DNA of 64,000 nt from a bacterium. GTDB lineage: Bacteria > Myxococcota > UBA727 > JAUIJE01. Both the position numbers and the translations under genes were made by a program. The notes under the pieces were generated by a model that was given only the letters and a program-made list of their open reading frames with translations, had not been told where the DNA came from and ran no database searches. Within the stretch, counting starts at the first letter, position 1; each line of letters opens with the position of its first letter. The stretch lies in the NCBI GenBank assembly GCA_030431455.1, contig JAUIJE010000012.1:124001-188000 (forward strand). Direction: 5' to 3'. Shown here piece after piece: positions 1-64,000 of the stretch.

Positions 1-1
1 C

Positions 2-1327
2 CGCGCGCACGTGATGGGGATCGAGCGGGCCTTGTCCAAGCGGGTGCGGCCGAGCCGTGAGGAGATGGCGCGCATGGACGCGCTCCTCGACGAAGCGTTG
101 GACGCCGGCTACCTCGGCCTGTCGATCTCCACCTTGCCGTGGGACAAGATGGACGGCGACATCTTCCGGTCCCGGCCCATGCCCTCGGTGTTCGCCCGGT
201 GGCGTGAATACCGACACCTGGCCCGGCAGCTTCGTCGACGGGGCCGGGTGTTGCAGGCCGTGCCCAACATCTCCACCAAGGTCAACGTGCCGCTGTTGTT
301 CGCGATGAGCGCGGGTCTCTTCCGCAAGGGTCTCAAGACCACCATCATCTCCATGATGGACGTGAAGGCCGACCGCCTGGCGTTTCGTTTGGCCGGGGTC
401 ATGGCCCGGGTGGTCAACCGTTGGCTGGGCGGCGACCTGCGCATGCAAGCGTTGCCCAATGTGTTTGATCTCTGGGCCGACGGCATCGATCTCGTGGTGT
501 TCGAAGAGCTGGAGGCCGGGACCGCGGCGCTGCACCTCAAAGGCGCTGACCGGGAGCGGCTGCTCTCCGACCCCGCCTTCCGCAAGCGCTTCAAGCGCCA
601 ATGGCAAAACCGCCTGCTCCCCCGCGCGTTTCACCGCAACCTCGCCGACACCGAGATCTTGGCCTGCCCCGACGACACCGTGGTGGGGCAGAGCTTCGCC
701 GACGTCGCCGCGGCCCGAGGCATCTCCACCGTGGACGCGTTCCTCGACCTGGTGCTCGAGCACGGCGACGCTCTTCGGTGGTACACGGTGATGGGCAACG
801 ACCGGCCCGCGTGGCTGGAGCGCATCATGGCCCACCCCGACATCCTCGTGGGGTTCTCGGACGCGGGGGCCCACCTTCGGCAGATGGCGCACTACAACTT
901 TCCCCTGCGGATGTTGCACAAGGTGAAGACCGCGCAGGACGAGGGCCGCCCGTTCATGACCGTGGGCCGCGCGGTGCAGCGCTTGACCTCGGAGATCGCA
1001 GACTGGCTCGGCATCGACGCCGGGACCCTCGCGGTGGGCCGTCGCGCGGACCTGGTCGTGGTCGATCCCCAACATCTCGACGCGGTGGAGGACATCCACG
1101 AGGCCGCCTTGCCCGCGTTCGGCTTGTCCCGGTTGGTTCGGCGCAACGACGAGGCGGTGCGCGTGGTGCTCATCAGCGGCCGGCTCGCGTCGGCCCACGG
1201 CGTGCCCGGGCCGGGGCTAGGCACAGATTCCGGCTTTGGCCAGGTGCTGCGCGCGACGCAGACACATGCTCCGGCGGCGGTCCCGGCTTCGCCCCCCGCC
1301 CCCCTCGACGCCCGGCCCGCGGCCTGA
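2..1327 (+). CDS. Amidohydrolase, N-acyl-D-amino-acid deacylase type, 5' end outside window
   Basis: The reading frame is open to the left edge, so the metal-binding N-terminal part (the usual H-x-H segment) is missing; an internal GTG at 11 is probably not the real start. What remains looks like the later part of the amidohydrolase TIM barrel: SMMDVKADRLAF, the aspartate-bearing stretch GFSDAGAHLRQMAH near residue 280, and the C-terminal composite beta-sandwich motif GTLAVGRRADLVVVDP. Family members are usually 500-590 residues, against about 440 here, which fits a truncated view. It probably hydrolyses an N-acyl or cyclic amide; the substrate cannot be told. The tail after the sandwich is a Pro/Ala-rich extension. 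Confidence 0.8.
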   Translation, partial: RAHVMGIERALSKRVRPSREEMARMDALLDEALDAGYLGLSISTLPWDKMDGDIFRSRPMPSVFARWREYRHLARQLRRRGRVLQAVPNISTKVNVPLLFAMSAGLFRKGLKTTIISMMDVKADRLAFRLAGVMARVVNRWLGGDLRMQALPNVFDLWADGIDLVVFEELEAGTAALHLKGADRERLLSDPAFRKRFKRQWQNRLLPRAFHRNLADTEILACPDDTVVGQSFADVAAARGISTVDAFLDLVLEHGDALRWYTVMGNDRPAWLERIMAHPDILVGFSDAGAHLRQMAHYNFPLRMLHKVKTAQDEGRPFMTVGRAVQRLTSEIADWLGIDAGTLAVGRRADLVVVDPQHLDAVEDIHEAALPAFGLSRLVRRNDEAVRVVLISGRLASAHGVPGPGLGTDSGFGQVLRATQTHAPAAVPASPPAPLDARPAA

Positions 1328-1397
1328 CCGCGCCCCGCGATCCGTCCGCCTCGACAGGGCCGAGAGCCCATGGCACCACTTGGGCCGGAGGCGAACG

Positions 1398-2912
1398 ATG
1401 GCCGGGCAACGATGGTGGGCGCTGACATTGTGCTGCGGGGGCTTGGTCGCGTGCGATCCCGCCGCGTTCTTTCCCCTCGGGCCCCAGACCCCGCCCGGGC
1501 GTCCCGTGCCCGTCGACCCGGGCTTGGTCGAGCCCGAGCCCAGCGAGCCCGAGCCCAGCGCGGCGGAGCCCGAGCCGGGCGAGCCCGAGCCGGCCGAGCC
1601 AGAGCCCACCCCGGGGCTGTCCGAGCCCGTGGTGCTCGAGCCCTTCGAGCAACGAGACGGCGACCCCGCCGCCGGCCTGTCCTATTTGGTGAGCGCCGAC
1701 TACGTCGGGTGCGGTCTGCCCGCCTCGTTCGTGTCCGACACCCTGGGGCTGACCGCGCCGGTCGAGCTCCGGGTCGAGGGCCGGCCCGACGAGTACGCGG
1801 ACGTGCGCTACGACTACAACGTGTTCGTCAACGAGGACGGGGTCGAGCTGGCCGCGGCCAACTGCCTGAGCTGCCACGCCGCCCCGCTGCGGGGCGAGCT
1901 GGTGATGGGCCTCGGCGATGTCAACCGCGATTGGTCCGGTGACATTGGGCCGGTGGTCAACAACGACCTGTCGTTTTTCTTTGCCGACGTCGACGAGCGC
2001 GCGGCCTACCAGAAGTGGCGCCGGCACATGATCGCGGTGGCCGACTACGTGCAAGTGCAGACCCGGGGCCACAACCCCGCCGACAACCTCGCCGCGGCGC
2101 TGTTCGCCCACCGAGACCCAGACACATTGGCGTGGTCGGACGAGCCCCTGCTCGAGCCGCCCCCTGAGACCCCCGTGCCCACCGACGTGCCCGCGTGGTG
2201 GTTGATGGCCAAGAAGAACGCGATGCTCATGACCGGGGCCGGCCGGGGCGATCATTCTCGCATCATGATGACCGCGTCCACATTGTGTGTCGACGACACC
2301 GTCACCGCGGCCGCGATCTACGAGGACATGGACGACGTGCGCGCGTACATCGCGTCGTTGACCCCCCCGCCCTTTCCCGGCCCCATCGACGCCGGCCTCG
2401 CGGAGGTTGGCGAGGGGCTGTTCGTGCAGCATTGCGCGAGCTGTCACGGCACCTACGGCGACCACCCGAGCTATCCCAACCTGCTCGTGCCCGTGGCCGA
2501 CGTGGGCACCGACCCCATGCTCGCCCAAGGCGCGGCCCAACTCTCCACCCGCTTCGTCGAGTGGTTCAACGATTCGTTCTACGGCGAGACCGCCACCCTC
2601 GTCCCCGAGGTCGGCTACGTCGCCCCGCCGCTGGACGGGGTCTGGGCCACTGCTCCCTATTTCCACAATGCCTCTGTGCCCCGCTTGTCCCAGGTGCTGC
2701 ACAGCCCGTCCCGACCCGCGGGTTTTTACCGGAGCTTTGACGCCGACGCCTACGAGCTGGACGATCCCGGCTGGCCGGTGGCCAACGGGCCGGCGGACAG
2801 TGGTCAGTTCAACACCGCGCTCCCGGGCCATGACAACCAAGGCCACACCTTCGCCGACGCCCTCGACGACGCCGATCGCGACGCCTTGCTCGAGTACCTC
2901 AAGACCCTCTGA
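1398..2912 (+). CDS. RoxA-like diheme c-type cytochrome lipoprotein
   Basis: Start ATG follows a good GGAG site 8 bases upstream. The N-terminus LTLCCGGLVAC is a lipoprotein signal with a lipobox Cys, followed by a Pro/Glu-rich spacer of about 50 residues. Two heme-binding motifs are visible, CLSCH near residue 155 and CASCH near residue 345. The C-terminal stretch PPLDGVWATAPYFHNASVP is the hallmark of RoxA-like cytochromes (rubber oxygenase A and related diheme oxidases) and of some peroxidase-type cytochromes. I infer an outer-membrane or periplasmic redox enzyme; a dioxygenase role is only one option. It contributes 2 of the 88 CxxCH motifs counted in this window. Confidence 0.75.
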   Translation: MAGQRWWALTLCCGGLVACDPAAFFPLGPQTPPGRPVPVDPGLVEPEPSEPEPSAAEPEPGEPEPAEPEPTPGLSEPVVLEPFEQRDGDPAAGLSYLVSADYVGCGLPASFVSDTLGLTAPVELRVEGRPDEYADVRYDYNVFVNEDGVELAAANCLSCHAAPLRGELVMGLGDVNRDWSGDIGPVVNNDLSFFFADVDERAAYQKWRRHMIAVADYVQVQTRGHNPADNLAAALFAHRDPDTLAWSDEPLLEPPPETPVPTDVPAWWLMAKKNAMLMTGAGRGDHSRIMMTASTLCVDDTVTAAAIYEDMDDVRAYIASLTPPPFPGPIDAGLAEVGEGLFVQHCASCHGTYGDHPSYPNLLVPVADVGTDPMLAQGAAQLSTRFVEWFNDSFYGETATLVPEVGYVAPPLDGVWATAPYFHNASVPRLSQVLHSPSRPAGFYRSFDADAYELDDPGWPVANGPADSGQFNTALPGHDNQGHTFADALDDADRDALLEYLKTL

Positions 2913-3100
2913 CCGCCGCTCCGCCGCCGTGCGACCAGGGCGCACAATCGCGTCCGGACCTTTGCCCTCGCCTGCCCACGGCAAACTGGTACCCCTCAAA
3001 TATCTGACGGATTGCTGCCTGGGCGCGCCGCCTGTGGCCCCGCGGGCGAACTGGACCGCGGTTTGCATTTCGGCCGGACATCAACTGGAGGTTTGCTCTC

Positions 3101-3847
3101 ATGAAACGAAACGCCCTGATCCTGTGCAGTGTCTTTGGTCTCTTTTTCACCGCGTGTCCCGGCGAGACCACCGACGACCCCATCGAAAACGAAGACCCGG
3201 TCAAGCAGACCGACCTCGTCGCGGACCAAGGCGGCGTGGCCGAAAGCCCCGACGGCAACTTCGCCCTCGCGCTCGACGCCGCCGAGGTGGTCGAGGACGT
3301 CACCGTCAAGGTCACCGAGACCCCGGACCCCAACGAGTCCGCCGCCTCCCTGTCCCCCGCCTATGTGGTCGATGTGGACGGTGACCTCGCGATCAACTTC
3401 ACCGCCGATCTCACCTTCGCCCTGTCCGCCGCGGACGCCGAGTCCATCGGGGTGCAGAACCTCCGCGTGGCCCACGGCGAAAACCTCGCCGACGGCTGGG
3501 ACGAACTGCTCACCGGCACCTACGACAGCGAAGCCGGGCTCTACCGGGTGACCACCTACAGTTTCTCCTTCTTCATGCTCGTCGATCAATCCAAGATCGA
3601 AGACGCGTGCGAGTGCGACAGCGACGAGACCTGCACCGCCGACTGCGGCTGCGACGCCGACTGCCCGGCCAACACCTCAGAGTGCAGTGACAGTTGTATG
3701 GCCCAGTCCGGCGCGGGGTGCTGCACCGGCTGTGGCTGCGACTTCGAGGTACAGTGCACCCCCGAGTGCGGCTCCGGCTTCCAATGGGACTGCGAGATCG
3801 GCTGCTGCTACGACTACGAAGCCCACGTGTGCGAGGGCGAAAGCTGA
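3101..3847 (+). CDS. Lipoprotein with Cys-rich C-terminal domain
   Basis: GGAGG lies 9 bases before the ATG. The signal MKRNALILCSVFGLFFTAC has a clear lipobox Cys at residue 19. Residues ~45-165 form a beta-rich domain of unknown family. The last ~80 residues are packed with cysteines in pairs (CECDSDETC, CGCDADC, GCCTGCGC, GCCYDY), probably a disulphide-knotted, EGF-like surface module. It converges on the next gene with only 3 bases between the two stop codons. Function unknown. Confidence 0.8.
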   Translation: MKRNALILCSVFGLFFTACPGETTDDPIENEDPVKQTDLVADQGGVAESPDGNFALALDAAEVVEDVTVKVTETPDPNESAASLSPAYVVDVDGDLAINFTADLTFALSAADAESIGVQNLRVAHGENLADGWDELLTGTYDSEAGLYRVTTYSFSFFMLVDQSKIEDACECDSDETCTADCGCDADCPANTSECSDSCMAQSGAGCCTGCGCDFEVQCTPECGSGFQWDCEIGCCYDYEAHVCEGES

Positions 3848-3850
3848 GGG

Positions 3851-6463
3851 CTATTCCTCGACGTGCGCCACCCGGACGGTGGGGTCGATGAGATACCCAT
3901 CGTCCCGGGTGAGCAGCACGTCTTCGAGCCCCGCGCGGCGCAGGTTGCGCACCACGGTGTAGACCCGGTTGGCTCCCGCTTCCGGGCTCACCGTCTGACC
4001 GGGCCAGCCCGCCTCGAGCACCTCGTCGAGGGTCAGGGCTTGCCCCGGGTTGTTGTCGAGGGTGTTGGTCAACGACATGAACACCCGGCGCATCGCGCCC
4101 CGCCGGCGGATGTCGGTGCGCTCGCCGCCAATTTCGAACCAGTGAAAGTCGGGGCCCACCTTCAGCAAAGGGCCCATCGCGTCCGCTTCGGGGGTGGTGG
4201 CGCGCCCGGCGCGGGTGGCGAGCACGTGCACCAGCCACCGCCGGGCGATGCGCACCGGGCCCCCCAGCGGGGTCTGGTCGGAGAGCTTCTCTTTGCCCGC
4301 AGCGACGAGGTCGTCTTCCGGCTGGTGATCGGCGCGGCGCAGGAGGATCTTGGCCGCGATCATCAAAAAGCGCCGGGCGTCGGCGAAGTGGGGGGCGATG
4401 GACCGATCGTCGTCGAGCTCTTCGAGGATGCTGCGCGCCTCCGCGGTGCGGCCCAGCCGGGCGAGCACGCAGGCACGGTAGGCCCGCGGGGAAAAGCGCG
4501 CGCGGGTGACGAGGTCCTTCTCCACCGAGAGCGCCTCGGCGTGCAACAGCCGGTCTTGGGCGGTCTCGAGGTCGCCTTGTTCAGCGCGCACGATGCCCTC
4601 GACCACCGCGCCGAGCCCCTCGAGGCGGGTCAGGCCGTAGCGGTTGGCGCGTTCTTCGAGCTCTTGGCACAATGTGAGTGCACGCTCGCGGTTCTCGAGC
4701 TCGAGCTCCAACCAGGCGAGGTTGAAGAGCAGGATGCTCTGCACATTTTCGCTCGCGAAGCGCTCGGCCAAGGTCTGGGCCGCGAGGAGGTCGCGCCGGG
4801 AGTCGTCGAGCTGGCCGCGCTCGGCCCGGAGGTAGGCGAGATTGGTCAGGATGTAGATCTCGTCCCGCTTGTCCCCCCCGCGCTCGGTGGCGAGCAGGGC
4901 CCGGCCCCCGAGGGGCTCGGCGTCGTCGTAGCGGCCTTCGAACAGGAAGGTCACAAAGTGCCGCATCAAGGCCTTGGCGTGCGCGGGGGTGCCCGGGGGC
5001 AGGGCGTCAAGGCAGCGCTGGATGTCGGCGCGCGCTTCTTCGAACCGGCCGTTGTTGGTCAGCCACGCGGCGCGGACCCCGAGGGCTTGGGCGGTGGCCA
5101 CCGGCGGTGACCCCAGCGGACCCTCCAGGAGGTCCAGGGCGGCGTTGATGTCGCGCTCACAGTCGACGAGCCGGGCGCTCTCCACCGCGAGCTGGGCCCG
5201 TCCGGTGTACAGGTGGGCGCGGGTCTCGTCGTCGATGTCGGCCGCGAGCAGCCGGTCGTAGAACCGAAAATGGCTGTCTACGACGACGGTGCGGTTGAGG
5301 AACGGCATCAAGTGCACGAGCAGGCGGGCCGCCCGCGGGCCGTCGATGTGGCACAGCTCGAACAGCATGGCGATGAGGTCGTCTTGCAGCGCCGGGGCCC
5401 GGGCCAGGTCGCCCTCGCGGTTGGGGTCGAGGGCCTCGCCCTGTTCGGCGAAGAGCAGGGCGTGGGCGCGCTCGGCGGCGGCTTTGTCCTCGTGACCGGC
5501 GAGCTTTTGGGTGGCGAAGGCCTTGACCGACTCGAGGAAAAAGAAGCGCTGCTCGGCGCCGGGCCGCAGGCTCACGAGCGACTTGCGCTTGAGGCTTTGC
5601 AGGGCGTCGACCGCGTCGATGTCGTCGGGGAGCAGCCGCTCGCACAGCTCGAGGGTGAAGTCGCCGTGAAAGGTCGAGCACCAGGTCATGGCGCGTTGTT
5701 CGGTCGGGTCGAGCAGCTCCCAGGACCATTGCATGGTCGCGACCAGGGTCCGGTGCCGCTCGGACAGCTCGGGGTTGGAGCTTTTGAGCAGGTCGAGCGG
5801 GGTGGCCAGACGACGCTCGAGTTGCTCGAGGGAGAGAATCTCCATCCGGGCCGCGGCCAGCTCGATGGCGAGCGGCAGGTTGGACAGCTTGTGCACGACG
5901 CGGGCGACGGACTCGTCGTCGTCCGAGAGCTTGAGGTCGGGGCGCGCGAGGTGGGCCCGGTCGATGAACAACGCCATGGCCGCGTCGTCCTCGAGGGGCA
6001 CGAGCTCAAAACGGTATTCGTCGCGGATGCCGATGGGCTCGCGCGAGGTGGCGATGAAGCGCGCGTCGGGGGCCCCGGCGAGCAGCGCCTGCAGCAGGGG
6101 GCGGATGTGCTCGGTGAGGTGCTCGAGGTTGTCGAGCACAAACACCGCCTCCCCGCGCCGGGCCACCGCCTCGATGATGCGCTCTTTGGCCGCGTCCGAG
6201 CTGCGCACGTCGCCGATGCGCATGCCGAGGGCGGCGCCGATTTCACTGAGCACGCCATCGCTGGACTTGGCCCGGGTGAGGTCGACAAAACACACGAGGT
6301 CATCGTCGCCGGCGCCGTGCAGGGCCGCCTTGGCGAACTGGGTCTTGCCCACGCCCCCCGGCCCCACGATGGTGATCAGCCGCCGCCCGCGCGCGCGCAC
6401 CTCGGCGAGCGCCGCCAAGTCGTGCTCGCGCCCGATCAGCAGGTCGGCGTCGGAAAACCCCAT
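3851..6463 (-). CDS. NB-ARC ATPase/TPR transcriptional regulator with C-terminal winged helix
   Basis: About 870 residues. Walker A GPGGVGKT is at residues 34-41, Walker B-like VFVLDNLEHL near 105, and SREP further on, as in AP-ATPase/STAND regulators (AfsR, MalT, LuxR-like). The middle and later parts are helical repeats of TPR type. The last ~100 residues (RRVFMSLTNTLDNNPGQALT, then EVLEAGWPG, VYTVVRNLRRAGLEDVL, DGYLID) match an OmpR/PhoB-type winged helix, so DNA binding is at the C-terminus, whereas SARP/AfsR proteins carry it at the N-terminus. I chose the ATG giving MGFSDADLL because the ATPase fold starts at once; a longer start 35 codons upstream would overlap the divergent gene. Target genes are unknown; the divergent methyltransferase is a candidate. 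Confidence 0.8.
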   Translation of the reverse strand: MGFSDADLLIGREHDLAALAEVRARGRRLITIVGPGGVGKTQFAKAALHGAGDDDLVCFVDLTRAKSSDGVLSEIGAALGMRIGDVRSSDAAKERIIEAVARRGEAVFVLDNLEHLTEHIRPLLQALLAGAPDARFIATSREPIGIRDEYRFELVPLEDDAAMALFIDRAHLARPDLKLSDDDESVARVVHKLSNLPLAIELAAARMEILSLEQLERRLATPLDLLKSSNPELSERHRTLVATMQWSWELLDPTEQRAMTWCSTFHGDFTLELCERLLPDDIDAVDALQSLKRKSLVSLRPGAEQRFFFLESVKAFATQKLAGHEDKAAAERAHALLFAEQGEALDPNREGDLARAPALQDDLIAMLFELCHIDGPRAARLLVHLMPFLNRTVVVDSHFRFYDRLLAADIDDETRAHLYTGRAQLAVESARLVDCERDINAALDLLEGPLGSPPVATAQALGVRAAWLTNNGRFEEARADIQRCLDALPPGTPAHAKALMRHFVTFLFEGRYDDAEPLGGRALLATERGGDKRDEIYILTNLAYLRAERGQLDDSRRDLLAAQTLAERFASENVQSILLFNLAWLELELENRERALTLCQELEERANRYGLTRLEGLGAVVEGIVRAEQGDLETAQDRLLHAEALSVEKDLVTRARFSPRAYRACVLARLGRTAEARSILEELDDDRSIAPHFADARRFLMIAAKILLRRADHQPEDDLVAAGKEKLSDQTPLGGPVRIARRWLVHVLATRAGRATTPEADAMGPLLKVGPDFHWFEIGGERTDIRRRGAMRRVFMSLTNTLDNNPGQALTLDEVLEAGWPGQTVSPEAGANRVYTVVRNLRRAGLEDVLLTRDDGYLIDPTVRVAHVEE

Positions 6464-6537
6464 CGCTCGGACACTAGTCGAAACGGTCCAAAACAAAACC
6501 GCAAACCGGCCGAGGGGCGGGGCGGTATGCTCGCGCC

Positions 6538-7428
6538 ATGGAGCACGAGGGCGCCTGGTCGAGCCCAAGACGCGGAGCGTTATCGCGGGCGTTGACCTCC
6601 CTGCGCCTGCTCTGGCTGCTGGTGAGCCCGGTGCGCTCGCACCCCGACCGGGTGTACCGGTTGCTCGCCACCGACAACAACCTCGGCGAGAACACCCGGT
6701 TCCTCAACCTCGGCTACTGGAAAACCGCCACCACCTACGACGACGCGTGCCGGGCCTTGGCCCATCTTCTGGCCGAGCGGGCCGGGCTCGGCCCGGGGGA
6801 CGAGGCCCTCGACGTCGGCTGCGGCTTTGGCGAACAGGACGTGTATTTCGTCGACCAGTTCCACCCGCGCTCGTTGCACGCGATCAACATCACCGCGATG
6901 CAGGTCGACGAGGCGCGCCGGCGGCACCAGCGGGAGGGCCTGAGCTTCGCGGTCCAGTCCGCCACCGAGATCGATGACCAAGACCGCTACGACGTGGTCC
7001 TGGCCTTGGAGAGCGCCTTTCATTTCAACACCCGGGCGGATTTTTTTGTTCGGGCCCACGCCGCGCTCAAGCCCGGGGGCCGCCTGGCCCTGGCCGACAG
7101 CGTCACCGCCTACGACCGGCTCGGGTGGTGGTCGCGGCTCCTGCAATATTTCGGCAACGGCCTGTGGCAGACCCCCCGACAGAACCTATACGGGGAGGCC
7201 ACCTACCGCGCGCACCTCGAGGCCGCGGGTTTTGTCGACATCGTGTTCGAGGACATCTCCGCGCACGTGTTCAAGCCTTGGAAGCGCTATGCCCAAAAGC
7301 GGCTGGAGGACCCCGCGGTCCGGGACCGGGTGCACCCGCTGTTGCGTTCGATTTGGGCCAAGGACCACGGGGCCCACGACGTGCACCGCTACGTGATCGT
7401 GACCGCCAAAAAGCCTGGCCCGGCATGA
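6538..7428 (+). CDS. SAM-dependent class I methyltransferase
   Basis: Motif I is ALDVGCGFGEQD (near residue 93), followed by the acidic loop and VVLALESAFHFNTRADFF, typical of class I methyltransferases of the small-molecule or sterol/tocopherol type. The N-terminus has a hydrophobic, basic helix (LTSLRLLWLLVSPVR) that may attach it to the membrane. The region between it and the divergent regulator is about 75 bases and must hold both promoters. The stop overlaps the next start as ATGA, so the two genes are translationally coupled. Substrate unknown. Confidence 0.85.
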   Translation: MEHEGAWSSPRRGALSRALTSLRLLWLLVSPVRSHPDRVYRLLATDNNLGENTRFLNLGYWKTATTYDDACRALAHLLAERAGLGPGDEALDVGCGFGEQDVYFVDQFHPRSLHAINITAMQVDEARRRHQREGLSFAVQSATEIDDQDRYDVVLALESAFHFNTRADFFVRAHAALKPGGRLALADSVTAYDRLGWWSRLLQYFGNGLWQTPRQNLYGEATYRAHLEAAGFVDIVFEDISAHVFKPWKRYAQKRLEDPAVRDRVHPLLRSIWAKDHGAHDVHRYVIVTAKKPGPA

Positions 7429-7784
7429 CCGAAGACCTCACCGCCGCAGAACGCGACGAGCTGCGCCGCGACCTCGTCGCCCTGTGCGAGAGCCTCGCCT
7501 CGACCCTGGCCGGTCTCGACGAGGGGGCCCAGGTCGTCGACCTCGACGCCCCCATCGGCCGCCTGTCGCGCATGGATGCTCTGCAGCAACAATCCATGGC
7601 CAAAGCCAACCGCCAGAGCATGACCGCGCGGCTCACCCAGGCCCAGGCCGCCCTGCACCGGATGGACGACGACGAGTACGGATATTGCCGGGCCTGTGAC
7701 GAGCCCATCGCGTACAAGCGCCTCAAGGCCCGACCGGAGACGCCCTTTTGCCTCGCGTGCCAGGCCGCGGCCGAACACCGCTGA
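7425..7784 (+). CDS. DksA/TraR-family C4 zinc-finger protein
   Basis: 119 residues with an N-terminal coiled coil and a C-terminal zinc finger CRAC...CLAC preceded by DDDEYGYC, the signature of DksA/TraR proteins. Full-length DksA is about 150 residues, so this is a short paralogue. Such proteins bind the RNA polymerase secondary channel and tune transcription. The start overlaps the methyltransferase stop (ATGA). Confidence 0.85.
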   Translation: MTEDLTAAERDELRRDLVALCESLASTLAGLDEGAQVVDLDAPIGRLSRMDALQQQSMAKANRQSMTARLTQAQAALHRMDDDEYGYCRACDEPIAYKRLKARPETPFCLACQAAAEHR

Positions 7785-7800
7785 TCCGTCCGCGGGCAGC

Positions 7801-8730
7801 TCAGCCCCCCGCCAACGCACAGCCTGCGCAGCGCGCGCCCACCGGGGTCGCGGGCTCGGGCTGGAGGGTCACGTGACCGAGCCCAAACCGCTCGCCCAGG
7901 ACCGCGTGCAGCTCCCCCAGCACCGGCGGCCACCGGGTCTCGTCGTCGAGCACCACGTGGGCGGTGAACAGGTCGCGCCCGCTCGCCAATGTCCATGCAT
8001 GCACGTCGTGCACCCCCACCACCCCGGGGCAGGCCTCCATCGCCCCCCGCACCGCCTGGAGGTCGAGCCCGGGGGGCGTCCACTGCATCAACACCGAAAA
8101 CGTCTGGCGCAACAACAGCACCCCGCTGCCCGCCACCAGCGCGGCGATGAGCAGGCTCGCCACCGGGTCGGCCCACCGCCACCCGAACGCCCACATCAGG
8201 CCTCCGGACGCCATCGCCCCCACGCTGCCCAGGGCGTCGGCCACCACGTGCAAGAACGCCCCCCGCACGTTGAGGTTGTCGCCCTGGCCCCCGGACAGCA
8301 CCACCATCGCAATGACATTGACCACGAGCCCGCCGGCGGCGATGCCGAGCATGGGGCCGGCGATGACCTCGGGGGGCGCGCTGAGCCGGCCCACCGCCTC
8401 CCGGGCCACGAGGGCGGCGATGACCAGCAAGGCCACCCCGTTGACCGCCGCGGCCAACACCTCCGCCCGGTGAAAGCCGAACGTCTTGTCGTCGGACGGG
8501 GCCCGCCGGGACAGCCACATCGCGCCCCAGGCCAACGACAGCGCGGCCACGTCGCTGAGCATGTGCCCCGCGTCCGCCAACAATGCCAATGAACCCGTCC
8601 ACCACCCGCCCACGACCTCCGCGGCCATGTACGACGCGGCCAGCCCGATGGCGATGGCCAAGCGCCGCTGGCTCGCTCCCTGGGCATGGTCGTGGTGGGC
8701 GTGTCCGCCTTCGTGGTGTCCGTGTCCCAT
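7801..8730 (-). CDS. Cation diffusion facilitator (CzcD-type) metal efflux protein
   Basis: 309 residues. A His-rich N-terminus (HGHHEGGHAHHDHAQ) precedes six hydrophobic helices. The CDF metal site is visible as LLADAGHMLSD in helix 2 and VADALGSVGA in helix 5 (H/DxxxD pattern). A cytosolic C-terminal domain of ferredoxin-like fold (HDVHAWTLASG) follows, ending with a short tail CAGCALAGG that holds extra cysteines. A GGAAGG site precedes the ATG. It lies 15 bases after the CsoR-like gene on the same strand, so efflux is probably controlled by that repressor. Zn, Co or Cu are possible cargoes; the regulator's Cys-His-Cys ligand set would favour Cu(I), while CDF proteins usually move divalent metals. 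Confidence 0.92.
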   Translation of the reverse strand: MGHGHHEGGHAHHDHAQGASQRRLAIAIGLAASYMAAEVVGGWWTGSLALLADAGHMLSDVAALSLAWGAMWLSRRAPSDDKTFGFHRAEVLAAAVNGVALLVIAALVAREAVGRLSAPPEVIAGPMLGIAAGGLVVNVIAMVVLSGGQGDNLNVRGAFLHVVADALGSVGAMASGGLMWAFGWRWADPVASLLIAALVAGSGVLLLRQTFSVLMQWTPPGLDLQAVRGAMEACPGVVGVHDVHAWTLASGRDLFTAHVVLDDETRWPPVLGELHAVLGERFGLGHVTLQPEPATPVGARCAGCALAGG

Positions 8731-8745
8731 GTCGTGTCCTTCCGC

Positions 8746-9024
8746 TCAGCGGCCGAGCTGCCGGCCGATGAGGTCCAAAAGTTCGTCGATTTGGGCCGCG
8801 CGCTCGGCGGGGTCACCGTGCCCCATCGCCTCGGCCACGCAGCTCTCGACGTGGTGACCGAGCAGCACCGCCCGGGCCTTGGCCAGGGCGCCCTCCACCG
8901 CGGCGATCTGGGTCAGCACCGCCACACAGTCGAGGTCGGCTTCGATCGATCGCTCCACCGCGGCCAGCTGGCCGTGGGCGCGGCGCAATCGGTTGCGCAG
9001 TTTTCGCCGGGTGGGCTCGTCCAT
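8746..9024 (-). CDS. CsoR/RcnR-family metal-sensing repressor
   Basis: 92 residues, all helical, of the CsoR family (DUF156). Ligand residues can be read in order: DC near residue 31, HH near residue 56 and SC a few residues later, which is the Cys-His-Cys set of Cu(I)-type CsoR, while RcnR uses mainly His. I start at the ATG rather than the TTG one codon earlier. Two 17-bp operators of CsoR type lie directly upstream, overlapping the start region, so the gene is probably autoregulated together with the CDF exporter. Confidence 0.88.
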   Translation of the reverse strand: MDEPTRRKLRNRLRRAHGQLAAVERSIEADLDCVAVLTQIAAVEGALAKARAVLLGHHVESCVAEAMGHGDPAERAAQIDELLDLIGRQLGR

Positions 9025-9026
9025 CA

Positions 9027-9067
9027 ATACCCCCTATGGGTATGTTCTTTATACCCACAGGGGGTAT
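9027..9067 (-). promoter_or_regulatory. Double CsoR-type operator
   Basis: Two copies of ATACCC-N5-GGGTAT, ATACCCCCTATGGGTAT at 9027-9043 and ATACCCACAGGGGGTAT at 9051-9067, separated by 7 bases. The second is nearly the reverse complement of the first, so the whole block is itself an inverted repeat. CsoR-family repressors are known to bind such G/C-tract pseudo-palindromes. Placement immediately upstream of the repressor gene supports autoregulation. Confidence 0.8.
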
Positions 9068-9139
9068 CCGCGCAAGCGCGCAGACACCGATCTGGGCGGT
9101 GCCGAGCCCTCCCTCGCTGCGGGGACGCACCGCGCCCGC

Positions 9140-9481
9140 TCAGCCCGCTTTTTGGATGTACGCCTCGATGGCCTGTACTTCGTCGAGGGGGAGCATCACG
9201 AAACGCAGCCCCATCGAGGTCCGGTCGTGGTGGCGCATGACCTCGGCCCGGGCGCGAATCGGCCGGCTCTGGCCCGGCAGCTGGAACTGCAAGTGGACCT
9301 CTTTGCCCACCGGCACCAGCGGCCCGCGCTCGACCGAGAACAACAGGCCGGCCCGGGAGATGTCGGCGATGTGGCCGCTCATCGACTTCGGCGACGTGAT
9401 GCGCGCGCGAAGCCCCACCTTTTGCCGGGGGTGCTGGCGGCGTTCTTCGCCGCGCTTGGGGAGAGGGGGCGGTCCGCTCAC
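9140..9481 (-). CDS. PilZ-domain protein, predicted c-di-GMP receptor
   Basis: 113 residues. The two c-di-GMP-binding elements are present: RRQHPRQKV near residue 15 (RxxxR) and DISRAGLLF near residue 40 (DxSxxG). The rest is the PilZ beta barrel and nothing else, so this is a stand-alone receptor. It starts 18 bases after the stop of the outer-membrane protein gene and is probably co-transcribed with it. Confidence 0.88.
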   Translation of the reverse strand: MSGPPPLPKRGEERRQHPRQKVGLRARITSPKSMSGHIADISRAGLLFSVERGPLVPVGKEVHLQFQLPGQSRPIRARAEVMRHHDRTSMGLRFVMLPLDEVQAIEAYIQKAG

Positions 9482-9499
9482 AAGGCTCCTGACCAGGCC

Positions 9500-11467
9500 C
9501 TAGAAACGGGCCTGGGCAAAGATACCACCCCCGATGCGCAGGTTGTGCGGCTGGGTCGTTCCGGGCAGGAGAATCGGCGGCAAAAAGCCGATGTTGCCGT
9601 AGCGCTCCCGGGTCTGGCCGGCGCTGGAGTTGATGAGGATGTTCTCGTTGTTGTCGACGAGAAACGCCACCGAGGCGATGACGCTCAGCATGCGGGACAG
9701 GTCCCACTTGAGCGAGGTGCGGAGGGCGTAGATCGGCTCGGCCACCGAGGCGTTCTGGCAGATCCGGCTGCCGTCGTCGGCGGTGCCGTACTCCAGGCAG
9801 GGCAGGAGGTCTTCGGACCCGTTGCCGCGGATGACCTCGCTTTGGCCCACCGCGCCCTCGATGCCGTCGCCGGTGTCGGCGGGGAGCCGGCTGGGATCAA
9901 AGCCGGTGTAGCTGGCCGGCATCTGCACCCCGGCCACGATCGCCGGGGTCAGGTGCAAAAACTCGATGAAGTAGCTGGTCTGGAGCGCGAACAAGAATTC
10001 CGGCGATTGGGCCGACGCCGCGGGCAAGCCCAAGTAGGGGGTGAGCCCGGGCCGGGAATAGGTGATGAACGCCAGGTCGCGGTAAATGCCGTCGGCCCGG
10101 ATGTCCCAGTCTCCCCACCCGAACTGCGCTGACAATGCAGCTGCATTGGCGCCGCCCAGCAGCTGATTGCCCCCCCAGCCCTGGAACTTGGTGGACTGGA
10201 GGTTCTCCGGGTCTTGCAGCGTCTGCTCGAGGTGGCTGGCCTCGGCGGTGGCGAGGAAACGGAAGCCGGACTGCGGCCGGGCCGCGGTCTGGAAGAGGTT
10301 GGCGAAGGCGGGATCGGAGTTGTAGAGGCGGAAGTCGATGGAGCGCGGCACCGCCCGCCCGAGGTGGAAGATGACCCGGGCCGAGCCGCCGCCCCCCCAC
10401 AGGATTTGGTCTTGCACGCCCTCGTTCTGGTTGGTGCCGCGGGCGAAAAAGCCCCCCCCGACGTCGAACTGCAACAGGTCGAAGAAGTCATAGCCCGCGC
10501 CCATCAGCCAGCCCCAGAACGATTCGATCTCACGGATGGTGGCGGTGCCTTGGACCTGGGTCTGCAACCGAGCGGTCTTGGCCCCGGCGTAGACGTACCC
10601 GTCGAGGATGTTGAGCTGAAGCTTGGCGCCAGGGACCGCGCCGTTGTCGCTCGGGAAAATGTCATTGCCCCCCCAGGAGATGTCCCAGAGGTAGCCGAGC
10701 CGGAAACGGTTGGAGTTGAACGGGAACATCACCAGGTCGATGTTGGCCGCGCTCTCGTCTTCCACCGATTGGTTGAAGAAGTAGCGGATGCGCAGATACG
10801 AGCCATCGTCGAAGAAGCTGGCCCGGTTGCGGCCGGTGTCGTCGTCGGCGGTCCAGGTGAAGCGGGAGACGATCGCCGCCTCGGTGTCCATCCCGGGGAT
10901 GAAGCCGCGCTGGCGCCGGTGCAGCACCAGGCTGGAGAGGGTCTCGTACCCGGTGTTGCGGGTGTTGAGGTTGTCGAAGAACAACTGGTTGTTGGACCGG
11001 GGGGAGAAGTCGACGCTCGGGGACGAGGGGGTGGTGACCCCGGGACCGGCGAGGAAGTTGTCGTCGGAGAAGGAGAACGCGATCCGGGTGTCCATGAAGT
11101 TGCCCAGGGGCAGCTTCTCGCTCTGCAGGGAGTTGAGGTCGCCGGAGAAGGGCGACGGGAGCACCCGGGCGCTCCCGGTCTTGGGCAGCTTGCCGTACCC
11201 CGGATCGAACCCGCTGTCCTCGTCGGGGGGCGGGGCCGGGTCCTCGGCCGCGATCGCGGGGGGGGCCTCGGTGGGATCGGCGGGCGCGGGCTCCGGCGCC
11301 GGCTCGTCGGCGGGCACATCGTCACCCGCGGGGGCGTCGGCCGGCGGGGTGGCTTCGGCTGGGGCGGGCGTTTCCGCGGGGGTGGGGGTCGCGGTGGCCT
11401 CGCCGGTCTGGGCGGCGACGGGCAGGGCGATCAACCAGGCGGCGGCGGTGACGAGCACTCCACGCAT
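9500..11467 (-). CDS. Predicted outer-membrane beta-barrel protein
   Basis: 655 residues. It has a Sec signal (LIALPVAAQ), then about 70 residues rich in Ala, Pro, Glu and Thr, then long stretches of alternating hydrophobic/polar residues typical of beta strands, ending in GGIFAQARF with the C-terminal Phe used by BAM-inserted barrels. GGAGG precedes the ATG by 7 bases. No specific family was recognised. It is followed by a PilZ gene, which hints at control by c-di-GMP, but that is inference. Confidence 0.7.
   Translation of the reverse strand: MRGVLVTAAAWLIALPVAAQTGEATATPTPAETPAPAEATPPADAPAGDDVPADEPAPEPAPADPTEAPPAIAAEDPAPPPDEDSGFDPGYGKLPKTGSARVLPSPFSGDLNSLQSEKLPLGNFMDTRIAFSFSDDNFLAGPGVTTPSSPSVDFSPRSNNQLFFDNLNTRNTGYETLSSLVLHRRQRGFIPGMDTEAAIVSRFTWTADDDTGRNRASFFDDGSYLRIRYFFNQSVEDESAANIDLVMFPFNSNRFRLGYLWDISWGGNDIFPSDNGAVPGAKLQLNILDGYVYAGAKTARLQTQVQGTATIREIESFWGWLMGAGYDFFDLLQFDVGGGFFARGTNQNEGVQDQILWGGGGSARVIFHLGRAVPRSIDFRLYNSDPAFANLFQTAARPQSGFRFLATAEASHLEQTLQDPENLQSTKFQGWGGNQLLGGANAAALSAQFGWGDWDIRADGIYRDLAFITYSRPGLTPYLGLPAASAQSPEFLFALQTSYFIEFLHLTPAIVAGVQMPASYTGFDPSRLPADTGDGIEGAVGQSEVIRGNGSEDLLPCLEYGTADDGSRICQNASVAEPIYALRTSLKWDLSRMLSVIASVAFLVDNNENILINSSAGQTRERYGNIGFLPPILLPGTTQPHNLRIGGGIFAQARF
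10133..10148. repeat. Palindromic copy of CAATG-N4-TGCA motif
   Basis: CAATGCAGCTGCATTG reads the same on both strands and contains the motif in both orientations. It sits inside the coding region of the outer-membrane protein. It is one of 14 motif loci in this window. Confidence 0.6.
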
Positions 11468-11571
11468 ATTGTGTCCTCCCCCGACGGGGGGAGCCGCCGG
11501 ACGGGGTGCGTCTAGCGTGTCGGGCGACGATTTCCTAGGGCGGCGGGCCTCTGCGTCGGCGACGGCAGGCC

Positions 11572-11598
11572 AAAAAAAAAGCCGCCCCGAGGGGCGGC
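11572..11598 (-). terminator. Rho-independent terminator of the acidic-repeat lipoprotein gene
   Basis: Read on the minus strand: GGCCGCCCC, a TC turn, GGGGCGGC, then nine T. It lies about 20 bases after the stop of the lipoprotein gene that ends at 11619. Confidence 0.9.
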
Positions 11599-11618
11599 CT
11601 GGAGGGCGCAGGCGCGGC

Positions 11619-12692
11619 TTATTGAAGCCAGAACGACAGGTCGCGGTGCTGGTCGGTGAAGTTGCCGTTGGCATCCAGATATCCCACGAACTCGGTGGCG
11701 TCGTCATCGCCGGTGGCGAGGAACACGAAGTTGATGAACCCGTCGGCATCGAGCCGCACCGTTCCGTACCGGTTGCTGATGATGGTGTCGCCGCTGCCGA
11801 CGCTGGTCTCGTAGTGCTCGCGCCAGGTCACGCCCCCTTGGCCGTCGGTGGTGAAGCGGTGCGTCCACCAGGAGCAGCCGAGGTCGCCGGTGCAGCTGTT
11901 TTCCTCGTCGCTTTCCCAGACCGCTTCGGTTTCGTTGTGGTGGTAGGCGAGCGAGCAGGCCCCGAACCGCGGGGTGGTGAAGCTGGAGGTCATGCCCGAG
12001 AAATAGTGGTGCTGGGTGGTGGGGGCGGTGGGGAGGAACGCGTCATCGACGACCAGGCTCAGGTCGAGATGCCCGTCTTGTCGTTGGCGGAAGTAGCCGA
12101 CCTCGTCGAGCTCTTGGGCGTCGGGGTCGATGATGCCGATGATCGTGCCCTGCCAGAGCATGGCCATGGTGACGGCGGTCCCCTCACAGGTGAACACCGC
12201 GGTCTGCGCTTCGAGCCGGGTCATCGGCGTGCACACAAAATCGGTGGCGCTGCCCGGGGAGCGGGGCAGGGTGCCCTCGACGCATTGGGACACGCCGTCG
12301 ACGACGGTGCAGTTGTTGGCGGCGGTGCAGGCGGTGTCCTCAGCGCCGTCGTCGTTGCCCGGGGACCCCCCGATCGGGGTGGGCGCGCCCCCGTCGTCGT
12401 CGGTGCCGGTGTCGTCGGTGCCGGTGTCGTCGGTGCCGGTGTCGTCGGTGCCGGTGTCGTCGGTGCCGGTGTCGTCGCCCACGGTGGGCAGCCCGGGGAG
12501 CGAGGGGAGATTGCCGCCGCCGTTGCCGGGCACGTCGGTGGCACCATTGTCGTCGTCGTCGCGGTCGTCGCGGTCGTCGCGGTCGTCGCGGTCGCCCCGG
12601 TCGTCCGCGGTGGGGCCGGACGAGGAAGAGCCACCGCAGGCGACGAAGAGGGAAGCGGTGAAAACGAGAGAGAAAAGGGTGATGGTCCGCAT
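11619..12692 (-). CDS. Lipoprotein with Asp-rich tandem repeats
   Basis: AGGAG lies 8 bases before the ATG; the signal ends LFVACGGSSSS with a lipobox Cys. Residues ~30-45 are RDD repeats and ~70-95 are five TGTDD units, both encoded by near-perfect DNA repeats. The remaining ~250 residues form a Cys-containing globular domain with no family I recognise. The acidic spacers probably lift the domain off the membrane. It ends with a strong terminator, so it is a single transcription unit. Confidence 0.82.
   Translation of the reverse strand: MRTITLFSLVFTASLFVACGGSSSSGPTADDRGDRDDRDDRDDRDDDDNGATDVPGNGGGNLPSLPGLPTVGDDTGTDDTGTDDTGTDDTGTDDTGTDDDGGAPTPIGGSPGNDDGAEDTACTAANNCTVVDGVSQCVEGTLPRSPGSATDFVCTPMTRLEAQTAVFTCEGTAVTMAMLWQGTIIGIIDPDAQELDEVGYFRQRQDGHLDLSLVVDDAFLPTAPTTQHHYFSGMTSSFTTPRFGACSLAYHHNETEAVWESDEENSCTGDLGCSWWTHRFTTDGQGGVTWREHYETSVGSGDTIISNRYGTVRLDADGFINFVFLATGDDDATEFVGYLDANGNFTDQHRDLSFWLQ
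12396..12470. repeat. 15-bp tandem repeat, five units (DTGTD coding)
   Basis: Five copies of GTCGTCGGTGCCGGT in a row inside the lipoprotein gene. A second shorter array of a 9-bp unit (GTCGTCGCG-type) follows near 12558-12600 and codes for RDD. Both units are multiples of three, so changes in copy number keep the frame. Confidence 0.85.
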
Positions 12693-12750
12693 CGAAAGCT
12701 CCTGTGTGGGTGATGCGTCCCCCAAAGCGAGCGGCGTGCCATCTAAATAA

Positions 12751-12763
12751 TGATTTAAAATCA
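12751..12763. promoter_or_regulatory. A/T-rich palindrome in promoter region
   Basis: TGATTT-A-AAATCA is a perfect 13-bp palindrome within a short A/T-rich island (12740-12772), upstream of the acidic-repeat lipoprotein gene and downstream of the 12837 stop. It could be an operator or part of the promoter; no match to a named regulator can be claimed. Confidence 0.4.
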
Positions 12764-12836
12764 GGGTTTTACACGGGTGGGCGCCGGCCCGACCCGTTCT
12801 GTCAGCGCAACCCGGGGTGCCGGGGATGAAACGGCG

Positions 12837-14648
12837 TCAGGGGATGAGGGGCTCGAGGTCCTCGTCGAAGCGGGCGTCGACCACCCAGAAGCTGGTGGCC
12901 GAACGGAACCGCACCTGCCGGAGCGTGCCGGTGATGGAGCGCCAACGCACCCCCGCTTCCATCATCTGCAGCGGGTCACGGGCGGTGAGGGCGTCGAAGT
13001 TCACTGTGGCGCAGCGTGTGGCCCCCCCGGTGTCCTCGAAGAACACCTTGGCTTGGCCGAAGGTCTGGTAGCCGGAGGTCAGGAAGTCATCGAGGGTGTT
13101 GCGGCAGATGCGGCCGTTGTCGTCCTCGAGCACCGGGTCGCCGGGCTCGGCCAGCAGGCAGCGCGGCACGCTGGGGTCGTCGTTGCAGGTGGAGCGCACG
13201 TCGAGAAAACTCTGGTTGTCGTTCTCGCGCAGGCACGCTTGGTTGTTGCGGAAGCAGACCTGGCCAAACTCGTCGCGCAGCAGCTCGTCGCCGACCTGGG
13301 CCACGGTGCAGTCGACGGCCTTGACCGACTCGCCGTCCTCCTCGGTGAGGTTGCAAGAGCTGCGCACGGCGTGGATGGGGTCGTCGCCGCCGGGGTGTTT
13401 ACACGCGGGCAAGCCCCCGACCCGGACGCCGAGCGTGCCGGTGCTTTCGATTTTGACCAGCGAGCCTTCGAGGGCTTCGATCAAGAGGGTGCCGTTGCCG
13501 TCCACTTCCTGTTGGGTGTTGATCGGGCCGCAGTAGGGGGCGGTGGGGAACGCGACCGCGGGCATCGCTTGCGGGATGACCTGGCAGAACTGGCCCTGGC
13601 CCTCGATGGGTTGGCAGGAGGTGCCGGCGGGGCAGGCGTTGGCTTGGCCCCCGATGCACACCCGACGACCAAACTCGTCGAGGGAGTCGTCCGAATCGGG
13701 CGTGCAGCGTTCGATGCCCTCGTCGTCGCGTTCGCAAGTCGAGCCGCGGGGGCAGCGGGCCCGGGCCGCGCCGCTCTCGTTCTCTTCGCCGGTCTCGGCC
13801 CCTTCGGTGACGCCCCGCGGGTCGCCGCACAGCCCGTTGACCGGGGTGTAGACCGGCTCGGTGAGCTGGGTCGACGACTGAAACTCGGTGATCGCGCCCC
13901 CGATGGCGAGCAGCTTGCTCCCCACGCGCAGGCCTTCGATCCCGTTGAACGCGAAGGTAAAGATGCCGCCCCACTGCGGCGCGGTCACGTCCTGCACATT
14001 GAACCCGTTGCCGACGATGGACGTCACGTACAGCTCGCCCGACGTGACCTCGATGCGCTGGCCTTGCATGGGGTTGCAGCATTCGTCGGAGGTGGTCTGG
14101 AGGTCGGCGAGGGTGGGCTGGTTGAAATAGATGTGTTCGCTGGTCAGGCCCACCGCGTAGGTGGGCTCGCCGTCGTTCTCGTCGAAGCGGGGGAGGTTGT
14201 CCTCGACCCACAGCAAGGTGGGGCCGGGGGTGCGGCGGAAGCGGGCGAGCACGCCCTCGGCCCGGCCCTCTTCGAGCACGATTTGGCGGCTTTGCCCAAA
14301 AACGCTGCCCGCGGCCAGCGACAACGAGACGGGGGCGTTGAGGGGCCACGGCCGGGTGCCGTCGCTGCCCACCGCCTCGACGTTGATCACCACCTGGGCC
14401 CAGTCGTCGCCGGGGAAGTCGATGGGGTCCTCTTCGGTGCCCGGGCCGCCGGGGCAGAGGTCGGTGACCTGGCCGAAGGTGCAGCGGGCGTAGGGGTCGC
14501 CGGGCACCGCGGTGGCGTCCCAGTCGATTTCCACCGCGAAGCTGCCGAGGGTCTCGGCCGGCTTGTCCCGGTAGCGGACACAGCCGGACAGCATCAGACC
14601 GGCCACGGCCAACCCCAGGGCGAACGGAATGAATTTGCGCAGTGTCAT
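12837..14648 (-). CDS. Cys-rich lipoprotein of unknown function
   Basis: 603 residues. The signal MTLRKFIPFALGLAVAGLMLSGC has the lipobox Cys at 23. It has about 30 further cysteines, clustered in residues ~290-370 (CPRGSTCERDDEGIERC, CIGGQANACPAGTSC) and ~410-520, so probably several disulphide-stabilised modules. The start overlaps the upstream phosphoesterase stop (ATGA), which couples their translation. Function unknown. Confidence 0.8.
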   Translation of the reverse strand: MTLRKFIPFALGLAVAGLMLSGCVRYRDKPAETLGSFAVEIDWDATAVPGDPYARCTFGQVTDLCPGGPGTEEDPIDFPGDDWAQVVINVEAVGSDGTRPWPLNAPVSLSLAAGSVFGQSRQIVLEEGRAEGVLARFRRTPGPTLLWVEDNLPRFDENDGEPTYAVGLTSEHIYFNQPTLADLQTTSDECCNPMQGQRIEVTSGELYVTSIVGNGFNVQDVTAPQWGGIFTFAFNGIEGLRVGSKLLAIGGAITEFQSSTQLTEPVYTPVNGLCGDPRGVTEGAETGEENESGAARARCPRGSTCERDDEGIERCTPDSDDSLDEFGRRVCIGGQANACPAGTSCQPIEGQGQFCQVIPQAMPAVAFPTAPYCGPINTQQEVDGNGTLLIEALEGSLVKIESTGTLGVRVGGLPACKHPGGDDPIHAVRSSCNLTEEDGESVKAVDCTVAQVGDELLRDEFGQVCFRNNQACLRENDNQSFLDVRSTCNDDPSVPRCLLAEPGDPVLEDDNGRICRNTLDDFLTSGYQTFGQAKVFFEDTGGATRCATVNFDALTARDPLQMMEAGVRWRSITGTLRQVRFRSATSFWVVDARFDEDLEPLIP

Positions 14649-16564
14649 TGGGGCAGGATCCGGGAGATGCGGCCGTCGATGAGGCCATTTTGGGAGACGC
14701 AGGGAATGGTGTTGCCGTAGCGGGCGACGAGGTCTTCGTACTGGCAGCCCACGGAGTCGGGGGCCACGTCGCGCTGGCAGGGGCCGATGGTGGCGAGGTC
14801 GGTCTCGGTGCAGGGCCCAAACCGCTGGAGGTACTCCTGCACCGCGTCGCGCAGGGAGATGCCGCTGTCGACCTGGGTGGTGTTCTTGCGGAGCATTTTG
14901 AAGCCCGAGCCCCCCTGGGCCATGTAGTCGTTGGCCCCGACCTCGTAGCGGCCGTTGATGTTGAGGGGCGCGCCGTTGATGACCATGTCCTCGGCGCAGG
15001 CCTCGGGGAACTCATCAAACGCCCGGGCCCGGGGGCAGCAGCCCTCCTCGGGGTTCTGGCGGCAGTCGCACCGGATGGTGAACTCGATGCCCGACACCTG
15101 GACCTGCGAGCGGCAACCCCGGCCGGCCGAACGGCTGGCCACGAAGTCGAACACCTCCTGCACCTCGGTGCCGGAGAGGAAGAACGTGGTGATGGTGTTC
15201 TCGAAGGGGAACACGTTGAACAGCATCTCTTGGGTCACCACCCCCGGGGGGAACGCGTCGCGAATGCCCGCGGAGTTGGTGAGGGCAAAGTCACTGGCCA
15301 CCCGGTTGCGGGTCTGGATCGCGGCGGCCACCACGTTGCCCATCGCGCTGTCGCCCCCGTCGGACGCGGTGCGGGTGATGCCGGTGGGAGAGAACGCGAT
15401 GGGGCGGTCGAGGTCGACGGCGTTGGCGAGGTCGAAGTAGTAGGGCTCCATCACGCGCACGACCTCGGTGTCGCGCTCTAGGCGGCTGTCGATGGGGATG
15501 GGCTTGTAGCGGTGGTCGACGAGCTCGAAGCCGTACCACTCGTCGCGGCCCAGGCGGCTGGCGTGTCGGAACACGGTGTCGAGCCGGCCCAAAAACTGCA
15601 TAAACGCGCCCGAGTGCACGATGGGCACTTCGCGGCCGGCGTCGTCGATGGCGATGCGCGGCGGGTTGAACACGATGTGGAAATGGCCCCCGAGGATGAA
15701 GTCGATGCCGCGCACACCGGGAACCTTGCAGGCGAAGGTCTCGCCGTTGGTGCCCTTGACCGGCTCGCAGTCTTCGTGGCGGGGCAGCGGCTGGTTGCCG
15801 GGCACGTAGCGGGTGTAGCCCTCGACCAGCCCAATGTCATTGTCGATCCCGAGGTGGGTGATCACCGCGACCACGTCGGCGTAGGCCGCGTATTTGTCGA
15901 TGTAGTGCTGGGTCACCCAGTTCTGTTCGCGGGGGCGAACCCCGAGGGAGTTGCCGGCTTCGTTGATGCTGTTGAGCGACGAGAGGTTGCCGAGGCCGAT
16001 GACCAGGACCCGCAGCCCGTTGGCGTCGACGAGGGCGAAGGGCTGGATGATGCCCCCCAGCGGGCTGTTGCCGGCGACGTTGGGGTCTTCGGCGTTGTAG
16101 TTGGCGGCGAGGGCGGGGAAGGTGCCGAACTGGTCGTATTGGTCGAAGTAGTTGTTCACCCCGAGGTCAAACTCGTGGTTGCCGACCACCGCCGCGTCGA
16201 TGCCGACCTGCGATTGCATGCGCACCTCGGGCTCGCCCTGGAAGATGTTGAAGATGGGCGCGCCTTGGAAACAGTCGCCGGTGTCGAGGGTGACGTGGCG
16301 GTTGCTCTTGGCCCGCTCTTGTTTGAGCAGGGTGGCGAGGCGGGCCACGCCGCCGAAGGGCGCGTTGGCGGGCTCGAGGCCGAGGGTCTGGACCGGCGCG
16401 GGCGGGTCGTAGGTGTAGGGGATCAAACGGCTGTGCCAATCCGCGGTGTGAAACACCGTCAGCTGCACGTCCGTGTCGCGCAGCTCGGGCAGCTCTGCGC
16501 GAATGATGCACGACCCCAGGAAAGGCAGCGCGACGACGAGGCCGAGGAAACGCGAAGCATGCAT
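14645..16564 (-). CDS. UshA/5'-nucleotidase-family metallophosphoesterase lipoprotein
   Basis: 639 residues. The signal ends LPFLGSC. Calcineurin-like phosphoesterase motifs are all readable: VFHTADWHSR, TLDTGDCFQGAP, VVGNHEFDLG, and ILGGHFHIVF. The C-terminal half matches the 5'-nucleotidase substrate-binding domain (NVFPFENTITTFFLSG). It should cleave phosphate from nucleotides or similar esters outside the inner membrane. An inserted Cys-rich segment (CRSQVQV to CCPRA) is unusual for the family. It is the first gene of a two-gene coupled unit. Confidence 0.88.
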   Translation of the reverse strand: MHASRFLGLVVALPFLGSCIIRAELPELRDTDVQLTVFHTADWHSRLIPYTYDPPAPVQTLGLEPANAPFGGVARLATLLKQERAKSNRHVTLDTGDCFQGAPIFNIFQGEPEVRMQSQVGIDAAVVGNHEFDLGVNNYFDQYDQFGTFPALAANYNAEDPNVAGNSPLGGIIQPFALVDANGLRVLVIGLGNLSSLNSINEAGNSLGVRPREQNWVTQHYIDKYAAYADVVAVITHLGIDNDIGLVEGYTRYVPGNQPLPRHEDCEPVKGTNGETFACKVPGVRGIDFILGGHFHIVFNPPRIAIDDAGREVPIVHSGAFMQFLGRLDTVFRHASRLGRDEWYGFELVDHRYKPIPIDSRLERDTEVVRVMEPYYFDLANAVDLDRPIAFSPTGITRTASDGGDSAMGNVVAAAIQTRNRVASDFALTNSAGIRDAFPPGVVTQEMLFNVFPFENTITTFFLSGTEVQEVFDFVASRSAGRGCRSQVQVSGIEFTIRCDCRQNPEEGCCPRARAFDEFPEACAEDMVINGAPLNINGRYEVGANDYMAQGGSGFKMLRKNTTQVDSGISLRDAVQEYLQRFGPCTETDLATIGPCQRDVAPDSVGCQYEDLVARYGNTIPCVSQNGLIDGRISRILPQ

Positions 16565-16780
16565 GAGAAAAAGCCTAGCCGCTGGCGGCCGAGAAAAACA
16601 CCGGGTTTTGGCCGACGAAACGGGCCTCACCAGCGCGCGGGGGCGCCCCCGGTGACGCGTTGGCCGCGGCCGGTCTCACCCGGGGCGTGGATCCAGGTGC
16701 GCGCGCGCCGGACGCAGGGATGCGGATCTCGTCCCGGTCGCCGGCGCCGCGGTCGATTTCTGTCCGTCCCGAACCGGCGA

Positions 16781-16808
16781 CGCGCCGTCCCCACGCGGGG
16801 ACGGCGCG
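16781..16808 (-). terminator. GC-rich hairpin, probable terminator
   Basis: A 12-bp perfect stem, CGCGCCGTCCCC with GGGGACGGCGCG and the loop ACGC, lies just past the stop of the LamG lipoprotein gene. There is no T tract, so it is less certain than the others. Confidence 0.55.
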
Positions 16809-16824
16809 CGGTCGACGTGGCGGG

Positions 16825-18342
16825 TCATTCGTTGACCCTCTGCTCGGTGCCCACGGTGATGCGCTGGCCCCGGCCGGTCTCGTACACCGCCCGAAGCCAA
16901 GCCGCGCTTCGCTCAACGGTGGACACGCGCAGTTCATCGAGGGCGCCGCGGAACCGTTCGCTGGTGTCCCAATTGGTGCCCAGGCTGAGCGGAATGTCAT
17001 TGCTCACCGGGAGGTCGGCGGTTCCGGTCTTGGAGTCCGCCCACACGCCGTCGACATAGAGGTGGACGAGGTGACCGACCCGATCGTGGACCACCGCGAC
17101 GTGGTGCCATTGGCCGTCGGTGAAGTTGGCCGCGGACCCCGGGTTGCTCGCCACCGCCCGGGCGTAGAACCGCAGCGGGTCGTTGCAGCTGCCGAACCCA
17201 CAATGCCCATGGATGTCGCCATTGAGGGCCAAGGTGATGCCCGAGCCCCGGCAAAACCCTTCCTTGAACAGCAGCCGACCGGCGGTGAGCGGCGCGGGGT
17301 CGTCGGTGACAAACCAAATCTCCTGGGTGTGCACCTCCCCGACGTCGGGGTCGAACACCTCATGGTTCGAGGCCAGCGCGTAGTCGTCGACCCCGTCGAG
17401 AGCGTAGGCGGGGCCCACGATCCCGGCGGTGGCCGGGGTCGGGGCCGGGGTGTCCACCCCAAATGAAACTGCATCCGTGACCGACGCGGGCAACGTGCCC
17501 ACCGCGTCCGCGAACACCTGCTCCCCCCCGGCGGCGCTCTGGTCAAAGTGCCACACCGCAAGGTGGGTCGCGTCCCAGGGCGAGCTCGGCGCGGGGGGCG
17601 TGATCGCATTGGGCGCGTAGTAGAGCCACAGCCTGGCCTCGGCGCCGTCGACAAGGTCGGCCCTCGCCCACAGCACCAGGGCGCCGTCCGTGGTCGCTTC
17701 GCGCTCGAACGGGACCGAAGCACCGGTGGCGTCGTCGATCAGGGCATAGCTGTTCGGGGGGAGCGCCGCGCCACCGGTGTGGGCGGTACCGACGCGCACA
17801 GGGAGGACAAAGTTGTTGAGGGTCTCGCCCAGTCCGGTGCCGTCGACGGTGATCTCGACCCGGGCATAAAACCCCGGCAGGTGCCAATCGGGCGGGAACC
17901 CCGCATCCGCGGGAGCGACATCGGGGAACCCGGCATCAAGCCCCGCGTCCAACCCTCCGGCGGCGGCATCCGGCGGCCCCGCGTCCAGGCCGGGCGGCAT
18001 CACATCCGGTGCATCCGCATCGGTGAGGCCCCCGTCCCCGCCGGTCCCGGTCTGATCCGGCGACCCCGCATCCCGGGCCTCGCCATCACCGTCGCCGTCG
18101 CCGTCGCCGTCGCCATCACCATCACCATCACCATCACCATCACCATCACCGTCGCCGTCACCATCACCGTCGCCGTCGCCGGCACGGGGCGCGCACAGGC
18201 CGTCGAGGCATCGCTCGTCGGAGAGACAATCGGCGTTTTCGTTGCAGGGGGCGCCGGCGGTCACCGGTCCCCCCGCGCAGCCCACCACCCACACGATGGC
18301 GGTCGCGCAGGCACCCACGATCAGACCCGAGGCGCGCAACAC
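16825..18342 (-). CDS. LamG/DUF2341-type lipoprotein with GD and DAG spacer
   Basis: 505 residues. Lipobox VVGCAGG, a small Cys module (CNENADCLSDERCLDGLC), then about 16 Gly-Asp pairs, then a 'DAG/DAGF' spacer. The second half resembles DUF2341 (NSYALIDDATGASVPFE, RLWLYYAPN) followed by a concanavalin-like LamG domain (DGQWHHVAVVHDRVGHLVHL). These domains bind sugars or proteins on the cell surface. The protein is a surface-exposed binder on a long acidic stalk; the ligand is unknown. Confidence 0.82.
   Translation of the reverse strand: MLRASGLIVGACATAIVWVVGCAGGPVTAGAPCNENADCLSDERCLDGLCAPRAGDGDGDGDGDGDGDGDGDGDGDGDGDGDGDGDGEARDAGSPDQTGTGGDGGLTDADAPDVMPPGLDAGPPDAAAGGLDAGLDAGFPDVAPADAGFPPDWHLPGFYARVEITVDGTGLGETLNNFVLPVRVGTAHTGGAALPPNSYALIDDATGASVPFEREATTDGALVLWARADLVDGAEARLWLYYAPNAITPPAPSSPWDATHLAVWHFDQSAAGGEQVFADAVGTLPASVTDAVSFGVDTPAPTPATAGIVGPAYALDGVDDYALASNHEVFDPDVGEVHTQEIWFVTDDPAPLTAGRLLFKEGFCRGSGITLALNGDIHGHCGFGSCNDPLRFYARAVASNPGSAANFTDGQWHHVAVVHDRVGHLVHLYVDGVWADSKTGTADLPVSNDIPLSLGTNWDTSERFRGALDELRVSTVERSAAWLRAVYETGRGQRITVGTEQRVNE
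18082..18180. repeat. 6-bp tandem array coding (Gly-Asp)16
   Basis: 33 codons of alternating Gly and Asp, read on the minus strand, with GGC/GGT and GAC/GAT mixed. It is one of four such arrays in unrelated lipoproteins of this window. Confidence 0.9.
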
Positions 18343-18393
18343 CGCCCCACTATACCGCCGGCACCGCCGCGGCGTCGGGCGTGGCGCGCCCCG

Positions 18394-19626
18394 TCAATGC
18401 GGCCGGGGGAGACTTTGGCGGCGGCGGGTGAGGTGGGCCCGTTCGACCTGGTTTTCGCTTCTGGCCAAGGCCTCGTCGTAGGCGGCCCGGGCCTCGTCGG
18501 GGCGGTCCAGGCGGCGACAGAGCTCGGCCCGCGCCACCCAGTACGGCGCGTAGTGGGCGAGGGGGAGCGGCGCGAGCGCGTCGAGACCGGCTTGGGCGCC
18601 GTCGCGTTCGGCCACGGCCACGGCGCGGTTGAGCCGCACAACCGGGCCCGCGTCGACGGTGAGCAGCTGGTCGTAGAGCTGGACGATCTGGTGCCAGTCG
18701 GTGGACGCGGCGTCGGCGGCGTCGGTGTGCACGGCCTGGATCGCGGCTTGGAGTTGGTAGCGGCCGGGCCGGTTGATCGAAAGACAGCGGCGCACGATGG
18801 CGTGCCCCTCGGCGACTTGGCTCAGATCCCACCGCGCCCGGTCTTGGTCGGCGAGCAACACCAACCGGCCGCTGGGATCGCGGCGGGCGTCCCGCCGCGC
18901 GTCGATGAGCAACAACAACGCGAGCAAGCCGAGCACCTCGGGCTCGTCGGGCAAAAGCAAGGCCAGCACCCGGGCCAAGCGGACGCCCTCGTCGCACAGG
19001 TCGTGGCGCACCAGGTCGTCGCCGGAGGAGGCGGTGTGGCCTTCGTTGAACACCAAGTACACGACCCCGAGCACGGCCTCGACGCGGGCGGGGAGCTCTT
19101 CGATGTCGGGCACGCGATACGGAATGCCGGCTTGTTTGATCTTCTTTTTCGCCCGCACCAGGCGCTGGGCCATGGTCGGCTCTTCGACGAGGAACGCGCG
19201 GGCAATCTCGGGGGTGGTGAGCCCGCCGAGCAACCGCAATGTCAGTGCAACCTGCGCGGGCCGGGCCAGCGCGGGGTGGCAACAGGTGAAGAACAGCGGC
19301 AGGCGGTCATCGGGCAGGGCGTGCATCGGGTGATCGTTCTCGTCGCGGGCGATGTCGAGCAGCGCGGTGGCCACCCCTTCCTTGGCGTCGCGCTTGTGTT
19401 CGCGGCGCAGGCGGTCGATGGCCCAGCGCTTGGCCGTGGTGGTGATCCAGCCCCCGGGGTGGGGCGGCAGCCCGTGGTCGGCCCAATGGCGGGTGGCGGT
19501 GACGAACGCCTCCTGCACCGCCTCCTCGGCGACGTCGATGTCGCCGAAGTGGCGGATGAGGATGGCGGTCGCGCGCCCGGACTCTTCGCGAAACACCCGG
19601 GCGATGTCAGCGGCGGACGCGGGCAC
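18394..19626 (-). CDS. ECF sigma factor of the ECF42 type (SigJ/DUF6596)
   Basis: 410 residues, far longer than a minimal ECF sigma (~190). Region 2 is visible as IDVAEEAVQEAFVTATRHW and GWITTTAKRWAIDRLRRE, region 4 as RLLGGLTTPEIARAFLVEE. The long C-terminal extension is made of TPR-like helices (YVARAELCRRLDRPDEARAAYDEA), which is the architecture of group ECF42. These sigma factors have no anti-sigma and sit next to a YCII/DGPF-domain gene, as here. The start is GTG directly abutting the stop of that gene. Confidence 0.9.
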   Translation of the reverse strand: MPASAADIARVFREESGRATAILIRHFGDIDVAEEAVQEAFVTATRHWADHGLPPHPGGWITTTAKRWAIDRLRREHKRDAKEGVATALLDIARDENDHPMHALPDDRLPLFFTCCHPALARPAQVALTLRLLGGLTTPEIARAFLVEEPTMAQRLVRAKKKIKQAGIPYRVPDIEELPARVEAVLGVVYLVFNEGHTASSGDDLVRHDLCDEGVRLARVLALLLPDEPEVLGLLALLLLIDARRDARRDPSGRLVLLADQDRARWDLSQVAEGHAIVRRCLSINRPGRYQLQAAIQAVHTDAADAASTDWHQIVQLYDQLLTVDAGPVVRLNRAVAVAERDGAQAGLDALAPLPLAHYAPYWVARAELCRRLDRPDEARAAYDEALARSENQVERAHLTRRRQSLPRPH

Positions 19627-19974
19627 TCATTCCTCGTCTTGGAAGGGGCGGACCTCGACGGGGTTTTTGCAGGCGAGGGCGGCTTTTTTGGCCCACGCCA
19701 GCGCGGCATCGAGGTCGGCGGCGCGGATGATCCAGAAGCCACCGAGCACCTCTTTGGTCTCCGCGTACGGGCCGTCGACGTGCACGACGTCTTTGCCCTC
19801 GGGGCGCACGACCGTGCTCGACGCCGGCGGGCAGAGGCCGCCGCCGAAGATCCAGACGTTCTTGTCCATGACCTCTTTGTTGAACGCCTCGACGGCGGCG
19901 AAGGCGTCCTGCATCTCGGCGGGATCGACGGGGGCGCTGAAATCGGTGTGGACGGCGAGCAGGTACTGTTTCAT
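19627..19974 (-). CDS. YCII/DGPF-domain protein, partner of ECF42 sigma
   Basis: 115 residues, ferredoxin-like YCII fold. The DGPF-type motif reads VDGPYAETKEVLGGFW. GAGGAG precedes the ATG. The gene abuts the ECF42-type sigma gene and is likely in one transcript with it. In other bacteria DGPF genes are the main targets of ECF42 sigma factors; their chemistry is not settled. Confidence 0.9.
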   Translation of the reverse strand: MKQYLLAVHTDFSAPVDPAEMQDAFAAVEAFNKEVMDKNVWIFGGGLCPPASSTVVRPEGKDVVHVDGPYAETKEVLGGFWIIRAADLDAALAWAKKAALACKNPVEVRPFQDEE

Positions 19975-20018
19975 GGGATTCTCCTCGAAGCCGGGTGCTC
20001 CGGCGCTGTTTTACCCAC

Positions 20019-20045
20019 TACGAACGGCATCGGGCGAAATCGACA
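20019..20045 (-). promoter_or_regulatory. Candidate ECF42-dependent promoter
   Basis: On the minus strand TGTCGA (20045-20040), 16 bases, then TCGTA (20023-20019), about 45 bases before the YCII start. As I recall it, ECF42 promoters carry TGTCGA at -35 and a CGA/CGT-type -10, so this fits autoregulation. The identification rests on that recollection plus position. Confidence 0.6.
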
Positions 20046-20142
20046 GCAGGGCGGCGGGGCCTGCCAAAAAAGTCGTCGGGGCGTGGCCTCTTCTGCCTAA
20101 GTGTTTGAAAATAACAGCAAAAGCGACAACACGGTCGCCCCC

Positions 20143-20182
20143 AAAAAAACGGCCGGCCTGTCCTCGGGGACGCGGCCGGCCG
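20143..20182 (-). terminator. Rho-independent terminator of the OB-fold lipoprotein gene
   Basis: Minus strand: stem CGGCCGGCC pairing with GGCCGGCCG around a 15-base loop, followed by seven T. It lies 20 bases after the stop at 20202. Confidence 0.88.
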
Positions 20183-20201
20183 GTGACGCGCGGGGCGCGG
20201 T

Positions 20202-22019
20202 CTATTGGCAGGTGTTGTCGACGAAGAGCGTGTCGGGCTCGATGTCGGCCTCGGTCCGCGGGTTCACGCGCCAGACGTCGAAGCTGAAGTTCACCACGCC
20301 GCGCAGGGCGGTGAAGGTCTGGGCGTCGGCCCGCGAGTCGCCGCACTTGGCCGCGGTGTTGCCGCAGTTGCGCGCCGGGTCGGTGCCTTGCAGGCCCGAC
20401 CAGTAGCCGCCGAAGGGCGTGTCGAACCAGAAGTTGAACTGGGTGCCCAGCTCGACGTCCCCGTCGACCAGCCAGTAGCCGAAGTCGCGCAGGAACGCGG
20501 TGTCGGGGGCGGCGCCGCCGGCCTTGTAGGGCACGGGGTAACACGCGGTGGTGGTCTGTACGTTGTTGAGCTGAACGAGCACGCCTTCCCACTGCTCGAC
20601 CTCGGTCGAGGCGGGGTCGGCGGCGGTGGCGGCGGGCCCGAAGTCCGCGGCGGTGTACTCGGGACGGCCGCCCTTGAGGTCGCCGGCGGTGGCCGCGTCG
20701 AACTGCGCGGGGAGCGGGTCGGTGACCTCGGCCACGGTGTCGACGGTGCCGGCCTTGGTGAGGATCACAATGTCACTGAACTGCGACATGCCGAAGTAGG
20801 GCTTGTGTTGCCCGGCCACGCTCACCACATCGCCGATGCGGGGGTAGCCGTCCGCGGGACCGTCGTAGGGATCGACGTACACGCCGTCGCCGGTGTCGCC
20901 GAAGCTGTAGTCGTTTTGCCGGACGATGTTGGCCCCCGGGATCATGCTCACGAAGATGCCCGAATACGGGAGCAGCTCACCGCTGGCGTTCACCGCGGTG
21001 GGGTCGGCGACGTAAAAGCCGAAGAGGTAGGGATCGCCGGTGGTGTCATCGGACGCCACGGTGATGGTGGGCGAGGTGACCACCATGTTCTCGAGGAGGA
21101 AGGTCTCGCAGTCCATGTTGAACGGGCATTCCCCGGGGTTGTTGGGGTTGGCCGGATCGCGCAGCTCGGGGATGGACAGGGTGGTGAAGTCGATGCCTTC
21201 GCTGACGACGTCGGCGTCGTCCCGGGGCGAGATCTCGAACAGACCGGTGTCGAAGGTGTTGTACCGGATGACCCCGGTGATGGAGGTGAAGGTCTCGCCC
21301 GACACCGCGCCGTAGAAGAACAGGCTGGGGCCGACGCGCAGGGTCGAGGTGCCGTCGGTGACGTCGAAGCGGCCCCCGCCGGTGTCGGGGTTGTCGACGG
21401 TGACGCCGGAGACGGTCACGAGCACGCCTTCGTAGCCTTCGCCGATGGTGGCGAGGTCGCTGACCACCAGCGGGTCGGGCGCGGTGCCGGCGCCGCGGGG
21501 GTTGATCGAGCCGGTGTCACCGACGTCGAGTTGGGTCTCCGAGCCTTCCGACGTCTGGGAGGAGAACTCGGTGACGGTCCCGGTGACGTCGACGCGGTCG
21601 CCACGGTTGACCACAAACCCGAGGTCGGTGGGGAACACGACGAGCACGCCGCCCCAGGTCGCGGCCGGCGAGTCGGACACGAACACCCCGGAGAGGGTCG
21701 CGGTCACGTCGAACACGTCGGTGGTGGCGACCACGTTGCGCGCGGTGACCTCGGTGCCCACCAGGTTGCTGTCCTTTTGCACCGTGCAGATGCTGAGGGA
21801 GTTCTCGTTGCCGTCCGGGCAGTCACCGGGGTCGCCGTCGCCGTCCCCATCGCCGTCCCCATCGCCGTCCCCGTCGCCATCGCCGTCGCCGTCGCCATCG
21901 CCGTCGCCGTCACCATCGCCATCGCCGGTGGTGCCGGGACAGCCGGAGGCGAGCGGCAGGGCCACAGACAGGCACAACACGCTCAAGAGAACCAAAAAGA
22001 AGGAAGGGGACTTTTTCAT
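20202..22019 (-). CDS. Lipoprotein with GD spacer and repeated OB-like domains
   Basis: About 605 residues. Two ATGs are adjacent; the second (22019) has the better distance from GGAG. After the lipobox ASGC comes a (GD)16-type spacer, then repeated beta-rich segments such as GVFVSDSPAATWGGVLVVFP and NRGDRVDVTGTVTEFSSQT. These resemble the OB-fold/YhcR-type segments found in ExeM/NucH-like secreted nucleases, but no nuclease catalytic domain is present. Probably a surface protein that binds nucleic acid or protein; function not established. Confidence 0.75.
   Translation of the reverse strand: MKKSPSFFLVLLSVLCLSVALPLASGCPGTTGDGDGDGDGDGDGDGDGDGDGDGDGDGDGDGDPGDCPDGNENSLSICTVQKDSNLVGTEVTARNVVATTDVFDVTATLSGVFVSDSPAATWGGVLVVFPTDLGFVVNRGDRVDVTGTVTEFSSQTSEGSETQLDVGDTGSINPRGAGTAPDPLVVSDLATIGEGYEGVLVTVSGVTVDNPDTGGGRFDVTDGTSTLRVGPSLFFYGAVSGETFTSITGVIRYNTFDTGLFEISPRDDADVVSEGIDFTTLSIPELRDPANPNNPGECPFNMDCETFLLENMVVTSPTITVASDDTTGDPYLFGFYVADPTAVNASGELLPYSGIFVSMIPGANIVRQNDYSFGDTGDGVYVDPYDGPADGYPRIGDVVSVAGQHKPYFGMSQFSDIVILTKAGTVDTVAEVTDPLPAQFDAATAGDLKGGRPEYTAADFGPAATAADPASTEVEQWEGVLVQLNNVQTTTACYPVPYKAGGAAPDTAFLRDFGYWLVDGDVELGTQFNFWFDTPFGGYWSGLQGTDPARNCGNTAAKCGDSRADAQTFTALRGVVNFSFDVWRVNPRTEADIEPDTLFVDNTCQ
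21829..21927. repeat. 6-bp tandem array coding (Gly-Asp)~16
   Basis: Alternating Gly-Asp codons on the minus strand with mixed GGC/GGG/GGT and GAC/GAT. End points are approximate to within two codons. Confidence 0.85.
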
Positions 22020-22163
22020 CATTGCTCCAAGGACAAGCCTGTCCTCGGTGTAAAAGGCCCCCCCTGGAGCGTCAAGGACGGCCCGGCGCGGCGCGATCTC
22101 CCGGCCGGGCGGTCACGGCGCAAAAAGCCCCCCGCCCCGGCTGCGCCGGGGCACAATGGCCGC

Positions 22164-22781
22164 ATGGACTGGCGCGCCTGGCCCGGATCGATGCTCGACG
22201 CGGTGTTGCCCCGCCGGTGCGCGGCCTGTGACGCCCTCAGCGAACGGGCGGTGTTCTGCCCGGCCTGCGCCGACAGCATCCTCGTCGACGAGACCGGCGC
22301 CGCCGGGTACCTCTTCGGGGGCGCGCTGCAGACCGCGATCCGGCGCGCGAAGTTCGATCCCGACGAGACCCGGGGCCGGGCGCTGTGCCGGCTGGTCGAC
22401 GACCTCGGGCCCGAGGCCTGGCCGGCGGGCGAGGCGGTGGCGTACGTGCCCATTCACCCCCGGCGGTTCGCGGGGCGCGGGTTTGATTTGTCCGGCTTGC
22501 TCGCGGGGCGGGTGGGGGGACGGTTGGGTCGCCCCGTGGTCCACGCTCTGGACTGCGTGCGGTTCGAGGCGCCGCTGTCGATGGGGGGGCGCGCCCGGCG
22601 CGAGGATGTGGCCGGGAAGTTCGCGGTGCGGGCCCCGGTGCACGGCCGCGGGCTGCTCTTGGTCGACGACGTGAAGACCACCGGGGCGACCTTGGCCGAG
22701 GCCGCGCGGGTGCTGGCCGAGGCGGGCGCGGTGGTGACGACCTGGGCGCTCAGCCGCGCGCCCGGCGCCGACGAAGCCTGA
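22164..22781 (+). CDS. comF: ComF-family phosphoribosyltransferase-like protein
   Basis: 205 residues. An N-terminal four-Cys zinc ribbon (CAAC...CPAC, residues ~19-36) and a PRTase fold with the PRPP loop LLLVDDVKTTGAT near residue 165 define ComF. ComF/GntX proteins act in DNA uptake in competent bacteria, though many carriers are not known to be competent. Its 3' end overlaps the tail of the convergent cytochrome gene by 32 bases. The upstream hairpin (22133-22151) is GC-rich and of unknown use. Confidence 0.9.
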   Translation: MDWRAWPGSMLDAVLPRRCAACDALSERAVFCPACADSILVDETGAAGYLFGGALQTAIRRAKFDPDETRGRALCRLVDDLGPEAWPAGEAVAYVPIHPRRFAGRGFDLSGLLAGRVGGRLGRPVVHALDCVRFEAPLSMGGRARREDVAGKFAVRAPVHGRGLLLVDDVKTTGATLAEAARVLAEAGAVVTTWALSRAPGADEA

Positions 22782-24516
22782 GCAGCCCGAGGCCGAGCAG
22801 GGGCAGGCCCGCGCGGGCCAGCGTGCCCTGGTGGGCGCCACAGGCGCAGCCGTCGCCGGTGGGGGCCTCGGGTTCGGGGGTGGGCTCGGGCTCGGCCACG
22901 CCCGCGTCGTCGCCTCCGACGACGCTGGCGTCGGGGGCGGGGCCGGCGTCTGCGGGGCCGGCGCCGCAGGCGCGGGGCCCGTCGTAGGCGGTGACGGTGC
23001 CGTCCGCGTCCACCCAGACATCGACCTCGGCCAAGGGCACGGGCACCGCGCCCCCCGCCGCGTTCCACGCGGCTTCGAGGGTGTCGCCAAATCCAGGGGC
23101 ATTGTCGCGGAGGAAGCGGTAGTACTCCCCCGACGCGACTTGGTAGTGCACGGTGGCCTGCAGCCGGCGCGGAAAACACCCGGCCTCGCCGAGGGGCAGG
23201 GCGACGTCGTCCCAGTGGGCCAGGGTGCCGCCGCCGAGGTCTTCGAAGGTGTAGCGCACCGGGGCGGTCTCGTCGTCGGGGCGGAATCCGGCGGGGGGGA
23301 TGCGGTTGTCTTTGATGATGCGGTCGGCGAGCAAAAAGCGGAACGATTTCTCGTCGCTGCCCTGGCCGAGGAGGATCTCCCAGACCACGAGGGGGTCCTT
23401 GCCGGTCTCGAAGTCGAATGTGACTGGATCGGGCTTGCCGGTCCAGGGGCCCGCGGTGCCGTCGGCGGCGGTGACGCGGTGCTCGAGCCACATGCGCCGG
23501 CCCTCGGCATACCCGGTGGGCAGCTTGTGGCCGGACTTGTTGGTGACCCGAACCCGGGCCGTGCCCCCGGCGATGTCGATGCCGGCCACGTCGAGGTCAC
23601 AGGCCTCTTCCATCAAAAAGTCGCGCGAACGCTGCACCGTCACCGCGGCGGCTTCGGCGATGTTGGCCAGCTCATCGGGGCGTTCGGACGCGGGCAGGTG
23701 GCTGACCATGAGGGGGACCACGGTGTTGCCGCCGACCAGGGTGTGGTCGTGACGTTCGCGGTCGGGACCTTCCTCCTGGCGGGTGATTTTCCCCGGGGTC
23801 GCGGGCATGTGACAGGCTTGGCATGATTGGCCGCCGGGGCCGGCAAAATCCGACTGCAGCCACTCGGTGAAGGTGCGCTGCTCGGGCACCGCGGGGCCGA
23901 TGACCTCCTCGGTGTCGGGGTCCTTGCGGGGGGTGGCGTTGCTGACCTGGTGACAGCCCGCGCAAATCACCGACTCGGACATGAGGGGGTCGTGGACCGA
24001 GTCGTGGCTGGTATTGGGCACGGCGTCATCGTAGGGGCCGCGCTTGGCTTGGTCGTCGACGATGGTGAGGTTCGCGTTTTCGTACACGAGCGAAAAGGGG
24101 TCAAAGTCGCCGCCCCCGTCGGGCACGCCGCCGTCGACATCGGGCGGGGGGGGCGGGGCGAGCATTTGGCGGTGGCAGGCATCGCAGCTCACCCCGTGCT
24201 TGTCCCCGCCCGACAGGGCGCTGCCGTCGCTCGGCGTGGCCCGCCCCGCGAGCCAGCCGCTGTACACGTGACACTTGAGGCACAGGCCGGTGAGGGCGGG
24301 CTCATCCTGGTACGCGATCTCGAAGGCGGCGCGGAACACGGGGTCTACGCTGGCCAGGCGCATCATCGTGGCCGCGTACCCATCCGAGGCCAGGCTCTTG
24401 TCGTCGTTGCTGTGGCATTGGGTGCAGGTGAACCCGGACTGCAAAGGGACCGTCAACTCGCCGGGCCCGGTCTGGGCGGGGGAGAGCAGCAGCGTCGACA
24501 CCGTCAACCACCACAT
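22750..24516 (-). CDS. Pentaheme c-type cytochrome with MYXO-CTERM-like anchor
   Basis: 588 residues with a short signal peptide. Five CxxCH motifs: CTQCH, CLKCH, CDACH, CAGCH and CQACH, all in the first ~240 residues, with HDHTLVGGN as in cytochrome c-554-like proteins. The second half is a beta-rich domain (ITNKSGHKLPTGY-type motif seen as VRVTNKSGHKLPTGYAEGR). After a Pro/Glu/Asp spacer it ends GDGCACG, a hydrophobic helix (LLGLGLLRL) and RRRRARG, the layout of a MYXO-CTERM sorting signal, so it is probably surface anchored. Its start is one base after the stop of the upstream membrane protein gene. Confidence 0.85.
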   Translation of the reverse strand: MWWLTVSTLLLSPAQTGPGELTVPLQSGFTCTQCHSNDDKSLASDGYAATMMRLASVDPVFRAAFEIAYQDEPALTGLCLKCHVYSGWLAGRATPSDGSALSGGDKHGVSCDACHRQMLAPPPPPDVDGGVPDGGGDFDPFSLVYENANLTIVDDQAKRGPYDDAVPNTSHDSVHDPLMSESVICAGCHQVSNATPRKDPDTEEVIGPAVPEQRTFTEWLQSDFAGPGGQSCQACHMPATPGKITRQEEGPDRERHDHTLVGGNTVVPLMVSHLPASERPDELANIAEAAAVTVQRSRDFLMEEACDLDVAGIDIAGGTARVRVTNKSGHKLPTGYAEGRRMWLEHRVTAADGTAGPWTGKPDPVTFDFETGKDPLVVWEILLGQGSDEKSFRFLLADRIIKDNRIPPAGFRPDDETAPVRYTFEDLGGGTLAHWDDVALPLGEAGCFPRRLQATVHYQVASGEYYRFLRDNAPGFGDTLEAAWNAAGGAVPVPLAEVDVWVDADGTVTAYDGPRACGAGPADAGPAPDASVVGGDDAGVAEPEPTPEPEAPTGDGCACGAHQGTLARAGLPLLGLGLLRLRRRRARG

Positions 24517-24517
24517 G

Positions 24518-25621
24518 TCAGAACCTCATGGACCGACCTTGGGGGGCGGCGGGGTCATCGTCCCGGGCCGGCGGGGGATCGTCGACGGGGGCCGGCCCAT
24601 CATACCCGGTTTGGTCGTCGATCGGGGCGGGGGGGGCAGCGTTTTTCGAGCCCCGCGGGCGGGGTTGGTCGTCGTCGTACCCATCCTGGGGGTCGTCATC
24701 GTCATAGGGCCCGTCGTCGTATCCCGCCTCGTCGCCCCCGGCGGTGACCCCGTTGGCGATGGCGCTGCTCACCCCCGACACCAGGGTCGAGGTGACGCAC
24801 ATCCCCATGCCGCAGCTGGTTCCACAGAGCCCGCAGCCGATCCCCACCAGCGAGAGCGGGCTGACGAACTGGAGGAGGGCCAAAAAGTAGGTCACGAACA
24901 GGGACCCGGTGCCCCCCACAAAACACGCGGCGCCACACACAGACTCCAGCAGCCCCAACAAGCCAGCCCCACCGGTCCACCCGGTGCGCCCCCCATCGTC
25001 GTCCAGGATCGCGGACAACCCCACCGCGGTGAGCGTCATCCCCAGAGCCCCGACCGGCCCGATCAACAACAATGCCACAGCATGAGGAACCAGCGACGCA
25101 TACAAGAACGCGGGTCCGGGATTCTGCGCGGAGGGTCGGAGGCCGGGGCCGTTCTGGGTCGCGCCCGCGATGCCGCTGAGCACGGTGCCGACCATGAACG
25201 CGGCCACCGAAGCACCCGTGGCCGCGACCGCGACCCCCCCGATGATCCACGGGGTCCAGCCCGCCCCTTCGTCTTCCGCGACGGCGTCGTCGTCATAGCG
25301 CTCATCTTCGTAGCGCTCATCGTCGTAGCGCTCATCGTCGTAGCGCTCATCGTCGTAGCGCTCATCGTCGCGCCGGCCGCCGTCGCCCTCGTCTTCTGGG
25401 GCGGCGCCGTCGGCAGGCCGGTCGTCGTCGGTCGTCGGTTCGGCCCGATCCGCGGGTGGGTCATCCGACGCGTCATCGAGCGCTGCGTTGTCCGGGGCCC
25501 CGTCGTCCGCGGGGGGCTCGGCCACCGGGTCGCGGTCGTCGACGATGTCATCGGGGGCGACGTCCTGTCCCGCCGCGGGGAGGGCGAGAGCCCACACAAA
25601 AATCAAAAACAAAGGGCGCAT
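24518..25621 (-). CDS. Membrane protein with acidic DERYD repeats
   Basis: 367 residues: Sec signal (FLIFVWALALPAAGQ), about 100 Asp/Glu-rich residues including five DERYD units, then about four hydrophobic helices (GTVLSGIAG, LVPHAVALLLIGPVGALGM, YFLALLQFVSPLSLVG, GLCGTSCGMGMC) and an Asp-rich tail. Cysteines cluster in the last helices. I started at the ATG before the signal peptide; a TTG nine codons upstream is less likely. It is the first gene of a unit with the pentaheme cytochrome. Function unknown. Confidence 0.75.
   Translation of the reverse strand: MRPLFLIFVWALALPAAGQDVAPDDIVDDRDPVAEPPADDGAPDNAALDDASDDPPADRAEPTTDDDRPADGAAPEDEGDGGRRDDERYDDERYDDERYDDERYEDERYDDDAVAEDEGAGWTPWIIGGVAVAATGASVAAFMVGTVLSGIAGATQNGPGLRPSAQNPGPAFLYASLVPHAVALLLIGPVGALGMTLTAVGLSAILDDDGGRTGWTGGAGLLGLLESVCGAACFVGGTGSLFVTYFLALLQFVSPLSLVGIGCGLCGTSCGMGMCVTSTLVSGVSSAIANGVTAGGDEAGYDDGPYDDDDPQDGYDDDQPRPRGSKNAAPPAPIDDQTGYDGPAPVDDPPPARDDDPAAPQGRSMRF
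25291..25365. repeat. 15-bp tandem repeat, five units (DERYD coding)
   Basis: Five units of CGTCGTAGCGCTCAT; the last three are identical and the first two differ by one base each. It lies in the N-terminal acidic part of the membrane protein gene and keeps the frame if the copy number changes. Confidence 0.9.
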
Positions 25622-25661
25622 GGGGCTCTGTAGCGCGAACCGCCCCAAACCGCATCGCGCG

Positions 25662-26003
25662 TCAGGCGGTGATGCCCGCTTGCTGCAACACGGGGCTGGT
25701 GCCCCACAGCTGCCCGCGGACCATCAGGCCGAACATCCGGAAGTCGGAGATCAAGCTCCACAGGGGGTACTGGAACGTGGCCGGGCGGTTCTTTTCGATG
25801 AAAAAGTGCCCGATCCACGCCGGACCGTAGCCGCTGACGAGGCCGCCAAGGATGTACCAAGGATTCATGTAGTAGATGGTCGCGGCCAAAAACAGGATGC
25901 CGAAGGACGTCCCCAGAAAATGAAAGACCCGGCAGGCGCGGTTGGCGTGTTCGCGCAGGTAGTAGGGCCAAAACTCAGCGTACGTGGGAATGCGATCGGA
26001 CAT
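25662..26003 (-). CDS. DUF962/Mpo1-like membrane protein
   Basis: 113 residues. The conserved run [19 protein letters not shown], then [12 protein letters not shown], and the N-terminal [14 protein letters not shown] define the DUF962/Mpo1 family, which in yeast is an Fe-dependent dioxygenase acting on 2-hydroxy fatty acids. His residues of HFLG, GHF and the preceding EH are the likely metal ligands. GGAGG precedes the ATG. Single-gene unit. Confidence 0.9.
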
Positions 26004-26095
26004 ACAACCTCCACCAAGAACCGCACCCCATCAGCCTCATCGGATCGGCGCAATGGGTCAAGCGTTCGGTTGGAAGACGGCGTAAGCTGGGAAGC

Positions 26096-27184
26096 ATGAA
26101 GGCAATTTTCATCTGGTTGGGTTTGGCGTTCGGGTTTGTGCTTGTCGGGTGTGGCCCGATGGAGCCCGAGTGTGTGCGCGGGGAAGAGGGTTGTCGGTGC
26201 AGCACCGGCGGCGTCTGTGACACCGGCTTGGTGTGCCGGTCGGGCGAATGCACCGCGTCTTTGCTCGGCGACGGGGATGGCGACGGCGACGGGGATGGCG
26301 ACGGGGACGGCGACGGCGACGGCGATGGAGATGGCGACGGAGATGGAGATGGCGACGGAGATGGAGATGGCGACGGAGATGGAGACGGCGACGGGGATGG
26401 AGACGGCGACGGGGATGGAGATGGGGATGGGGACGGCGATGGGGATGGCGACGGCGACGGCGACGGCGACGGGGATGGAGATGGGGACGGGGACGGAGAT
26501 GGCGACGGGGACGGAGATGGCGACGGCGACGGCGATGGGGACGGGGATGGCGACGGCGACGGCGACGGCGACGGAGATGGCGACGGCGACGGGGACATCG
26601 ATCCGTTGTGCAACGAGCTGTGCACGTTTGCCGACGACGGGGAGTGCGATGACGGGGGCCAGGGCGCCGCGTTCGACGTGTGCGACTACGGTTCGGACTG
26701 CACCGACTGTGGCGTTCGGGTGATCGACCCGGTGCCCGCTTGCGCGGACAGCTACGAGCCCAACGACCTCCCCAACGACCCTCTGGAGATCGGTCTGATC
26801 ACCGATGACGACGACGACGGGGACGCGTTGATGGGCACAGTGGGCGGGGCGGCCGATCCCGACTGGTTCCGGTACTTTGGCAACGATGAGATCCTCGCGA
26901 TCGTGAACCCCACCGCGACGCTCACCAGCATCGAGTCGTTGCGGCTCTGCATGTTCATTGAATGTGTCACCGCGTCCGAGACGATTTTTTCTTGTCCCGC
27001 CGCTTCCTCGACCCTGATCGGCTCCATGGGCGCCCAGGGATGTTGCATCACCGGGGGCAGCTCGGTCGAGCTCGCTGTCGACGACCTCGACTGTGGGGGC
27101 AACGAGAATGCCATGGTGTGGATGCGCATCGACGGCGCCCTGCCAGACACCTGCGTCGACTACACCCTCGCGTACCATTTCTAG
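26096..27184 (+). CDS. Lipoprotein with (Gly-Asp)55 stalk and LNR-like module
   Basis: 362 residues. Lipobox VLVGCGP; a Cys module [22 protein letters not shown]; then 110 residues of strict Gly-Asp alternation. After the stalk comes [17 protein letters not shown] and [10 protein letters not shown], a match to the calcium-binding Lin12/Notch repeat pattern. The C-terminal domain ([11 protein letters not shown] to the end) resembles bacterial pre-peptidase-type beta domains (DPDWFRYF). The protein looks like a surface module held on a very long acidic, possibly Ca-responsive stalk. Confidence 0.85.
26267..26596. repeat. 6-bp tandem array coding (Gly-Asp)55
   Basis: 55 units of GGNGAY, 330 bases with no interruption. 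Synonymous changes (GGC/GGG/GGA, GAC/GAT) are spread in patches that themselves repeat, which suggests growth by local duplication. The opposite strand is also open in several frames because of the periodicity; I do not regard those frames as genes. Confidence 0.95.
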
Positions 27185-27283
27185 AGCGCATCCAGCGCAT
27201 CTCAACCCGCGCCGCGAGGAAGGCCCGCCCCGAAAGCGCCGCGGCGCCTGGAGATGCGCGCCGAGGGCGCGCCGCGCCGTGGG

Positions 27284-28957
27284 TTAGAATGTCGCGGAGA
27301 TGCCCAGGTCTGCATAGGCATTGATCAGGGTCCACGACGGCTGGGCATAGCCGAACAGGCTGGGCAGGGGCACCTCACCCCGGCCTTGCAGCCACACCGA
27401 GAACCAACCCACGCGCTCCTCGAGGGACACGCTCCCCCCCGCGGCCCGGTACACGTTCAGCGATTGGGCCTGGTCGAGGTAGAACGCGCGCGCGGACAGG
27501 GACGCGCCAAACCCGGGACGGAGATAGAACCGGGAGTAGACAAACCGGCCGGGATCGTGGCCGACCCCTTCCTGCCAGCCGAGGAAGGCCCCCATCGCTC
27601 CCCCAAACGCGCGTGGCACACCGATCTCCGGCCCCACCATCGCCCGCAGCGCCCACGCCGGGGTCGCCGCCCCCATCGCGCGCATCGACAGACCGAACCA
27701 GTCCCATTGTTCCCACGCCACCTCGGCGCTGGCGTGGTGGAGCCCGCTCAGCAACGACGGCCAAACCCCGGGACGGTAATCGGAGAAACCCGGCGCGGTG
27801 TAGCGGTAGCCCCCGAGCAAGCGCAGGCCGAACCCGGGCTGGCTTTCGGCCTGCACGTAGCCGAGGTCGACGCCGGGGGTGAACCCGTCGAGGCCGATGC
27901 CCCCGCGGACCCCGGCCGCGGCCCGGATCCAGCGCCCGTAGCGGCCGGAGAGGTGGGCTTCGGCCTCGGTGCGCAGGGACAGGCCGAGGTCGCTGACCAC
28001 CCCCACCCGCCCACGGTGCGACACAAACCAATTGCGTTGGCCGTAGCGCGCGGCCCAGTACGCCCCGCCGGTGAGGTGGTCGAAGCGGGGAAACAACCGG
28101 GTGGGCGAGGGGATGGAGCCGGCGTAGGCGCCCATCTCGAGCAGACCCGAGAACAAGTGAACGCCGGCTTGGGCCCCGTCGAGGAGCGGAACCCCTGGGG
28201 CGATCCAGGGCGTGAAGCGCCCCACCGCGCCGGCCACAAATGTTTCGGGATGGCGGTAGGAAAGTGCGAGCTGATGAACCTCGACGCGGAGATTCTCGCC
28301 TTTGCGGTAGCGGGCGTCGGCGGGCACCAACGCCCCATCGATGTTGGCCTGCACGTGGAGGCGAAGGCCGGGCACGTACAGCTGGGCGCCGTGGATGGCG
28401 AGGGCGAGCCGGGACCGGTGGAACATCCGGCCCTGGCTGAGCCCCTGGCCCGACGAGCGTTGCCACAATGCCACTTCAATGGGGAACGTGACCCCTTCGC
28501 GGAACCGGACCCGGTCGGTGCTGAAGCCGACCTTGTCGTGGGGGGCTTGGGCCAGCGCATCGCGTCCATCGAAGGCCGGGCCGGGGGGCGGGGGCAGCGG
28601 GGCCTGATCGGCAGGATCCGCGGGGGGCCGGTCGACCCGGGCCACGAAGCGCGAGACGTCGTCCGACAGGCGGCCGGTGTAGGTGCACGACGCCAGGTTG
28701 CCCGCGACGTGCTCGATGGTGCACACCCCGCGGCGGCGGCGGCGCGCGTAGAGCCGCACTTTGTCCCCGACCGTGAGCGCGTCGGGCCCGCGCGTGCCTT
28801 CGAGATAGACGCGCTTGTGGGTGACCGAGGAGACCAAACCCTTGATCGTGACCCGTTTGGTCTTGGCGGGGGCGGCTGCGCTGGGCGCTGACCACAGCAG
28901 CGCCGCGCCGAAGGCGACGGGCAGCAGGCAGGGCAGGGCAGGGGGCGAAGCGCGCAT
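27284..28957 (-). CDS. Predicted outer-membrane barrel protein
   Basis: 557 residues. Signal peptide ends SAPSAAAPA; a small SH3/PEGA-like beta segment (VTIKGLVSSVTHKRVYLEG) and a Pro linker follow. The remaining ~400 residues have aromatic, alternating strands (RNWFVSHRGRVGVVSDLGLSLR) and end LGISATF with a terminal Phe, as in transmembrane barrels. No transport family recognised. Divergent from the glycine-rich lipoprotein gene. It contains one copy of the CAATG-N4-TGCA motif near its 3' end. Confidence 0.72.
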   Translation of the reverse strand: MRASPPALPCLLPVAFGAALLWSAPSAAAPAKTKRVTIKGLVSSVTHKRVYLEGTRGPDALTVGDKVRLYARRRRRGVCTIEHVAGNLASCTYTGRLSDDVSRFVARVDRPPADPADQAPLPPPPGPAFDGRDALAQAPHDKVGFSTDRVRFREGVTFPIEVALWQRSSGQGLSQGRMFHRSRLALAIHGAQLYVPGLRLHVQANIDGALVPADARYRKGENLRVEVHQLALSYRHPETFVAGAVGRFTPWIAPGVPLLDGAQAGVHLFSGLLEMGAYAGSIPSPTRLFPRFDHLTGGAYWAARYGQRNWFVSHRGRVGVVSDLGLSLRTEAEAHLSGRYGRWIRAAAGVRGGIGLDGFTPGVDLGYVQAESQPGFGLRLLGGYRYTAPGFSDYRPGVWPSLLSGLHHASAEVAWEQWDWFGLSMRAMGAATPAWALRAMVGPEIGVPRAFGGAMGAFLGWQEGVGHDPGRFVYSRFYLRPGFGASLSARAFYLDQAQSLNVYRAAGGSVSLEERVGWFSVWLQGRGEVPLPSLFGYAQPSWTLINAYADLGISATF

Positions 28958-29079
28958 GGGGCGAGGGATTAAAGAAGCTTTACGCAGGACCCAGCGTCGT
29001 GTGTGCAGGGTGCGGATCTCGGGACAGCCGCCGGTTTGACCTCGACCACGAGCGCGTTGGATGCAGTATGGTGTGGGCA

Positions 29080-30359
29080 ATGTGGAATGCTTGGACCCGG
29101 TTCGGCGTCGTGGTGCTTTTGTGCGCCTCGGCGGCATGTTTGCGCGTGGACGTCACCGGTCTGCGCTGTGATGGAAGCAGCGGGTGCGGCGCCCAGCTCG
29201 AGTGCGTGGCCGGACATTGTGCCGACCCCACGACGCTGACGCCGTGTGACGGCCCCGCCGCGTGCACCGCCCCGACGTCCTGCATCGACGGCTACTGCGT
29301 CGACCAGTCCGGAGACGGGGATGGCGACGGGGATGGGGATGGCGACGGGGATGGCGATGGCGATGGTGATGGAGATGGCGACGGTGACGGTGACGGAGAT
29401 GGCGACGGTGACGGTGACGGGGATGGTGACGGGGATGGTGACGGTGACGGTGACGGTGATGGTGACGGTGACGGTGATCTCGACGCTGGGCTCCCCGACG
29501 TCGTGGTGCTCGACGCGGGTGTGGACGCGGGGGTTGACGCGGGCCTCGACGCTGGCGTGCCCGATGCGGACACCCCGGACGCGGACGCGCCCGATGTCGA
29601 TCCTGGGAACGCTTGCGTGATGGGGGTGTCGACCGTCGTCGACAGCAACAGCCAATGCGACATCCCGGCCGGCGCGACCTCCCTCGAGGTCGAAGTGTGG
29701 GGCGGCGGCGGCGGCGGCGGTGACTCCGGCGGCGATCCCCCCGGCACCGGCGGCGGCGGCGGGTATGCGACCACGCAGATGGCGGTGTCGCCGGGCGACG
29801 AGGTTTCGTTCTACATCGGCGCGCCCGGCCAGGGCGGTGCCTGCGGGGGGGCGGGGGGCAACTCGTTCGTCGGCGCGGGCGGCGCCGGTGGGGGCGGCCC
29901 CGGCCAAGACGGGTCGGGCGCGTTGTCTGGGGGGGTCGGTGGCATGGGCGGGCCGTTCAGCGGCGGCGCCGGCCAAAGCGGCGGCGGAGCCGGCGGCGGC
30001 GAGATGGAAGGCGACGAGCCGGGCGGCGGGGGCGGTGGCGCGTCCGGCGTCCGGGTCGAGGGCACGTTGGTCGCGGTGGCCGGTGGCGGCGGCGGCGGCG
30101 GCGGGGCGCGCCAAGAAGGGGGCGGCGGCACCGGGGGCGCGGGCTGCGGACAACCCGGCGGCAACCGGCCCAGCGTCGCGGACGCGACCGGCGGTGGCGG
30201 TGGCGGCGGGGGCGGCTGCCAAGGCGACAGCGTGGAGGCGGGGAGCGGTCCCGCCCCGGGCAATCCCTTTGACGCGGACGGCGCTGGCATGGGCGGCGAC
30301 AACTCCGGAACCTGTCCCGCGTCCAATGGAACTGCAGGGCGCGTGGTGTACGTGATCCA

Positions 30360-30363
<4 letters not shown>
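29080..30363 (+). CDS. Lipoprotein with (GD)28 stalk and polyglycine ALK-like domain
   Basis: About 427 residues; an ATG four codons upstream (29068) is an alternative start, neither has a clear ribosome site. Lipobox CASAACLR, two small Cys modules, 28 Gly-Asp pairs, a 'VDAG' spacer, then ~240 residues that are about half glycine. Within it are WGGGGGGG, GGNSFVGAGGAGGGG, LVAVAGGGGGGGG and GRVVYVIQ, which is the pattern of glycine-rich domains of ALK/LTK receptors and some bacterial surface proteins, where long glycine helices pack together. The stop overlaps the kinase GTG start. Confidence 0.8.
29311..29478. repeat. 6-bp tandem array coding (Gly-Asp)28
   Basis: 28 uninterrupted GGNGAY units, starting with GGA GAC and ending GGT GAT. 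Codon choice changes from GGG/GGC at the start to GGT at the end. Confidence 0.95.
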
Positions 30364-32309
<1,946 letters not shown>

Positions 32310-32369
32310 GCCCGCAAAAGTCCCCACAGCAGGTTTGTGACCGCGTCCGGAATTCTCTAAGGTCCGCCC

Positions 32370-33086
32370 ATGCCAATGTTTTTCCTCACCGTGTGGTTGG
32401 CCGCGGGCATTCAAAGCAGCCCCGACTACGAGGCGGGGCGGGCCTTTTACCAAGAGCTCGAATACGAACAGGCGCTGTTCCGGTTTCAAAAGCTCTTGCT
32501 CAGCCCCGAGCTCGAGGACGAGGACCGGGCGCAGGTCTCGATGTGGGTGGGCTTGTGCTTCGCCGGCACCGGCGACCTGGTCTCGGCCGAACGCGCGTTT
32601 GTCGACGCCTACGTGACCGACCCCGAGGTGGCGATGCCGCTCGCGGATCCGCCCCCGGCGGTGGCGCGCTTGGCCGAACAGGCCCGCGCGAGCGCGGCCC
32701 AACGCCGGGCGGAACAAAACGCGGCCCCGGCCCCGGCCGACCCTGCGCCCGCCCCTGCACCCGCTCCGGCCCCGGCCCCGGCGGAATCAGACGGGTTTGC
32801 CACGGTGCCGTTGGCCGCGGGCAGCACCATGGCCGCCGCGGGGGTCGTGGTCTTGCTCGGCTCGGCGGTGGCCGCGGGCGTCGGTGCGGTGTTGTTCATC
32901 GAGGCCGCGGCGTTGGCCCAAGACCCGAACAACTTCGCCGGTGACGTGCTCGGCTTGGTCAACCAGTCCAACCAACTGTTGGTCGGGGCCAGCGTGGCGG
33001 GCGTGGCCGGGGCGGTGGTCACCGCCGGCGGCTTGGGCTTGGTCGCGATCGGCGTGTTCGCGCCCGAGATCGTCGCCTTCGAATAG
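32370..33086 (+). CDS. TPR-like secreted/membrane protein
   Basis: 238 residues. A short signal-like N-terminus, a TPR-like helical region (EAGRAFYQELEYEQALFRFQKLLL, AERAFVDAYVTDPEV), an Ala-Pro spacer, and two hydrophobic helices (MAAAGVVVLLGSAVAAGVGA; GASVAGVAGAVVTAGGLGLV). It lies 60 bases after the kinase gene on the same strand and could be in one unit. The exact start (32370 or two codons later) is uncertain. Function unknown. Confidence 0.7.
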   Translation: MPMFFLTVWLAAGIQSSPDYEAGRAFYQELEYEQALFRFQKLLLSPELEDEDRAQVSMWVGLCFAGTGDLVSAERAFVDAYVTDPEVAMPLADPPPAVARLAEQARASAAQRRAEQNAAPAPADPAPAPAPAPAPAPAESDGFATVPLAAGSTMAAAGVVVLLGSAVAAGVGAVLFIEAAALAQDPNNFAGDVLGLVNQSNQLLVGASVAGVAGAVVTAGGLGLVAIGVFAPEIVAFE

Positions 33087-33096
33087 CGGCCACACA

Positions 33097-33114
33097 CCCC
33101 GTCCGTCGACGGGG
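33097..33114. terminator. Hairpin between convergent genes
   Basis: CCCCGTC, loop CGTC, GACGGGG, directly after the TPR protein stop. No T tract. A second GC hairpin (CCCGGC...GCCGGG, 33151-33176) abuts the stop of the 51-heme gene. Together they may act as a two-way terminator. Confidence 0.45.
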
Positions 33115-33176
33115 GCGCACCCTGCCAGGGGGCGCGGCGATGCGTTGCTTCCCGGCTGCGCCTGCGCGTGGCCGGG

Positions 33177-36100
33177 TCAGTTCCCGTTGGGGTGGCAGTT
33201 CAAGCAGTTCGGGTAGTTGCCCGAGATATAGCCAGGCCGGCCAGAGTGTTTGTCGTTCATCTTGTTGACGCTGTGACATTGCTGGCAGGAGATGAGGTCT
33301 TCGTCGAAGTTGGTGGCGAAGTCCTTGGGCGCGGCCCGGACCTGCTCGTGACAGCGCTGGCAGTTTTTGCGGTTGTGTTTGCCCGACGTGATCCGGAACG
33401 GGAGGTGCTGGGTGGGGTCGTCGGTCTGGGCGTCCCCGTGGCACATCTTGCAGTCGTTGGAATCGGCCGACCCCCAGCCGCCGCTCGGCGCGCCCACGAG
33501 GCTGTGCATGTTGCTGATGCTCTCGCCCATGGTCCCCTCGTGGCATTGCCGGCAGCCGTTTTGGGTCCAGTCGTTGCTGTTGAGGTGACACTCCCCGCAG
33601 GTCACGTCCTCGTGCGCGTCGCCTTGGGCGATGGGGAAGATCGGGGTGTGGTCGATGTTCACCGCGGCGTTGCCGTCGGGGTGACAGGACAGACAGGTCT
33701 GGGTCTCGTACACGTACCCGGCAAACCCATTGTGCACCTGGTTCATCTCGTTTTGGGCGTGGCAGTTTGAGCAGCTGCGCTGGTTGAAGTCCGTGGCCCA
33801 GGCTTTATCCGGCCGGGACTGGGCGTGGCACTCGAGGCAGTTTTCGCGGAAGTGGTTGTTGCCGTTGGTGATCAAGAACGGGCCGTGGTCCGCGACCTCG
33901 TCGACCTGGGATTCGGCGTGGCAGCGTTTGCACTGGGTGGAGTTTTGCGCGCCGGGGTTGTTGGCGAACTCGCCCACGTCGCTGTGAATGGCGTTGAGGT
34001 TCTGCATCTCGGTGCCCTCGTGGCACTCGCGGCACGCGACCTGGGCCCGGTTGGTGGTCGAGAGGTGGCAGTCATCGCAGCCAATGCCGTTGTGCACCGC
34101 GGGCGGGGCGAGCGGGAAGTAGGCTTCGTGGTCGATGGTCACCGCGCCGGTGCCGTCCGGGTGGCAGGACAGGCAGGTGTTGGTGTCGTACGCGTAGCCT
34201 GCAATCCCATTGTGGATCTGCCCGGTGGGGGTCTGGGCGTGGCAAGCAAAACAACTCTTCTCGGTGAAGTCGGTGGCCCAGGGTTTGTCCGCCCGTGAGC
34301 TGCTGTGACATTCGAGGCAGTTCTGTTGGTAGTGCTCGTTGGCCGGGGTGGGGGTGATGAGGAACAAGCCGTGGGCGGCCACCGGATCGACCTGCGACTC
34401 GGCGTGGCAGCGTTTGCATTGGTTGCTGTCCTGGAGGGCGGGGTCGTTGACGAACTCGCCCACGTCGCCGTGGATGGCCGGCAGGTTGTCGCCCACCGTG
34501 GTCTCGTGGCACTCGCGGCAGGCCACCACGCTGCGATCGGTGTCGCTCAGGTGGCAGTCGCCGCAGGTGATGTCGGCGTGGGCCGCGGGCGGCTCGAGGG
34601 GGAAGAAGTCCTCGTGGAAGATGTCCACGTCACGGCTGCCGTCGACGTGGCACGAGAGGCAGACCTGGGTGTTGTACTGGTAGCCGGGGATGCCGTTGTG
34701 GAACGGCGTGGTCTCGCCCTGGAGGTGACAGCCGGTGCAGCTCTGGTCGGCGAAGTCGGCGGCCCAGGGTTTGTCGGTGCGCCAAGAGGTGTGGCACTCG
34801 AGACACTCTTGCCCGTGGTGGGGCGCGTCCGGCTCGATGTTGAACGGGCCGTGCAGGGCCACGCTGTCGACCTGGGAATCGGCGTGGCAGCGTTTGCACT
34901 GTCCGGAGTCTTGGGCTGCAGGGGCATTGAGCCATTCGCCCACGTTGATGTGAATGCCGGGGAGATCATCGCCCTGGGGGCCGTTGTGGCATTCCTGGCA
35001 GCCGACCACGGATTGGTCCGTGCTCGAGAGGTGGCATTCCGAACAGCCAACTTCGTTGTGCACCGCGGGCAAGGCCAGGGGGAAGAAGGGCTCGTGGTCG
35101 ATGGTCACGTCCTTGCTGCCGTCGGGGTGACAGGTCAGGCAGGCGTTGTCGGTGTAGGCGTAGCCCGCAATGCCATTGTGGTCGGCGTTGGTCTCATTGG
35201 GCTGGTGGCAGAACAGGCACGTACGCTGTTCGAAGTCGGCGGCCCAGTCCTTGTCCGTGCGTTTGGCCCGGTGACAGTCCAGGCAGTTTTCGCGGTGGTG
35301 CTCGTTGCCGGGGGTGATCAGGAAGGGGCCGTGGGCGCTCACCGCGTCGACCTGCGACTCGGCGTGGCAGGTCTTGCAGTCGGTGGAGGTCAGCGTCGCC
35401 CCCCCATCGCTGAACTCCCCGACGTCGTTGTGGATGCCCGCGAGGTCCTCGTTGCGTTCGACCTCGTGGCATGTGCGGCACGCGTTCTGGCTGGGGTCGG
35501 TGTTGGAGGTGTGGCAGCTGCTGCAGTCGACGCCTTCGTGCTCACTGCCGGGCGCGATGGGGAAAAACGGGGTGTGGTCGAGGTTGACGTCTTTGCTCCC
35601 GTCGGGGTGACAGGACAGGCAGGTGTTGGTCTCGTAGGCGTAGCCGAAGACCCCGCTGTGATCGGCGTTGGTCTCGGTGGCGCCGTGGCAGAAAAAGCAG
35701 CTGCGCTGTTCGAAGTCGGCGGCCCAGTCTTTGTCCGCGCGGCTTTGGGTGTGGCACTCGAGGCAGTTTTCTTTGTTGTGTTCGGAGCCGGGCTGAATCA
35801 AGAACGGTCCGTGATCGGTGATCGCGTCGACCTGCGACTCGGCGTGGCAGCGCTTGCATTGGGTGGAGTCTTGGGCGTCGAACCCGCCGTCTTGGAACTC
35901 GCCGACCTGGGCGTGGATCGCGGGCAGGTCGTCTTCGGTCTCATGGCATTGGCGGCAGGCGTTCTGGGAGGCGTCGGCGCTGTCGAGGTGACACTCCGCG
36001 CAGCCGATCTCGTCGTGTTCGGCCCCCGGGGCGATGGGGAAGTATTGCTCGTGAGCCACATCGGTGACCTTGCGGCCGTCGGGGTGGCAGGTCAGGCAGG

Positions 36101-37412
36101 TGGTGGTCTCGTAGGCGTAGCCAAAGATGCCGTCGTGGGTGTCGGTCATGTCCGGCTGGAGGTGACAGTATTCGCAACTCTTCTGCGAGAAGTCCGCGGC
36201 CCATTCTTTGTCCGGGCGCGCGTCGGTGTGGCAGTCAAGGCAGTTTTCGCGGTTGTGGGGCTCGTCGGGGGCGATGAGGAAGGGCCCGTGATCGCCGACC
36301 CGGTCGACCTGCGACTCGGCGTGGCAGCGTTTGCACTGCACAGAGTCTTGGAACTCCGCGGCGTGGCCGTTGAACTCGCCGACGTCGAGGTGGATGCCGG
36401 GCAGGTCGTCGCCTTCCTCGAGCTCGTGGCACTCGCGGCACCGGGTGACCGAGGGCTCCTCGCCGAGGATGTGGCAGTCGCCGCAGCCGATCTCTTGGTG
36501 GGCGGCGGGGGGCTCGATGGGGAAGTTCGCCTCGTGTTCGATGTAGGTGATCTTGTAGCCGTCGGGGTGGCAGGTGAGGCAAGTCGGCGTGTCATATGCG
36601 TAGCCGACGACGGGGGCGTGCACCGGGTCCATGTCGGGCTGGGTGTGACACAATGCGCATGACTGCTGCGCGAAGTCGGTGGCCCAGGCTTTGTCCGCGC
36701 GCCCGTCGACGTGGCACTCCATGCAGTTGGATTTTTCGTGGGGCACAGGTTGGCCCATCGGGCCCTGGATGAGGAAGGGGCCGTGGTCGGCGATGGCGTC
36801 GACCTGCGACTCCGCGTGGCAGGACTTGCAGTCCGCGCTTTCGATCACCCGGCCCTCGTCGTCGAACTCCCCGACGTCGCCGTGCAGCGCGTCGATGTCG
36901 TGGTCGTCGAGCGCATAGTGGCAACCCGCGCAGTTGTTGCGCCCGTATTGGTTGGGCTCCAGGGCGAGGTGACACTCGCTGCACCCGATGTCGGCGTGCA
37001 CCGCCGGCGGATCGATCGGGAACAGCAGCTCGTGGCCCCCCGGGGGGCCGGCCTCGCCGCGCGGGTGACACTGGTAGCAGGCCACCGCCTCGTACATGTA
37101 GCTCGGGACCGCGCGGTGCTGGGTGTTGGTGTCCTCTTCGTTGTGGTCGTGGCAGGACATACACGTGAAGTCGTTGAACGACGGGGATCCGCCGTGACAC
37201 GCCGCGCAATCCATGCCGCCGTGTGCGCCGTCGACGATCGGGAACAACGGTTCGTGTTGCTCGCGGGTCATGGGCACGCCGAAGCCGTCGCCGTTGGGCT
37301 CGGGGGGGCAGCCGAGGGAGAAGGCCACCAGCGTGAGGAGACCCAACGCCAGCCCCCACCGGGATGTGGCGTTGTGCGGGACCAGCGGACGGTTCGACAG
37401 ACCATTCACCAT
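33177..37412 (-). CDS. 51-heme c-type cytochrome lipoprotein (3 + 8 x 6 hemes)
   Basis: 1411 residues. GGGGGAGG lies 8 bases before the ATG; the signal ends VAFSLGC with lipobox Cys35. I count 51 CxxCH motifs. The first three lie in residues ~65-130, and the other 48 fall into eight successive units of about 157 residues with six hemes each. Each unit follows the same plan: GCxECHL, CRECHE, IHxDVGEF, QCKRCHAESQVD, DHGPFLI, NCLECH, DKxWAxDF, SCxxCH, GYAYxTxxCLxCHPDG, HExFFP. Other His residues in each unit can serve as distal ligands, so bis-His hemes are likely. Such a protein could carry electrons across or beyond the outer membrane. It contains two CAATG-N4-TGCA sites. I found no other domain. 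Confidence 0.95.
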   Translation of the reverse strand: MVNGLSNRPLVPHNATSRWGLALGLLTLVAFSLGCPPEPNGDGFGVPMTREQHEPLFPIVDGAHGGMDCAACHGGSPSFNDFTCMSCHDHNEEDTNTQHRAVPSYMYEAVACYQCHPRGEAGPPGGHELLFPIDPPAVHADIGCSECHLALEPNQYGRNNCAGCHYALDDHDIDALHGDVGEFDDEGRVIESADCKSCHAESQVDAIADHGPFLIQGPMGQPVPHEKSNCMECHVDGRADKAWATDFAQQSCALCHTQPDMDPVHAPVVGYAYDTPTCLTCHPDGYKITYIEHEANFPIEPPAAHQEIGCGDCHILGEEPSVTRCRECHELEEGDDLPGIHLDVGEFNGHAAEFQDSVQCKRCHAESQVDRVGDHGPFLIAPDEPHNRENCLDCHTDARPDKEWAADFSQKSCEYCHLQPDMTDTHDGIFGYAYETTTCLTCHPDGRKVTDVAHEQYFPIAPGAEHDEIGCAECHLDSADASQNACRQCHETEDDLPAIHAQVGEFQDGGFDAQDSTQCKRCHAESQVDAITDHGPFLIQPGSEHNKENCLECHTQSRADKDWAADFEQRSCFFCHGATETNADHSGVFGYAYETNTCLSCHPDGSKDVNLDHTPFFPIAPGSEHEGVDCSSCHTSNTDPSQNACRTCHEVERNEDLAGIHNDVGEFSDGGATLTSTDCKTCHAESQVDAVSAHGPFLITPGNEHHRENCLDCHRAKRTDKDWAADFEQRTCLFCHQPNETNADHNGIAGYAYTDNACLTCHPDGSKDVTIDHEPFFPLALPAVHNEVGCSECHLSSTDQSVVGCQECHNGPQGDDLPGIHINVGEWLNAPAAQDSGQCKRCHADSQVDSVALHGPFNIEPDAPHHGQECLECHTSWRTDKPWAADFADQSCTGCHLQGETTPFHNGIPGYQYNTQVCLSCHVDGSRDVDIFHEDFFPLEPPAAHADITCGDCHLSDTDRSVVACRECHETTVGDNLPAIHGDVGEFVNDPALQDSNQCKRCHAESQVDPVAAHGLFLITPTPANEHYQQNCLECHSSSRADKPWATDFTEKSCFACHAQTPTGQIHNGIAGYAYDTNTCLSCHPDGTGAVTIDHEAYFPLAPPAVHNGIGCDDCHLSTTNRAQVACRECHEGTEMQNLNAIHSDVGEFANNPGAQNSTQCKRCHAESQVDEVADHGPFLITNGNNHFRENCLECHAQSRPDKAWATDFNQRSCSNCHAQNEMNQVHNGFAGYVYETQTCLSCHPDGNAAVNIDHTPIFPIAQGDAHEDVTCGECHLNSNDWTQNGCRQCHEGTMGESISNMHSLVGAPSGGWGSADSNDCKMCHGDAQTDDPTQHLPFRITSGKHNRKNCQRCHEQVRAAPKDFATNFDEDLISCQQCHSVNKMNDKHSGRPGYISGNYPNCLNCHPNGN
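33179..37000. repeat. Eight tandem ~470-bp coding repeats (hexaheme units)
   Basis: The DNA of the 51-heme gene repeats about every 470 bases. The segment coding for QCKRCHAESQVD recurs near 33905, 34390, 34870, 35345, 35830, 36310 and, in altered form, at the ends. Units 2-7 are most alike, and the two outer units are more diverged, as expected for growth by internal duplication. Limits are approximate. Confidence 0.85.
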
Positions 37413-37537
37413 AAAAGGACCTCCCCCTTCGAGAGCCTTACGCACCTACTCTCCCCCTGTGTGCATCCAGGATCCGCGACCGAGACAGGGTCGCATTTCA
37501 CTTTTCCCCACCCGCACCTGGTGGGTAAACAGCCTCC
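37413..37537. promoter_or_regulatory. Divergent promoter region, 51-heme gene / sigma operon
   Basis: 125 bases separate the cytochrome ATG from the sigma-factor GTG. It includes A/T-richer patches (CATTTCACTTTTCC near 37494) and CACCTGGTG at 37526-37534, a small palindrome. No consensus -35/-10 can be named. Sharing this region makes control of the cytochrome by the adjacent ECF sigma plausible but unproven. Confidence 0.4.
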
Positions 37538-38275
37538 GTGACCCCCGCGAAAAAGTCCCCCCACCCACCCGACCCGGCCGCGGACGCCGATCCGCTGGTC
37601 GCGCGGCGGGACTTGCTCGACCGGTTTCGCGCGGGGAACGAGCGCGCCCTCGCCGAGGTGTTCACCCTGTACGTCGATGTCGTCGCCCGCACCCTGCGCC
37701 GCGGGGTCACGGTGCGCGTCGACGGGGCGCCGCTCCGTCTCGGCCCGGACCTCGGGGAGTCCGACGTCGAACAGCTGGTGCAAGAGACCTTTCTTCGGGC
37801 GTTCAAGGAGTCCGCCCGGCTGTCGTACGACGGGCTGCGGCCCTACGGCGCCTACCTGTGCACCATCGCGCGCAACTGCCTGATCGATCTCGGGCGCCGG
37901 CGCTCGGTCGAGCGCCGGGTGTTCGTCGACCGCGACGACCAACACCTGGACGCGCCAGATCAAGGCCCCAGCCCCGCCGAAGCCGCCCACGAGCGGGAGA
38001 TGCACGCCGCGCTGCGCGCCTTTCTCGATGGCCTGGACGAGGCGGATCGCGCGCTTGTCGACGTGCGGTTCGTGCGGGGCGAGAGCCTGCGGGTCGCGGC
38101 CAAGACCCTCGGCACGTCGGTGTTTCGTCTGCGCAAACGCGATGTGCGCATCCGGCGGGCCCTGTTGGCCTTCCTCCGACAACGTGGGCTGATGTCCGAC
38201 GCCACCGTGCACATCGGGGGCAGCGTCCTGGACCGCCGCCACACAGATCCCGAACCGTCACGTAAAAAGAGTTAA
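37538..38275 (+). CDS. ECF-like RNA polymerase sigma factor
   Basis: 245 residues from a GTG. Region 2 is seen in ERALAEVFTLYVDVVARTLRR, DVEQLVQETFLRAFKES and YGAYLCTIARNCLIDLGRRRS; region 4 in LDEADRALVDVRFVRGES followed by the helix-turn-helix LRVAAKTLGTSVFRLRKRDV. It is the first gene of a four-gene unit joined by overlapping stop/start codons (TAATG, ATGA, GTGA). The next gene encodes a one-helix membrane protein, the usual place for an anti-sigma factor. Confidence 0.85.
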   Translation: MTPAKKSPHPPDPAADADPLVARRDLLDRFRAGNERALAEVFTLYVDVVARTLRRGVTVRVDGAPLRLGPDLGESDVEQLVQETFLRAFKESARLSYDGLRPYGAYLCTIARNCLIDLGRRRSVERRVFVDRDDQHLDAPDQGPSPAEAAHEREMHAALRAFLDGLDEADRALVDVRFVRGESLRVAAKTLGTSVFRLRKRDVRIRRALLAFLRQRGLMSDATVHIGGSVLDRRHTDPEPSRKKS

Positions 38276-39114
38276 TGGTCGATTCTTCTCCTCCTCCCCC
38301 TGGCGAGCCGCGCGGTCTGTCCGCGTGGTTGCTGGAGCGTGCGCTCACCGGCGCCCCGGACGCGTGGTCGACGCGTGCGGCGCGCCGGTGGGTGCTCGCG
38401 CGGCCGGCGTTGCGGGAGATGTACGACGACCTGCGAGGGGCCGGCCGGGTGCTGTCGGGCCGCGCCTTTTCGCCCGAACAGGCGGGCCTGGTGCTCGCGG
38501 ATCTACAGCCCGCCCGGGGGCCCGCGCGCGCCCGGGGCGGCGCCTGGGGTTTGGCCGCGGCCGCGGCCGCGGCGGCGGTGTTCTTCTTGGTGGGGGACGA
38601 CGGGGCGCACCCCCGGGCCGCGACCCAGGGGGCGATGGGGGTCAAGGTCCAATGCCTCACTGGCGCGGGCGAGGAGTGGCGGGTGCGGGGCGCGGCGGTG
38701 GCCGGGGTGTTCGATCCGGTCGAGCGTCTGTCCTGTCCCCGCGACGCGCTGTACACGTTCGCCTTGACCAACCTCAGCAAAGCGCCGGTTCACGTGTTTG
38801 TGATCGGCGTGGACCAGGACAACCAGCTGCATTGGTTCGCGCCCTTTGGCCAGGACGCGCGATCGCTGCCGGTGGGGCCGGGCACGGTGGAACGCCTGGT
38901 GGACACGGTGGCCGACGCCAAGGGCCAAGTCTGGGGCTCTGACCTGACCCTGTTCGCACTTTTTGGTGACAAGCCGCTGTCTGGTTCGCGCATCGAACAG
39001 GAGCTGCGCGCGGCCCAAGGACAGCTGCGCCTCGGCCGCTTGTCCCGGCTGCCCCTCGACGTCGAGCACCAAGCCCGGCTCGAGCTCTACGCGTCCAGCG
39101 GGTCGTCGCCATGA
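38275..39114 (+). CDS. Single-pass membrane protein, candidate anti-sigma factor
   Basis: 279 residues. About 85 cytoplasmic residues, a transmembrane helix near 88-103 (WGLAAAAAAAAVFFLV), then a periplasmic beta domain with VHVFVIGVDQDNQLHWFAPF, a pattern resembling DUF4384 domains often found with caspase-like proteins. No zinc-binding HxxxCxxC is present. Its place between the sigma gene and the caspase-like gene, with 1- and 4-base overlaps, makes an anti-sigma role the best guess. Confidence 0.6.
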   Translation: MVDSSPPPPGEPRGLSAWLLERALTGAPDAWSTRAARRWVLARPALREMYDDLRGAGRVLSGRAFSPEQAGLVLADLQPARGPARARGGAWGLAAAAAAAAVFFLVGDDGAHPRAATQGAMGVKVQCLTGAGEEWRVRGAAVAGVFDPVERLSCPRDALYTFALTNLSKAPVHVFVIGVDQDNQLHWFAPFGQDARSLPVGPGTVERLVDTVADAKGQVWGSDLTLFALFGDKPLSGSRIEQELRAAQGQLRLGRLSRLPLDVEHQARLELYASSGSSP

Positions 39115-40661
39115 GCTGGTCGCCGCCTTGGACCATCATCTGCGGCGCCTTGTGCGCCGTTGCGTTGTTGCGGGCGGGCACCGCGTCGGCCGCGGCCCCG
39201 GTCCGGTACACGGTGGTGGTGGGACACAACGGCGACGACGGGGGCGAGCGTCAACCGCTCCAGTACGCCGACGACGACGCCGCGCGGTTCTTTGATCAAG
39301 CCCATCGGGTGTCGCGCCGCGCGTGGTTGCTCACCGCCTTCGACCGCACCTCGGCCCGTACGTTCCCCGAGCTGTCCGACATCGCGCGGCCCCCCACCGT
39401 CGAGGAGCTGGCCCGGGTGATGGGGGAAGTGAACTGGGCCATGCGCGAACACAAAAAGCGCGGCGAGCCCACCGAGCTGGTGTTCTACTTCGCCGGCCAC
39501 GGCGACGTCGACGGGGGCGGCGAGGGCTACCTGATGCTGGCGGATGGGCGGTTCACGCGGACCCAGCTGCAAGATCAGGTGGTCGAAGCCTCCGCCGCCG
39601 ACGTCAACCACCTGATCATCGACGCCTGCGCGAGCTACTTCATGGTCCCGCGGGGCGCGTCCACCCCGCGTAAGCTCACCCCCGACATGCTCGATGCGCT
39701 GTCGCACCATGGGGTCACCGACCGCGAAGCGTTGCGCCGCACCGGGGTGTTGGTTTCGACCAGCGACGCGGCGGAGGTGCACGAGTCCGTGCAGGTCGGG
39801 GGCGGGGTGTTTTCCTACCTGGTGCGTTCTGCGTTCGCGGGGGCGGCTGACCTCGACGAGGACGGCCGCGTCGAGTACGCGGAGGTGGCCGCGTTCGTGG
39901 CCCACAGCACCGCCACCATCGACGACCCGCGCGCCAGTCTGCACATGTTTGCCGCCGCGCCAAAGGCCCGGCCCCACGCCGCCTTGTATGACCAACGCCG
40001 GGCCGAGGCCGAGCACTTCCTCGTCGTGGGAGGCACCGCGCCCCGGCACATCAAGGTGTTTGACGCCCATGGCCTGCCCTACGCCGAGCTCCACCGCGCG
40101 GCCGACAACACCGTGACCATCGCCCTGACCGGGAGCGACTACTTTGTGGTCCAGTCCGACGCCGAAGAAGCGGTGTTGGTGCCGCGGGCCCCGGGCGCGT
40201 ACGCGGTCTCCGCGTTGTCGTTCACCCCCGCGATGACCGCGCGCCGCCAGGCCGCGGGGCCCTTCGCGGGTCTGTTGCGGGACCCGTTCTCGTCGTCGTT
40301 CTTGTCGGGGTACCTGGCCCAGAGCGGGCTTTTGGCCCCCCACACCCAGGAGCGCTTCGAGGTCCCTTACGCGCCCGGCGCGGAGGCGCCGTGGCAAGTG
40401 CCGTGGGTGGCCATCGGCACAACGGCATTGGGCGCGGCGGCGGTCGCGGCGGCGGCCTCGGGCGCGGCCGCGGTGGTCAACATCGCGTTGTTCGCGGCCT
40501 TGAGCGCCGAGTTCGAACAGACCCGGACCCTGGACCCGCAGCTGTCCCTGCAGCTGGAGGTGGCGCGGGTGAGCGCGGTGGGTCTGGCCGCCGTCGGGGT
40601 GGTGTTCGCCGCGGCCGGCGGGGGCGCGCTGGTGCTCGGTCTCGCCGAGGAGGGTCCGTGA
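39111..40661 (+). CDS. Membrane-anchored caspase-like (C14) peptidase
   Basis: 516 residues. A signal/anchor helix near 8-28 precedes the caspase fold: a beta strand VRYTVVVGHN, catalytic His130 in FYFAGHGD and catalytic Cys173 in LIIDACASYF. Both residues of the dyad are intact. The C-terminal part is a beta domain followed by two strongly hydrophobic helices (TALGAAAVAAAASGAAAVV; VSAVGLAAVGVVFAAAGGGALVLG). The peptidase domain should face the periplasm. Its coupling to a sigma/anti-sigma pair suggests that it cleaves or senses a partner in a signalling cascade. Confidence 0.88.
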   Translation: MSWSPPWTIICGALCAVALLRAGTASAAAPVRYTVVVGHNGDDGGERQPLQYADDDAARFFDQAHRVSRRAWLLTAFDRTSARTFPELSDIARPPTVEELARVMGEVNWAMREHKKRGEPTELVFYFAGHGDVDGGGEGYLMLADGRFTRTQLQDQVVEASAADVNHLIIDACASYFMVPRGASTPRKLTPDMLDALSHHGVTDREALRRTGVLVSTSDAAEVHESVQVGGGVFSYLVRSAFAGAADLDEDGRVEYAEVAAFVAHSTATIDDPRASLHMFAAAPKARPHAALYDQRRAEAEHFLVVGGTAPRHIKVFDAHGLPYAELHRAADNTVTIALTGSDYFVVQSDAEEAVLVPRAPGAYAVSALSFTPAMTARRQAAGPFAGLLRDPFSSSFLSGYLAQSGLLAPHTQERFEVPYAPGAEAPWQVPWVAIGTTALGAAAVAAAASGAAAVVNIALFAALSAEFEQTRTLDPQLSLQLEVARVSAVGLAAVGVVFAAAGGGALVLGLAEEGP

Positions 40662-41554
40662 TCGCGCGCGGCGCTGTCCTGGTGGGCCTCGTCGTGGGGC
40701 TGGTCGGGTGCTTGCCCGGGCCGGAGTTTTTGACCCGCACCGCGAACGTCGAGATCTGGGTGCTCGATCTGTTGCCCGGTGACGTCGTGACCCTGGACAT
40801 CGACGGGCAGGTGACCGAAGCGACCATCGCCGACCCGCTTCCCGACGTGACCCGGTTCTACGACGAGGTCGCCCCGGGCAGTCACCGGTTGCAGGTGTAC
40901 ATCGCCCGGGGGGCCGCGCGGTGGTGCGGCGAGGACCGCTTCGACGCCTCCGCGGACGACAAGACCGTGCTCACCGTCGACGTGGATGACCTGCCGTCGT
41001 GTGCAAGCGGGGCGGACGCGGGTCCCGTCGACGATGCGGGCCCGATCGAGGACGCGGGCGGGGGCGGCGAGGACGCGGGCCCCGGCGACGCGGGCTTGCC
41101 CGACGCCGGCGGCGAAGACGCGGGGGCGCCGGATGCCGGGCTGCTCGACGAGGCCGCGGACTTCGTCTACCTCATCGAGGAGGTCTACCGCGACGATTGC
41201 CCCGGGGGCGAGGACGACTGCGAGACGGTGTTGCACCTCAACAACAACCGCACCCTGGTGTGGCGCGACGTGGGTGAGCCGCCCGCGTCCGCGCAGGTGA
41301 GTCTGGCCGACTACTTGTTCGTGGTGTTGCCCGCGCTCGACGAGGACGCCGACGAACTGTTTGAAGAGGGGTGCGCCACGCAACCCGCGGGCCCCGAAGT
41401 GATGGTTCGGCTCAAGCGCAAACGACTGGACGACGAGGGGGAGGACCTCGAACAGAACGAAACCGTCACGGGGTGCACCGGCACCGCGGCCACGCTCCGC
41501 AACCGGCTCCGGGCGCTCCGCGACGTGTATTTCGACGACTTCGACGACGACTGA
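40658..41554 (+). CDS. Lipoprotein with DAG-rich spacer, last gene of caspase operon
   Basis: 298 residues from a GTG overlapping the caspase-gene stop. Lipobox VVGLVGCLPG; a beta domain (NVEIWVLDLLPGDVVTLDID), then a spacer with repeated DAG, then a C-terminal acidic domain with paired cysteines (DDCPGGEDDC). No family recognised. It is probably the outer-membrane or periplasmic sensor part of the sigma/caspase module. Confidence 0.72.
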   Translation: MIARGAVLVGLVVGLVGCLPGPEFLTRTANVEIWVLDLLPGDVVTLDIDGQVTEATIADPLPDVTRFYDEVAPGSHRLQVYIARGAARWCGEDRFDASADDKTVLTVDVDDLPSCASGADAGPVDDAGPIEDAGGGGEDAGPGDAGLPDAGGEDAGAPDAGLLDEAADFVYLIEEVYRDDCPGGEDDCETVLHLNNNRTLVWRDVGEPPASAQVSLADYLFVVLPALDEDADELFEEGCATQPAGPEVMVRLKRKRLDDEGEDLEQNETVTGCTGTAATLRNRLRALRDVYFDDFDDD

Positions 41555-41566
41555 GGACAGGACCCG

Positions 41567-41686
41567 ATGAGCACGCTGCGGCCCTGGGTCGCGGCCCGCC
41601 ATTGGTGTTGTCCGGTTCCGGATTTGCTTGGCACTATTGCCCGGTCGACGCCGCTTTCGGTGGTTGCGATTGCAGAGTGGTTTTGA
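41567..41686 (+). CDS. Possible 39-residue ORF upstream of oxidoreductase
   Basis: ATG with GAGGACAGGA 5-15 bases upstream; encodes MSTLRPWVAARHWCCPVP and ends SVVAIAEWF. The stop falls in the centre of a 17-bp palindrome. It may be a leader peptide for the oxidoreductase operon or chance. Base use (more A/T) is unlike the neighbours. Confidence 0.3.
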   Translation: MSTLRPWVAARHWCCPVPDLLGTIARSTPLSVVAIAEWF

Positions 41687-41694
41687 CAAAACCA
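41678..41694. promoter_or_regulatory. 17-bp palindrome ahead of the cytochrome operon
   Basis: TGGTTTTG-A-CAAAACCA is a perfect inverted repeat centred 22 bases before the oxidoreductase GTG, in an A/T-rich patch. It contains TTGACA. Candidate operator; the regulator is unknown. Confidence 0.5.
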
Positions 41695-41707
41695 ACCTCG
41701 ACTCGTC

Positions 41708-43939
41708 GTGGACACGCTCAATCTCCTGTACCTGACCACCGGTGTCACCATCGCCTTCGCGATCGTGGTGCTGTACTACCTGCGGCGCCTTCGCCGCGGC
41801 GTGCGCGACACCGAGCGGCTCACCCTGACCGTGGCCGAAGGCCAGCACATCCCGCCGTCGTTGCACCCGGTCATCGACACCCAACGGTGCATCGGCAGCT
41901 TGTCCTGCGTGAAGGCCTGCCCCGAGGGGGACATCCTCGGGCTGGTCGATGGCCGGGCGACTTTGGTCGAGGCCTCCCATTGCATTGGGCACTCCAAGTG
42001 CGCCACCGAGTGCCCGGTCGACGCGATCAAGTTGGTGTTCGGCACCAAAGAAAAGGGCGTGGACCTCCCTGAGACCGACGAGAAGTTCGAGTCCACCAAG
42101 GCGGGCATCTTCATCATCGGTGAGCTCGGGGGCATGGGCCTCATCAAGAACGCCATTCGCCAAGGGCTGGACGTGGCCGAGACCCTCAAAGCTCGGGCCC
42201 CCAAGCTCAAGGCGGGGGCGCCGGACGCGGTCGACGTGCTCATCGTGGGGGCGGGGCCGTCGGGCATCGCCGCGGCGGTGGGGTGCACCCAAGCGGGCCT
42301 GTCCTACGCCGCGTTGGAGCAGGGCACGGTCGGGGGCACAGTGGCCAACTACCCCCGCGGCAAAGTGGTGATGAGCGAGAAGGTCGTCATCCCCGGTTAC
42401 GGCGCGTTCGGGCGGAGCCTCTTGTCCAAAGAAGAGCTGATGGACGAGCTGTCCGAGGTGATGATCAAAAACCGCGTGCGGGTGGAGAGCGGGGTCCGGG
42501 TCACCAACATCACGGGGGATGAAGGCGACTTCGTCGTCGAGACCAGCAAAGGCACCCGGCGGGCGCGCATGGTGGTGTTGGCCATCGGGCTGCGGGGGAC
42601 ACCGCGCAAGATCGGCTGCAGCGGGGAAAGCACCACCAAGGTGACCTACAACCTCGTCGACCCTGACCAGTACCAGGGCCGCAAAGTGTTGGTGGTGGGC
42701 GGCGGCGACTCCGCGGTGGAGGCCGCGATTCAGCTCGCCGAGGAGACCGACGCCGAGGTCGCGATCTCCTACCGCAAGGACTCGTTCTCGCGCTGCAAGC
42801 CCCGCAACCGCCAAATCATCGCCGACCTGATCGAAAAGAAAAAGGTGCGCGCGTTGATGGGCACGTCCGTGACCGCGATCTACGAGGACCGTGTGCATCT
42901 CCAGACCGCGAGCGGAAAGTCCGGCGGCCTGTGGAACGACAACATTCTCGTGTGTATTGGTGGAGAGCTGCCCACGAAGTTCTTGAAGGAGGCCGGGGTC
43001 ACGGTGCGGCGTTTCCACGCCGAGGAAAAGAAACGCTCCGCGGCGCCGGGGGAGCGTCCCAAGACCGCGGTGCACGTGCGGCAGAGCCGCCGGCTGGGCA
43101 TCTTTTTGTCCGTGATCGGCGTGGCCATCTTCGCGGGTCTGATGTGGGTGGGGCAGGACTATTACACCCTGCCGTTCGAGGAGCGGCGCGCGCACAAGTT
43201 GCACGAGTGGCTGCGGCCCGCGGGCCTGTGGGGCCACGGGGTGGGCATCATCGCGACCCTGGTGATGATGTCGAACTTCATCTACGTGTTGCGCAAACGC
43301 CTCGGTTTCCTCAAAGGCTCCGCCCCCATCCGCACCTGGCTGACGTTCCACATGTTCGTGGGCATCATGAGCCCGGTGGTGATCGCCTTTCACGCCGCGT
43401 TTCAGACCGAGAACCTCCTCGCGGTGGGGACGTGGATTTCGCTCGGGGTCGTCGTCGGCACCGGCGTATTCGGGCGCTTCTTGTTCGGTCTGGTGCCTTC
43501 GCACCACGGGAAGCTCGAGGCCTTGGTGTCGCTGCAGGAGCGTTGGATCGAGCAGCGCAAGGCGCTGCAGGACGCGATGGACGGCACCACCGATGTCGGC
43601 TCGGTGCGGCTGACCCTCGACGCGGTGACCAAGCCCCCGCCGGAAGTGTCGTTCTGGCAACTGCTCACCCTCGTGCCCCGTCGACGACTGCAGCTGGGCC
43701 GGATGATGGAGAAGGTGCGTCCCTATTTCCTCAGCGAGGAACAGTACCGCTTTTTCAAACACGAGGCCGGCAACGTGATCAAGCTCCGGCTCCAGGTCGC
43801 GGCCTACCGAAAACTCAAGAACATCTTCCGGGTCTGGATCGGGCTGCACGTCAGCCTCGCGATCTTCATGGTCCTGCTCATCGCCGGGCACATCGGCTTG
43901 TCCCTGTATCTCGGCTATCAGTGGATCTGGTCAGCATGA
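41708..43939 (+). CDS. Ferredoxin-flavin-membrane oxidoreductase (cytochrome b-like tail)
   Basis: 743 residues from a GTG. Order of domains: N-terminal transmembrane helix (TTGVTIAFAIVVLYYL); a two-cluster ferredoxin segment with Cys61/67/71 and Cys92/98/102; an FAD/NAD(P)-binding disulphide-oxidoreductase fold with GAGPSG at 181-186 and GGGDSAVEAA at 331-340; then from ~450 several membrane helices with His residues (WGHGVGIIATLVM, TFHMFVGIMSPVVIAFHAAF, LIAGHIGLSLYLGY) that could bind b hemes. In both ferredoxin motifs the second Cys of the usual CxxCxxCxxxCP is replaced (Ser, His). It probably moves electrons between a cytosolic donor and the periplasmic cytochromes encoded next. Confidence 0.88.
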   Translation: MDTLNLLYLTTGVTIAFAIVVLYYLRRLRRGVRDTERLTLTVAEGQHIPPSLHPVIDTQRCIGSLSCVKACPEGDILGLVDGRATLVEASHCIGHSKCATECPVDAIKLVFGTKEKGVDLPETDEKFESTKAGIFIIGELGGMGLIKNAIRQGLDVAETLKARAPKLKAGAPDAVDVLIVGAGPSGIAAAVGCTQAGLSYAALEQGTVGGTVANYPRGKVVMSEKVVIPGYGAFGRSLLSKEELMDELSEVMIKNRVRVESGVRVTNITGDEGDFVVETSKGTRRARMVVLAIGLRGTPRKIGCSGESTTKVTYNLVDPDQYQGRKVLVVGGGDSAVEAAIQLAEETDAEVAISYRKDSFSRCKPRNRQIIADLIEKKKVRALMGTSVTAIYEDRVHLQTASGKSGGLWNDNILVCIGGELPTKFLKEAGVTVRRFHAEEKKRSAAPGERPKTAVHVRQSRRLGIFLSVIGVAIFAGLMWVGQDYYTLPFEERRAHKLHEWLRPAGLWGHGVGIIATLVMMSNFIYVLRKRLGFLKGSAPIRTWLTFHMFVGIMSPVVIAFHAAFQTENLLAVGTWISLGVVVGTGVFGRFLFGLVPSHHGKLEALVSLQERWIEQRKALQDAMDGTTDVGSVRLTLDAVTKPPPEVSFWQLLTLVPRRRLQLGRMMEKVRPYFLSEEQYRFFKHEAGNVIKLRLQVAAYRKLKNIFRVWIGLHVSLAIFMVLLIAGHIGLSLYLGYQWIWSA

Positions 43940-45837
43940 CGCGCATCGGTTGGGGGACGATCTTGGTCATGACCTTGGCCGCGGCCGCGCCGTCGTGGGG
44001 CCAAGTGTTCTCGCCCGGCGACCTCGCCCGACCCCACGCGGACCTCGAGGGACTGACCAACTGCACCAAGTGTCACGACAGCGGCGATCGCCTCAACAAC
44101 GACAAATGTCTCGCTTGTCACAAAGAGATCAAACGCCGGGTCGCGAAGAAGCAGGGCTACCACGGTGGGCCCATCCGCCTCAAAAGCTGCGCCGAATGTC
44201 ACTACGACCACAAGGGCCGCAACGCGGAGTTGGTGCGCTGGTTCCCGGTCAAATCACGGTTTCAACACAAGAAGACCGGGTGGCCGCTGTTCGGGACCCA
44301 TGGCGAGCTCAAGTGCAACAACTGCCACGAGGTCCGTCTCATCAAAGACAAGTCCGTGCGCAAGCTGCTCAAGAAGCCGGCCAAGAAGGAGACCTTCCTC
44401 GGGCTGTCCAAGCGCTGCAGCGCCTGTCACTTCGACGAGCACCGGGGGCAGTTCGAGGACACCAGCTGCCAGGACTGCCACAACGAATCCAAGTTCAAGC
44501 CCGCGCCCGGTTTTCGCCACAACCGCGACGCCCGCTTTTCCCTCACCGGTCGGCATCGCCGCGTGGCCTGCAGCAAGTGCCATGAGCCGGAGCGCGACAC
44601 CACCACACCGCTCAACGCGTTCCCCAAGCCCAAACACGTCCAGTTTGCGCAGTACAAGCCGATTCCCCACCGCCGCTGCATCGAGTGTCACCGCGACCCC
44701 CACCGGGGGGAGCACGGCACCAAATGCCAAAGCTGCCACAGCACCAAAGGCTGGGAACACCTCAACCAAAAAGCGATGGACATCGGCTTTCACCAAAAGA
44801 CCGACTTCCCGCTCCTCGGCGAGCACCTCCACGTCGACTGCAAGCTGTGCCACGGACCGTTCCGCGGCCAACGCAAGGCGGTCTACAAAGGCATCGACCA
44901 CGACCGCTGCGACACCTGCCACCACGACGCCCACGTCGGGCAGCTCAGCGCCACCGATTGGGGGCGTTCGTTCTCCTTGGCCAAGTCGCCGCCCCCCACG
45001 CCCAAGGCCGCGGACAAAAAAACCAGCGGCCCCGATTGCCGGGCGTGTCACTCCGAGCGCGGCTTTGCCCCCGTCTTTTTCGAACTCGAGGACCACGGCA
45101 AGACCCGCTATCCACTCGAGGGCGCGCACCAAGCGGTGGCGTGTGTGGCGTGCCACGAGCCCAACAAAGGGTTGGTGCGCGAGGTCAGCCGCCACGTGCG
45201 CCGCGACCTGGCCCGCACCGGTCGTGACCTCCGGGTGAGCACGTTCCCCCTGAAGCTCCCCGAGACCACCGAGCGTTGCGAGACCTGCCACGACGACGTG
45301 CACAGCGGCCAGTTCGACGAGACGGTGAAAGCCAAGGGGTGCAACGCTTGTCACGAAAGCACGTCCTTTGGCTCGCTGCTGTTCGACCACAACCGCGACA
45401 GCCGCTTTGCCCTCGAGGGCGCCCACGAAAAGGTCGAGTGCCGCGCCTGTCACCGGGCGGACGAGACCCTCAAGAAGGACGCGAAGAAAGGCGTGGACGT
45501 CCACGACGTGCGCTACCGCCCCGTGGCCCAGGAGTGCCGGGACTGTCACCGCGACGTGCACGTGCGGCAGTTCGACGACCAGGCAGGACACACCGACTGC
45601 AGCCGCTGCCACGGGGCGGTGGCGTTCGCCCCCGCGGCGAAGTTTGACCACAACAGCACCGCCTTCACCGAGTTTGGCCTCCGGGGTCGCCACGCGACGC
45701 TGCCGTGCACCGCGTGCCACGCGGAGGTCGCGATCAACCCCGAGGTCAAGGCCGTGCGGTACCGCGGGTTGCCGACCCAGTGCGCGGGGTGTCACGAAGA
45801 CCAACACCACGGCCAGTTCGACGAGTATTTGCCATGA
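43936..45837 (+). CDS. 20-heme periplasmic c-type cytochrome
   Basis: 633 residues; the start overlaps the oxidoreductase stop (ATGA). Sec signal TLAAAAPSWGQ. I count 20 CxxCH motifs: CTKCH, CLACH, CAECH, CNNCH, CSACH, CQDCH, CSKCH, CIECH, CQSCH, CKLCH, CDTCH, CRACH, CVACH, CETCH, CNACH, CRACH, CRDCH, CSRCH, CTACH and CAGCH. Recurrent segments such as FDEHRGQFED and DDVHSGQFDE mark internal repeats. The protein is basic, unlike the acidic 51-heme protein. It has no lipobox, so it is expected to be soluble in the periplasm and to accept electrons from the membrane oxidoreductase. Confidence 0.93.
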   Translation: MTRIGWGTILVMTLAAAAPSWGQVFSPGDLARPHADLEGLTNCTKCHDSGDRLNNDKCLACHKEIKRRVAKKQGYHGGPIRLKSCAECHYDHKGRNAELVRWFPVKSRFQHKKTGWPLFGTHGELKCNNCHEVRLIKDKSVRKLLKKPAKKETFLGLSKRCSACHFDEHRGQFEDTSCQDCHNESKFKPAPGFRHNRDARFSLTGRHRRVACSKCHEPERDTTTPLNAFPKPKHVQFAQYKPIPHRRCIECHRDPHRGEHGTKCQSCHSTKGWEHLNQKAMDIGFHQKTDFPLLGEHLHVDCKLCHGPFRGQRKAVYKGIDHDRCDTCHHDAHVGQLSATDWGRSFSLAKSPPPTPKAADKKTSGPDCRACHSERGFAPVFFELEDHGKTRYPLEGAHQAVACVACHEPNKGLVREVSRHVRRDLARTGRDLRVSTFPLKLPETTERCETCHDDVHSGQFDETVKAKGCNACHESTSFGSLLFDHNRDSRFALEGAHEKVECRACHRADETLKKDAKKGVDVHDVRYRPVAQECRDCHRDVHVRQFDDQAGHTDCSRCHGAVAFAPAAKFDHNSTAFTEFGLRGRHATLPCTACHAEVAINPEVKAVRYRGLPTQCAGCHEDQHHGQFDEYLP

Positions 45838-46721
45838 CCGGACGCGCGCTGATCCTGTTGTTCGCCATCGGCGCAGCCGCGGCGGGGGCGGCGGGAGACG
45901 GCAAGCCCGCGGCCAAGGCCCCGAACAACCCCGCGGCCAAGCCGGCGCCCGCCGCGGTCCCGGCCGCGGCGGTCAAGGCCGCGCACGCGGGCCGGCCGGA
46001 CACCAAATGCGAGGCCTGCCACACCGAGGACGGTTGGCTGCCGGCCCGGTTCAACCACGACCGCACCGGCTTCGCCCTCAAGGGCGCCCACGCCAGCGCA
46101 GACTGCGCACGCTGCCACGGCACCGACTTTATGCGCGCGATCCCCACGACCTGTTCGGGGTGTCACCAGGACCCGCACGGCCAGGTGTTCGGCGTGATGT
46201 GCCAGGGCTGCCACCGCGAGCAGACCTGGCGCACCGAGATGGACGTCACCGCGCACCTGTGGACCAACTTCCCGCTCACCGGTCGCCATGGGGCGTTGGC
46301 CTGCACCGAGTGCCACCAAGATCGGCGGGATCGGGGCTACCGCCAGCCCACCGTCCAGTGCACCGACTGCCACCAGAACGACTACCTGCGGACGCCGGTG
46401 TACTCCATCGACCACGTCGCCAGCCGGCTCTCCACAGATTGTCGCCGGTGCCACCAGCCCACGAGCTTTCGGCCCGCGACGTTGCTTCAGCACGAGCCCT
46501 GCTACCCGATTTTGCAGGGCAGCCACCGGGGCGTGACCTGCCGCGAATGTCACAACAGCCTGGTCGGAACCCGCGTGGACCACACCTGCAGCACCCGCAA
46601 CCAGACCTGCAAGGACTGCCACGCGCACCAGTGCGACATCAGCAACGCCCAGCACCAAGACGTGGCGGGCTACGAATGTGAGTCCCTCAAGTGCGCCGGC
46701 TGTCACGCCCGCAACCGTTGA
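45834..46721 (+). CDS. 10-heme c-type cytochrome
   Basis: 295 residues; ATGA overlap with the 20-heme gene. Signal peptide, an Ala/Pro/Lys linker, then ten CxxCH motifs (CEACH, CARCH, CSGCH, CQGCH, CTECH, CTDCH, CRRCH, CRECH, CKDCH, CAGCH). The repeats PHGQVFGVMCQGCH and FNHDRTGFALKGAHA are related to those of the 20-heme protein, so the two genes share ancestry. Likely a periplasmic partner in the same electron chain. Confidence 0.92.
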   Translation: MTGRALILLFAIGAAAAGAAGDGKPAAKAPNNPAAKPAPAAVPAAAVKAAHAGRPDTKCEACHTEDGWLPARFNHDRTGFALKGAHASADCARCHGTDFMRAIPTTCSGCHQDPHGQVFGVMCQGCHREQTWRTEMDVTAHLWTNFPLTGRHGALACTECHQDRRDRGYRQPTVQCTDCHQNDYLRTPVYSIDHVASRLSTDCRRCHQPTSFRPATLLQHEPCYPILQGSHRGVTCRECHNSLVGTRVDHTCSTRNQTCKDCHAHQCDISNAQHQDVAGYECESLKCAGCHARNR

Positions 46722-46733
46722 GCGGGCCCGCGA

Positions 46734-47570
46734 TCAAAAGTTGTCTTTGGCCTCGCGCAGCGCGCCCAGCACGGTGGTGACCTCGGGGGCGCAGCCCAGG
46801 GCGGAAGCGTAGTGGGCGCGGGGGCCGTCCTCAAACGCGAGCAAGAAAGGATTTGTGGATAGCTCGCGGCCGAGGGTGTCGGGGACCGAGCTGCCCGAGG
46901 CCGCGCGTTCCTCGTCGAGCTGGGCCCGCCGCTCGCCCACCGCGGGGACACCGGCGCTGACGCTCTCGGCGAAGCGAAAGTTGGACCCGGTGTACTCGTG
47001 GGCACAGCACACCAGGGCCTCGGGAGACTCGGCCCGGTAGGTGGCCATCACCGCGGTGAGGTCGGCGGCGTCCCCTTCGAACAGCCGGCCGCAGCCCCCG
47101 AGGAACAACGAGTCGCCCACGAACAGCAGGGGGCGTTGCTCCAAGCGCGCCACCCGGGTGGCGGTGCCGTCGTGGCCCCAACGCCAGACCTCGTCGACGG
47201 GGGTGTCGAGGGCGTAGCAGATGTGGCCGCGGGTGTGGGCGTGCACGTCGAGCACCCGGAAGCTGAGGCCAATGACCTCGACGGTGGCGCCCACCGTGGC
47301 CGGGTGGGTGAGGCCGGGGATGCGGTCGCGATCGTGGGCCGGCCCGTAGACCCGACAGCCGGTGTGGGCCACGAGGTCCTCGTTGCTGCCCACGTGGTCG
47401 CCGTGGTGGTGGGTGTTGAGGATCGCCCGCAGGGTCCAGCCCCGGTCGGCGAGGGCGGCCTCGATGGGGCCGGCTTCGGGGCTGTCGACCAGCACCGCGT
47501 CGGTGCCCTGGGCGAGCAGGTAGGCATAGTTGTCGCGCCAGACCGGGACTTGAAGCAACACCAGCGACAT
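46734..47570 (-). CDS. gloB: Hydroxyacylglutathione hydrolase (glyoxalase II)
   Basis: 278 residues. Binuclear zinc motif THHHGDHVG near residue 55, then HTRGHICY, FVGDSLFLGGCGRLFEGD and CAHEYTGSNFRFA, all as in GloB. The C-terminal HAGH substrate-binding part ends with NPFLLAFEDGP. It hydrolyses S-lactoylglutathione in methylglyoxal detoxification. GGAGG precedes the ATG. It converges on the 10-heme gene with 12 bases between the stops and no visible terminator. Confidence 0.93.
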   Translation of the reverse strand: MSLVLLQVPVWRDNYAYLLAQGTDAVLVDSPEAGPIEAALADRGWTLRAILNTHHHGDHVGSNEDLVAHTGCRVYGPAHDRDRIPGLTHPATVGATVEVIGLSFRVLDVHAHTRGHICYALDTPVDEVWRWGHDGTATRVARLEQRPLLFVGDSLFLGGCGRLFEGDAADLTAVMATYRAESPEALVCCAHEYTGSNFRFAESVSAGVPAVGERRAQLDEERAASGSSVPDTLGRELSTNPFLLAFEDGPRAHYASALGCAPEVTTVLGALREAKDNF

Positions 47571-47593
47571 GGGGACCTCCGACGACCAAGGGA

Positions 47594-47624
47594 CAAAAAA
47601 CAACAGGCTCCCCGAGGGGAGCCT
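47594..47624 (-). terminator. Terminator after tRNA-Ser
   Basis: Minus strand: AGGCTCCCC, a TC turn, GGGGAGCCT, then GTTGTTTTTT. It begins 4 bases after the tRNA CCA end. Confidence 0.9.
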
Positions 47625-47627
47625 GCG

Positions 47628-47720
47628 TGGCGGAGCGAGAGGGATTCGAACCCTCGATACGAGTTGACCCCGTATACACGCTTAGCAGGCGCGCGCCTTC
47701 AGCCACTCGGCCACCGCTCC
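47628..47720 (-). tRNA. tRNA-Ser(GCT)
   Basis: Minus strand begins GGAGCGGTGGCCGAGTGGCT and has anticodon GCT in the loop CTGCTAA, a long variable arm, T-loop GGTTCGAATCC, and an encoded CCA. The acceptor GGAGCGG pairs with TCGCTCC. All class II tRNA features are in place. Confidence 0.97.
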
Positions 47721-47777
47721 AACGCCCGACAAGGTGAATAACACCGATCGTAGGACTACGGAGCAAGCGCTCGCTCG

Positions 47778-49076
47778 TCAAGGGGCACGGCGGGCGGCGG
47801 CCGCGCGCTCGAGCCGCCGCAGCCCCAGCGCGCACAGAGCGGTGGCCGCGGCCCCGGCCCCCACGCTCGCCCACGCGAGATCCACGAAGGTCCAGCCCCC
47901 ATCGAGCAGCAGGCCGAACAGCGGCGGGCAGACCGCGGTCCCGAGCACCCCGGCGGTGACCATCAGCGAGCGCACCGCCCCGATGTGGGCGGTGCCGAAC
48001 AGGTCGGCGAGGAACGTCGACTTCACCGTCGCGGACAGGCCCATGGTGCCGGCGAGCGCGAGGTAAGCGGGGGCGACCCAGGCCCCGCGGAAGGCGCCGA
48101 GCAGCGCGACCCCGAGCAACAGGGGCACCAGCGAGACCAGCAACAGCCGGCGGGCCCCGACGCGGTCCACCAGCGGTCCGCTCAAAAACGACGTCAACGC
48201 CCGGCACACCGCGAACGCGACAAAGCTGGCGGTGTACCAGGTGTCGGTCCAGCCCATCTCCGCGGCGAGGCTGAGCTGGTGGAAGAAGAACCCGGTCAGG
48301 AGCAGGCCGGGCATGATCCAAAACGGCACCACCAAGTAAAAGCCGGGGGTGCGCAGCACTTCGCCCCGGGTCCACGACGACGACCGCGCCCCCGGCGCCG
48401 CGCTCGTCGTCGATTCGTCCGGGCGCCGGTCGTCGGGGGCGAAGAACGCCTCCGGCCGCGGGTCGCGCCGGGCGAGCAACGCTTGTCCGAGGGGCACCAC
48501 CACCAGCGCCACCACCGCGGCGGCGGTGAGCAACGTGGTGCGCCAGCCTTGGGCGGCGATGGAGGCGACGATCACCGCGGGCAACACCGCCTCGCCCAGC
48601 GGGTGACCGAGCATGGTGATGCCCAACGCTTTGCCCCGGGACCGTTCGAAAAAGCGGCTGGTCGACGTGAGGTTGATGTGGGTCATCACCCCTTGGCCCA
48701 AAAACCGCACGAAGAACAACGCGGGCAAAAACAGCCACAGCGACGGGGCTTGGCCGAGCACCGCCAGCGCGCCGGCGAGCACCAGCACGCAGCCGGCGGC
48801 GTAAGCGCGCAGGCTGACCTTGTCGATCCAGGCCCCCACGACGGGGATGGACAAGCCGGACAGAATCGTGGCCGCGCCGTAGTACGAGCCGAACGCGGTG
48901 CGGTCGATGACAAACGCCGCGCACACCGCGGGCGCGAACAAGGAAATAAAAAACGTCTGCCCCACGCTCGACGTCAGCGCATGCAACAACCCAAACGACA
49001 GCACGTCGGGGTAGCGCGTCAGCAACGTCTTGTACCCCCCAGGGGCGGGCGCGGCGGCTTCAGTCACATTCTTCAT
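47778..49076 (-). CDS. MFS transporter
   Basis: 432 residues with about 12 hydrophobic helices. Motif A-like loops GAWIDKVSLRAYA and GPLVDRVGARRLL follow helices 2 and 8, and RSRGKALGITMLGHPLGE is the start of helix 5. This is the oxalate/formate-like or monocarboxylate-type MFS layout; the substrate is unknown. The start lies inside the end of the small lipoprotein gene (17-base overlap), so it is the last of a five-gene unit. Confidence 0.88.
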   Translation of the reverse strand: MKNVTEAAAPAPGGYKTLLTRYPDVLSFGLLHALTSSVGQTFFISLFAPAVCAAFVIDRTAFGSYYGAATILSGLSIPVVGAWIDKVSLRAYAAGCVLVLAGALAVLGQAPSLWLFLPALFFVRFLGQGVMTHINLTSTSRFFERSRGKALGITMLGHPLGEAVLPAVIVASIAAQGWRTTLLTAAAVVALVVVPLGQALLARRDPRPEAFFAPDDRRPDESTTSAAPGARSSSWTRGEVLRTPGFYLVVPFWIMPGLLLTGFFFHQLSLAAEMGWTDTWYTASFVAFAVCRALTSFLSGPLVDRVGARRLLLVSLVPLLLGVALLGAFRGAWVAPAYLALAGTMGLSATVKSTFLADLFGTAHIGAVRSLMVTAGVLGTAVCPPLFGLLLDGGWTFVDLAWASVGAGAAATALCALGLRRLERAAAARRAP

Positions 49077-49338
49077 CGAGGGTGTGGACGGTCAGGTCCT
49101 GACACGTGACGCTGCCCTCGTATTCCCCGTCTTGTTCGCTCTCGAGGATGACGTGACACCAGAGGTATTGGTGTTCCTCGGTGCAGTCGTCGTCGCCGCA
49201 GCGATCGTCCCGCTCACAGGCGGCGTAGGCATAGGTCCGGCAGTCGTCCGAGAGGGCGTCGCAGTCTTCGCGGTAGGGATCGGGAAGGCACCCGCTCGCC
49301 ACCACGCACGCCAGCCCACACCATCGCCTCCACATCAT
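49060..49338 (-). CDS. Small Cys-rich lipoprotein
   Basis: 92 residues. GAGGAG is 6 bases before the first of two adjacent ATGs. Lipobox VVASGC at residue 17, then eight further cysteines in pairs (CDALSDDC, CERDDRCGDDDC, WC, TC, EC) suggesting four disulphides. It sits 9 bases after the barrel lipoprotein gene and overlaps the MFS gene. Function unknown. Confidence 0.7.
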   Translation of the reverse strand: MMWRRWCGLACVVASGCLPDPYREDCDALSDDCRTYAYAACERDDRCGDDDCTEEHQYLWCHVILESEQDGEYEGSVTCQDLTVHTLDEECD

Positions 49339-49347
49339 CGCTGCTCC

Positions 49348-50010
49348 TCAAAAATAGACCGCGGTCCCGAAGGACGCGTAGCCCCCGCGCGAGGGCATGT
49401 AGTAGCCGCCTTCGCCCATGATCGCGACCCACTCGTTGATTTGCCACATCACCCCGACGGGACTCTCCATGCTGCCGAAGAACGGGAGCTGGGCCTCTTT
49501 GTACAACGACAAGGACACGCTCACGGTGGGGCGCACGTAGATCCACACCCCGTCGTAGAGCCGCTCGGCCACCGGGATGGTGACCGATGCGCTCCCGAAC
49601 CGTTCGGGCAGCCCAATGTAGCTGTGCTCGAGGTACTCCAGGTAGCCGCCCACCCCGAGGTACATCGATTCAAATACCGCATAGCGGAAGCGCACCCCCA
49701 GCGAACCCCCGAAGGTGTACCCCCCGAAGCCCACCTGGTTCCACGGTTGGCGCGACAACAGGTCGAAGCCCGCCGCCGCCCCCCCGTGGGCTCCGACGAG
49801 AAAGTCCACTTTGTCGAACAGGGCCACCCGCCCCCAGGCCCCGGCCAGGCCCCCCGCGGTCTGGTCTCCGACGTGGCCGCCCACCGAACCGCCGGCCTCG
49901 ACGTACTTCCCTTCGGGGAGCGGGGTGGGGGGCCGGTAGCCCGGCGCGGTGACGCAGGCGCTGGTCCACCCGAGGGCGCACACCAGCCAGAGGACGCGCG
50001 GGGTGGTCAT
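49348..50010 (-). CDS. Outer-membrane barrel-like lipoprotein
   Basis: 220 residues. Signal ends LGWTSAC; the body has alternating strands with many Gly and aromatic residues (GGYTFGGSLGVRFRYAVF, VGGYLEYLEH) and ends FGTAVYF, a barrel-type C-terminal Phe. The start overlaps the aminotransferase stop (ATGA). Combination of a lipobox with a barrel is less common; the lipobox could be only a signal peptidase I site. Confidence 0.65.
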   Translation of the reverse strand: MTTPRVLWLVCALGWTSACVTAPGYRPPTPLPEGKYVEAGGSVGGHVGDQTAGGLAGAWGRVALFDKVDFLVGAHGGAAAGFDLLSRQPWNQVGFGGYTFGGSLGVRFRYAVFESMYLGVGGYLEYLEHSYIGLPERFGSASVTIPVAERLYDGVWIYVRPTVSVSLSLYKEAQLPFFGSMESPVGVMWQINEWVAIMGEGGYYMPSRGGYASFGTAVYF

Positions 50011-51164
50011 GACCGCAGCTGGGCCCGGGCTTGGTCGAGGGTGGCGTCGGTCTTACAAAACGCGAACCGCAGCAGGTGGCGGGCCGCGGCTTTGTCCTTT
50101 TCGTAAAACACGCTGGGCGGAATCGCGGCCACCTTCTTGGTCTTGATGAGCTCCACCGCGAACGCCCGGTCGTCGAGGTCGGAGAGGGCGGAAAAATCCG
50201 CGATGATGAAGTACGTGCCCTGCGGGACCGCAGGGGCGAACCCGGCCCCGCGCAGGATCTCCACCAGGGTGTCGCGGCGGCGTTGGTAGTCGGCGCGAAA
50301 GCCGGCCACGTAGTCTCCGTCGACGCACATGCGCAACCCTTCGGCCACCGCGTGTTGCAGGGGGGTGGCCACCGCGTAGGTCACAAACTGGTGCGCGGAT
50401 TGGGCCGCGGCCACCATCGCCTGGGGCCCGGTGGCCCAGCCTACCTTCCAGCCCGTGAACGAGAACGTCTTGCCCGCGCTCGACAACGTCAGGGTGCGGT
50501 CCCGCATGCCCGGCAGCGTGGCGATGGGGGTATGGGGGGCGCCGTCAAACGTCAGGTGCTCGTACACTTCGTCGGACAAGACCAGGACGTCGTGTTGCTG
50601 ACACAGCCGGGCAATGGTGGATAGCTCAGCGGGGGTGAAGACCTTTCCCGACGGGTTGTGGGGGGTGTTGAGCACCAACAGCTTGGTGCGATCGGAAAAG
50701 CACGACGCGAGCTCGTCCTCGTCGAGGGCGAAGTCGGGGTAGCGCAGCGTGCAGTACCGCACGGTGGCGCCGGCGAGGGCCGCGGCCACGGGGTAGGAGT
50801 CGTAGTAGGGCTCGAGCAACACCACCTCGTCGCCGGGATCGAGCAGCCCGAGCATCGAGCTCATGATGCCCTCGGTGGCCCCGCAGGTCACCGTGACCTC
50901 GGTGAGGGGGTCGTAGTCGAGGTCGTAGAAGTGCTTTTTGTGACGAACGATCTGTTCGACCAAGGGGAGCACCCCCGCGGATCGTGCGTACTGGTTGTGA
51001 CCGGCCCGCAGGGCCGCGGCGGCGGCGTCGACGAGGGCGGGGGGGCCTTCGAAGTCGGGGAAGCCTTGGGAGAGGTTGATCGCCTGGTGCGCGATGGCCA
51101 GGCCGGTCATCTCGGCGAAGATCGTGGTCCCGAAGGGCTGAAGGGCTTTGGCGGTGACGGTCAT
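50007..51164 (-). CDS. Class I/II PLP-dependent aminotransferase
   Basis: 385 residues. Motifs of fold-type I: INLSQGFPDFEGPP near residue 28, CGATEGI, NTPHNPSGKVF, DEVYEHLTFDG, and the PLP lysine in SSAGKTFSFTGWKVGWATGP. Closest in pattern to methionine/kynurenine (YbdL-, KAT-like) aminotransferases. It lies between a secreted metalloprotease gene and a barrel lipoprotein gene, with ATGA overlaps on both sides, an unexpected setting for a cytosolic enzyme; perhaps it uses amino acids freed by the protease. Confidence 0.9.
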   Translation of the reverse strand: MTVTAKALQPFGTTIFAEMTGLAIAHQAINLSQGFPDFEGPPALVDAAAAALRAGHNQYARSAGVLPLVEQIVRHKKHFYDLDYDPLTEVTVTCGATEGIMSSMLGLLDPGDEVVLLEPYYDSYPVAAALAGATVRYCTLRYPDFALDEDELASCFSDRTKLLVLNTPHNPSGKVFTPAELSTIARLCQQHDVLVLSDEVYEHLTFDGAPHTPIATLPGMRDRTLTLSSAGKTFSFTGWKVGWATGPQAMVAAAQSAHQFVTYAVATPLQHAVAEGLRMCVDGDYVAGFRADYQRRRDTLVEILRGAGFAPAVPQGTYFIIADFSALSDLDDRAFAVELIKTKKVAAIPPSVFYEKDKAAARHLLRFAFCKTDATLDQARAQLRS

Positions 51165-52684
51165 GACCGCCGGTTATGGCGGCGGCGGCGGAGGCTGGCA
51201 ACCAGCAGCAAGAGCCCGGCGAGGGGCAAGCTCTCCACCGGCGACGATGCGCAACCGCAGTCGTCGTCGGAGTTGTTGCCGATGGGCTCGGGCTCGGGCT
51301 GGGGTTCGGGTTCGCCCGCGGCGGCGTCGGGGGCGCCCGCGTCGGGCAGGCTCTCTTCGCGCGTGCCTTCGTGCACCGTGACCTGGGCGGTGCCGTCGGC
51401 GCTGACCATGTCCACGGTGATGTAAAAACCGAGCAGGCCGTCGCTGGCGTGTTCGATGTTGCGGGCCGAGCCCTCGATGGCGCGGCAGGGCAAGAAGTCG
51501 ATGTCGTCGGTGAGGCGGCAATCGAGGGGCATGGACGCGTTGAGGTAGGGCGGGTTTTGGTTGGGGTAATAAAGCTGCCCCCCGAGGAGGTCGACGAAGC
51601 CGAGGGGGGTGGTGGGGAGCTGGCGCATGTCCACCGAGTGCAGGTAGATGCCGGGGGGGCTCGAGTCGTAATCCTCGTGGAGCACGCCTTGGCGGTTGGC
51701 CACGGTCACGAACTTTTCCTCCCCGCCGAACTTGAGGATGGTGCCGCCTTGGAGGACAGGCTCGAGCATGTAGGTCCCGGGCTCGGTGACCTCGGTGAAC
51801 GTGGACCAGCCGATTTGGGTCCGAGAGAACGCGGAGAAGCCACGCCCCTCGAGGGCCATGAGGTCGTTGACGGTGGGGCCGGGGTTGAGCTCCACGTTGA
51901 GCCGGTAGTGATCGATGAATCCCAATGTGTGTGCAAACTCGTGCATGTAGGGCTTGACCAGGGCGAGGATGCCCACCGAGATGGTGGGGCCGTCGGGCAC
52001 GCTGGCGTCGGGCGGACCGGCGTCGAGGGTCGGTCCCCCGTCGAGGGCGGGGCCGGCGTCGAGGCCAGGGCCGGCGTCGGGGATGGGCTGGGGTTCGGCC
52101 AGCACGGTGACGGGGTTGCCGCTGGAGAGGGCGGCGAGGGGGAACGCGATGCCCCCGAAGATGTTGGTGGAGACGATGAGGCCGTCGAGATAGCCGTCCG
52201 GGCATTCCTGGTCGTCGGGACAGTCCGCGCTGTTGATGTCGAACTGCGACAGGTCCACGCCCTGCTCATCCCGGACCCGCTCCAGCATGTCGGTGATCAG
52301 GGCGCGGATCTCGCCGGCGGAGAAGGTCTGGAAGTCGGTGATGTTGAGGTGGCAGTCGTCGTTGGCCAACGAGATCGGGCACTCGTCGTAATAGAGCACC
52401 TCGGCGAGGGTGGGGACCGGGTCGTAGGCACCCAATGATTGTGCTTGGTAGAAGCCGCGGAAGGTGCCCGGCCCCCCCGCGGGGTTGAACACGGTGTCGA
52501 GCTCCTCCTGCTCGAAGGCGGTGAGCTCCTGCTGCACGCGCATGGGGATGACCAGGACCTTGCTCGTGCCCCGGTGGGGCACCTTGTTGATCCCGATGTC
52601 GTTGGTGGTTTGCAGATGGTCGAGGGCGATGGCCCCCGCGCTGGTGGACAACAGCGAGACGACGGACAGAACAAGCAACCGCAT
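51161..52684 (-). CDS. Secreted zinc metalloprotease with MYXO-CTERM-like anchor
   Basis: 507 residues. Signal peptide LLSTSAGA. The zinc motif HEFAHTLGFIDH (His248, Glu249, His252) matches the M6/metzincin-like HExxHxxGxxD/H pattern. A spacer of about 30 residues with repeated DAGP is inserted directly before the active-site helix (residues ~203-232). After a Pro/Glu spacer the end reads DDCGCASSP, hydrophobic LAGLLLLVAS, RRRRHNRRS, a MYXO-CTERM-type sorting signal, so the enzyme is probably cell-surface anchored. GGAG lies 8 bases before the ATG. First gene of a five-gene coupled operon. Confidence 0.85.
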   Translation of the reverse strand: MRLLVLSVVSLLSTSAGAIALDHLQTTNDIGINKVPHRGTSKVLVIPMRVQQELTAFEQEELDTVFNPAGGPGTFRGFYQAQSLGAYDPVPTLAEVLYYDECPISLANDDCHLNITDFQTFSAGEIRALITDMLERVRDEQGVDLSQFDINSADCPDDQECPDGYLDGLIVSTNIFGGIAFPLAALSSGNPVTVLAEPQPIPDAGPGLDAGPALDGGPTLDAGPPDASVPDGPTISVGILALVKPYMHEFAHTLGFIDHYRLNVELNPGPTVNDLMALEGRGFSAFSRTQIGWSTFTEVTEPGTYMLEPVLQGGTILKFGGEEKFVTVANRQGVLHEDYDSSPPGIYLHSVDMRQLPTTPLGFVDLLGGQLYYPNQNPPYLNASMPLDCRLTDDIDFLPCRAIEGSARNIEHASDGLLGFYITVDMVSADGTAQVTVHEGTREESLPDAGAPDAAAGEPEPQPEPEPIGNNSDDDCGCASSPVESLPLAGLLLLVASLRRRRHNRRS

Positions 52685-52730
52685 GAACCAAACTCCAGGC
52701 ATGTCCCGACTGTAGCCGCTACCCGAAAAG

Positions 52731-52747
52731 TTGGCACTGCAGTTGCT
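52731..52747 (+). promoter_or_regulatory. Sigma-54 promoter (-24/-12)
   Basis: TTGGCACTGCAGTTGCT: the GG and GC are exactly ten bases apart and the flanks match the consensus TGGCAC-N5-TTGC(A/T) without a mismatch. The expected start is near 52758. It points away from the metalloprotease gene and towards a structured stretch that ends in a strong terminator. Confidence 0.8.
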
Positions 52748-52757
52748 CTCTATACGG

Positions 52758-52851
52758 GCGGAACCCCATCCATTTGGATGTGTCGTCACATCCCCCCAGA
52801 TGAAGACACATCTTGGCCCGCCGGAGACCCCCATCTCCGGCGGGTTTTTTT
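52758..52851 (+). ncRNA. Candidate sigma-54-driven structured small RNA
   Basis: The ~94-nt stretch between the sigma-54 site and the terminator has no ORF and folds into successive hairpins. Hairpin A is CATCC/GGATG at 52767-52780. Hairpin B is GGATGTG/CACATCC at 52776-52793 with loop TCGT; it shares GGATG with A, so A and B exclude each other. Hairpin C is CCAGATG/CATCT-TGG at 52796-52816, and the terminator stem follows. It could be a free regulatory RNA or an attenuator-type leader for the SpoIIAA-like gene downstream. Confidence 0.55.
52817..52851 (+). terminator. Strong Rho-independent terminator
   Basis: CCCGCCGGAGA, loop CCCCCA, TCTCCGGCGGG, then seven T: an 11-bp perfect stem. No protein gene on this strand ends upstream, which points to a short non-coding transcript. 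Confidence 0.93.
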
Positions 52852-53009
52852 CTGCCCCACACCGCCCCAGCCCGACAAAATCAACCACTTACGCGATCGT
52901 CCACCGGGACCCGGCGGTCCCTCGCGGGTTCTCTAAGCGCTGGTGCCAGAAGGGGTTTTCGACGCCTGGCGTCTTTTCGCTCACGCCGCCCGCGCGTTCT
53001 CACGCGCAA
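52852..53009. other. Non-coding stretch before SpoIIAA-like gene
   Basis: Between the terminator and the putative start I see no ORF with a ribosome site and no clear promoter. Confidence 0.4.
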
Positions 53010-53468
53010 ATGACCATTGGTCAGTACGGTGTGTCCGCGTTGAGCCAGCGACGGCCCGGCCGGCCCGCGGTCGGCTACATTTTGGCCGTGCCCCTCGCCG
53101 AGGACCCCTACTTCACCATCGAGGACCGACAAGGCGTGTTCTATTGCACCTGCCGCCACGACTGGGACGTCCCCGATGTCGAGCGGTTGATCGCGGTGAT
53201 CCAGCCCCTCATCGAGTCCCAAGAGAACCCGCGGTTCGTGATGAACCTGGTGGAGATGCACGACATCACCCTCACCGCGCGGTGGCGCACCTCGGGCTGG
53301 ATGCGGGGCAACCAGGGGCGGGTGGCCCGGACCGCGGTGATCATGCGGGACAACATGCAACGGTTCGTGCTCCAGACCCTGCTGCGGGTGTCGGGGCGGC
53401 GCAACGTCCGGGCGTGCGCCACGGTGGAGGAGGCGTTCGCCTTCGTGCACGCCCCCGACCCGGCCTGA
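53010..53468 (+). CDS. SpoIIAA/STAS-like small protein
   Basis: About 152 residues; the start is uncertain because no Shine-Dalgarno precedes this ATG, and a GTG at 53089 (giving PLAEDPYFTIEDRQ) is an option. The pattern of a short beta strand, DVPDVERLIAVIQPLI, FVMNLVEMHDI, RTAVIMRDNMQRFVLQ and a last strand NVRACATVEEAFAFV fits the SpoIIAA-like (STAS/SEC14-type) fold. Role unknown. Confidence 0.55.
   Translation: MTIGQYGVSALSQRRPGRPAVGYILAVPLAEDPYFTIEDRQGVFYCTCRHDWDVPDVERLIAVIQPLIESQENPRFVMNLVEMHDITLTARWRTSGWMRGNQGRVARTAVIMRDNMQRFVLQTLLRVSGRRNVRACATVEEAFAFVHAPDPA
53011..53023. promoter_or_regulatory. Palindrome TGACCATTGGTCA
   Basis: TGACCA-T-TGGTCA is perfect and overlaps the first possible ATG of the SpoIIAA-like gene. 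If it is an operator, the real start would be downstream. Confidence 0.35.
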
Positions 53469-53540
53469 ACACACCCATGTCAATGCACGGCGAGCACGAT
53501 GCCGCTTGCCGGGTGGGTCACGAGACGACAAGCTCCCCCC

Positions 53541-54056
53541 ATGCAGGCTCTGGTGTCCTTTTTTTCCGACGACGTGACCGCCCGCTGGATGTGGTGGCTG
53601 GGCACGGCGGTGCTGGTGGCGGTGCTGATGGAGCCGTGGGCGGCCTTTGCCCACCGCCGGCTCTGGCACCGGCCGGGGCTGTGGCGCTTGCACAAGAGCC
53701 ACCACGCGAAAAAGCGGGGCTGGTGGGAGGCCAACGACCTCCTCTCGGCCGGCCATGTGCCGGTGTCGATCGCGATCATCGCGGTGGGCGTGTTCGCCTT
53801 CGGCCCGGTGCCCGCGGGGGACGTGTTGTTCGGGGTGGGGGTGGGCATGGCCGCCTTCGGGATCAGCTACTTCGTGTTCCACGACGGCATGGTCCACGGC
53901 CGGTTGCCGGTGGCGTTTTTGTTGCGGGTGCCGATGTGCGCCCGGTGGCGGGACGCCCACGAAGAGCACCACCGCCGCAACGCCGCGCCCTACGGCTTCT
54001 TTCGCGGCCCCACCGAGCTGGCGCGGGCCCAGGCCCAAGCCGATCCCAAGCGCTGA
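53541..54056 (+). CDS. crtZ: Beta-carotene hydroxylase, CrtZ type
   Basis: 171 residues, about four membrane helices. All diiron histidine clusters of the CrtZ/fatty-acid-hydroxylase family are readable in order: HRRLWH, HKSHH, FVFHDGMVH and HEEHH. It should add hydroxyl groups to beta-ionone rings to give zeaxanthin or a similar pigment. No other carotenoid gene is in the window, so it depends on genes elsewhere. Confidence 0.9.
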   Translation: MQALVSFFSDDVTARWMWWLGTAVLVAVLMEPWAAFAHRRLWHRPGLWRLHKSHHAKKRGWWEANDLLSAGHVPVSIAIIAVGVFAFGPVPAGDVLFGVGVGMAAFGISYFVFHDGMVHGRLPVAFLLRVPMCARWRDAHEEHHRRNAAPYGFFRGPTELARAQAQADPKR

Positions 54057-54124
54057 TCGGGTTGCCCGGTCCCTATCCATTGTTTGTGGCGCGGGATTTC
54101 CCTACTTCGGCGTCAGGAAATTTC

Positions 54125-54177
54125 TGACAGGGATGTGAAGAGATGTCTCACATTCCTGTCATGCATGTTCATTTTTT
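54125..54177. terminator. Terminator between convergent genes
   Basis: A 14-bp stem TGACAGGGATGTGA with TCACATTCCTGTCA (one G-T pair) around a 9-base loop, then six T at 54172-54177 on the plus strand. It lies between the stops of crtZ and the lysoplasmalogenase gene and could serve both. Confidence 0.7.
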
Positions 54178-54180
54178 CGC

Positions 54181-54846
54181 TCACAACGCCCGGGCCGCGA
54201 GCCACCACACCCAAAGCATCTGGGCCCCAAAGTAGAGCGGGAGCCCCAGCGCTTTGTTGACAAACCCCGCGCGCACGAACCGTTCGCGGGCCACAAACAA
54301 GTCGCTCAAATAGAAGCTCACCGCCCCGGCCAGGGCCCAGCCACCCGCGGCCGCCCCCGTCGTGAAATGGCCGACCGCGGTCGCCACCATCACGGAGATG
54401 ACGCCGATATACGCAACAACGGGTCCCCGCAGCTTGGGCTTTGCCTTGGGCCACAACCAGCGGACCACCACCAGCCCAGCCACCACCAACGGCACCGCCG
54501 CCAACCCGCTCATGCGGGCATTCACCCCAGCCGATGCCAATGCAGCAACGTACGCGAGGTGAGCGAGGAAAAACGAGAATAGCCCGAGCACGAAACCTTT
54601 GCCCGCCCCGGACTGGAGCAATGCTACGTCCCCAATAAGAGACAATGCCAACGCGGCCAGGACCCATCCGTGGGGGCCCGAACCGGTGGGCATCACCAGG
54701 GCTCCCCCGACGAGAAACGACGCCGCAGCCAGGGATTTGCTGACGATTTTCAAACGCCGGAAACCGGTCGTTTCTGCATACAGCAATGCCAATGTACATG
54801 CAGTACACGCGGCGAACGAGAACAACACGAAAGTCTTGTGTTCCAA
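54181..54846 (-). CDS. YhhN/TMEM86-type lysoplasmalogenase
   Basis: 221 residues with about eight hydrophobic helices. SLIGDVALL near residue 70 and AVSFYLSDLFVARERF near 180 carry the conserved aspartates of the YhhN/TMEM86 family, which cleaves the vinyl-ether bond of lysoplasmalogens. Plasmalogens occur in myxobacteria, which fits. The only sensible start is TTG, with no ATG or GTG nearby. Contains the motif CAATG-N4-TGCA close to its 5' end. Confidence 0.85.
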   Translation of the reverse strand: MEHKTFVLFSFAACTACTLALLYAETTGFRRLKIVSKSLAAASFLVGGALVMPTGSGPHGWVLAALALSLIGDVALLQSGAGKGFVLGLFSFFLAHLAYVAALASAGVNARMSGLAAVPLVVAGLVVVRWLWPKAKPKLRGPVVAYIGVISVMVATAVGHFTTGAAAGGWALAGAVSFYLSDLFVARERFVRAGFVNKALGLPLYFGAQMLWVWWLAARAL

Positions 54847-54908
54847 GTTGACCCCATTTCAAGTTCGTTGCTGTTCTTGCAACAACATCGGGCTATGCTG
54901 ACGCGGTA

Positions 54909-54924
54909 CCGCCCGATCGGGCGG
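54909..54924. promoter_or_regulatory. 16-bp perfect palindrome upstream of zinc-finger gene
   Basis: CCGCCCGATCGGGCGG, 15 bases before the ATG of the zinc-finger protein and close to its ribosome site. It may be an operator or an RNA hairpin masking translation. Confidence 0.4.
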
Positions 54925-54938
54925 AGCGGAGGACAGGG

Positions 54939-55148
54939 ATGGCGGATCGGTACGGCGCCCGCAACAAGCGTGAAATCGACAACATGATGAAGGTGCGGCG
55001 CAACGTGTTGAGCCGGCCTTGTCCCTATTGCGGAGCAAAAAAGGGCGAACGTTGTCGCAGCCCCGACGGCACCGAGCGGGTGCCGTCCAAATCGCACGCC
55101 GCCCGGCTGGGCAAGTTTGCGCTGCGAAAGCCCAAAAAAGACAAGTAA
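54939..55148 (+). CDS. Small C-C-C-H zinc-finger protein
   Basis: 69 residues. AGGA precedes the ATG. CPYCGAKKGERC (Cys28, Cys31, Cys39) followed by SHAARLGK (His53) matches a small zinc finger widespread in actinobacteria and phages. The basic N- and C-termini would suit nucleic-acid binding. It heads a three-gene unit with a TipAS-domain protein 14 bases downstream. Confidence 0.75.
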   Translation: MADRYGARNKREIDNMMKVRRNVLSRPCPYCGAKKGERCRSPDGTERVPSKSHAARLGKFALRKPKKDK

Positions 55149-55162
55149 CCTCTGCGGTCATC

Positions 55163-55693
55163 ATGACCGATGAGAATGAGCGCGAGGCCGAGGCACGCTG
55201 GGGATCGACCCCGGCGTATCGCGAGTCGCAACGACGCTGGTCGAGCTACGGCGAACAGGACAAGGCGGCGCTGCAGCAAGAGAGCGACGAGATCGTCGAC
55301 GACATGGCCGCGGTGATGCACACCGGGGCCTCGCCCGACAGCCGCGCGGCCCGTGCGGTGGCGGAGCGCCATCGCCGGCACATCGAGACCTGGTTTTATC
55401 CCTGCGACCACTGGATGCACGCCCAGGTCGCGGAGATGTACGTTTACGATGACCGGTTCAAGGATTTTTACGAACGGCGGGCGGAGGGCCTGGCCGCGTT
55501 TTTTTCCGCTGCGGTGGAGGCCAACACCTTGGTCGAGGCCGGGGCGGTGCAGGTCGACAGCGCGCTCGATCAGGTCAAGGCGGCGGCGGGCCTGCGGGCG
55601 GCGCCGGCGGCCCATCCGGCGGACACCGCGCACCAGGAGCGCGCGGCCCCCGTCGAGGCCGAAGCGGCCGGCGCGGACAAGGCGGACCCATGA
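55163..55693 (+). CDS. Stand-alone TipAS-domain protein
   Basis: 176 residues. The segment from SQRRWSSYGEQDKAALQQES through HRRHIETWFYPCDHWMHAQVAEMYVYDDRFKDFYERRAEGLAAF is the TipAS fold (the antibiotic-recognition domain of TipA regulators), but the MerR DNA-binding part is absent. The last ~50 residues are an Ala-rich disordered tail. In TipA this domain traps thiopeptides, so sequestration of a cyclic peptide or other ligand is a fair guess. Confidence 0.82.
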   Translation: MTDENEREAEARWGSTPAYRESQRRWSSYGEQDKAALQQESDEIVDDMAAVMHTGASPDSRAARAVAERHRRHIETWFYPCDHWMHAQVAEMYVYDDRFKDFYERRAEGLAAFFSAAVEANTLVEAGAVQVDSALDQVKAAAGLRAAPAAHPADTAHQERAAPVEAEAAGADKADP

Positions 55694-56373
55694 GCCACCC
55701 GCGTTTTCCCCACGGCCCCTGGCACCCGGTGACCGAGGGCTTGTGGATGGTGACCGGCAGCCAAGACCTCCCGATTCCGCGCAATATGATTGTGTGGCGC
55801 ACGGCCCAAGACGAACTCGTGATCTACAGCGGGGTGGCGCTGGGTGACGACGCGATGGCCGAGCTGGAGGGGTGGGGCACACCGCGGCACTTGGTGGTGC
55901 CTCACTATTTCCACGTCCGGGACGCGGCGTGGTTCGCCCATCGCTATCCCCAGATGGACGTCTACGCGCTCCCGGATGCGGCCGGCCGGTTGCCCGAGGA
56001 CCTGCAGGCGCGGGTTCGGCCTCCGCGGGACTTGACCGCTTGTGGCCTCCAGGTGGAGGTCGTGCCCGGGATGAAGTACGGGGAGGTCATGCTCGCGATC
56101 CCGGTGTCGGATACATGGGCATTGGTGTTCACGGACGTGTTCTCTTGTGGCCGGGCGCCCCAGCTGGTGGCGCGGTGGCTGGGGCCGCCCCGGGGCCTGG
56201 GGGTGCCGCGGGTGGTGAAGTTCGGGCAGGTGGGGGACAAAGCGGCGGTGAAGGCGTTCTTTCGAGACCTTCCCGGTCGCTATTCCCCATTGCGCTGGGT
56301 GCTCAGCGCCCACGGCGAGGTGTTCGAGGGCGACGGGGCCGAGGCGTTGGCCCTGGCCGCGGACCGGCTCTGA
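55690..56373 (+). CDS. DUF4336-like protein of metallo-beta-lactamase fold
   Basis: 227 residues; ATGA overlap with the TipAS gene. LWMVTGSQDLPIPRNMIVWR and LVIYSGVALGDDAMAELEGWG followed by HLVVPHYFHVRDAAWFAHRYP resemble DUF4336, a family related to metallo-beta-lactamases in which the HxHxDH motif has decayed. Only two or three candidate ligand His are left here, so metal catalysis is doubtful. Confidence 0.65.
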   Translation: MSHPRFPHGPWHPVTEGLWMVTGSQDLPIPRNMIVWRTAQDELVIYSGVALGDDAMAELEGWGTPRHLVVPHYFHVRDAAWFAHRYPQMDVYALPDAAGRLPEDLQARVRPPRDLTACGLQVEVVPGMKYGEVMLAIPVSDTWALVFTDVFSCGRAPQLVARWLGPPRGLGVPRVVKFGQVGDKAAVKAFFRDLPGRYSPLRWVLSAHGEVFEGDGAEALALAADRL

Positions 56374-56383
56374 CCGCAGGGGG

Positions 56384-56955
56384 TCAGGTCCAGTGCAAGG
56401 TGAACCGCAGGGTCCGACCGTCGTCGACCGCGACCTGCGTGCGGCCCCGCACCCCCACAACCCAAAGGACGCGTCGAACGCGCCGGCCATGCCCTCGACA
56501 TAGGTCGCCGAGCCGGTCATCTCAGGGGGGGCGCCGTCGACGCACAGCTCCACGGTCTGGTCGTCGAGCACGGTGCGCCGCATGACCCCGCAGTTGCGGT
56601 ACAGGCCGTCGTAGCCGCGGGGAAAAATCTTCACCACCCCGCCCGGGGTCAGGCCGAACACGCGCAGGGCCCCCACCAACGGGCGCAGCATGGGCGTGTC
56701 CGCCGCGCGCTCGAGCCCTTCCCGGGCCCAGTTGCGCACCGCCTCGACCCCACAGCGGGCGGCGATGGCGTGGGTGAGCTGGGTGTCGACATCGATCGAC
56801 ACCCACCGGTTGCCCGGCATGTACGAGACCTCGGCGAGGACCTCGGGGTCGAGCGCCCGGCGCACGTCCGCCGCGACCTCCGCCCCCAACAGCGTCAACG
56901 CGTCGAGGTTAGACTGCAGCAGCATTGCGCGAATGAGGGGAGGGGACTCCGCCAT
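56384..56955 (-). pseudogene. DUF2378 (TIGR02265)-type gene with one-base frameshift
   Basis: The first ~155 codons read MAESPPLIRAMLLQ and later FPRGYDGLYRNCGVMRR, VLDDQTVELCVDGAPPEM and EGMAGAFDASFG, as in the ~190-residue DUF2378 family of Myxococcus. The frame then runs out of sense, while another frame continues GVRGRTQVAVDDGRTLRFTL and reaches a TGA at 56384. The break falls at a run of five G (minus strand) at 56452-56456; one more G would restore a 190-residue protein. Either an assembly error in a homopolymer or a recent mutation. Confidence 0.7.
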
Positions 56956-57008
56956 GCTTCACGGTACCAGCCGCGGGGCGGCCCCGGCGCGGGGGCGGGC
57001 GGCTTGCG

Positions 57009-57494
57009 TCAGCCTGAAGCAGCCCCGGACCCGTCCCGGGCGAGGAACTGGCGCAGGCCCTTGTCCGCTTGTTTTTGGACCTTGCCCTGCAGCATCGGCG
57101 TCCAGCCCAACAACAAGCCCGGCACCCCCAGGGCTTGGCGCGACCACCGCCAAAAGCCGAAGTGGTCGGTGTGGCTTGTGATCTGCCCATCCTCGACGAC
57201 AATGTCCGCGTCGATGATGTTGTGCACCTTCCGGCCGGTGGCGGAGAACGTGTACCAGGCCTGCCAGCGCGTGCGCACGTGGCCGTCCTGCTGCGTGGGG
57301 GGCGTGTGCTCGATGCGCAGGTCATCGGCGCGCGCGGTGAGCATGCGCCACATCGCCCCCGCTTCGGCCCCGGTGAGCGCGGGGAAGACCGGATCGGAGA
57401 ACCGACCCGAGGGGGCGTACAGGGCGGCCATCGCGTCCCCGTCGCGGGCGGCAAAGGCGGTGTACAGGCGGTCGACGACAGCAACAGGTTCCAT
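57009..57494 (-). CDS. SnoaL-like (NTF2-fold) protein
   Basis: 161 residues. VDRLYTAFAARDGDAMAALYAP at the N-terminus, then FSDPVF, a central RWQAWYTFSATGRKVHN and DADIVVEDGQITSHTDHFGFWRW make the cone-shaped NTF2/SnoaL fold. Members are isomerases, cyclases or binding proteins; no catalytic residue set can be assigned. Confidence 0.85.
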   Translation of the reverse strand: MEPVAVVDRLYTAFAARDGDAMAALYAPSGRFSDPVFPALTGAEAGAMWRMLTARADDLRIEHTPPTQQDGHVRTRWQAWYTFSATGRKVHNIIDADIVVEDGQITSHTDHFGFWRWSRQALGVPGLLLGWTPMLQGKVQKQADKGLRQFLARDGSGAASG

Positions 57495-57611
57495 GGCGGC
57501 ACGCTACGCCGGCCGGCGCGCAGATGCACGAGCGGAGCCGAGCAGCGTGAGAACTGCCGGGTACTTCCGGTCGCGGCACGGGTGGGCGCACCGGGCCCGG
57601 CCCGACCGTCC

Positions 57612-57624
57612 TGCACATACATTG
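57612..57624 (-). repeat. Intergenic copy of CAATG-N4-TGCA motif
   Basis: CAATGTATGTGCA on the minus strand, between the SnoaL-like gene and the next lipoprotein gene. The only exact copy lying clearly outside a gene. Confidence 0.5.
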
Positions 57625-57679
57625 TGGGCCCGGGGCGCGCCCCTCGCCGGCGAGGGCCCGCGCCTGGTCCGGTGCCGCC

Positions 57680-58357
57680 TCACTGGCTGAGGGTGAACAC
57701 GCCGTCGATCGAGCAGCCGATGATCGGTTCCCAGCTGGTGAGGCCAAGAACCTCGCTGGCCACGGTGGGGCAGTCGTCGTCATCGGCGAGCGGCACCTCG
57801 TCGATGTCGATGAAAAACTCGATCTCGGCCTCGGTCCGCGACCGGATGGTGCCGCGGAAATCGGTGCGGAACTCCAGGGTGCACACGTAGCCCTCGGGGC
57901 CGTAGTTGACCTCGTACTCGTTTTGGAACCGGAACTCGCCGTCGTCGTCGACTTCCCCCTCGTCGAGGCCCACCACCCGGATGGCCCGGGGCGAGGTCTC
58001 CAGCGTCGAGTTTTTGGGGAAGTAGCCGTTGTAGTCGATGCCACAGTTGTTGTCGGTGAACTGGCCAGACTCGGTGATGTAATTGCCCGAGAGGAGCACG
58101 GCCTCGTCGTGGCAGACCTCGTCCCACTCCCCCTCCCAGGTGCACAGCGACGACTGGTCGATGGTCTCTTCGCATTGCACCGCGTCGGTGTCGTTGCCGC
58201 AGGCGTAGAACATCTCGTTGAGGCAGCAGCGGTGCGCGGGCTCGCGGGGGCCCGCGTCCGCGGGATCGGGGTCGTCGCCGGGATCGATGCTGCCGGCACA
58301 GCCGCCCGCCACGACGAACACCGCCAGAACAAAACCCACCGCACGCGCACGTTCCAT
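57680..58357 (-). CDS. Cys-containing lipoprotein of unknown function
   Basis: 225 residues. GGAGG is 4-8 bases before the ATG; lipobox VVAGGC at residue 20. Residues ~40-85 contain CC, CGND, CEET, CTWEGEWDEVC, then a mostly beta C-terminal domain. No family recognised. Confidence 0.8.
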   Translation of the reverse strand: MERARAVGFVLAVFVVAGGCAGSIDPGDDPDPADAGPREPAHRCCLNEMFYACGNDTDAVQCEETIDQSSLCTWEGEWDEVCHDEAVLLSGNYITESGQFTDNNCGIDYNGYFPKNSTLETSPRAIRVVGLDEGEVDDDGEFRFQNEYEVNYGPEGYVCTLEFRTDFRGTIRSRTEAEIEFFIDIDEVPLADDDDCPTVASEVLGLTSWEPIIGCSIDGVFTLSQ

Positions 58358-58518
58358 GTGACCTCCGGGGCCAGTAGACCGCGCGCTGGCGGACGCGGCC
58401 AGACATTTTGCGCCAACCCGACCTGTCCGCGGCCGGCCGCGCCCCGGCGGCCCGACCCCGGCAGGCGACGCGGGGCAGGGGTGCTACAGGAGACCGGACC
58501 CCTTCCCCGGAGCCCGCG

Positions 58519-59979
58519 ATGACCAAGCGCCGCCCCCACGCCCCGAAGACGATCACCCGGCGCGACGCCCTCAAGACGATGTCCGCGGCGTCGGCCGCGG
58601 CGATGTGGCCGGCGGCGGGGTGTGGCCCCGGCGCCGATGGCGAGCCCCCCGCGCGGGTGCCCCTCGACGAGGCCATCGACACCGTGGTGGTGATCATGAT
58701 GGAGAACCGCTCGTTTGATCACACCTACGGCGGGTTGACCGTCGACGAGGGGCGCACCGATCTCGACGGTCTGCGCGCGGACATGAGCAACCCGCTCAAC
58801 GATGGCACCCCGGTGTTCCCCGCCCCGGTGACGACCCTCTGCGCCAAGGACCCGGCCCACGGATGGAACCCATCGCACCGGCAATGGGGCGAGGGGGCCA
58901 ACGATGGGTTCGTGGCCGTGCATGAAAACCGATACGGCCTCGACGTGGCGCCCGAGGCGATGAGCTACCTGACCCGGACCGAGCAGCCCACGACCTACGC
59001 CCTCGCCGAGCAAGGCGCGATCTGCCAGCGCTGGTTCTCGTCGGTGATGGGCCCCACCTGGCCCAATCGCTACTACGCGGGCTGCGCGACCTCGATGGGC
59101 AACAAGAGCAACGACGCCATCGTCGACGAAATCCCCACGCACTTCGAGCGGGTCTGGCGCAGCAAGCGCCCCTTCGCCAACTACTACGGCAACTTCCCGT
59201 TCTTCGCGCTCAACGCCCGGTTGCGGCTGTCCGACCCGGAGTTTCAATACCTCGAGCAGTTTTACGTCGACGCGGCCGAGGGCAACCTCCCGCCCTTCGT
59301 GTGGATCGACCCCGTGTACGGTCGCAACGACGATCACCCCCCCGCGCACCCTTTGGCCGGGCAGGTGCTGATTCAGAGCATCTACCAGGCTTTGGTGGAC
59401 TCGCCCCACTGGGAGCGATGCCTATTCATTGTCACGTACGACGAGCACGGGGGCTACTTTGACCACGTCTCGCCGCCGACCACCGCGGACGAGCGCGCCG
59501 GGGATGGGTTTGACCAGCTCGGCTTTCGGGTCCCGACGTTTATGGCCAGCCCCTGGATCAAGCCCGGGACGGTCGACGACACCGTGTACGACCACACGTC
59601 CATCTACGCGTCGCTGGCGTCGCTGTGGGAGCTGGAGCCGCTCACCGCCCGCGATGCCGCGGCCAACACCTTCTGGGACGTCATCGACCGGGACGCCATC
59701 GACCGGGGCGAGCCGTATCCCCCGGTGACCCTCGCGCCCATCGAAGCCAGCGACGACGAAATCTACGCCCCCGAGTGCTTGGCGCTCACCGACGTGGTGC
59801 CCACCTTCAGCGCGGGGGGCCCGGGGCCGGGGGGGCTCACCGGACAGCCGGAGCTCGAGCAGTTCGCCGCCGCCCACTACGCGGGCCACGAGAAGAACCG
59901 CATCGCCCAGACCGACGCGGTCTACCGAAGGCTCCTCGAGATCGCCGAGGCCCAAGGTGTGCTGGTTCGGAAAGGCTGA
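58519..59979 (+). CDS. Phospholipase C/acid phosphatase-type phosphoesterase, Tat-exported
   Basis: 486 residues. The N-terminus TRRDALKTMSAASAAA is a twin-arginine signal followed by a possible lipobox GCGPG. The metal-site motif VVVIMMENRSFDHTYGG near residue 60, FIVTYDEHGGYFDHVSPP near 305 and VYDHTSIYASLASLWEL near 355 define the PLC/AcpA phosphoesterase family. It should hydrolyse phospholipids or phosphomonoesters outside the cell membrane. Confidence 0.9.
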   Translation: MTKRRPHAPKTITRRDALKTMSAASAAAMWPAAGCGPGADGEPPARVPLDEAIDTVVVIMMENRSFDHTYGGLTVDEGRTDLDGLRADMSNPLNDGTPVFPAPVTTLCAKDPAHGWNPSHRQWGEGANDGFVAVHENRYGLDVAPEAMSYLTRTEQPTTYALAEQGAICQRWFSSVMGPTWPNRYYAGCATSMGNKSNDAIVDEIPTHFERVWRSKRPFANYYGNFPFFALNARLRLSDPEFQYLEQFYVDAAEGNLPPFVWIDPVYGRNDDHPPAHPLAGQVLIQSIYQALVDSPHWERCLFIVTYDEHGGYFDHVSPPTTADERAGDGFDQLGFRVPTFMASPWIKPGTVDDTVYDHTSIYASLASLWELEPLTARDAAANTFWDVIDRDAIDRGEPYPPVTLAPIEASDDEIYAPECLALTDVVPTFSAGGPGPGGLTGQPELEQFAAAHYAGHEKNRIAQTDAVYRRLLEIAEAQGVLVRKG

Positions 59980-60037
59980 GCGAAGCGGACGAATCCCTTG
60001 ACAAGGCCGCGTGCGGGGGCGATGAAGAAGCCGCGCT

Positions 60038-60114
60038 GCGCCCGTAGCTCAGCTGGATAGAGCATCTGACTACGAATCAGAAGGTCGGACGTTCGAATCG
60101 TTCCGGGCGCGCCA
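60038..60114 (+). tRNA. tRNA-Arg(ACG)
   Basis: Begins GCGCCCGTAGCTCAGCTGGA; anticodon loop CTACGAA with ACG; T-loop GTTCGAATC; acceptor GCGCCCG pairs with CGGGCGC; discriminator G and encoded CCA. It is followed at once by a terminator. Confidence 0.97.
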
Positions 60115-60122
60115 ACACAAAA

Positions 60123-60149
60123 CCTCCGCTTCGGCGGAGGTTTTGTTTT
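60123..60149 (+). terminator. Terminator of tRNA-Arg
   Basis: CCTCCGC, loop TTCG, GCGGAGG, then TTTTGTTTT. Three more copies of this hairpin occur downstream at about 60283, 60418 and 60578 as part of the repeat array. Confidence 0.92.
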
Positions 60150-60640
60150 GGCGCGCCCGAAACGACTCGAACGTGTCCGCGCCTGCGGCGCGGCGTTCAC
60201 GTTTTTTCATGGGGTCTTGGGAAGACCCCCTCGCCGTCTTCGCCGGCTCACCCCCAAAGGGGGTTCCGGTGCGCGACAGGACCCTCCGCTTCGGCGGAGG
60301 TTTTGTTTTGGCGCGCCCGAAAAACGCGGCGTTCACGTCTTGTCAGGGGGTCTTGGGAAGACCCCCTCGCCGGCTTCGCCGGCTCACCCCCAAAGGGGTT
60401 CCGGTGCGCGACAGGACCCTCCGCTTCGGCGGAGGTTTTGTTTTGGCGCGCCCGAAACGACTCGAACGTGTCCGCGCCTGCGGCGCGGCGTTCACGTTTT
60501 GTCAGGGGGTCTTGGGAAGACCCCCTCGCCGGCTTCGCCGGCTCACCCCCAAAAGGGGTTCCGGTGCGCGACAGGACGCTCCGCTTCGGCGGAGGTTTTG
60601 TTTTGGCGCGCCCGAAAAACGCGGCGTTCACGTCTCTGGG
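60123..60640. repeat. 295-bp tandem repeat of terminators and inverted tRNA-Arg 3' ends
   Basis: The hairpin plus TGGCGCGCCCGAAA recurs at 60123, 60283, 60418 and 60578, so spacings are 160, 135 and 160 bases: two tandem copies of a 295-bp unit, the second cut short. The first and third copies carry TGGCGCGCCCGAAACGACTC followed by GAACGTGTCC, an inverted, slightly changed copy of the tRNA-Arg T-arm, acceptor and CCA. The second and fourth keep only the acceptor part. Each unit also has the hairpin GGGGTCTTGGGAAGACCCC and a GCCGGC-rich stem. I see no gene here. Confidence 0.85.
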
Positions 60641-60846
60641 GGCGACAGCAATGTCATTGTGGTGTGGCGAAGCTGACGAAGCGGAATCTCTGAAACCCTC
60701 GCTTCGGACACCACCGGTTTGGAACACACGCGCGCGAAGGTTGCGGCGCCAAAGGCGGCGTGCCGTTCTGCGGGCAGAAGAGCCATCGCCGCGCGGCTCG
60801 CTATTCACATTTCGGTGGGCGGACGCGTGCTCGACTCGATCGTCGA
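60641..60846. other. Non-coding stretch with near-palindrome CAATGTCATTG
   Basis: After the repeat array there is the word CAATGTCATTG at 60649-60659; beyond that I see no gene, promoter or terminator up to the lipoprotein stop. Confidence 0.4.
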
Positions 60847-61422
60847 CTACTGAGGCTGGCCCTCACACACCGGCGCCGCGCGTTTCCGAATATCCAGTAA
60901 ATTCCAGGTATTGGAGCCGTGGTTGCCGATGTGAAAGCAGATGTTGGTCCCGGCGGGATACGCCGCCTCGATCGGCACCACCGCGTTGAGCAAGTCTCCT
61001 TCGCTGGGGATCGGCACGTCGGTGGTGAACACCACGTCGTCGTCGAGGGCCAACCCCACATGTGCGACCCCGCCCAAGAACGAGGTCTGGGAGAACCAGA
61101 ACACCTCCATCGAAAGCTCGTCGCCGGGCTGGAGCGCCGCCGGAAGCCGCTGCTGGACCGTGGCCCAGTTGCAGGTGCCGGTCTCCAAAGTCCAGGAGTG
61201 GCGGCCGTCGATGTCCTCTATTTCGGTGTTCGACGCGTCGCAGGGCATGATCGTCTGCCCGTCCGCCTGGGCGAAGGGATCCATCTCCATCGGGACCGCT
61301 TCCCAAAGCTCATGTTGGACCACCGAGTGTGCCGGCGGCTCCACACAGCGCCCCCCGCAGCCCCCGGCGCTTCCGGCGACGACGACGCAGAGCAAAGAAC
61401 CGAGCGCTTGTTTGTTGCGCAT
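60847..61422 (-). CDS. Lipoprotein of unknown function
   Basis: 191 residues. Lipobox VVVAGSAGGC at residue 22. A beta-sandwich-like body with two or three disulphides (CDASN, GTCNW, NICFH) and the segment LSMEVFWFSQTSFLGGVAHVGLAL, which looks like a carbohydrate-binding-like or copper-associated jelly roll, but no family can be named. Divergent from the next gene with 30 bases between starts. Confidence 0.75.
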   Translation of the reverse strand: MRNKQALGSLLCVVVAGSAGGCGGRCVEPPAHSVVQHELWEAVPMEMDPFAQADGQTIMPCDASNTEIEDIDGRHSWTLETGTCNWATVQQRLPAALQPGDELSMEVFWFSQTSFLGGVAHVGLALDDDVVFTTDVPIPSEGDLLNAVVPIEAAYPAGTNICFHIGNHGSNTWNLLDIRKRAAPVCEGQPQ

Positions 61423-61452
61423 GGCACCATGGTAGCCTGATCGGGGAGAGAA

Positions 61453-62187
61453 ATGTCGAGGACGAAGGCACTGATCTGCGGGGTGTGGCTGTTGCTCTGC
61501 GGCGGCTGTCCGCCGGAAGAACCGAGCACCTGCGACCCGGAGTTTGTGGGCACCGAGGGCGAGCCGGTCGAGCTCAGCATCGTGCATCGCTCCGTCACCG
61601 GCGAGTTGATCGAGGCCGAGGAGGGCGGCGACGTGCAACTCTTCCGGCCCCCGCAGGGCGGCAAGGTGTTTCTCACCGCCGCGCGGGTCCGCAACGTCGA
61701 AAAGTGTGGGCTTCGGCTGCGGGCGGCGCTCATCGACAACGATTCCGGACGGGTGTTGGGCCTCGAAGGGCGGCCATATCCGGTGAAGACGGTGGACGGC
61801 TGGTTTGAGCCCTTGAGCGCGACCTCGTTGTCCAGCTGGGCCAATGTGCCTGCATGTCCCAGCCGGGCCGCCTCCAAGCAGGTCGATGGCAACAGCTACA
61901 CGCTGAATGTGCACGTCGAAGACACCAACGGCAACGTCGGCGAGACCGAGATGCAGGTCGTGCCGCGGTGCGTGCAGCCCGGGTTCTTGGGCGAACAATG
62001 TCGTTGCGAATGCCGCGCGGACTACACCTTGGGCGACCGCTGCGAAGAGGACGGCGGGGTGCTGGACGGCGGCGGCCAGGACGCCGCCCAAGACGCGGCC
62101 CAGCCGGATGCGGCGCAATCACTCGATGCGGGGGCCCACGCCCTCGACGCATCCGCGGTCGAGGACGCCGCGGGTGGCAACGGATAG
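61453..62187 (+). CDS. Lipoprotein with EGF-like and Ala-Asp tail
   Basis: 244 residues. GGGAGAG precedes the ATG; lipobox LLLCGGC at residue 19. A beta domain, then CVQPGFLGEQCRCECRADYTLGDRC, an EGF-like segment, and a C-terminal DAAQ/DAG/DAS tail of low complexity. First of three lipoprotein genes in a row (gaps 26 and 23 bases). Carries a CAATG-N4-TGCA site. Confidence 0.78.
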   Translation: MSRTKALICGVWLLLCGGCPPEEPSTCDPEFVGTEGEPVELSIVHRSVTGELIEAEEGGDVQLFRPPQGGKVFLTAARVRNVEKCGLRLRAALIDNDSGRVLGLEGRPYPVKTVDGWFEPLSATSLSSWANVPACPSRAASKQVDGNSYTLNVHVEDTNGNVGETEMQVVPRCVQPGFLGEQCRCECRADYTLGDRCEEDGGVLDGGGQDAAQDAAQPDAAQSLDAGAHALDASAVEDAAGGNG

Positions 62188-62213
62188 GCCACCATCGTGG
62201 CAAGGGGGACGAG

Positions 62214-63308
62214 ATGAGGACCACCAACCAACGAAACCGCACCCTGCGCGTCGGCCCCGTGGTCGTCGGCGCGGCCATGGTCTGTTTGGCGCTGGCCACC
62301 GGATGCCCTCCCACCGAGTTCACGCTCGACATGGAAGAGCTCACCGCCGAGGAAGGCCTCAGCCTGCGCATCCCCGCCTTCGAGGTGCCCTACGGCGAAG
62401 AGGTCCAGGACTGCTATTTCATGGAGGTGCCCGACCTCAACGGCGATGGTTCGGACATTTGGATCGGCCGCAGCCTGGTGGGCATGAATCCCGGTAGCCA
62501 CCATTTCAACATCCACCGCGTCACCACCGAGACCGAGCTGCGCATGGAGGATGGGGTCGACTTCGACATGGGCGGTACCCCCACGAAGCTCGTCAAAGGG
62601 GGCCCTTGCTTCGACAGCTCCAACTTCAATGAGTGGCCCCTGGTGGTGAACAGCCAGACCTCCACCGAGGAGAACCCGTATCTGGACTGGACGCTCCCCG
62701 AGGGCGTCGCGTTCCGGCTGACCCCCGGCGAGATTCTCATGCTCCAACCCCACTACGTGAACATCTCGCACCAGGACACGCCTTACATGGGCCGGGTGTA
62801 CATCAACTTCTACCGGGACGAGGAGACCGACCCCGTCGAGCTCGGCACGCTGTTCGGCACACAGCAGTCCATCCGGGTCTGCCAGTCATCGCCGGACAGC
62901 ACCTACTACGGCACGTGTGCGTTCCCCGCCGCCGACAACATTCGCATTGCCGCGATCAACGGCCACTTCCACCTCCGGGGCGAGCGGTTCTCCATCGCGA
63001 CCTGGGACGGCGTCAGCCTCGACCCACCGCCCGAAGAGGACGAGTTCTATCTCAGCTATTCGTGGGAAGACCCGGTCATGGACGTCAACCTGGACATCCC
63101 CGTCGAGGAGGGTGGGGGCATCTGGTGGACGTGTGAATACGAGTGGCGAGAGCCGGCCACCGGCTGCGATATCGTGAACAGCGAGGACGACGAGCAGCAG
63201 GGTGATTGCTGTTATACGTTTGGGCCCCACGTGGAGTACCAGGAGCATTGCAACATCTTCCTGTACTACTGGCCCAAACAAGAGAGCGGCGACATCTTCT
63301 GCAACTGA
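62214..63308 (+). CDS. PHM-like copper monooxygenase-fold lipoprotein
   Basis: 364 residues. Lipobox LALATGC at residue 31. The His layout GSHHFNIHRV, then MLQPHYVNISHQDTP, then AINGHFHLRGERF resembles the two-domain copper type II ascorbate-dependent monooxygenases (PHM/DBM), in which an HH pair binds one copper and an HxH plus a further ligand the other. C-terminal cysteines (CDIVN, GDCCYTF, HCNIF) probably form disulphides. Reaction not known. Flanked by other lipoproteins in one likely operon. Confidence 0.6.
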   Translation: MRTTNQRNRTLRVGPVVVGAAMVCLALATGCPPTEFTLDMEELTAEEGLSLRIPAFEVPYGEEVQDCYFMEVPDLNGDGSDIWIGRSLVGMNPGSHHFNIHRVTTETELRMEDGVDFDMGGTPTKLVKGGPCFDSSNFNEWPLVVNSQTSTEENPYLDWTLPEGVAFRLTPGEILMLQPHYVNISHQDTPYMGRVYINFYRDEETDPVELGTLFGTQQSIRVCQSSPDSTYYGTCAFPAADNIRIAAINGHFHLRGERFSIATWDGVSLDPPPEEDEFYLSYSWEDPVMDVNLDIPVEEGGGIWWTCEYEWREPATGCDIVNSEDDEQQGDCCYTFGPHVEYQEHCNIFLYYWPKQESGDIFCN

Positions 63309-63331
63309 GCGGGCCGCCGCAGGGGGAGACG

Positions 63332-64000
63332 ATGCACAGATGGTACGTGGGGCTGATCGCCTCGGCGCTGGTGGTTTGCGCGGCGTCCTGCGACGGAACG
63401 ACCGAGCCCTTGGCCGAAGGTTGGCGGGTCGTCCTCGAGAACCAGCCGGGGGCGCTTCTGGCCGTGACCGGAAGCGGCACCGACGACATCTGGATCGTGG
63501 GCGCGGACCGCCAGGACGGGACCGGGCCCACGGTACTGCACTACAACGGCAGCCAGTTCACGTCGCACCAGACCGGCGATGAGGGCGACCTGTGGTGGGT
63601 GGGGCGTTCGCCCCAGGGCACGATTTGGATGGCGGGCGATGGCGGCCGGGTGTTCCGCCACGTGCCCGGTGGGCGCTTTGAGGCGTTGCCCGCCCCGGAG
63701 CCGATCCGGCTGTTCGGCGTGCTCCCGTTTGCCGACGATGACGTGTGGGCGGTGGGGGGCGACGAGGAGACGGGCACGGCGGTGGTGTGGCGCTTCGACG
63801 GGACCTCGTGGTCGGTGCCCGACGACCTTGACCCGGCGTATTTGGATCGCAGCGTGAACTTCAAGCTGTGGGGGGCATCCTCCGACGACCTCTGGATCGT
63901 CGGGGAGGGGGCCGGGGTATTGCACCGCACCCCCAGCGGGTGGGAGCGGCTGGTGGTGCCCGCGAGTGGGCGGCTTGTCACAGTTCATGGCAATGGCTCG
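63332..64000 (+). CDS. Propeller-like lipoprotein, 3' end outside window
   Basis: 223 codons with no stop before the edge. GGGGGAG precedes the ATG; lipobox VVCAASC at residue 20. The repeated pattern GSGTDDIWIVGAD, FADDDVWAVGGD and ASSDDLWIVGEG every ~50-60 residues is that of bacterial beta-propeller repeats common in myxobacterial surface proteins. Likely last gene of the unit starting at 61453. Confidence 0.8.
   Translation, partial: MHRWYVGLIASALVVCAASCDGTTEPLAEGWRVVLENQPGALLAVTGSGTDDIWIVGADRQDGTGPTVLHYNGSQFTSHQTGDEGDLWWVGRSPQGTIWMAGDGGRVFRHVPGGRFEALPAPEPIRLFGVLPFADDDVWAVGGDEETGTAVVWRFDGTSWSVPDDLDPAYLDRSVNFKLWGASSDDLWIVGEGAGVLHRTPSGWERLVVPASGRLVTVHGNGS

Follow-up and report, generated by a model that had tools for sequence, protein, structure and literature searches.

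The cytochrome gene and its repeated units

The window, a stretch of 64,000 nucleotides from a bacterium of the phylum Myxococcota (contig JAUIJE010000012.1, positions 124,001 to 188,000; G+C about 69%), belongs to a 7.7 Mb genome in 28 contigs and contains a gene for a 51-heme lipoprotein c-type cytochrome, P0001 (Table 1). Its reading frame is uninterrupted over 1411 aa. The initial annotation had described 51 CxxCH motifs, three at the N-terminus and 48 in eight units of six, and a direct count in the open reading frame gave the same distribution; the sole Cys outside the motifs is the lipobox Cys, C35. Sequences shuffled at the composition of P0001 contained 0.55 CxxCH on average and 4 at most (2000 shuffles), so a chance or compositional origin of the motifs was rejected. 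Pfam returned Cytochrome_C7, Cytochrom_CIII, Cytochrom_c3_2 and an MtrC/MtrF-like domain model and nothing else, which agrees with the earlier description of a lipoprotein with no other domain. With 51 CxxCH, 51 conserved distal His (see below) and a lipoprotein signal, P0001 is a multiheme c-type cytochrome, with one heme per 27 mature residues. The host genome also encodes a family for cytochrome c assembly.

Table 1. Features of the cytochrome gene and of its gene-set partners (positions in the window)
Feature	Position	Strand	Description
P0001	33177..37412	-	51-heme lipoprotein c-type cytochrome, 1411 aa; intact ORF, 51 CxxCH, lipobox Cys C35
N-terminal part	37008..37412	-	lipobox signal peptide (FSLG|C35), then N-terminal triheme module with CxxCH spacing 15, 28
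Unit 1	36510..37007	-	hexaheme unit, 166 aa
Unit 2	36027..36509	-	hexaheme unit, 161 aa
Unit 3	35550..36026	-	hexaheme unit, 159 aa
Unit 4	35070..35549	-	hexaheme unit, 160 aa
Unit 5	34590..35069	-	hexaheme unit, 160 aa
Unit 6	34104..34589	-	hexaheme unit, 162 aa
Unit 7	33624..34103	-	hexaheme unit, 160 aa
Unit 8	33180..33623	-	hexaheme unit, 148 aa, most divergent
P0010	27284..29137	-	probable beta-barrel of the outer membrane, with Phe at the C-terminus and an amphipathic beta periodicity
P0003	41708..43939	+	two-[4Fe-4S] domain, pyridine-nucleotide flavoprotein and membrane part with four His; putatively cytochrome-b-like
MHC20	43936..45837	+	20-heme cytochrome, ordinary signal peptide, predicted periplasmic
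MHC10	45834..46721	+	10-heme cytochrome, ordinary signal peptide; 4 bp overlap with MHC20

The unit length, put at about 157 residues in the initial annotation, needs correction: the first seven units measure 159–166 aa and the last 148 aa. Motif order does recur from unit to unit as claimed there, with CxxCH spacings of 15, 33–35, 31–33, 22, 26 and 32 and small departures in unit 1 (17, 34, 35) and unit 8 (30, 25, 27). Each unit opens with a c7-like triheme (spacing 15, about 34); its second triheme (spacing 22, 26) bears the motif NCLxCHxxxRxDKxWAxDF. Pairwise identity among the units is 37–65% at the amino acid level and 54–71% at the DNA level. Unit 8 stops right after its final CxxCH, as does the single unit of relatives.

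P0001 contains 57 His outside the CxxCH motifs, 47 of which are conserved in position across the unit alignment; there are six such positions per unit, and unit 8 ends before the sixth. Four His at matching positions in the N-terminal part (H53, H64, H99, H127) bring the distal His to 51, one per heme, and H90 is a further candidate ligand; the pairing of His with heme is by position and putative. This is in line with the earlier remark that each unit carries extra His for the sixth ligand, and supports a His supply sufficient for bis-His ligation at every heme. An AlphaFold model of two units, built from an alignment with seven in-register rows, was of too low confidence to be used (mean pLDDT 44.8, pTM 0.24).

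Searched by sequence against the PDB, full-length P0001 found no match, and the unit profile gave weak, motif-driven matches only, the best being 6r2q_A (1.6e-4), which we take to be the MtrCAB complex. That entry carries the label cystathionine beta-synthase despite a sequence rich in CxxCH, and the label seems wrong.

A gene set shared with relatives

Several relatives encode on one strand, in this order, a P0003 homolog, a 20-heme cytochrome, a 10-heme cytochrome, a lipoprotein cytochrome and a P0010 homolog, so that P0003 homologs lie directly upstream of the 20-heme gene and P0010 homologs directly after the third cytochrome. All five members are present within 20 kb in the window in rearranged form: P0001 and P0010 are on the minus strand with their mutual order kept, and P0003-MHC20-MHC10 is on the plus strand, 4 kb past P0001. 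Kinase genes and a sigma factor/caspase group interrupt the set; since P0001 and P0010 stand apart from P0003-MHC20-MHC10 and from each other, co-transcription has been lost. Likewise, P0003 and P0010 are on opposite strands in G006, a genome of the same order. The unit family (23 of 195 genomes of the phylum; see below) co-occurs with P0003 in 22 of its 23 genomes (hypergeometric 5e-14) and with P0010 in 21 (3e-17), both values ignoring kinship. With its N-terminal triheme, six-heme terminal unit, lipobox and the partners P0003 and P0010, P0001 fits the family that we define here as the third lipoprotein cytochrome of the set. The P0003-20-heme-10-heme part also occurs in loci of Bacteroidota, Calditrichota, Ignavibacteriae, Terriglobia and a lake bacterium, some of these contigs having only some of the parts.

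The four His in the membrane part of P0003 could hold two hemes b. P0010 is probably an outer-membrane barrel, judging from a beta-type hydrophobic moment ratio of 1.34 (0.94 ± 0.10 in shuffles) and a C-terminal Phe, with most homologs ending in F or Y. PDB and Pfam, searched with an alignment of P0010, gave no family match, and AlphaFold of P0010 alone yielded a model of too low confidence to be used (pLDDT 30.5).

Other genes of the window and genome were recorded alongside. A consecutive ECF-type sigma factor, unknown protein and caspase-like protein (37538-40661, plus strand) diverge from the P0001 gene across a gap of about 125 bp. On the minus strand, 22750-24525 encodes a five-CxxCH protein weakly similar to ExtKL-type cytochromes, whose Cys-rich, hydrophobic and Arg-rich C-terminal tail resembles a sorting signal. 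In the secreted-looking product of 28999-30363 (plus strand), a Gly-rich region comes after a long Gly-Asp repeat, and similar Gly-rich matches were seen in the loci of several relatives. Elsewhere in the genome, a further cytochrome with 30 hemes and 871 aa (C26; L030, 7219-9834) adjoins a distant P0003-like membrane part, and a second P0003 homolog (C8; L094, 8204-10397) consists of two overlapping pieces in different frames, perhaps through a frameshift; the 18 kb covered there contained no multiheme cytochrome.

Origin of the array and lengthening by triheme modules

A profile of the unit was run against 195 genomes of the phylum (E ≤ 1e-10) and matched 23. The other matched genomes have one strong unit copy per protein, located C-terminally behind one or more trihemes, and only the genome of P0001 has a protein in which more than one unit exceeds 100 bits. 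This comparison of unit number, proposed with the initial annotation, therefore yields eight units in P0001 and one in its relatives, whose lipoprotein homologs mostly have 7–14 hemes: 9 in G048, G070, G074 and G068 and 11 in G131 and G157. These homologs resemble P0001 in being lipoproteins with N-terminal triheme(s), a C-terminal six-heme unit with RxDKxWAxDF and the same neighbours, and differ from it in having a single six-heme unit (or a five-heme form) instead of eight. In a tree with twelve units of relatives, the eight units of P0001 formed one clan (support 97/99). When one long-branched G006 row was added, the relatives' clan was still supported at 98/99 and the G006 row fell among the P0001 units. 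One clan here and single units in the relatives indicate that the array arose by tandem duplication within the lineage of the P0001 genome. In this way the six-heme terminal unit was most likely multiplied, taking P0001 from about 9 hemes to 51, and the duplication is thus old enough for the units to have reached their present divergence.

The initial annotation had further proposed that the length of the chain can grow or shrink by recombination between units. Growth by tandem duplication is supported by the tree and the one-unit relatives. Ongoing change is not supported: DNA identity between units peaks at 71%, and the longest exact repeat within the gene, 32 bp, covers a conserved motif, so nothing points to recent exchange among them. 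At this level of DNA identity, a collapsed-repeat assembly artefact is also unlikely. Against a wider collection of genome contigs, full-length P0001 found no matches, and the unit profile found five distant loci in other phyla.

The third cytochrome was also lengthened with modules of another kind. G006 encodes a 1622-aa frame (L023, 6724-11592) with 51 hemes in 17 triheme modules, of which modules 2–8 pair with modules 9–15 at 40–60% match, the signature of a duplicated block. The G025 version (940 aa) has 10 modules and 30 hemes, so that the two differ by exactly one block of seven modules, or 21 hemes. Like P0001, these proteins are lipoproteins of similar length with related N-terminal and terminal modules; unlike P0001, they are built of triheme modules rather than hexaheme units. 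In G010, a contig piece of the triheme type immediately precedes a P0010 homolog, so this type occupies the corresponding place in the gene set. The equal heme totals of P0001 (G000) and the G006 protein look like a coincidence. In contigs of Bacteroidota, Ignavibacteriae, Terriglobia and the lake bacterium (L033, L035, L036, L037), a relative of the 10-heme protein or an adjacent gene often has a triheme array with 16 to 38 hemes, beside P0003 or 20-heme homologs. It thus seems that lengthening has affected different members of the gene set in different phyla.

Cellular location, electron path and comparison with known systems

Among the inspected homologs of the third gene, almost all have a lipobox-like signal. 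The lipobox of P0001 has Ser at −3 and is not a classic one. An Asp after the lipobox Cys retains lipoproteins in the inner membrane, as established for E. coli. The residue after C35 is Pro rather than Asp, which makes outer-membrane anchoring likely; the cell surface is the proposed face. On balance we favour the reading that a conserved electron conduit ends in P0001, a lipoprotein cytochrome anchored in the outer membrane and lengthened by unit duplication. Electrons from cytosolic NAD(P)H or ferredoxin would enter the inner-membrane FeS-flavoprotein/cytochrome b P0003, pass to MHC20 and MHC10 in the periplasm, and cross the outer membrane with help of the P0010 barrel to P0001 outside the cell. 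There, P0001 would form a covalently continuous heme chain with bis-His ligation at every heme, and might serve both for reach to solid or distant acceptors (or donors) and for electron storage. The surface location, the direction of flow, the continuity of the hemes, the wire function and the barrel function are what we infer from these data. With GSU1996 of Geobacter sulfurreducens as a ruler, an extended heme wire in which 12 hemes span 12 nm (PMC10138318), P0001 would be about 50 nm long if extended. We put forward only tentatively the stronger proposal that these 51 stacked hemes, about 50 nm and anchored in the outer membrane, would make a complete, genetically encoded surface wire doing the job of polymeric filaments, with length given by unit number and the gene lengthened at least twice in one order, here by six-heme units and in G006 by triheme blocks.

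P0001 might instead sit on the inner leaflet of the outer membrane as an electron capacitor of the periplasm, storing or relaying electrons as proposed for GSU1996. The GSU1996-type cytochromes are periplasmic covalent c7 arrays described as capacitors (PMC10138318), the heme density of P0001 would suit the same use, and a lipobox alone does not imply surface exposure. However, a periplasmic location is described for the Geobacter proteins, while the P0001 family keeps its lipobox-like signal; linkage to the probable barrel gene P0010 points to the outer membrane, and a chain extended to about 50 nm would be too long to fit across the periplasm. We regard this location as rather unlikely.

The conserved linkers H-x(2-3)-FP-[IL] between units could also be read as flexible connections between separate hexaheme beads, the protein then offering many redox centres, as a multi-electron surface reductase or a heme-rich decoration, and no continuous wire. 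Close packing at the junctions is favoured instead by the motif spacing over the unit boundaries (32), which is no longer than that within units (31–34), and by the one distal His held in each boundary linker, so that an arrangement of independent beads appears improbable. Restriction of the eight-unit architecture to one genome might even suggest a decaying or unmatured gene product of no function. We consider this very improbable: all 51 motifs and the matching His are intact, neither stop nor frameshift occurs, and the assembly and partner genes are present. Such preservation, in units that are only 37–65% identical, argues for long selection on P0001.

The terminal cytochrome reading, if true, has the consequence that the number of covalent heme units alone sets wire length in a surface conduit. 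Taken together, the 9-heme homologs, the 51-heme P0001 and the triheme versions with 30 and 51 hemes are a natural series of lengths whose partners are related, and in which the effect of length on reach, storage and rate can be examined directly. As the product of one gene, P0001 also offers a modular heme array whose eight related hexaheme blocks could be expressed and studied singly or in twos and threes.

Covalent heme wires and cytochromes with more than 100 hemes are already known; what is new is a hexaheme-unit array grown from a 9-heme homolog, and neither such an array nor its lengthening was found described in the open-access literature. A heme-number record for P0001 was rejected, as 113 and 112 are already published: Ca. 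Methanoperedens cytochromes have 113 and 52 hemes (PMC7082337), a Paludibaculum protein has 112, and Bacteroidota exceed 100 (PMC11495043). P0001 shares with these very large cytochromes its tens to more than 100 hemes per polypeptide; those of Ca. Methanoperedens, unlike P0001, are fused to S-layer domains. The published covalent heme wires GSU1996, GSU0592 and GSU2210 of G. sulfurreducens (12, 12 and 27 hemes; PMC10138318) likewise consist of covalent tandem heme modules in a single chain, as do the eight units here. GSU1996 differs in its triheme c7 domains, each with one His-Met heme, and in the periplasmic location described for the Geobacter proteins. The corresponding model TIGR04257 (nanowire_3heme, c(7)-type triheme) gave 16.3 bits for the best P0001 unit, below the cut-off of 40, and the NCBIfam decaheme models for DmsE/MtrA (TIGR03508, 155.4 vs 192.2 bits) and OmcA/MtrC (TIGR03507, 84 vs 209.3 bits) also remained below cut-off. 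Surface cytochromes of porin–cytochrome conduits (Pcc) surveyed in 2014 have 1–15 hemes, MtrC having 10 (PMC4245776). MtrC and OmcB/OmcC of these systems may resemble P0001 as terminal outer-membrane cytochromes near periplasmic cytochromes and a barrel protein, a tentative likeness that for P0001 comes from gene context and a predicted barrel; unlike P0001, they have no tandem hexaheme arrays. With OmcS, OmcE and OmcZ, finally, P0001 may share the role of a long heme conductor, but those filaments are non-covalent polymers of 4–8-heme subunits, whereas P0001 is one covalent chain.
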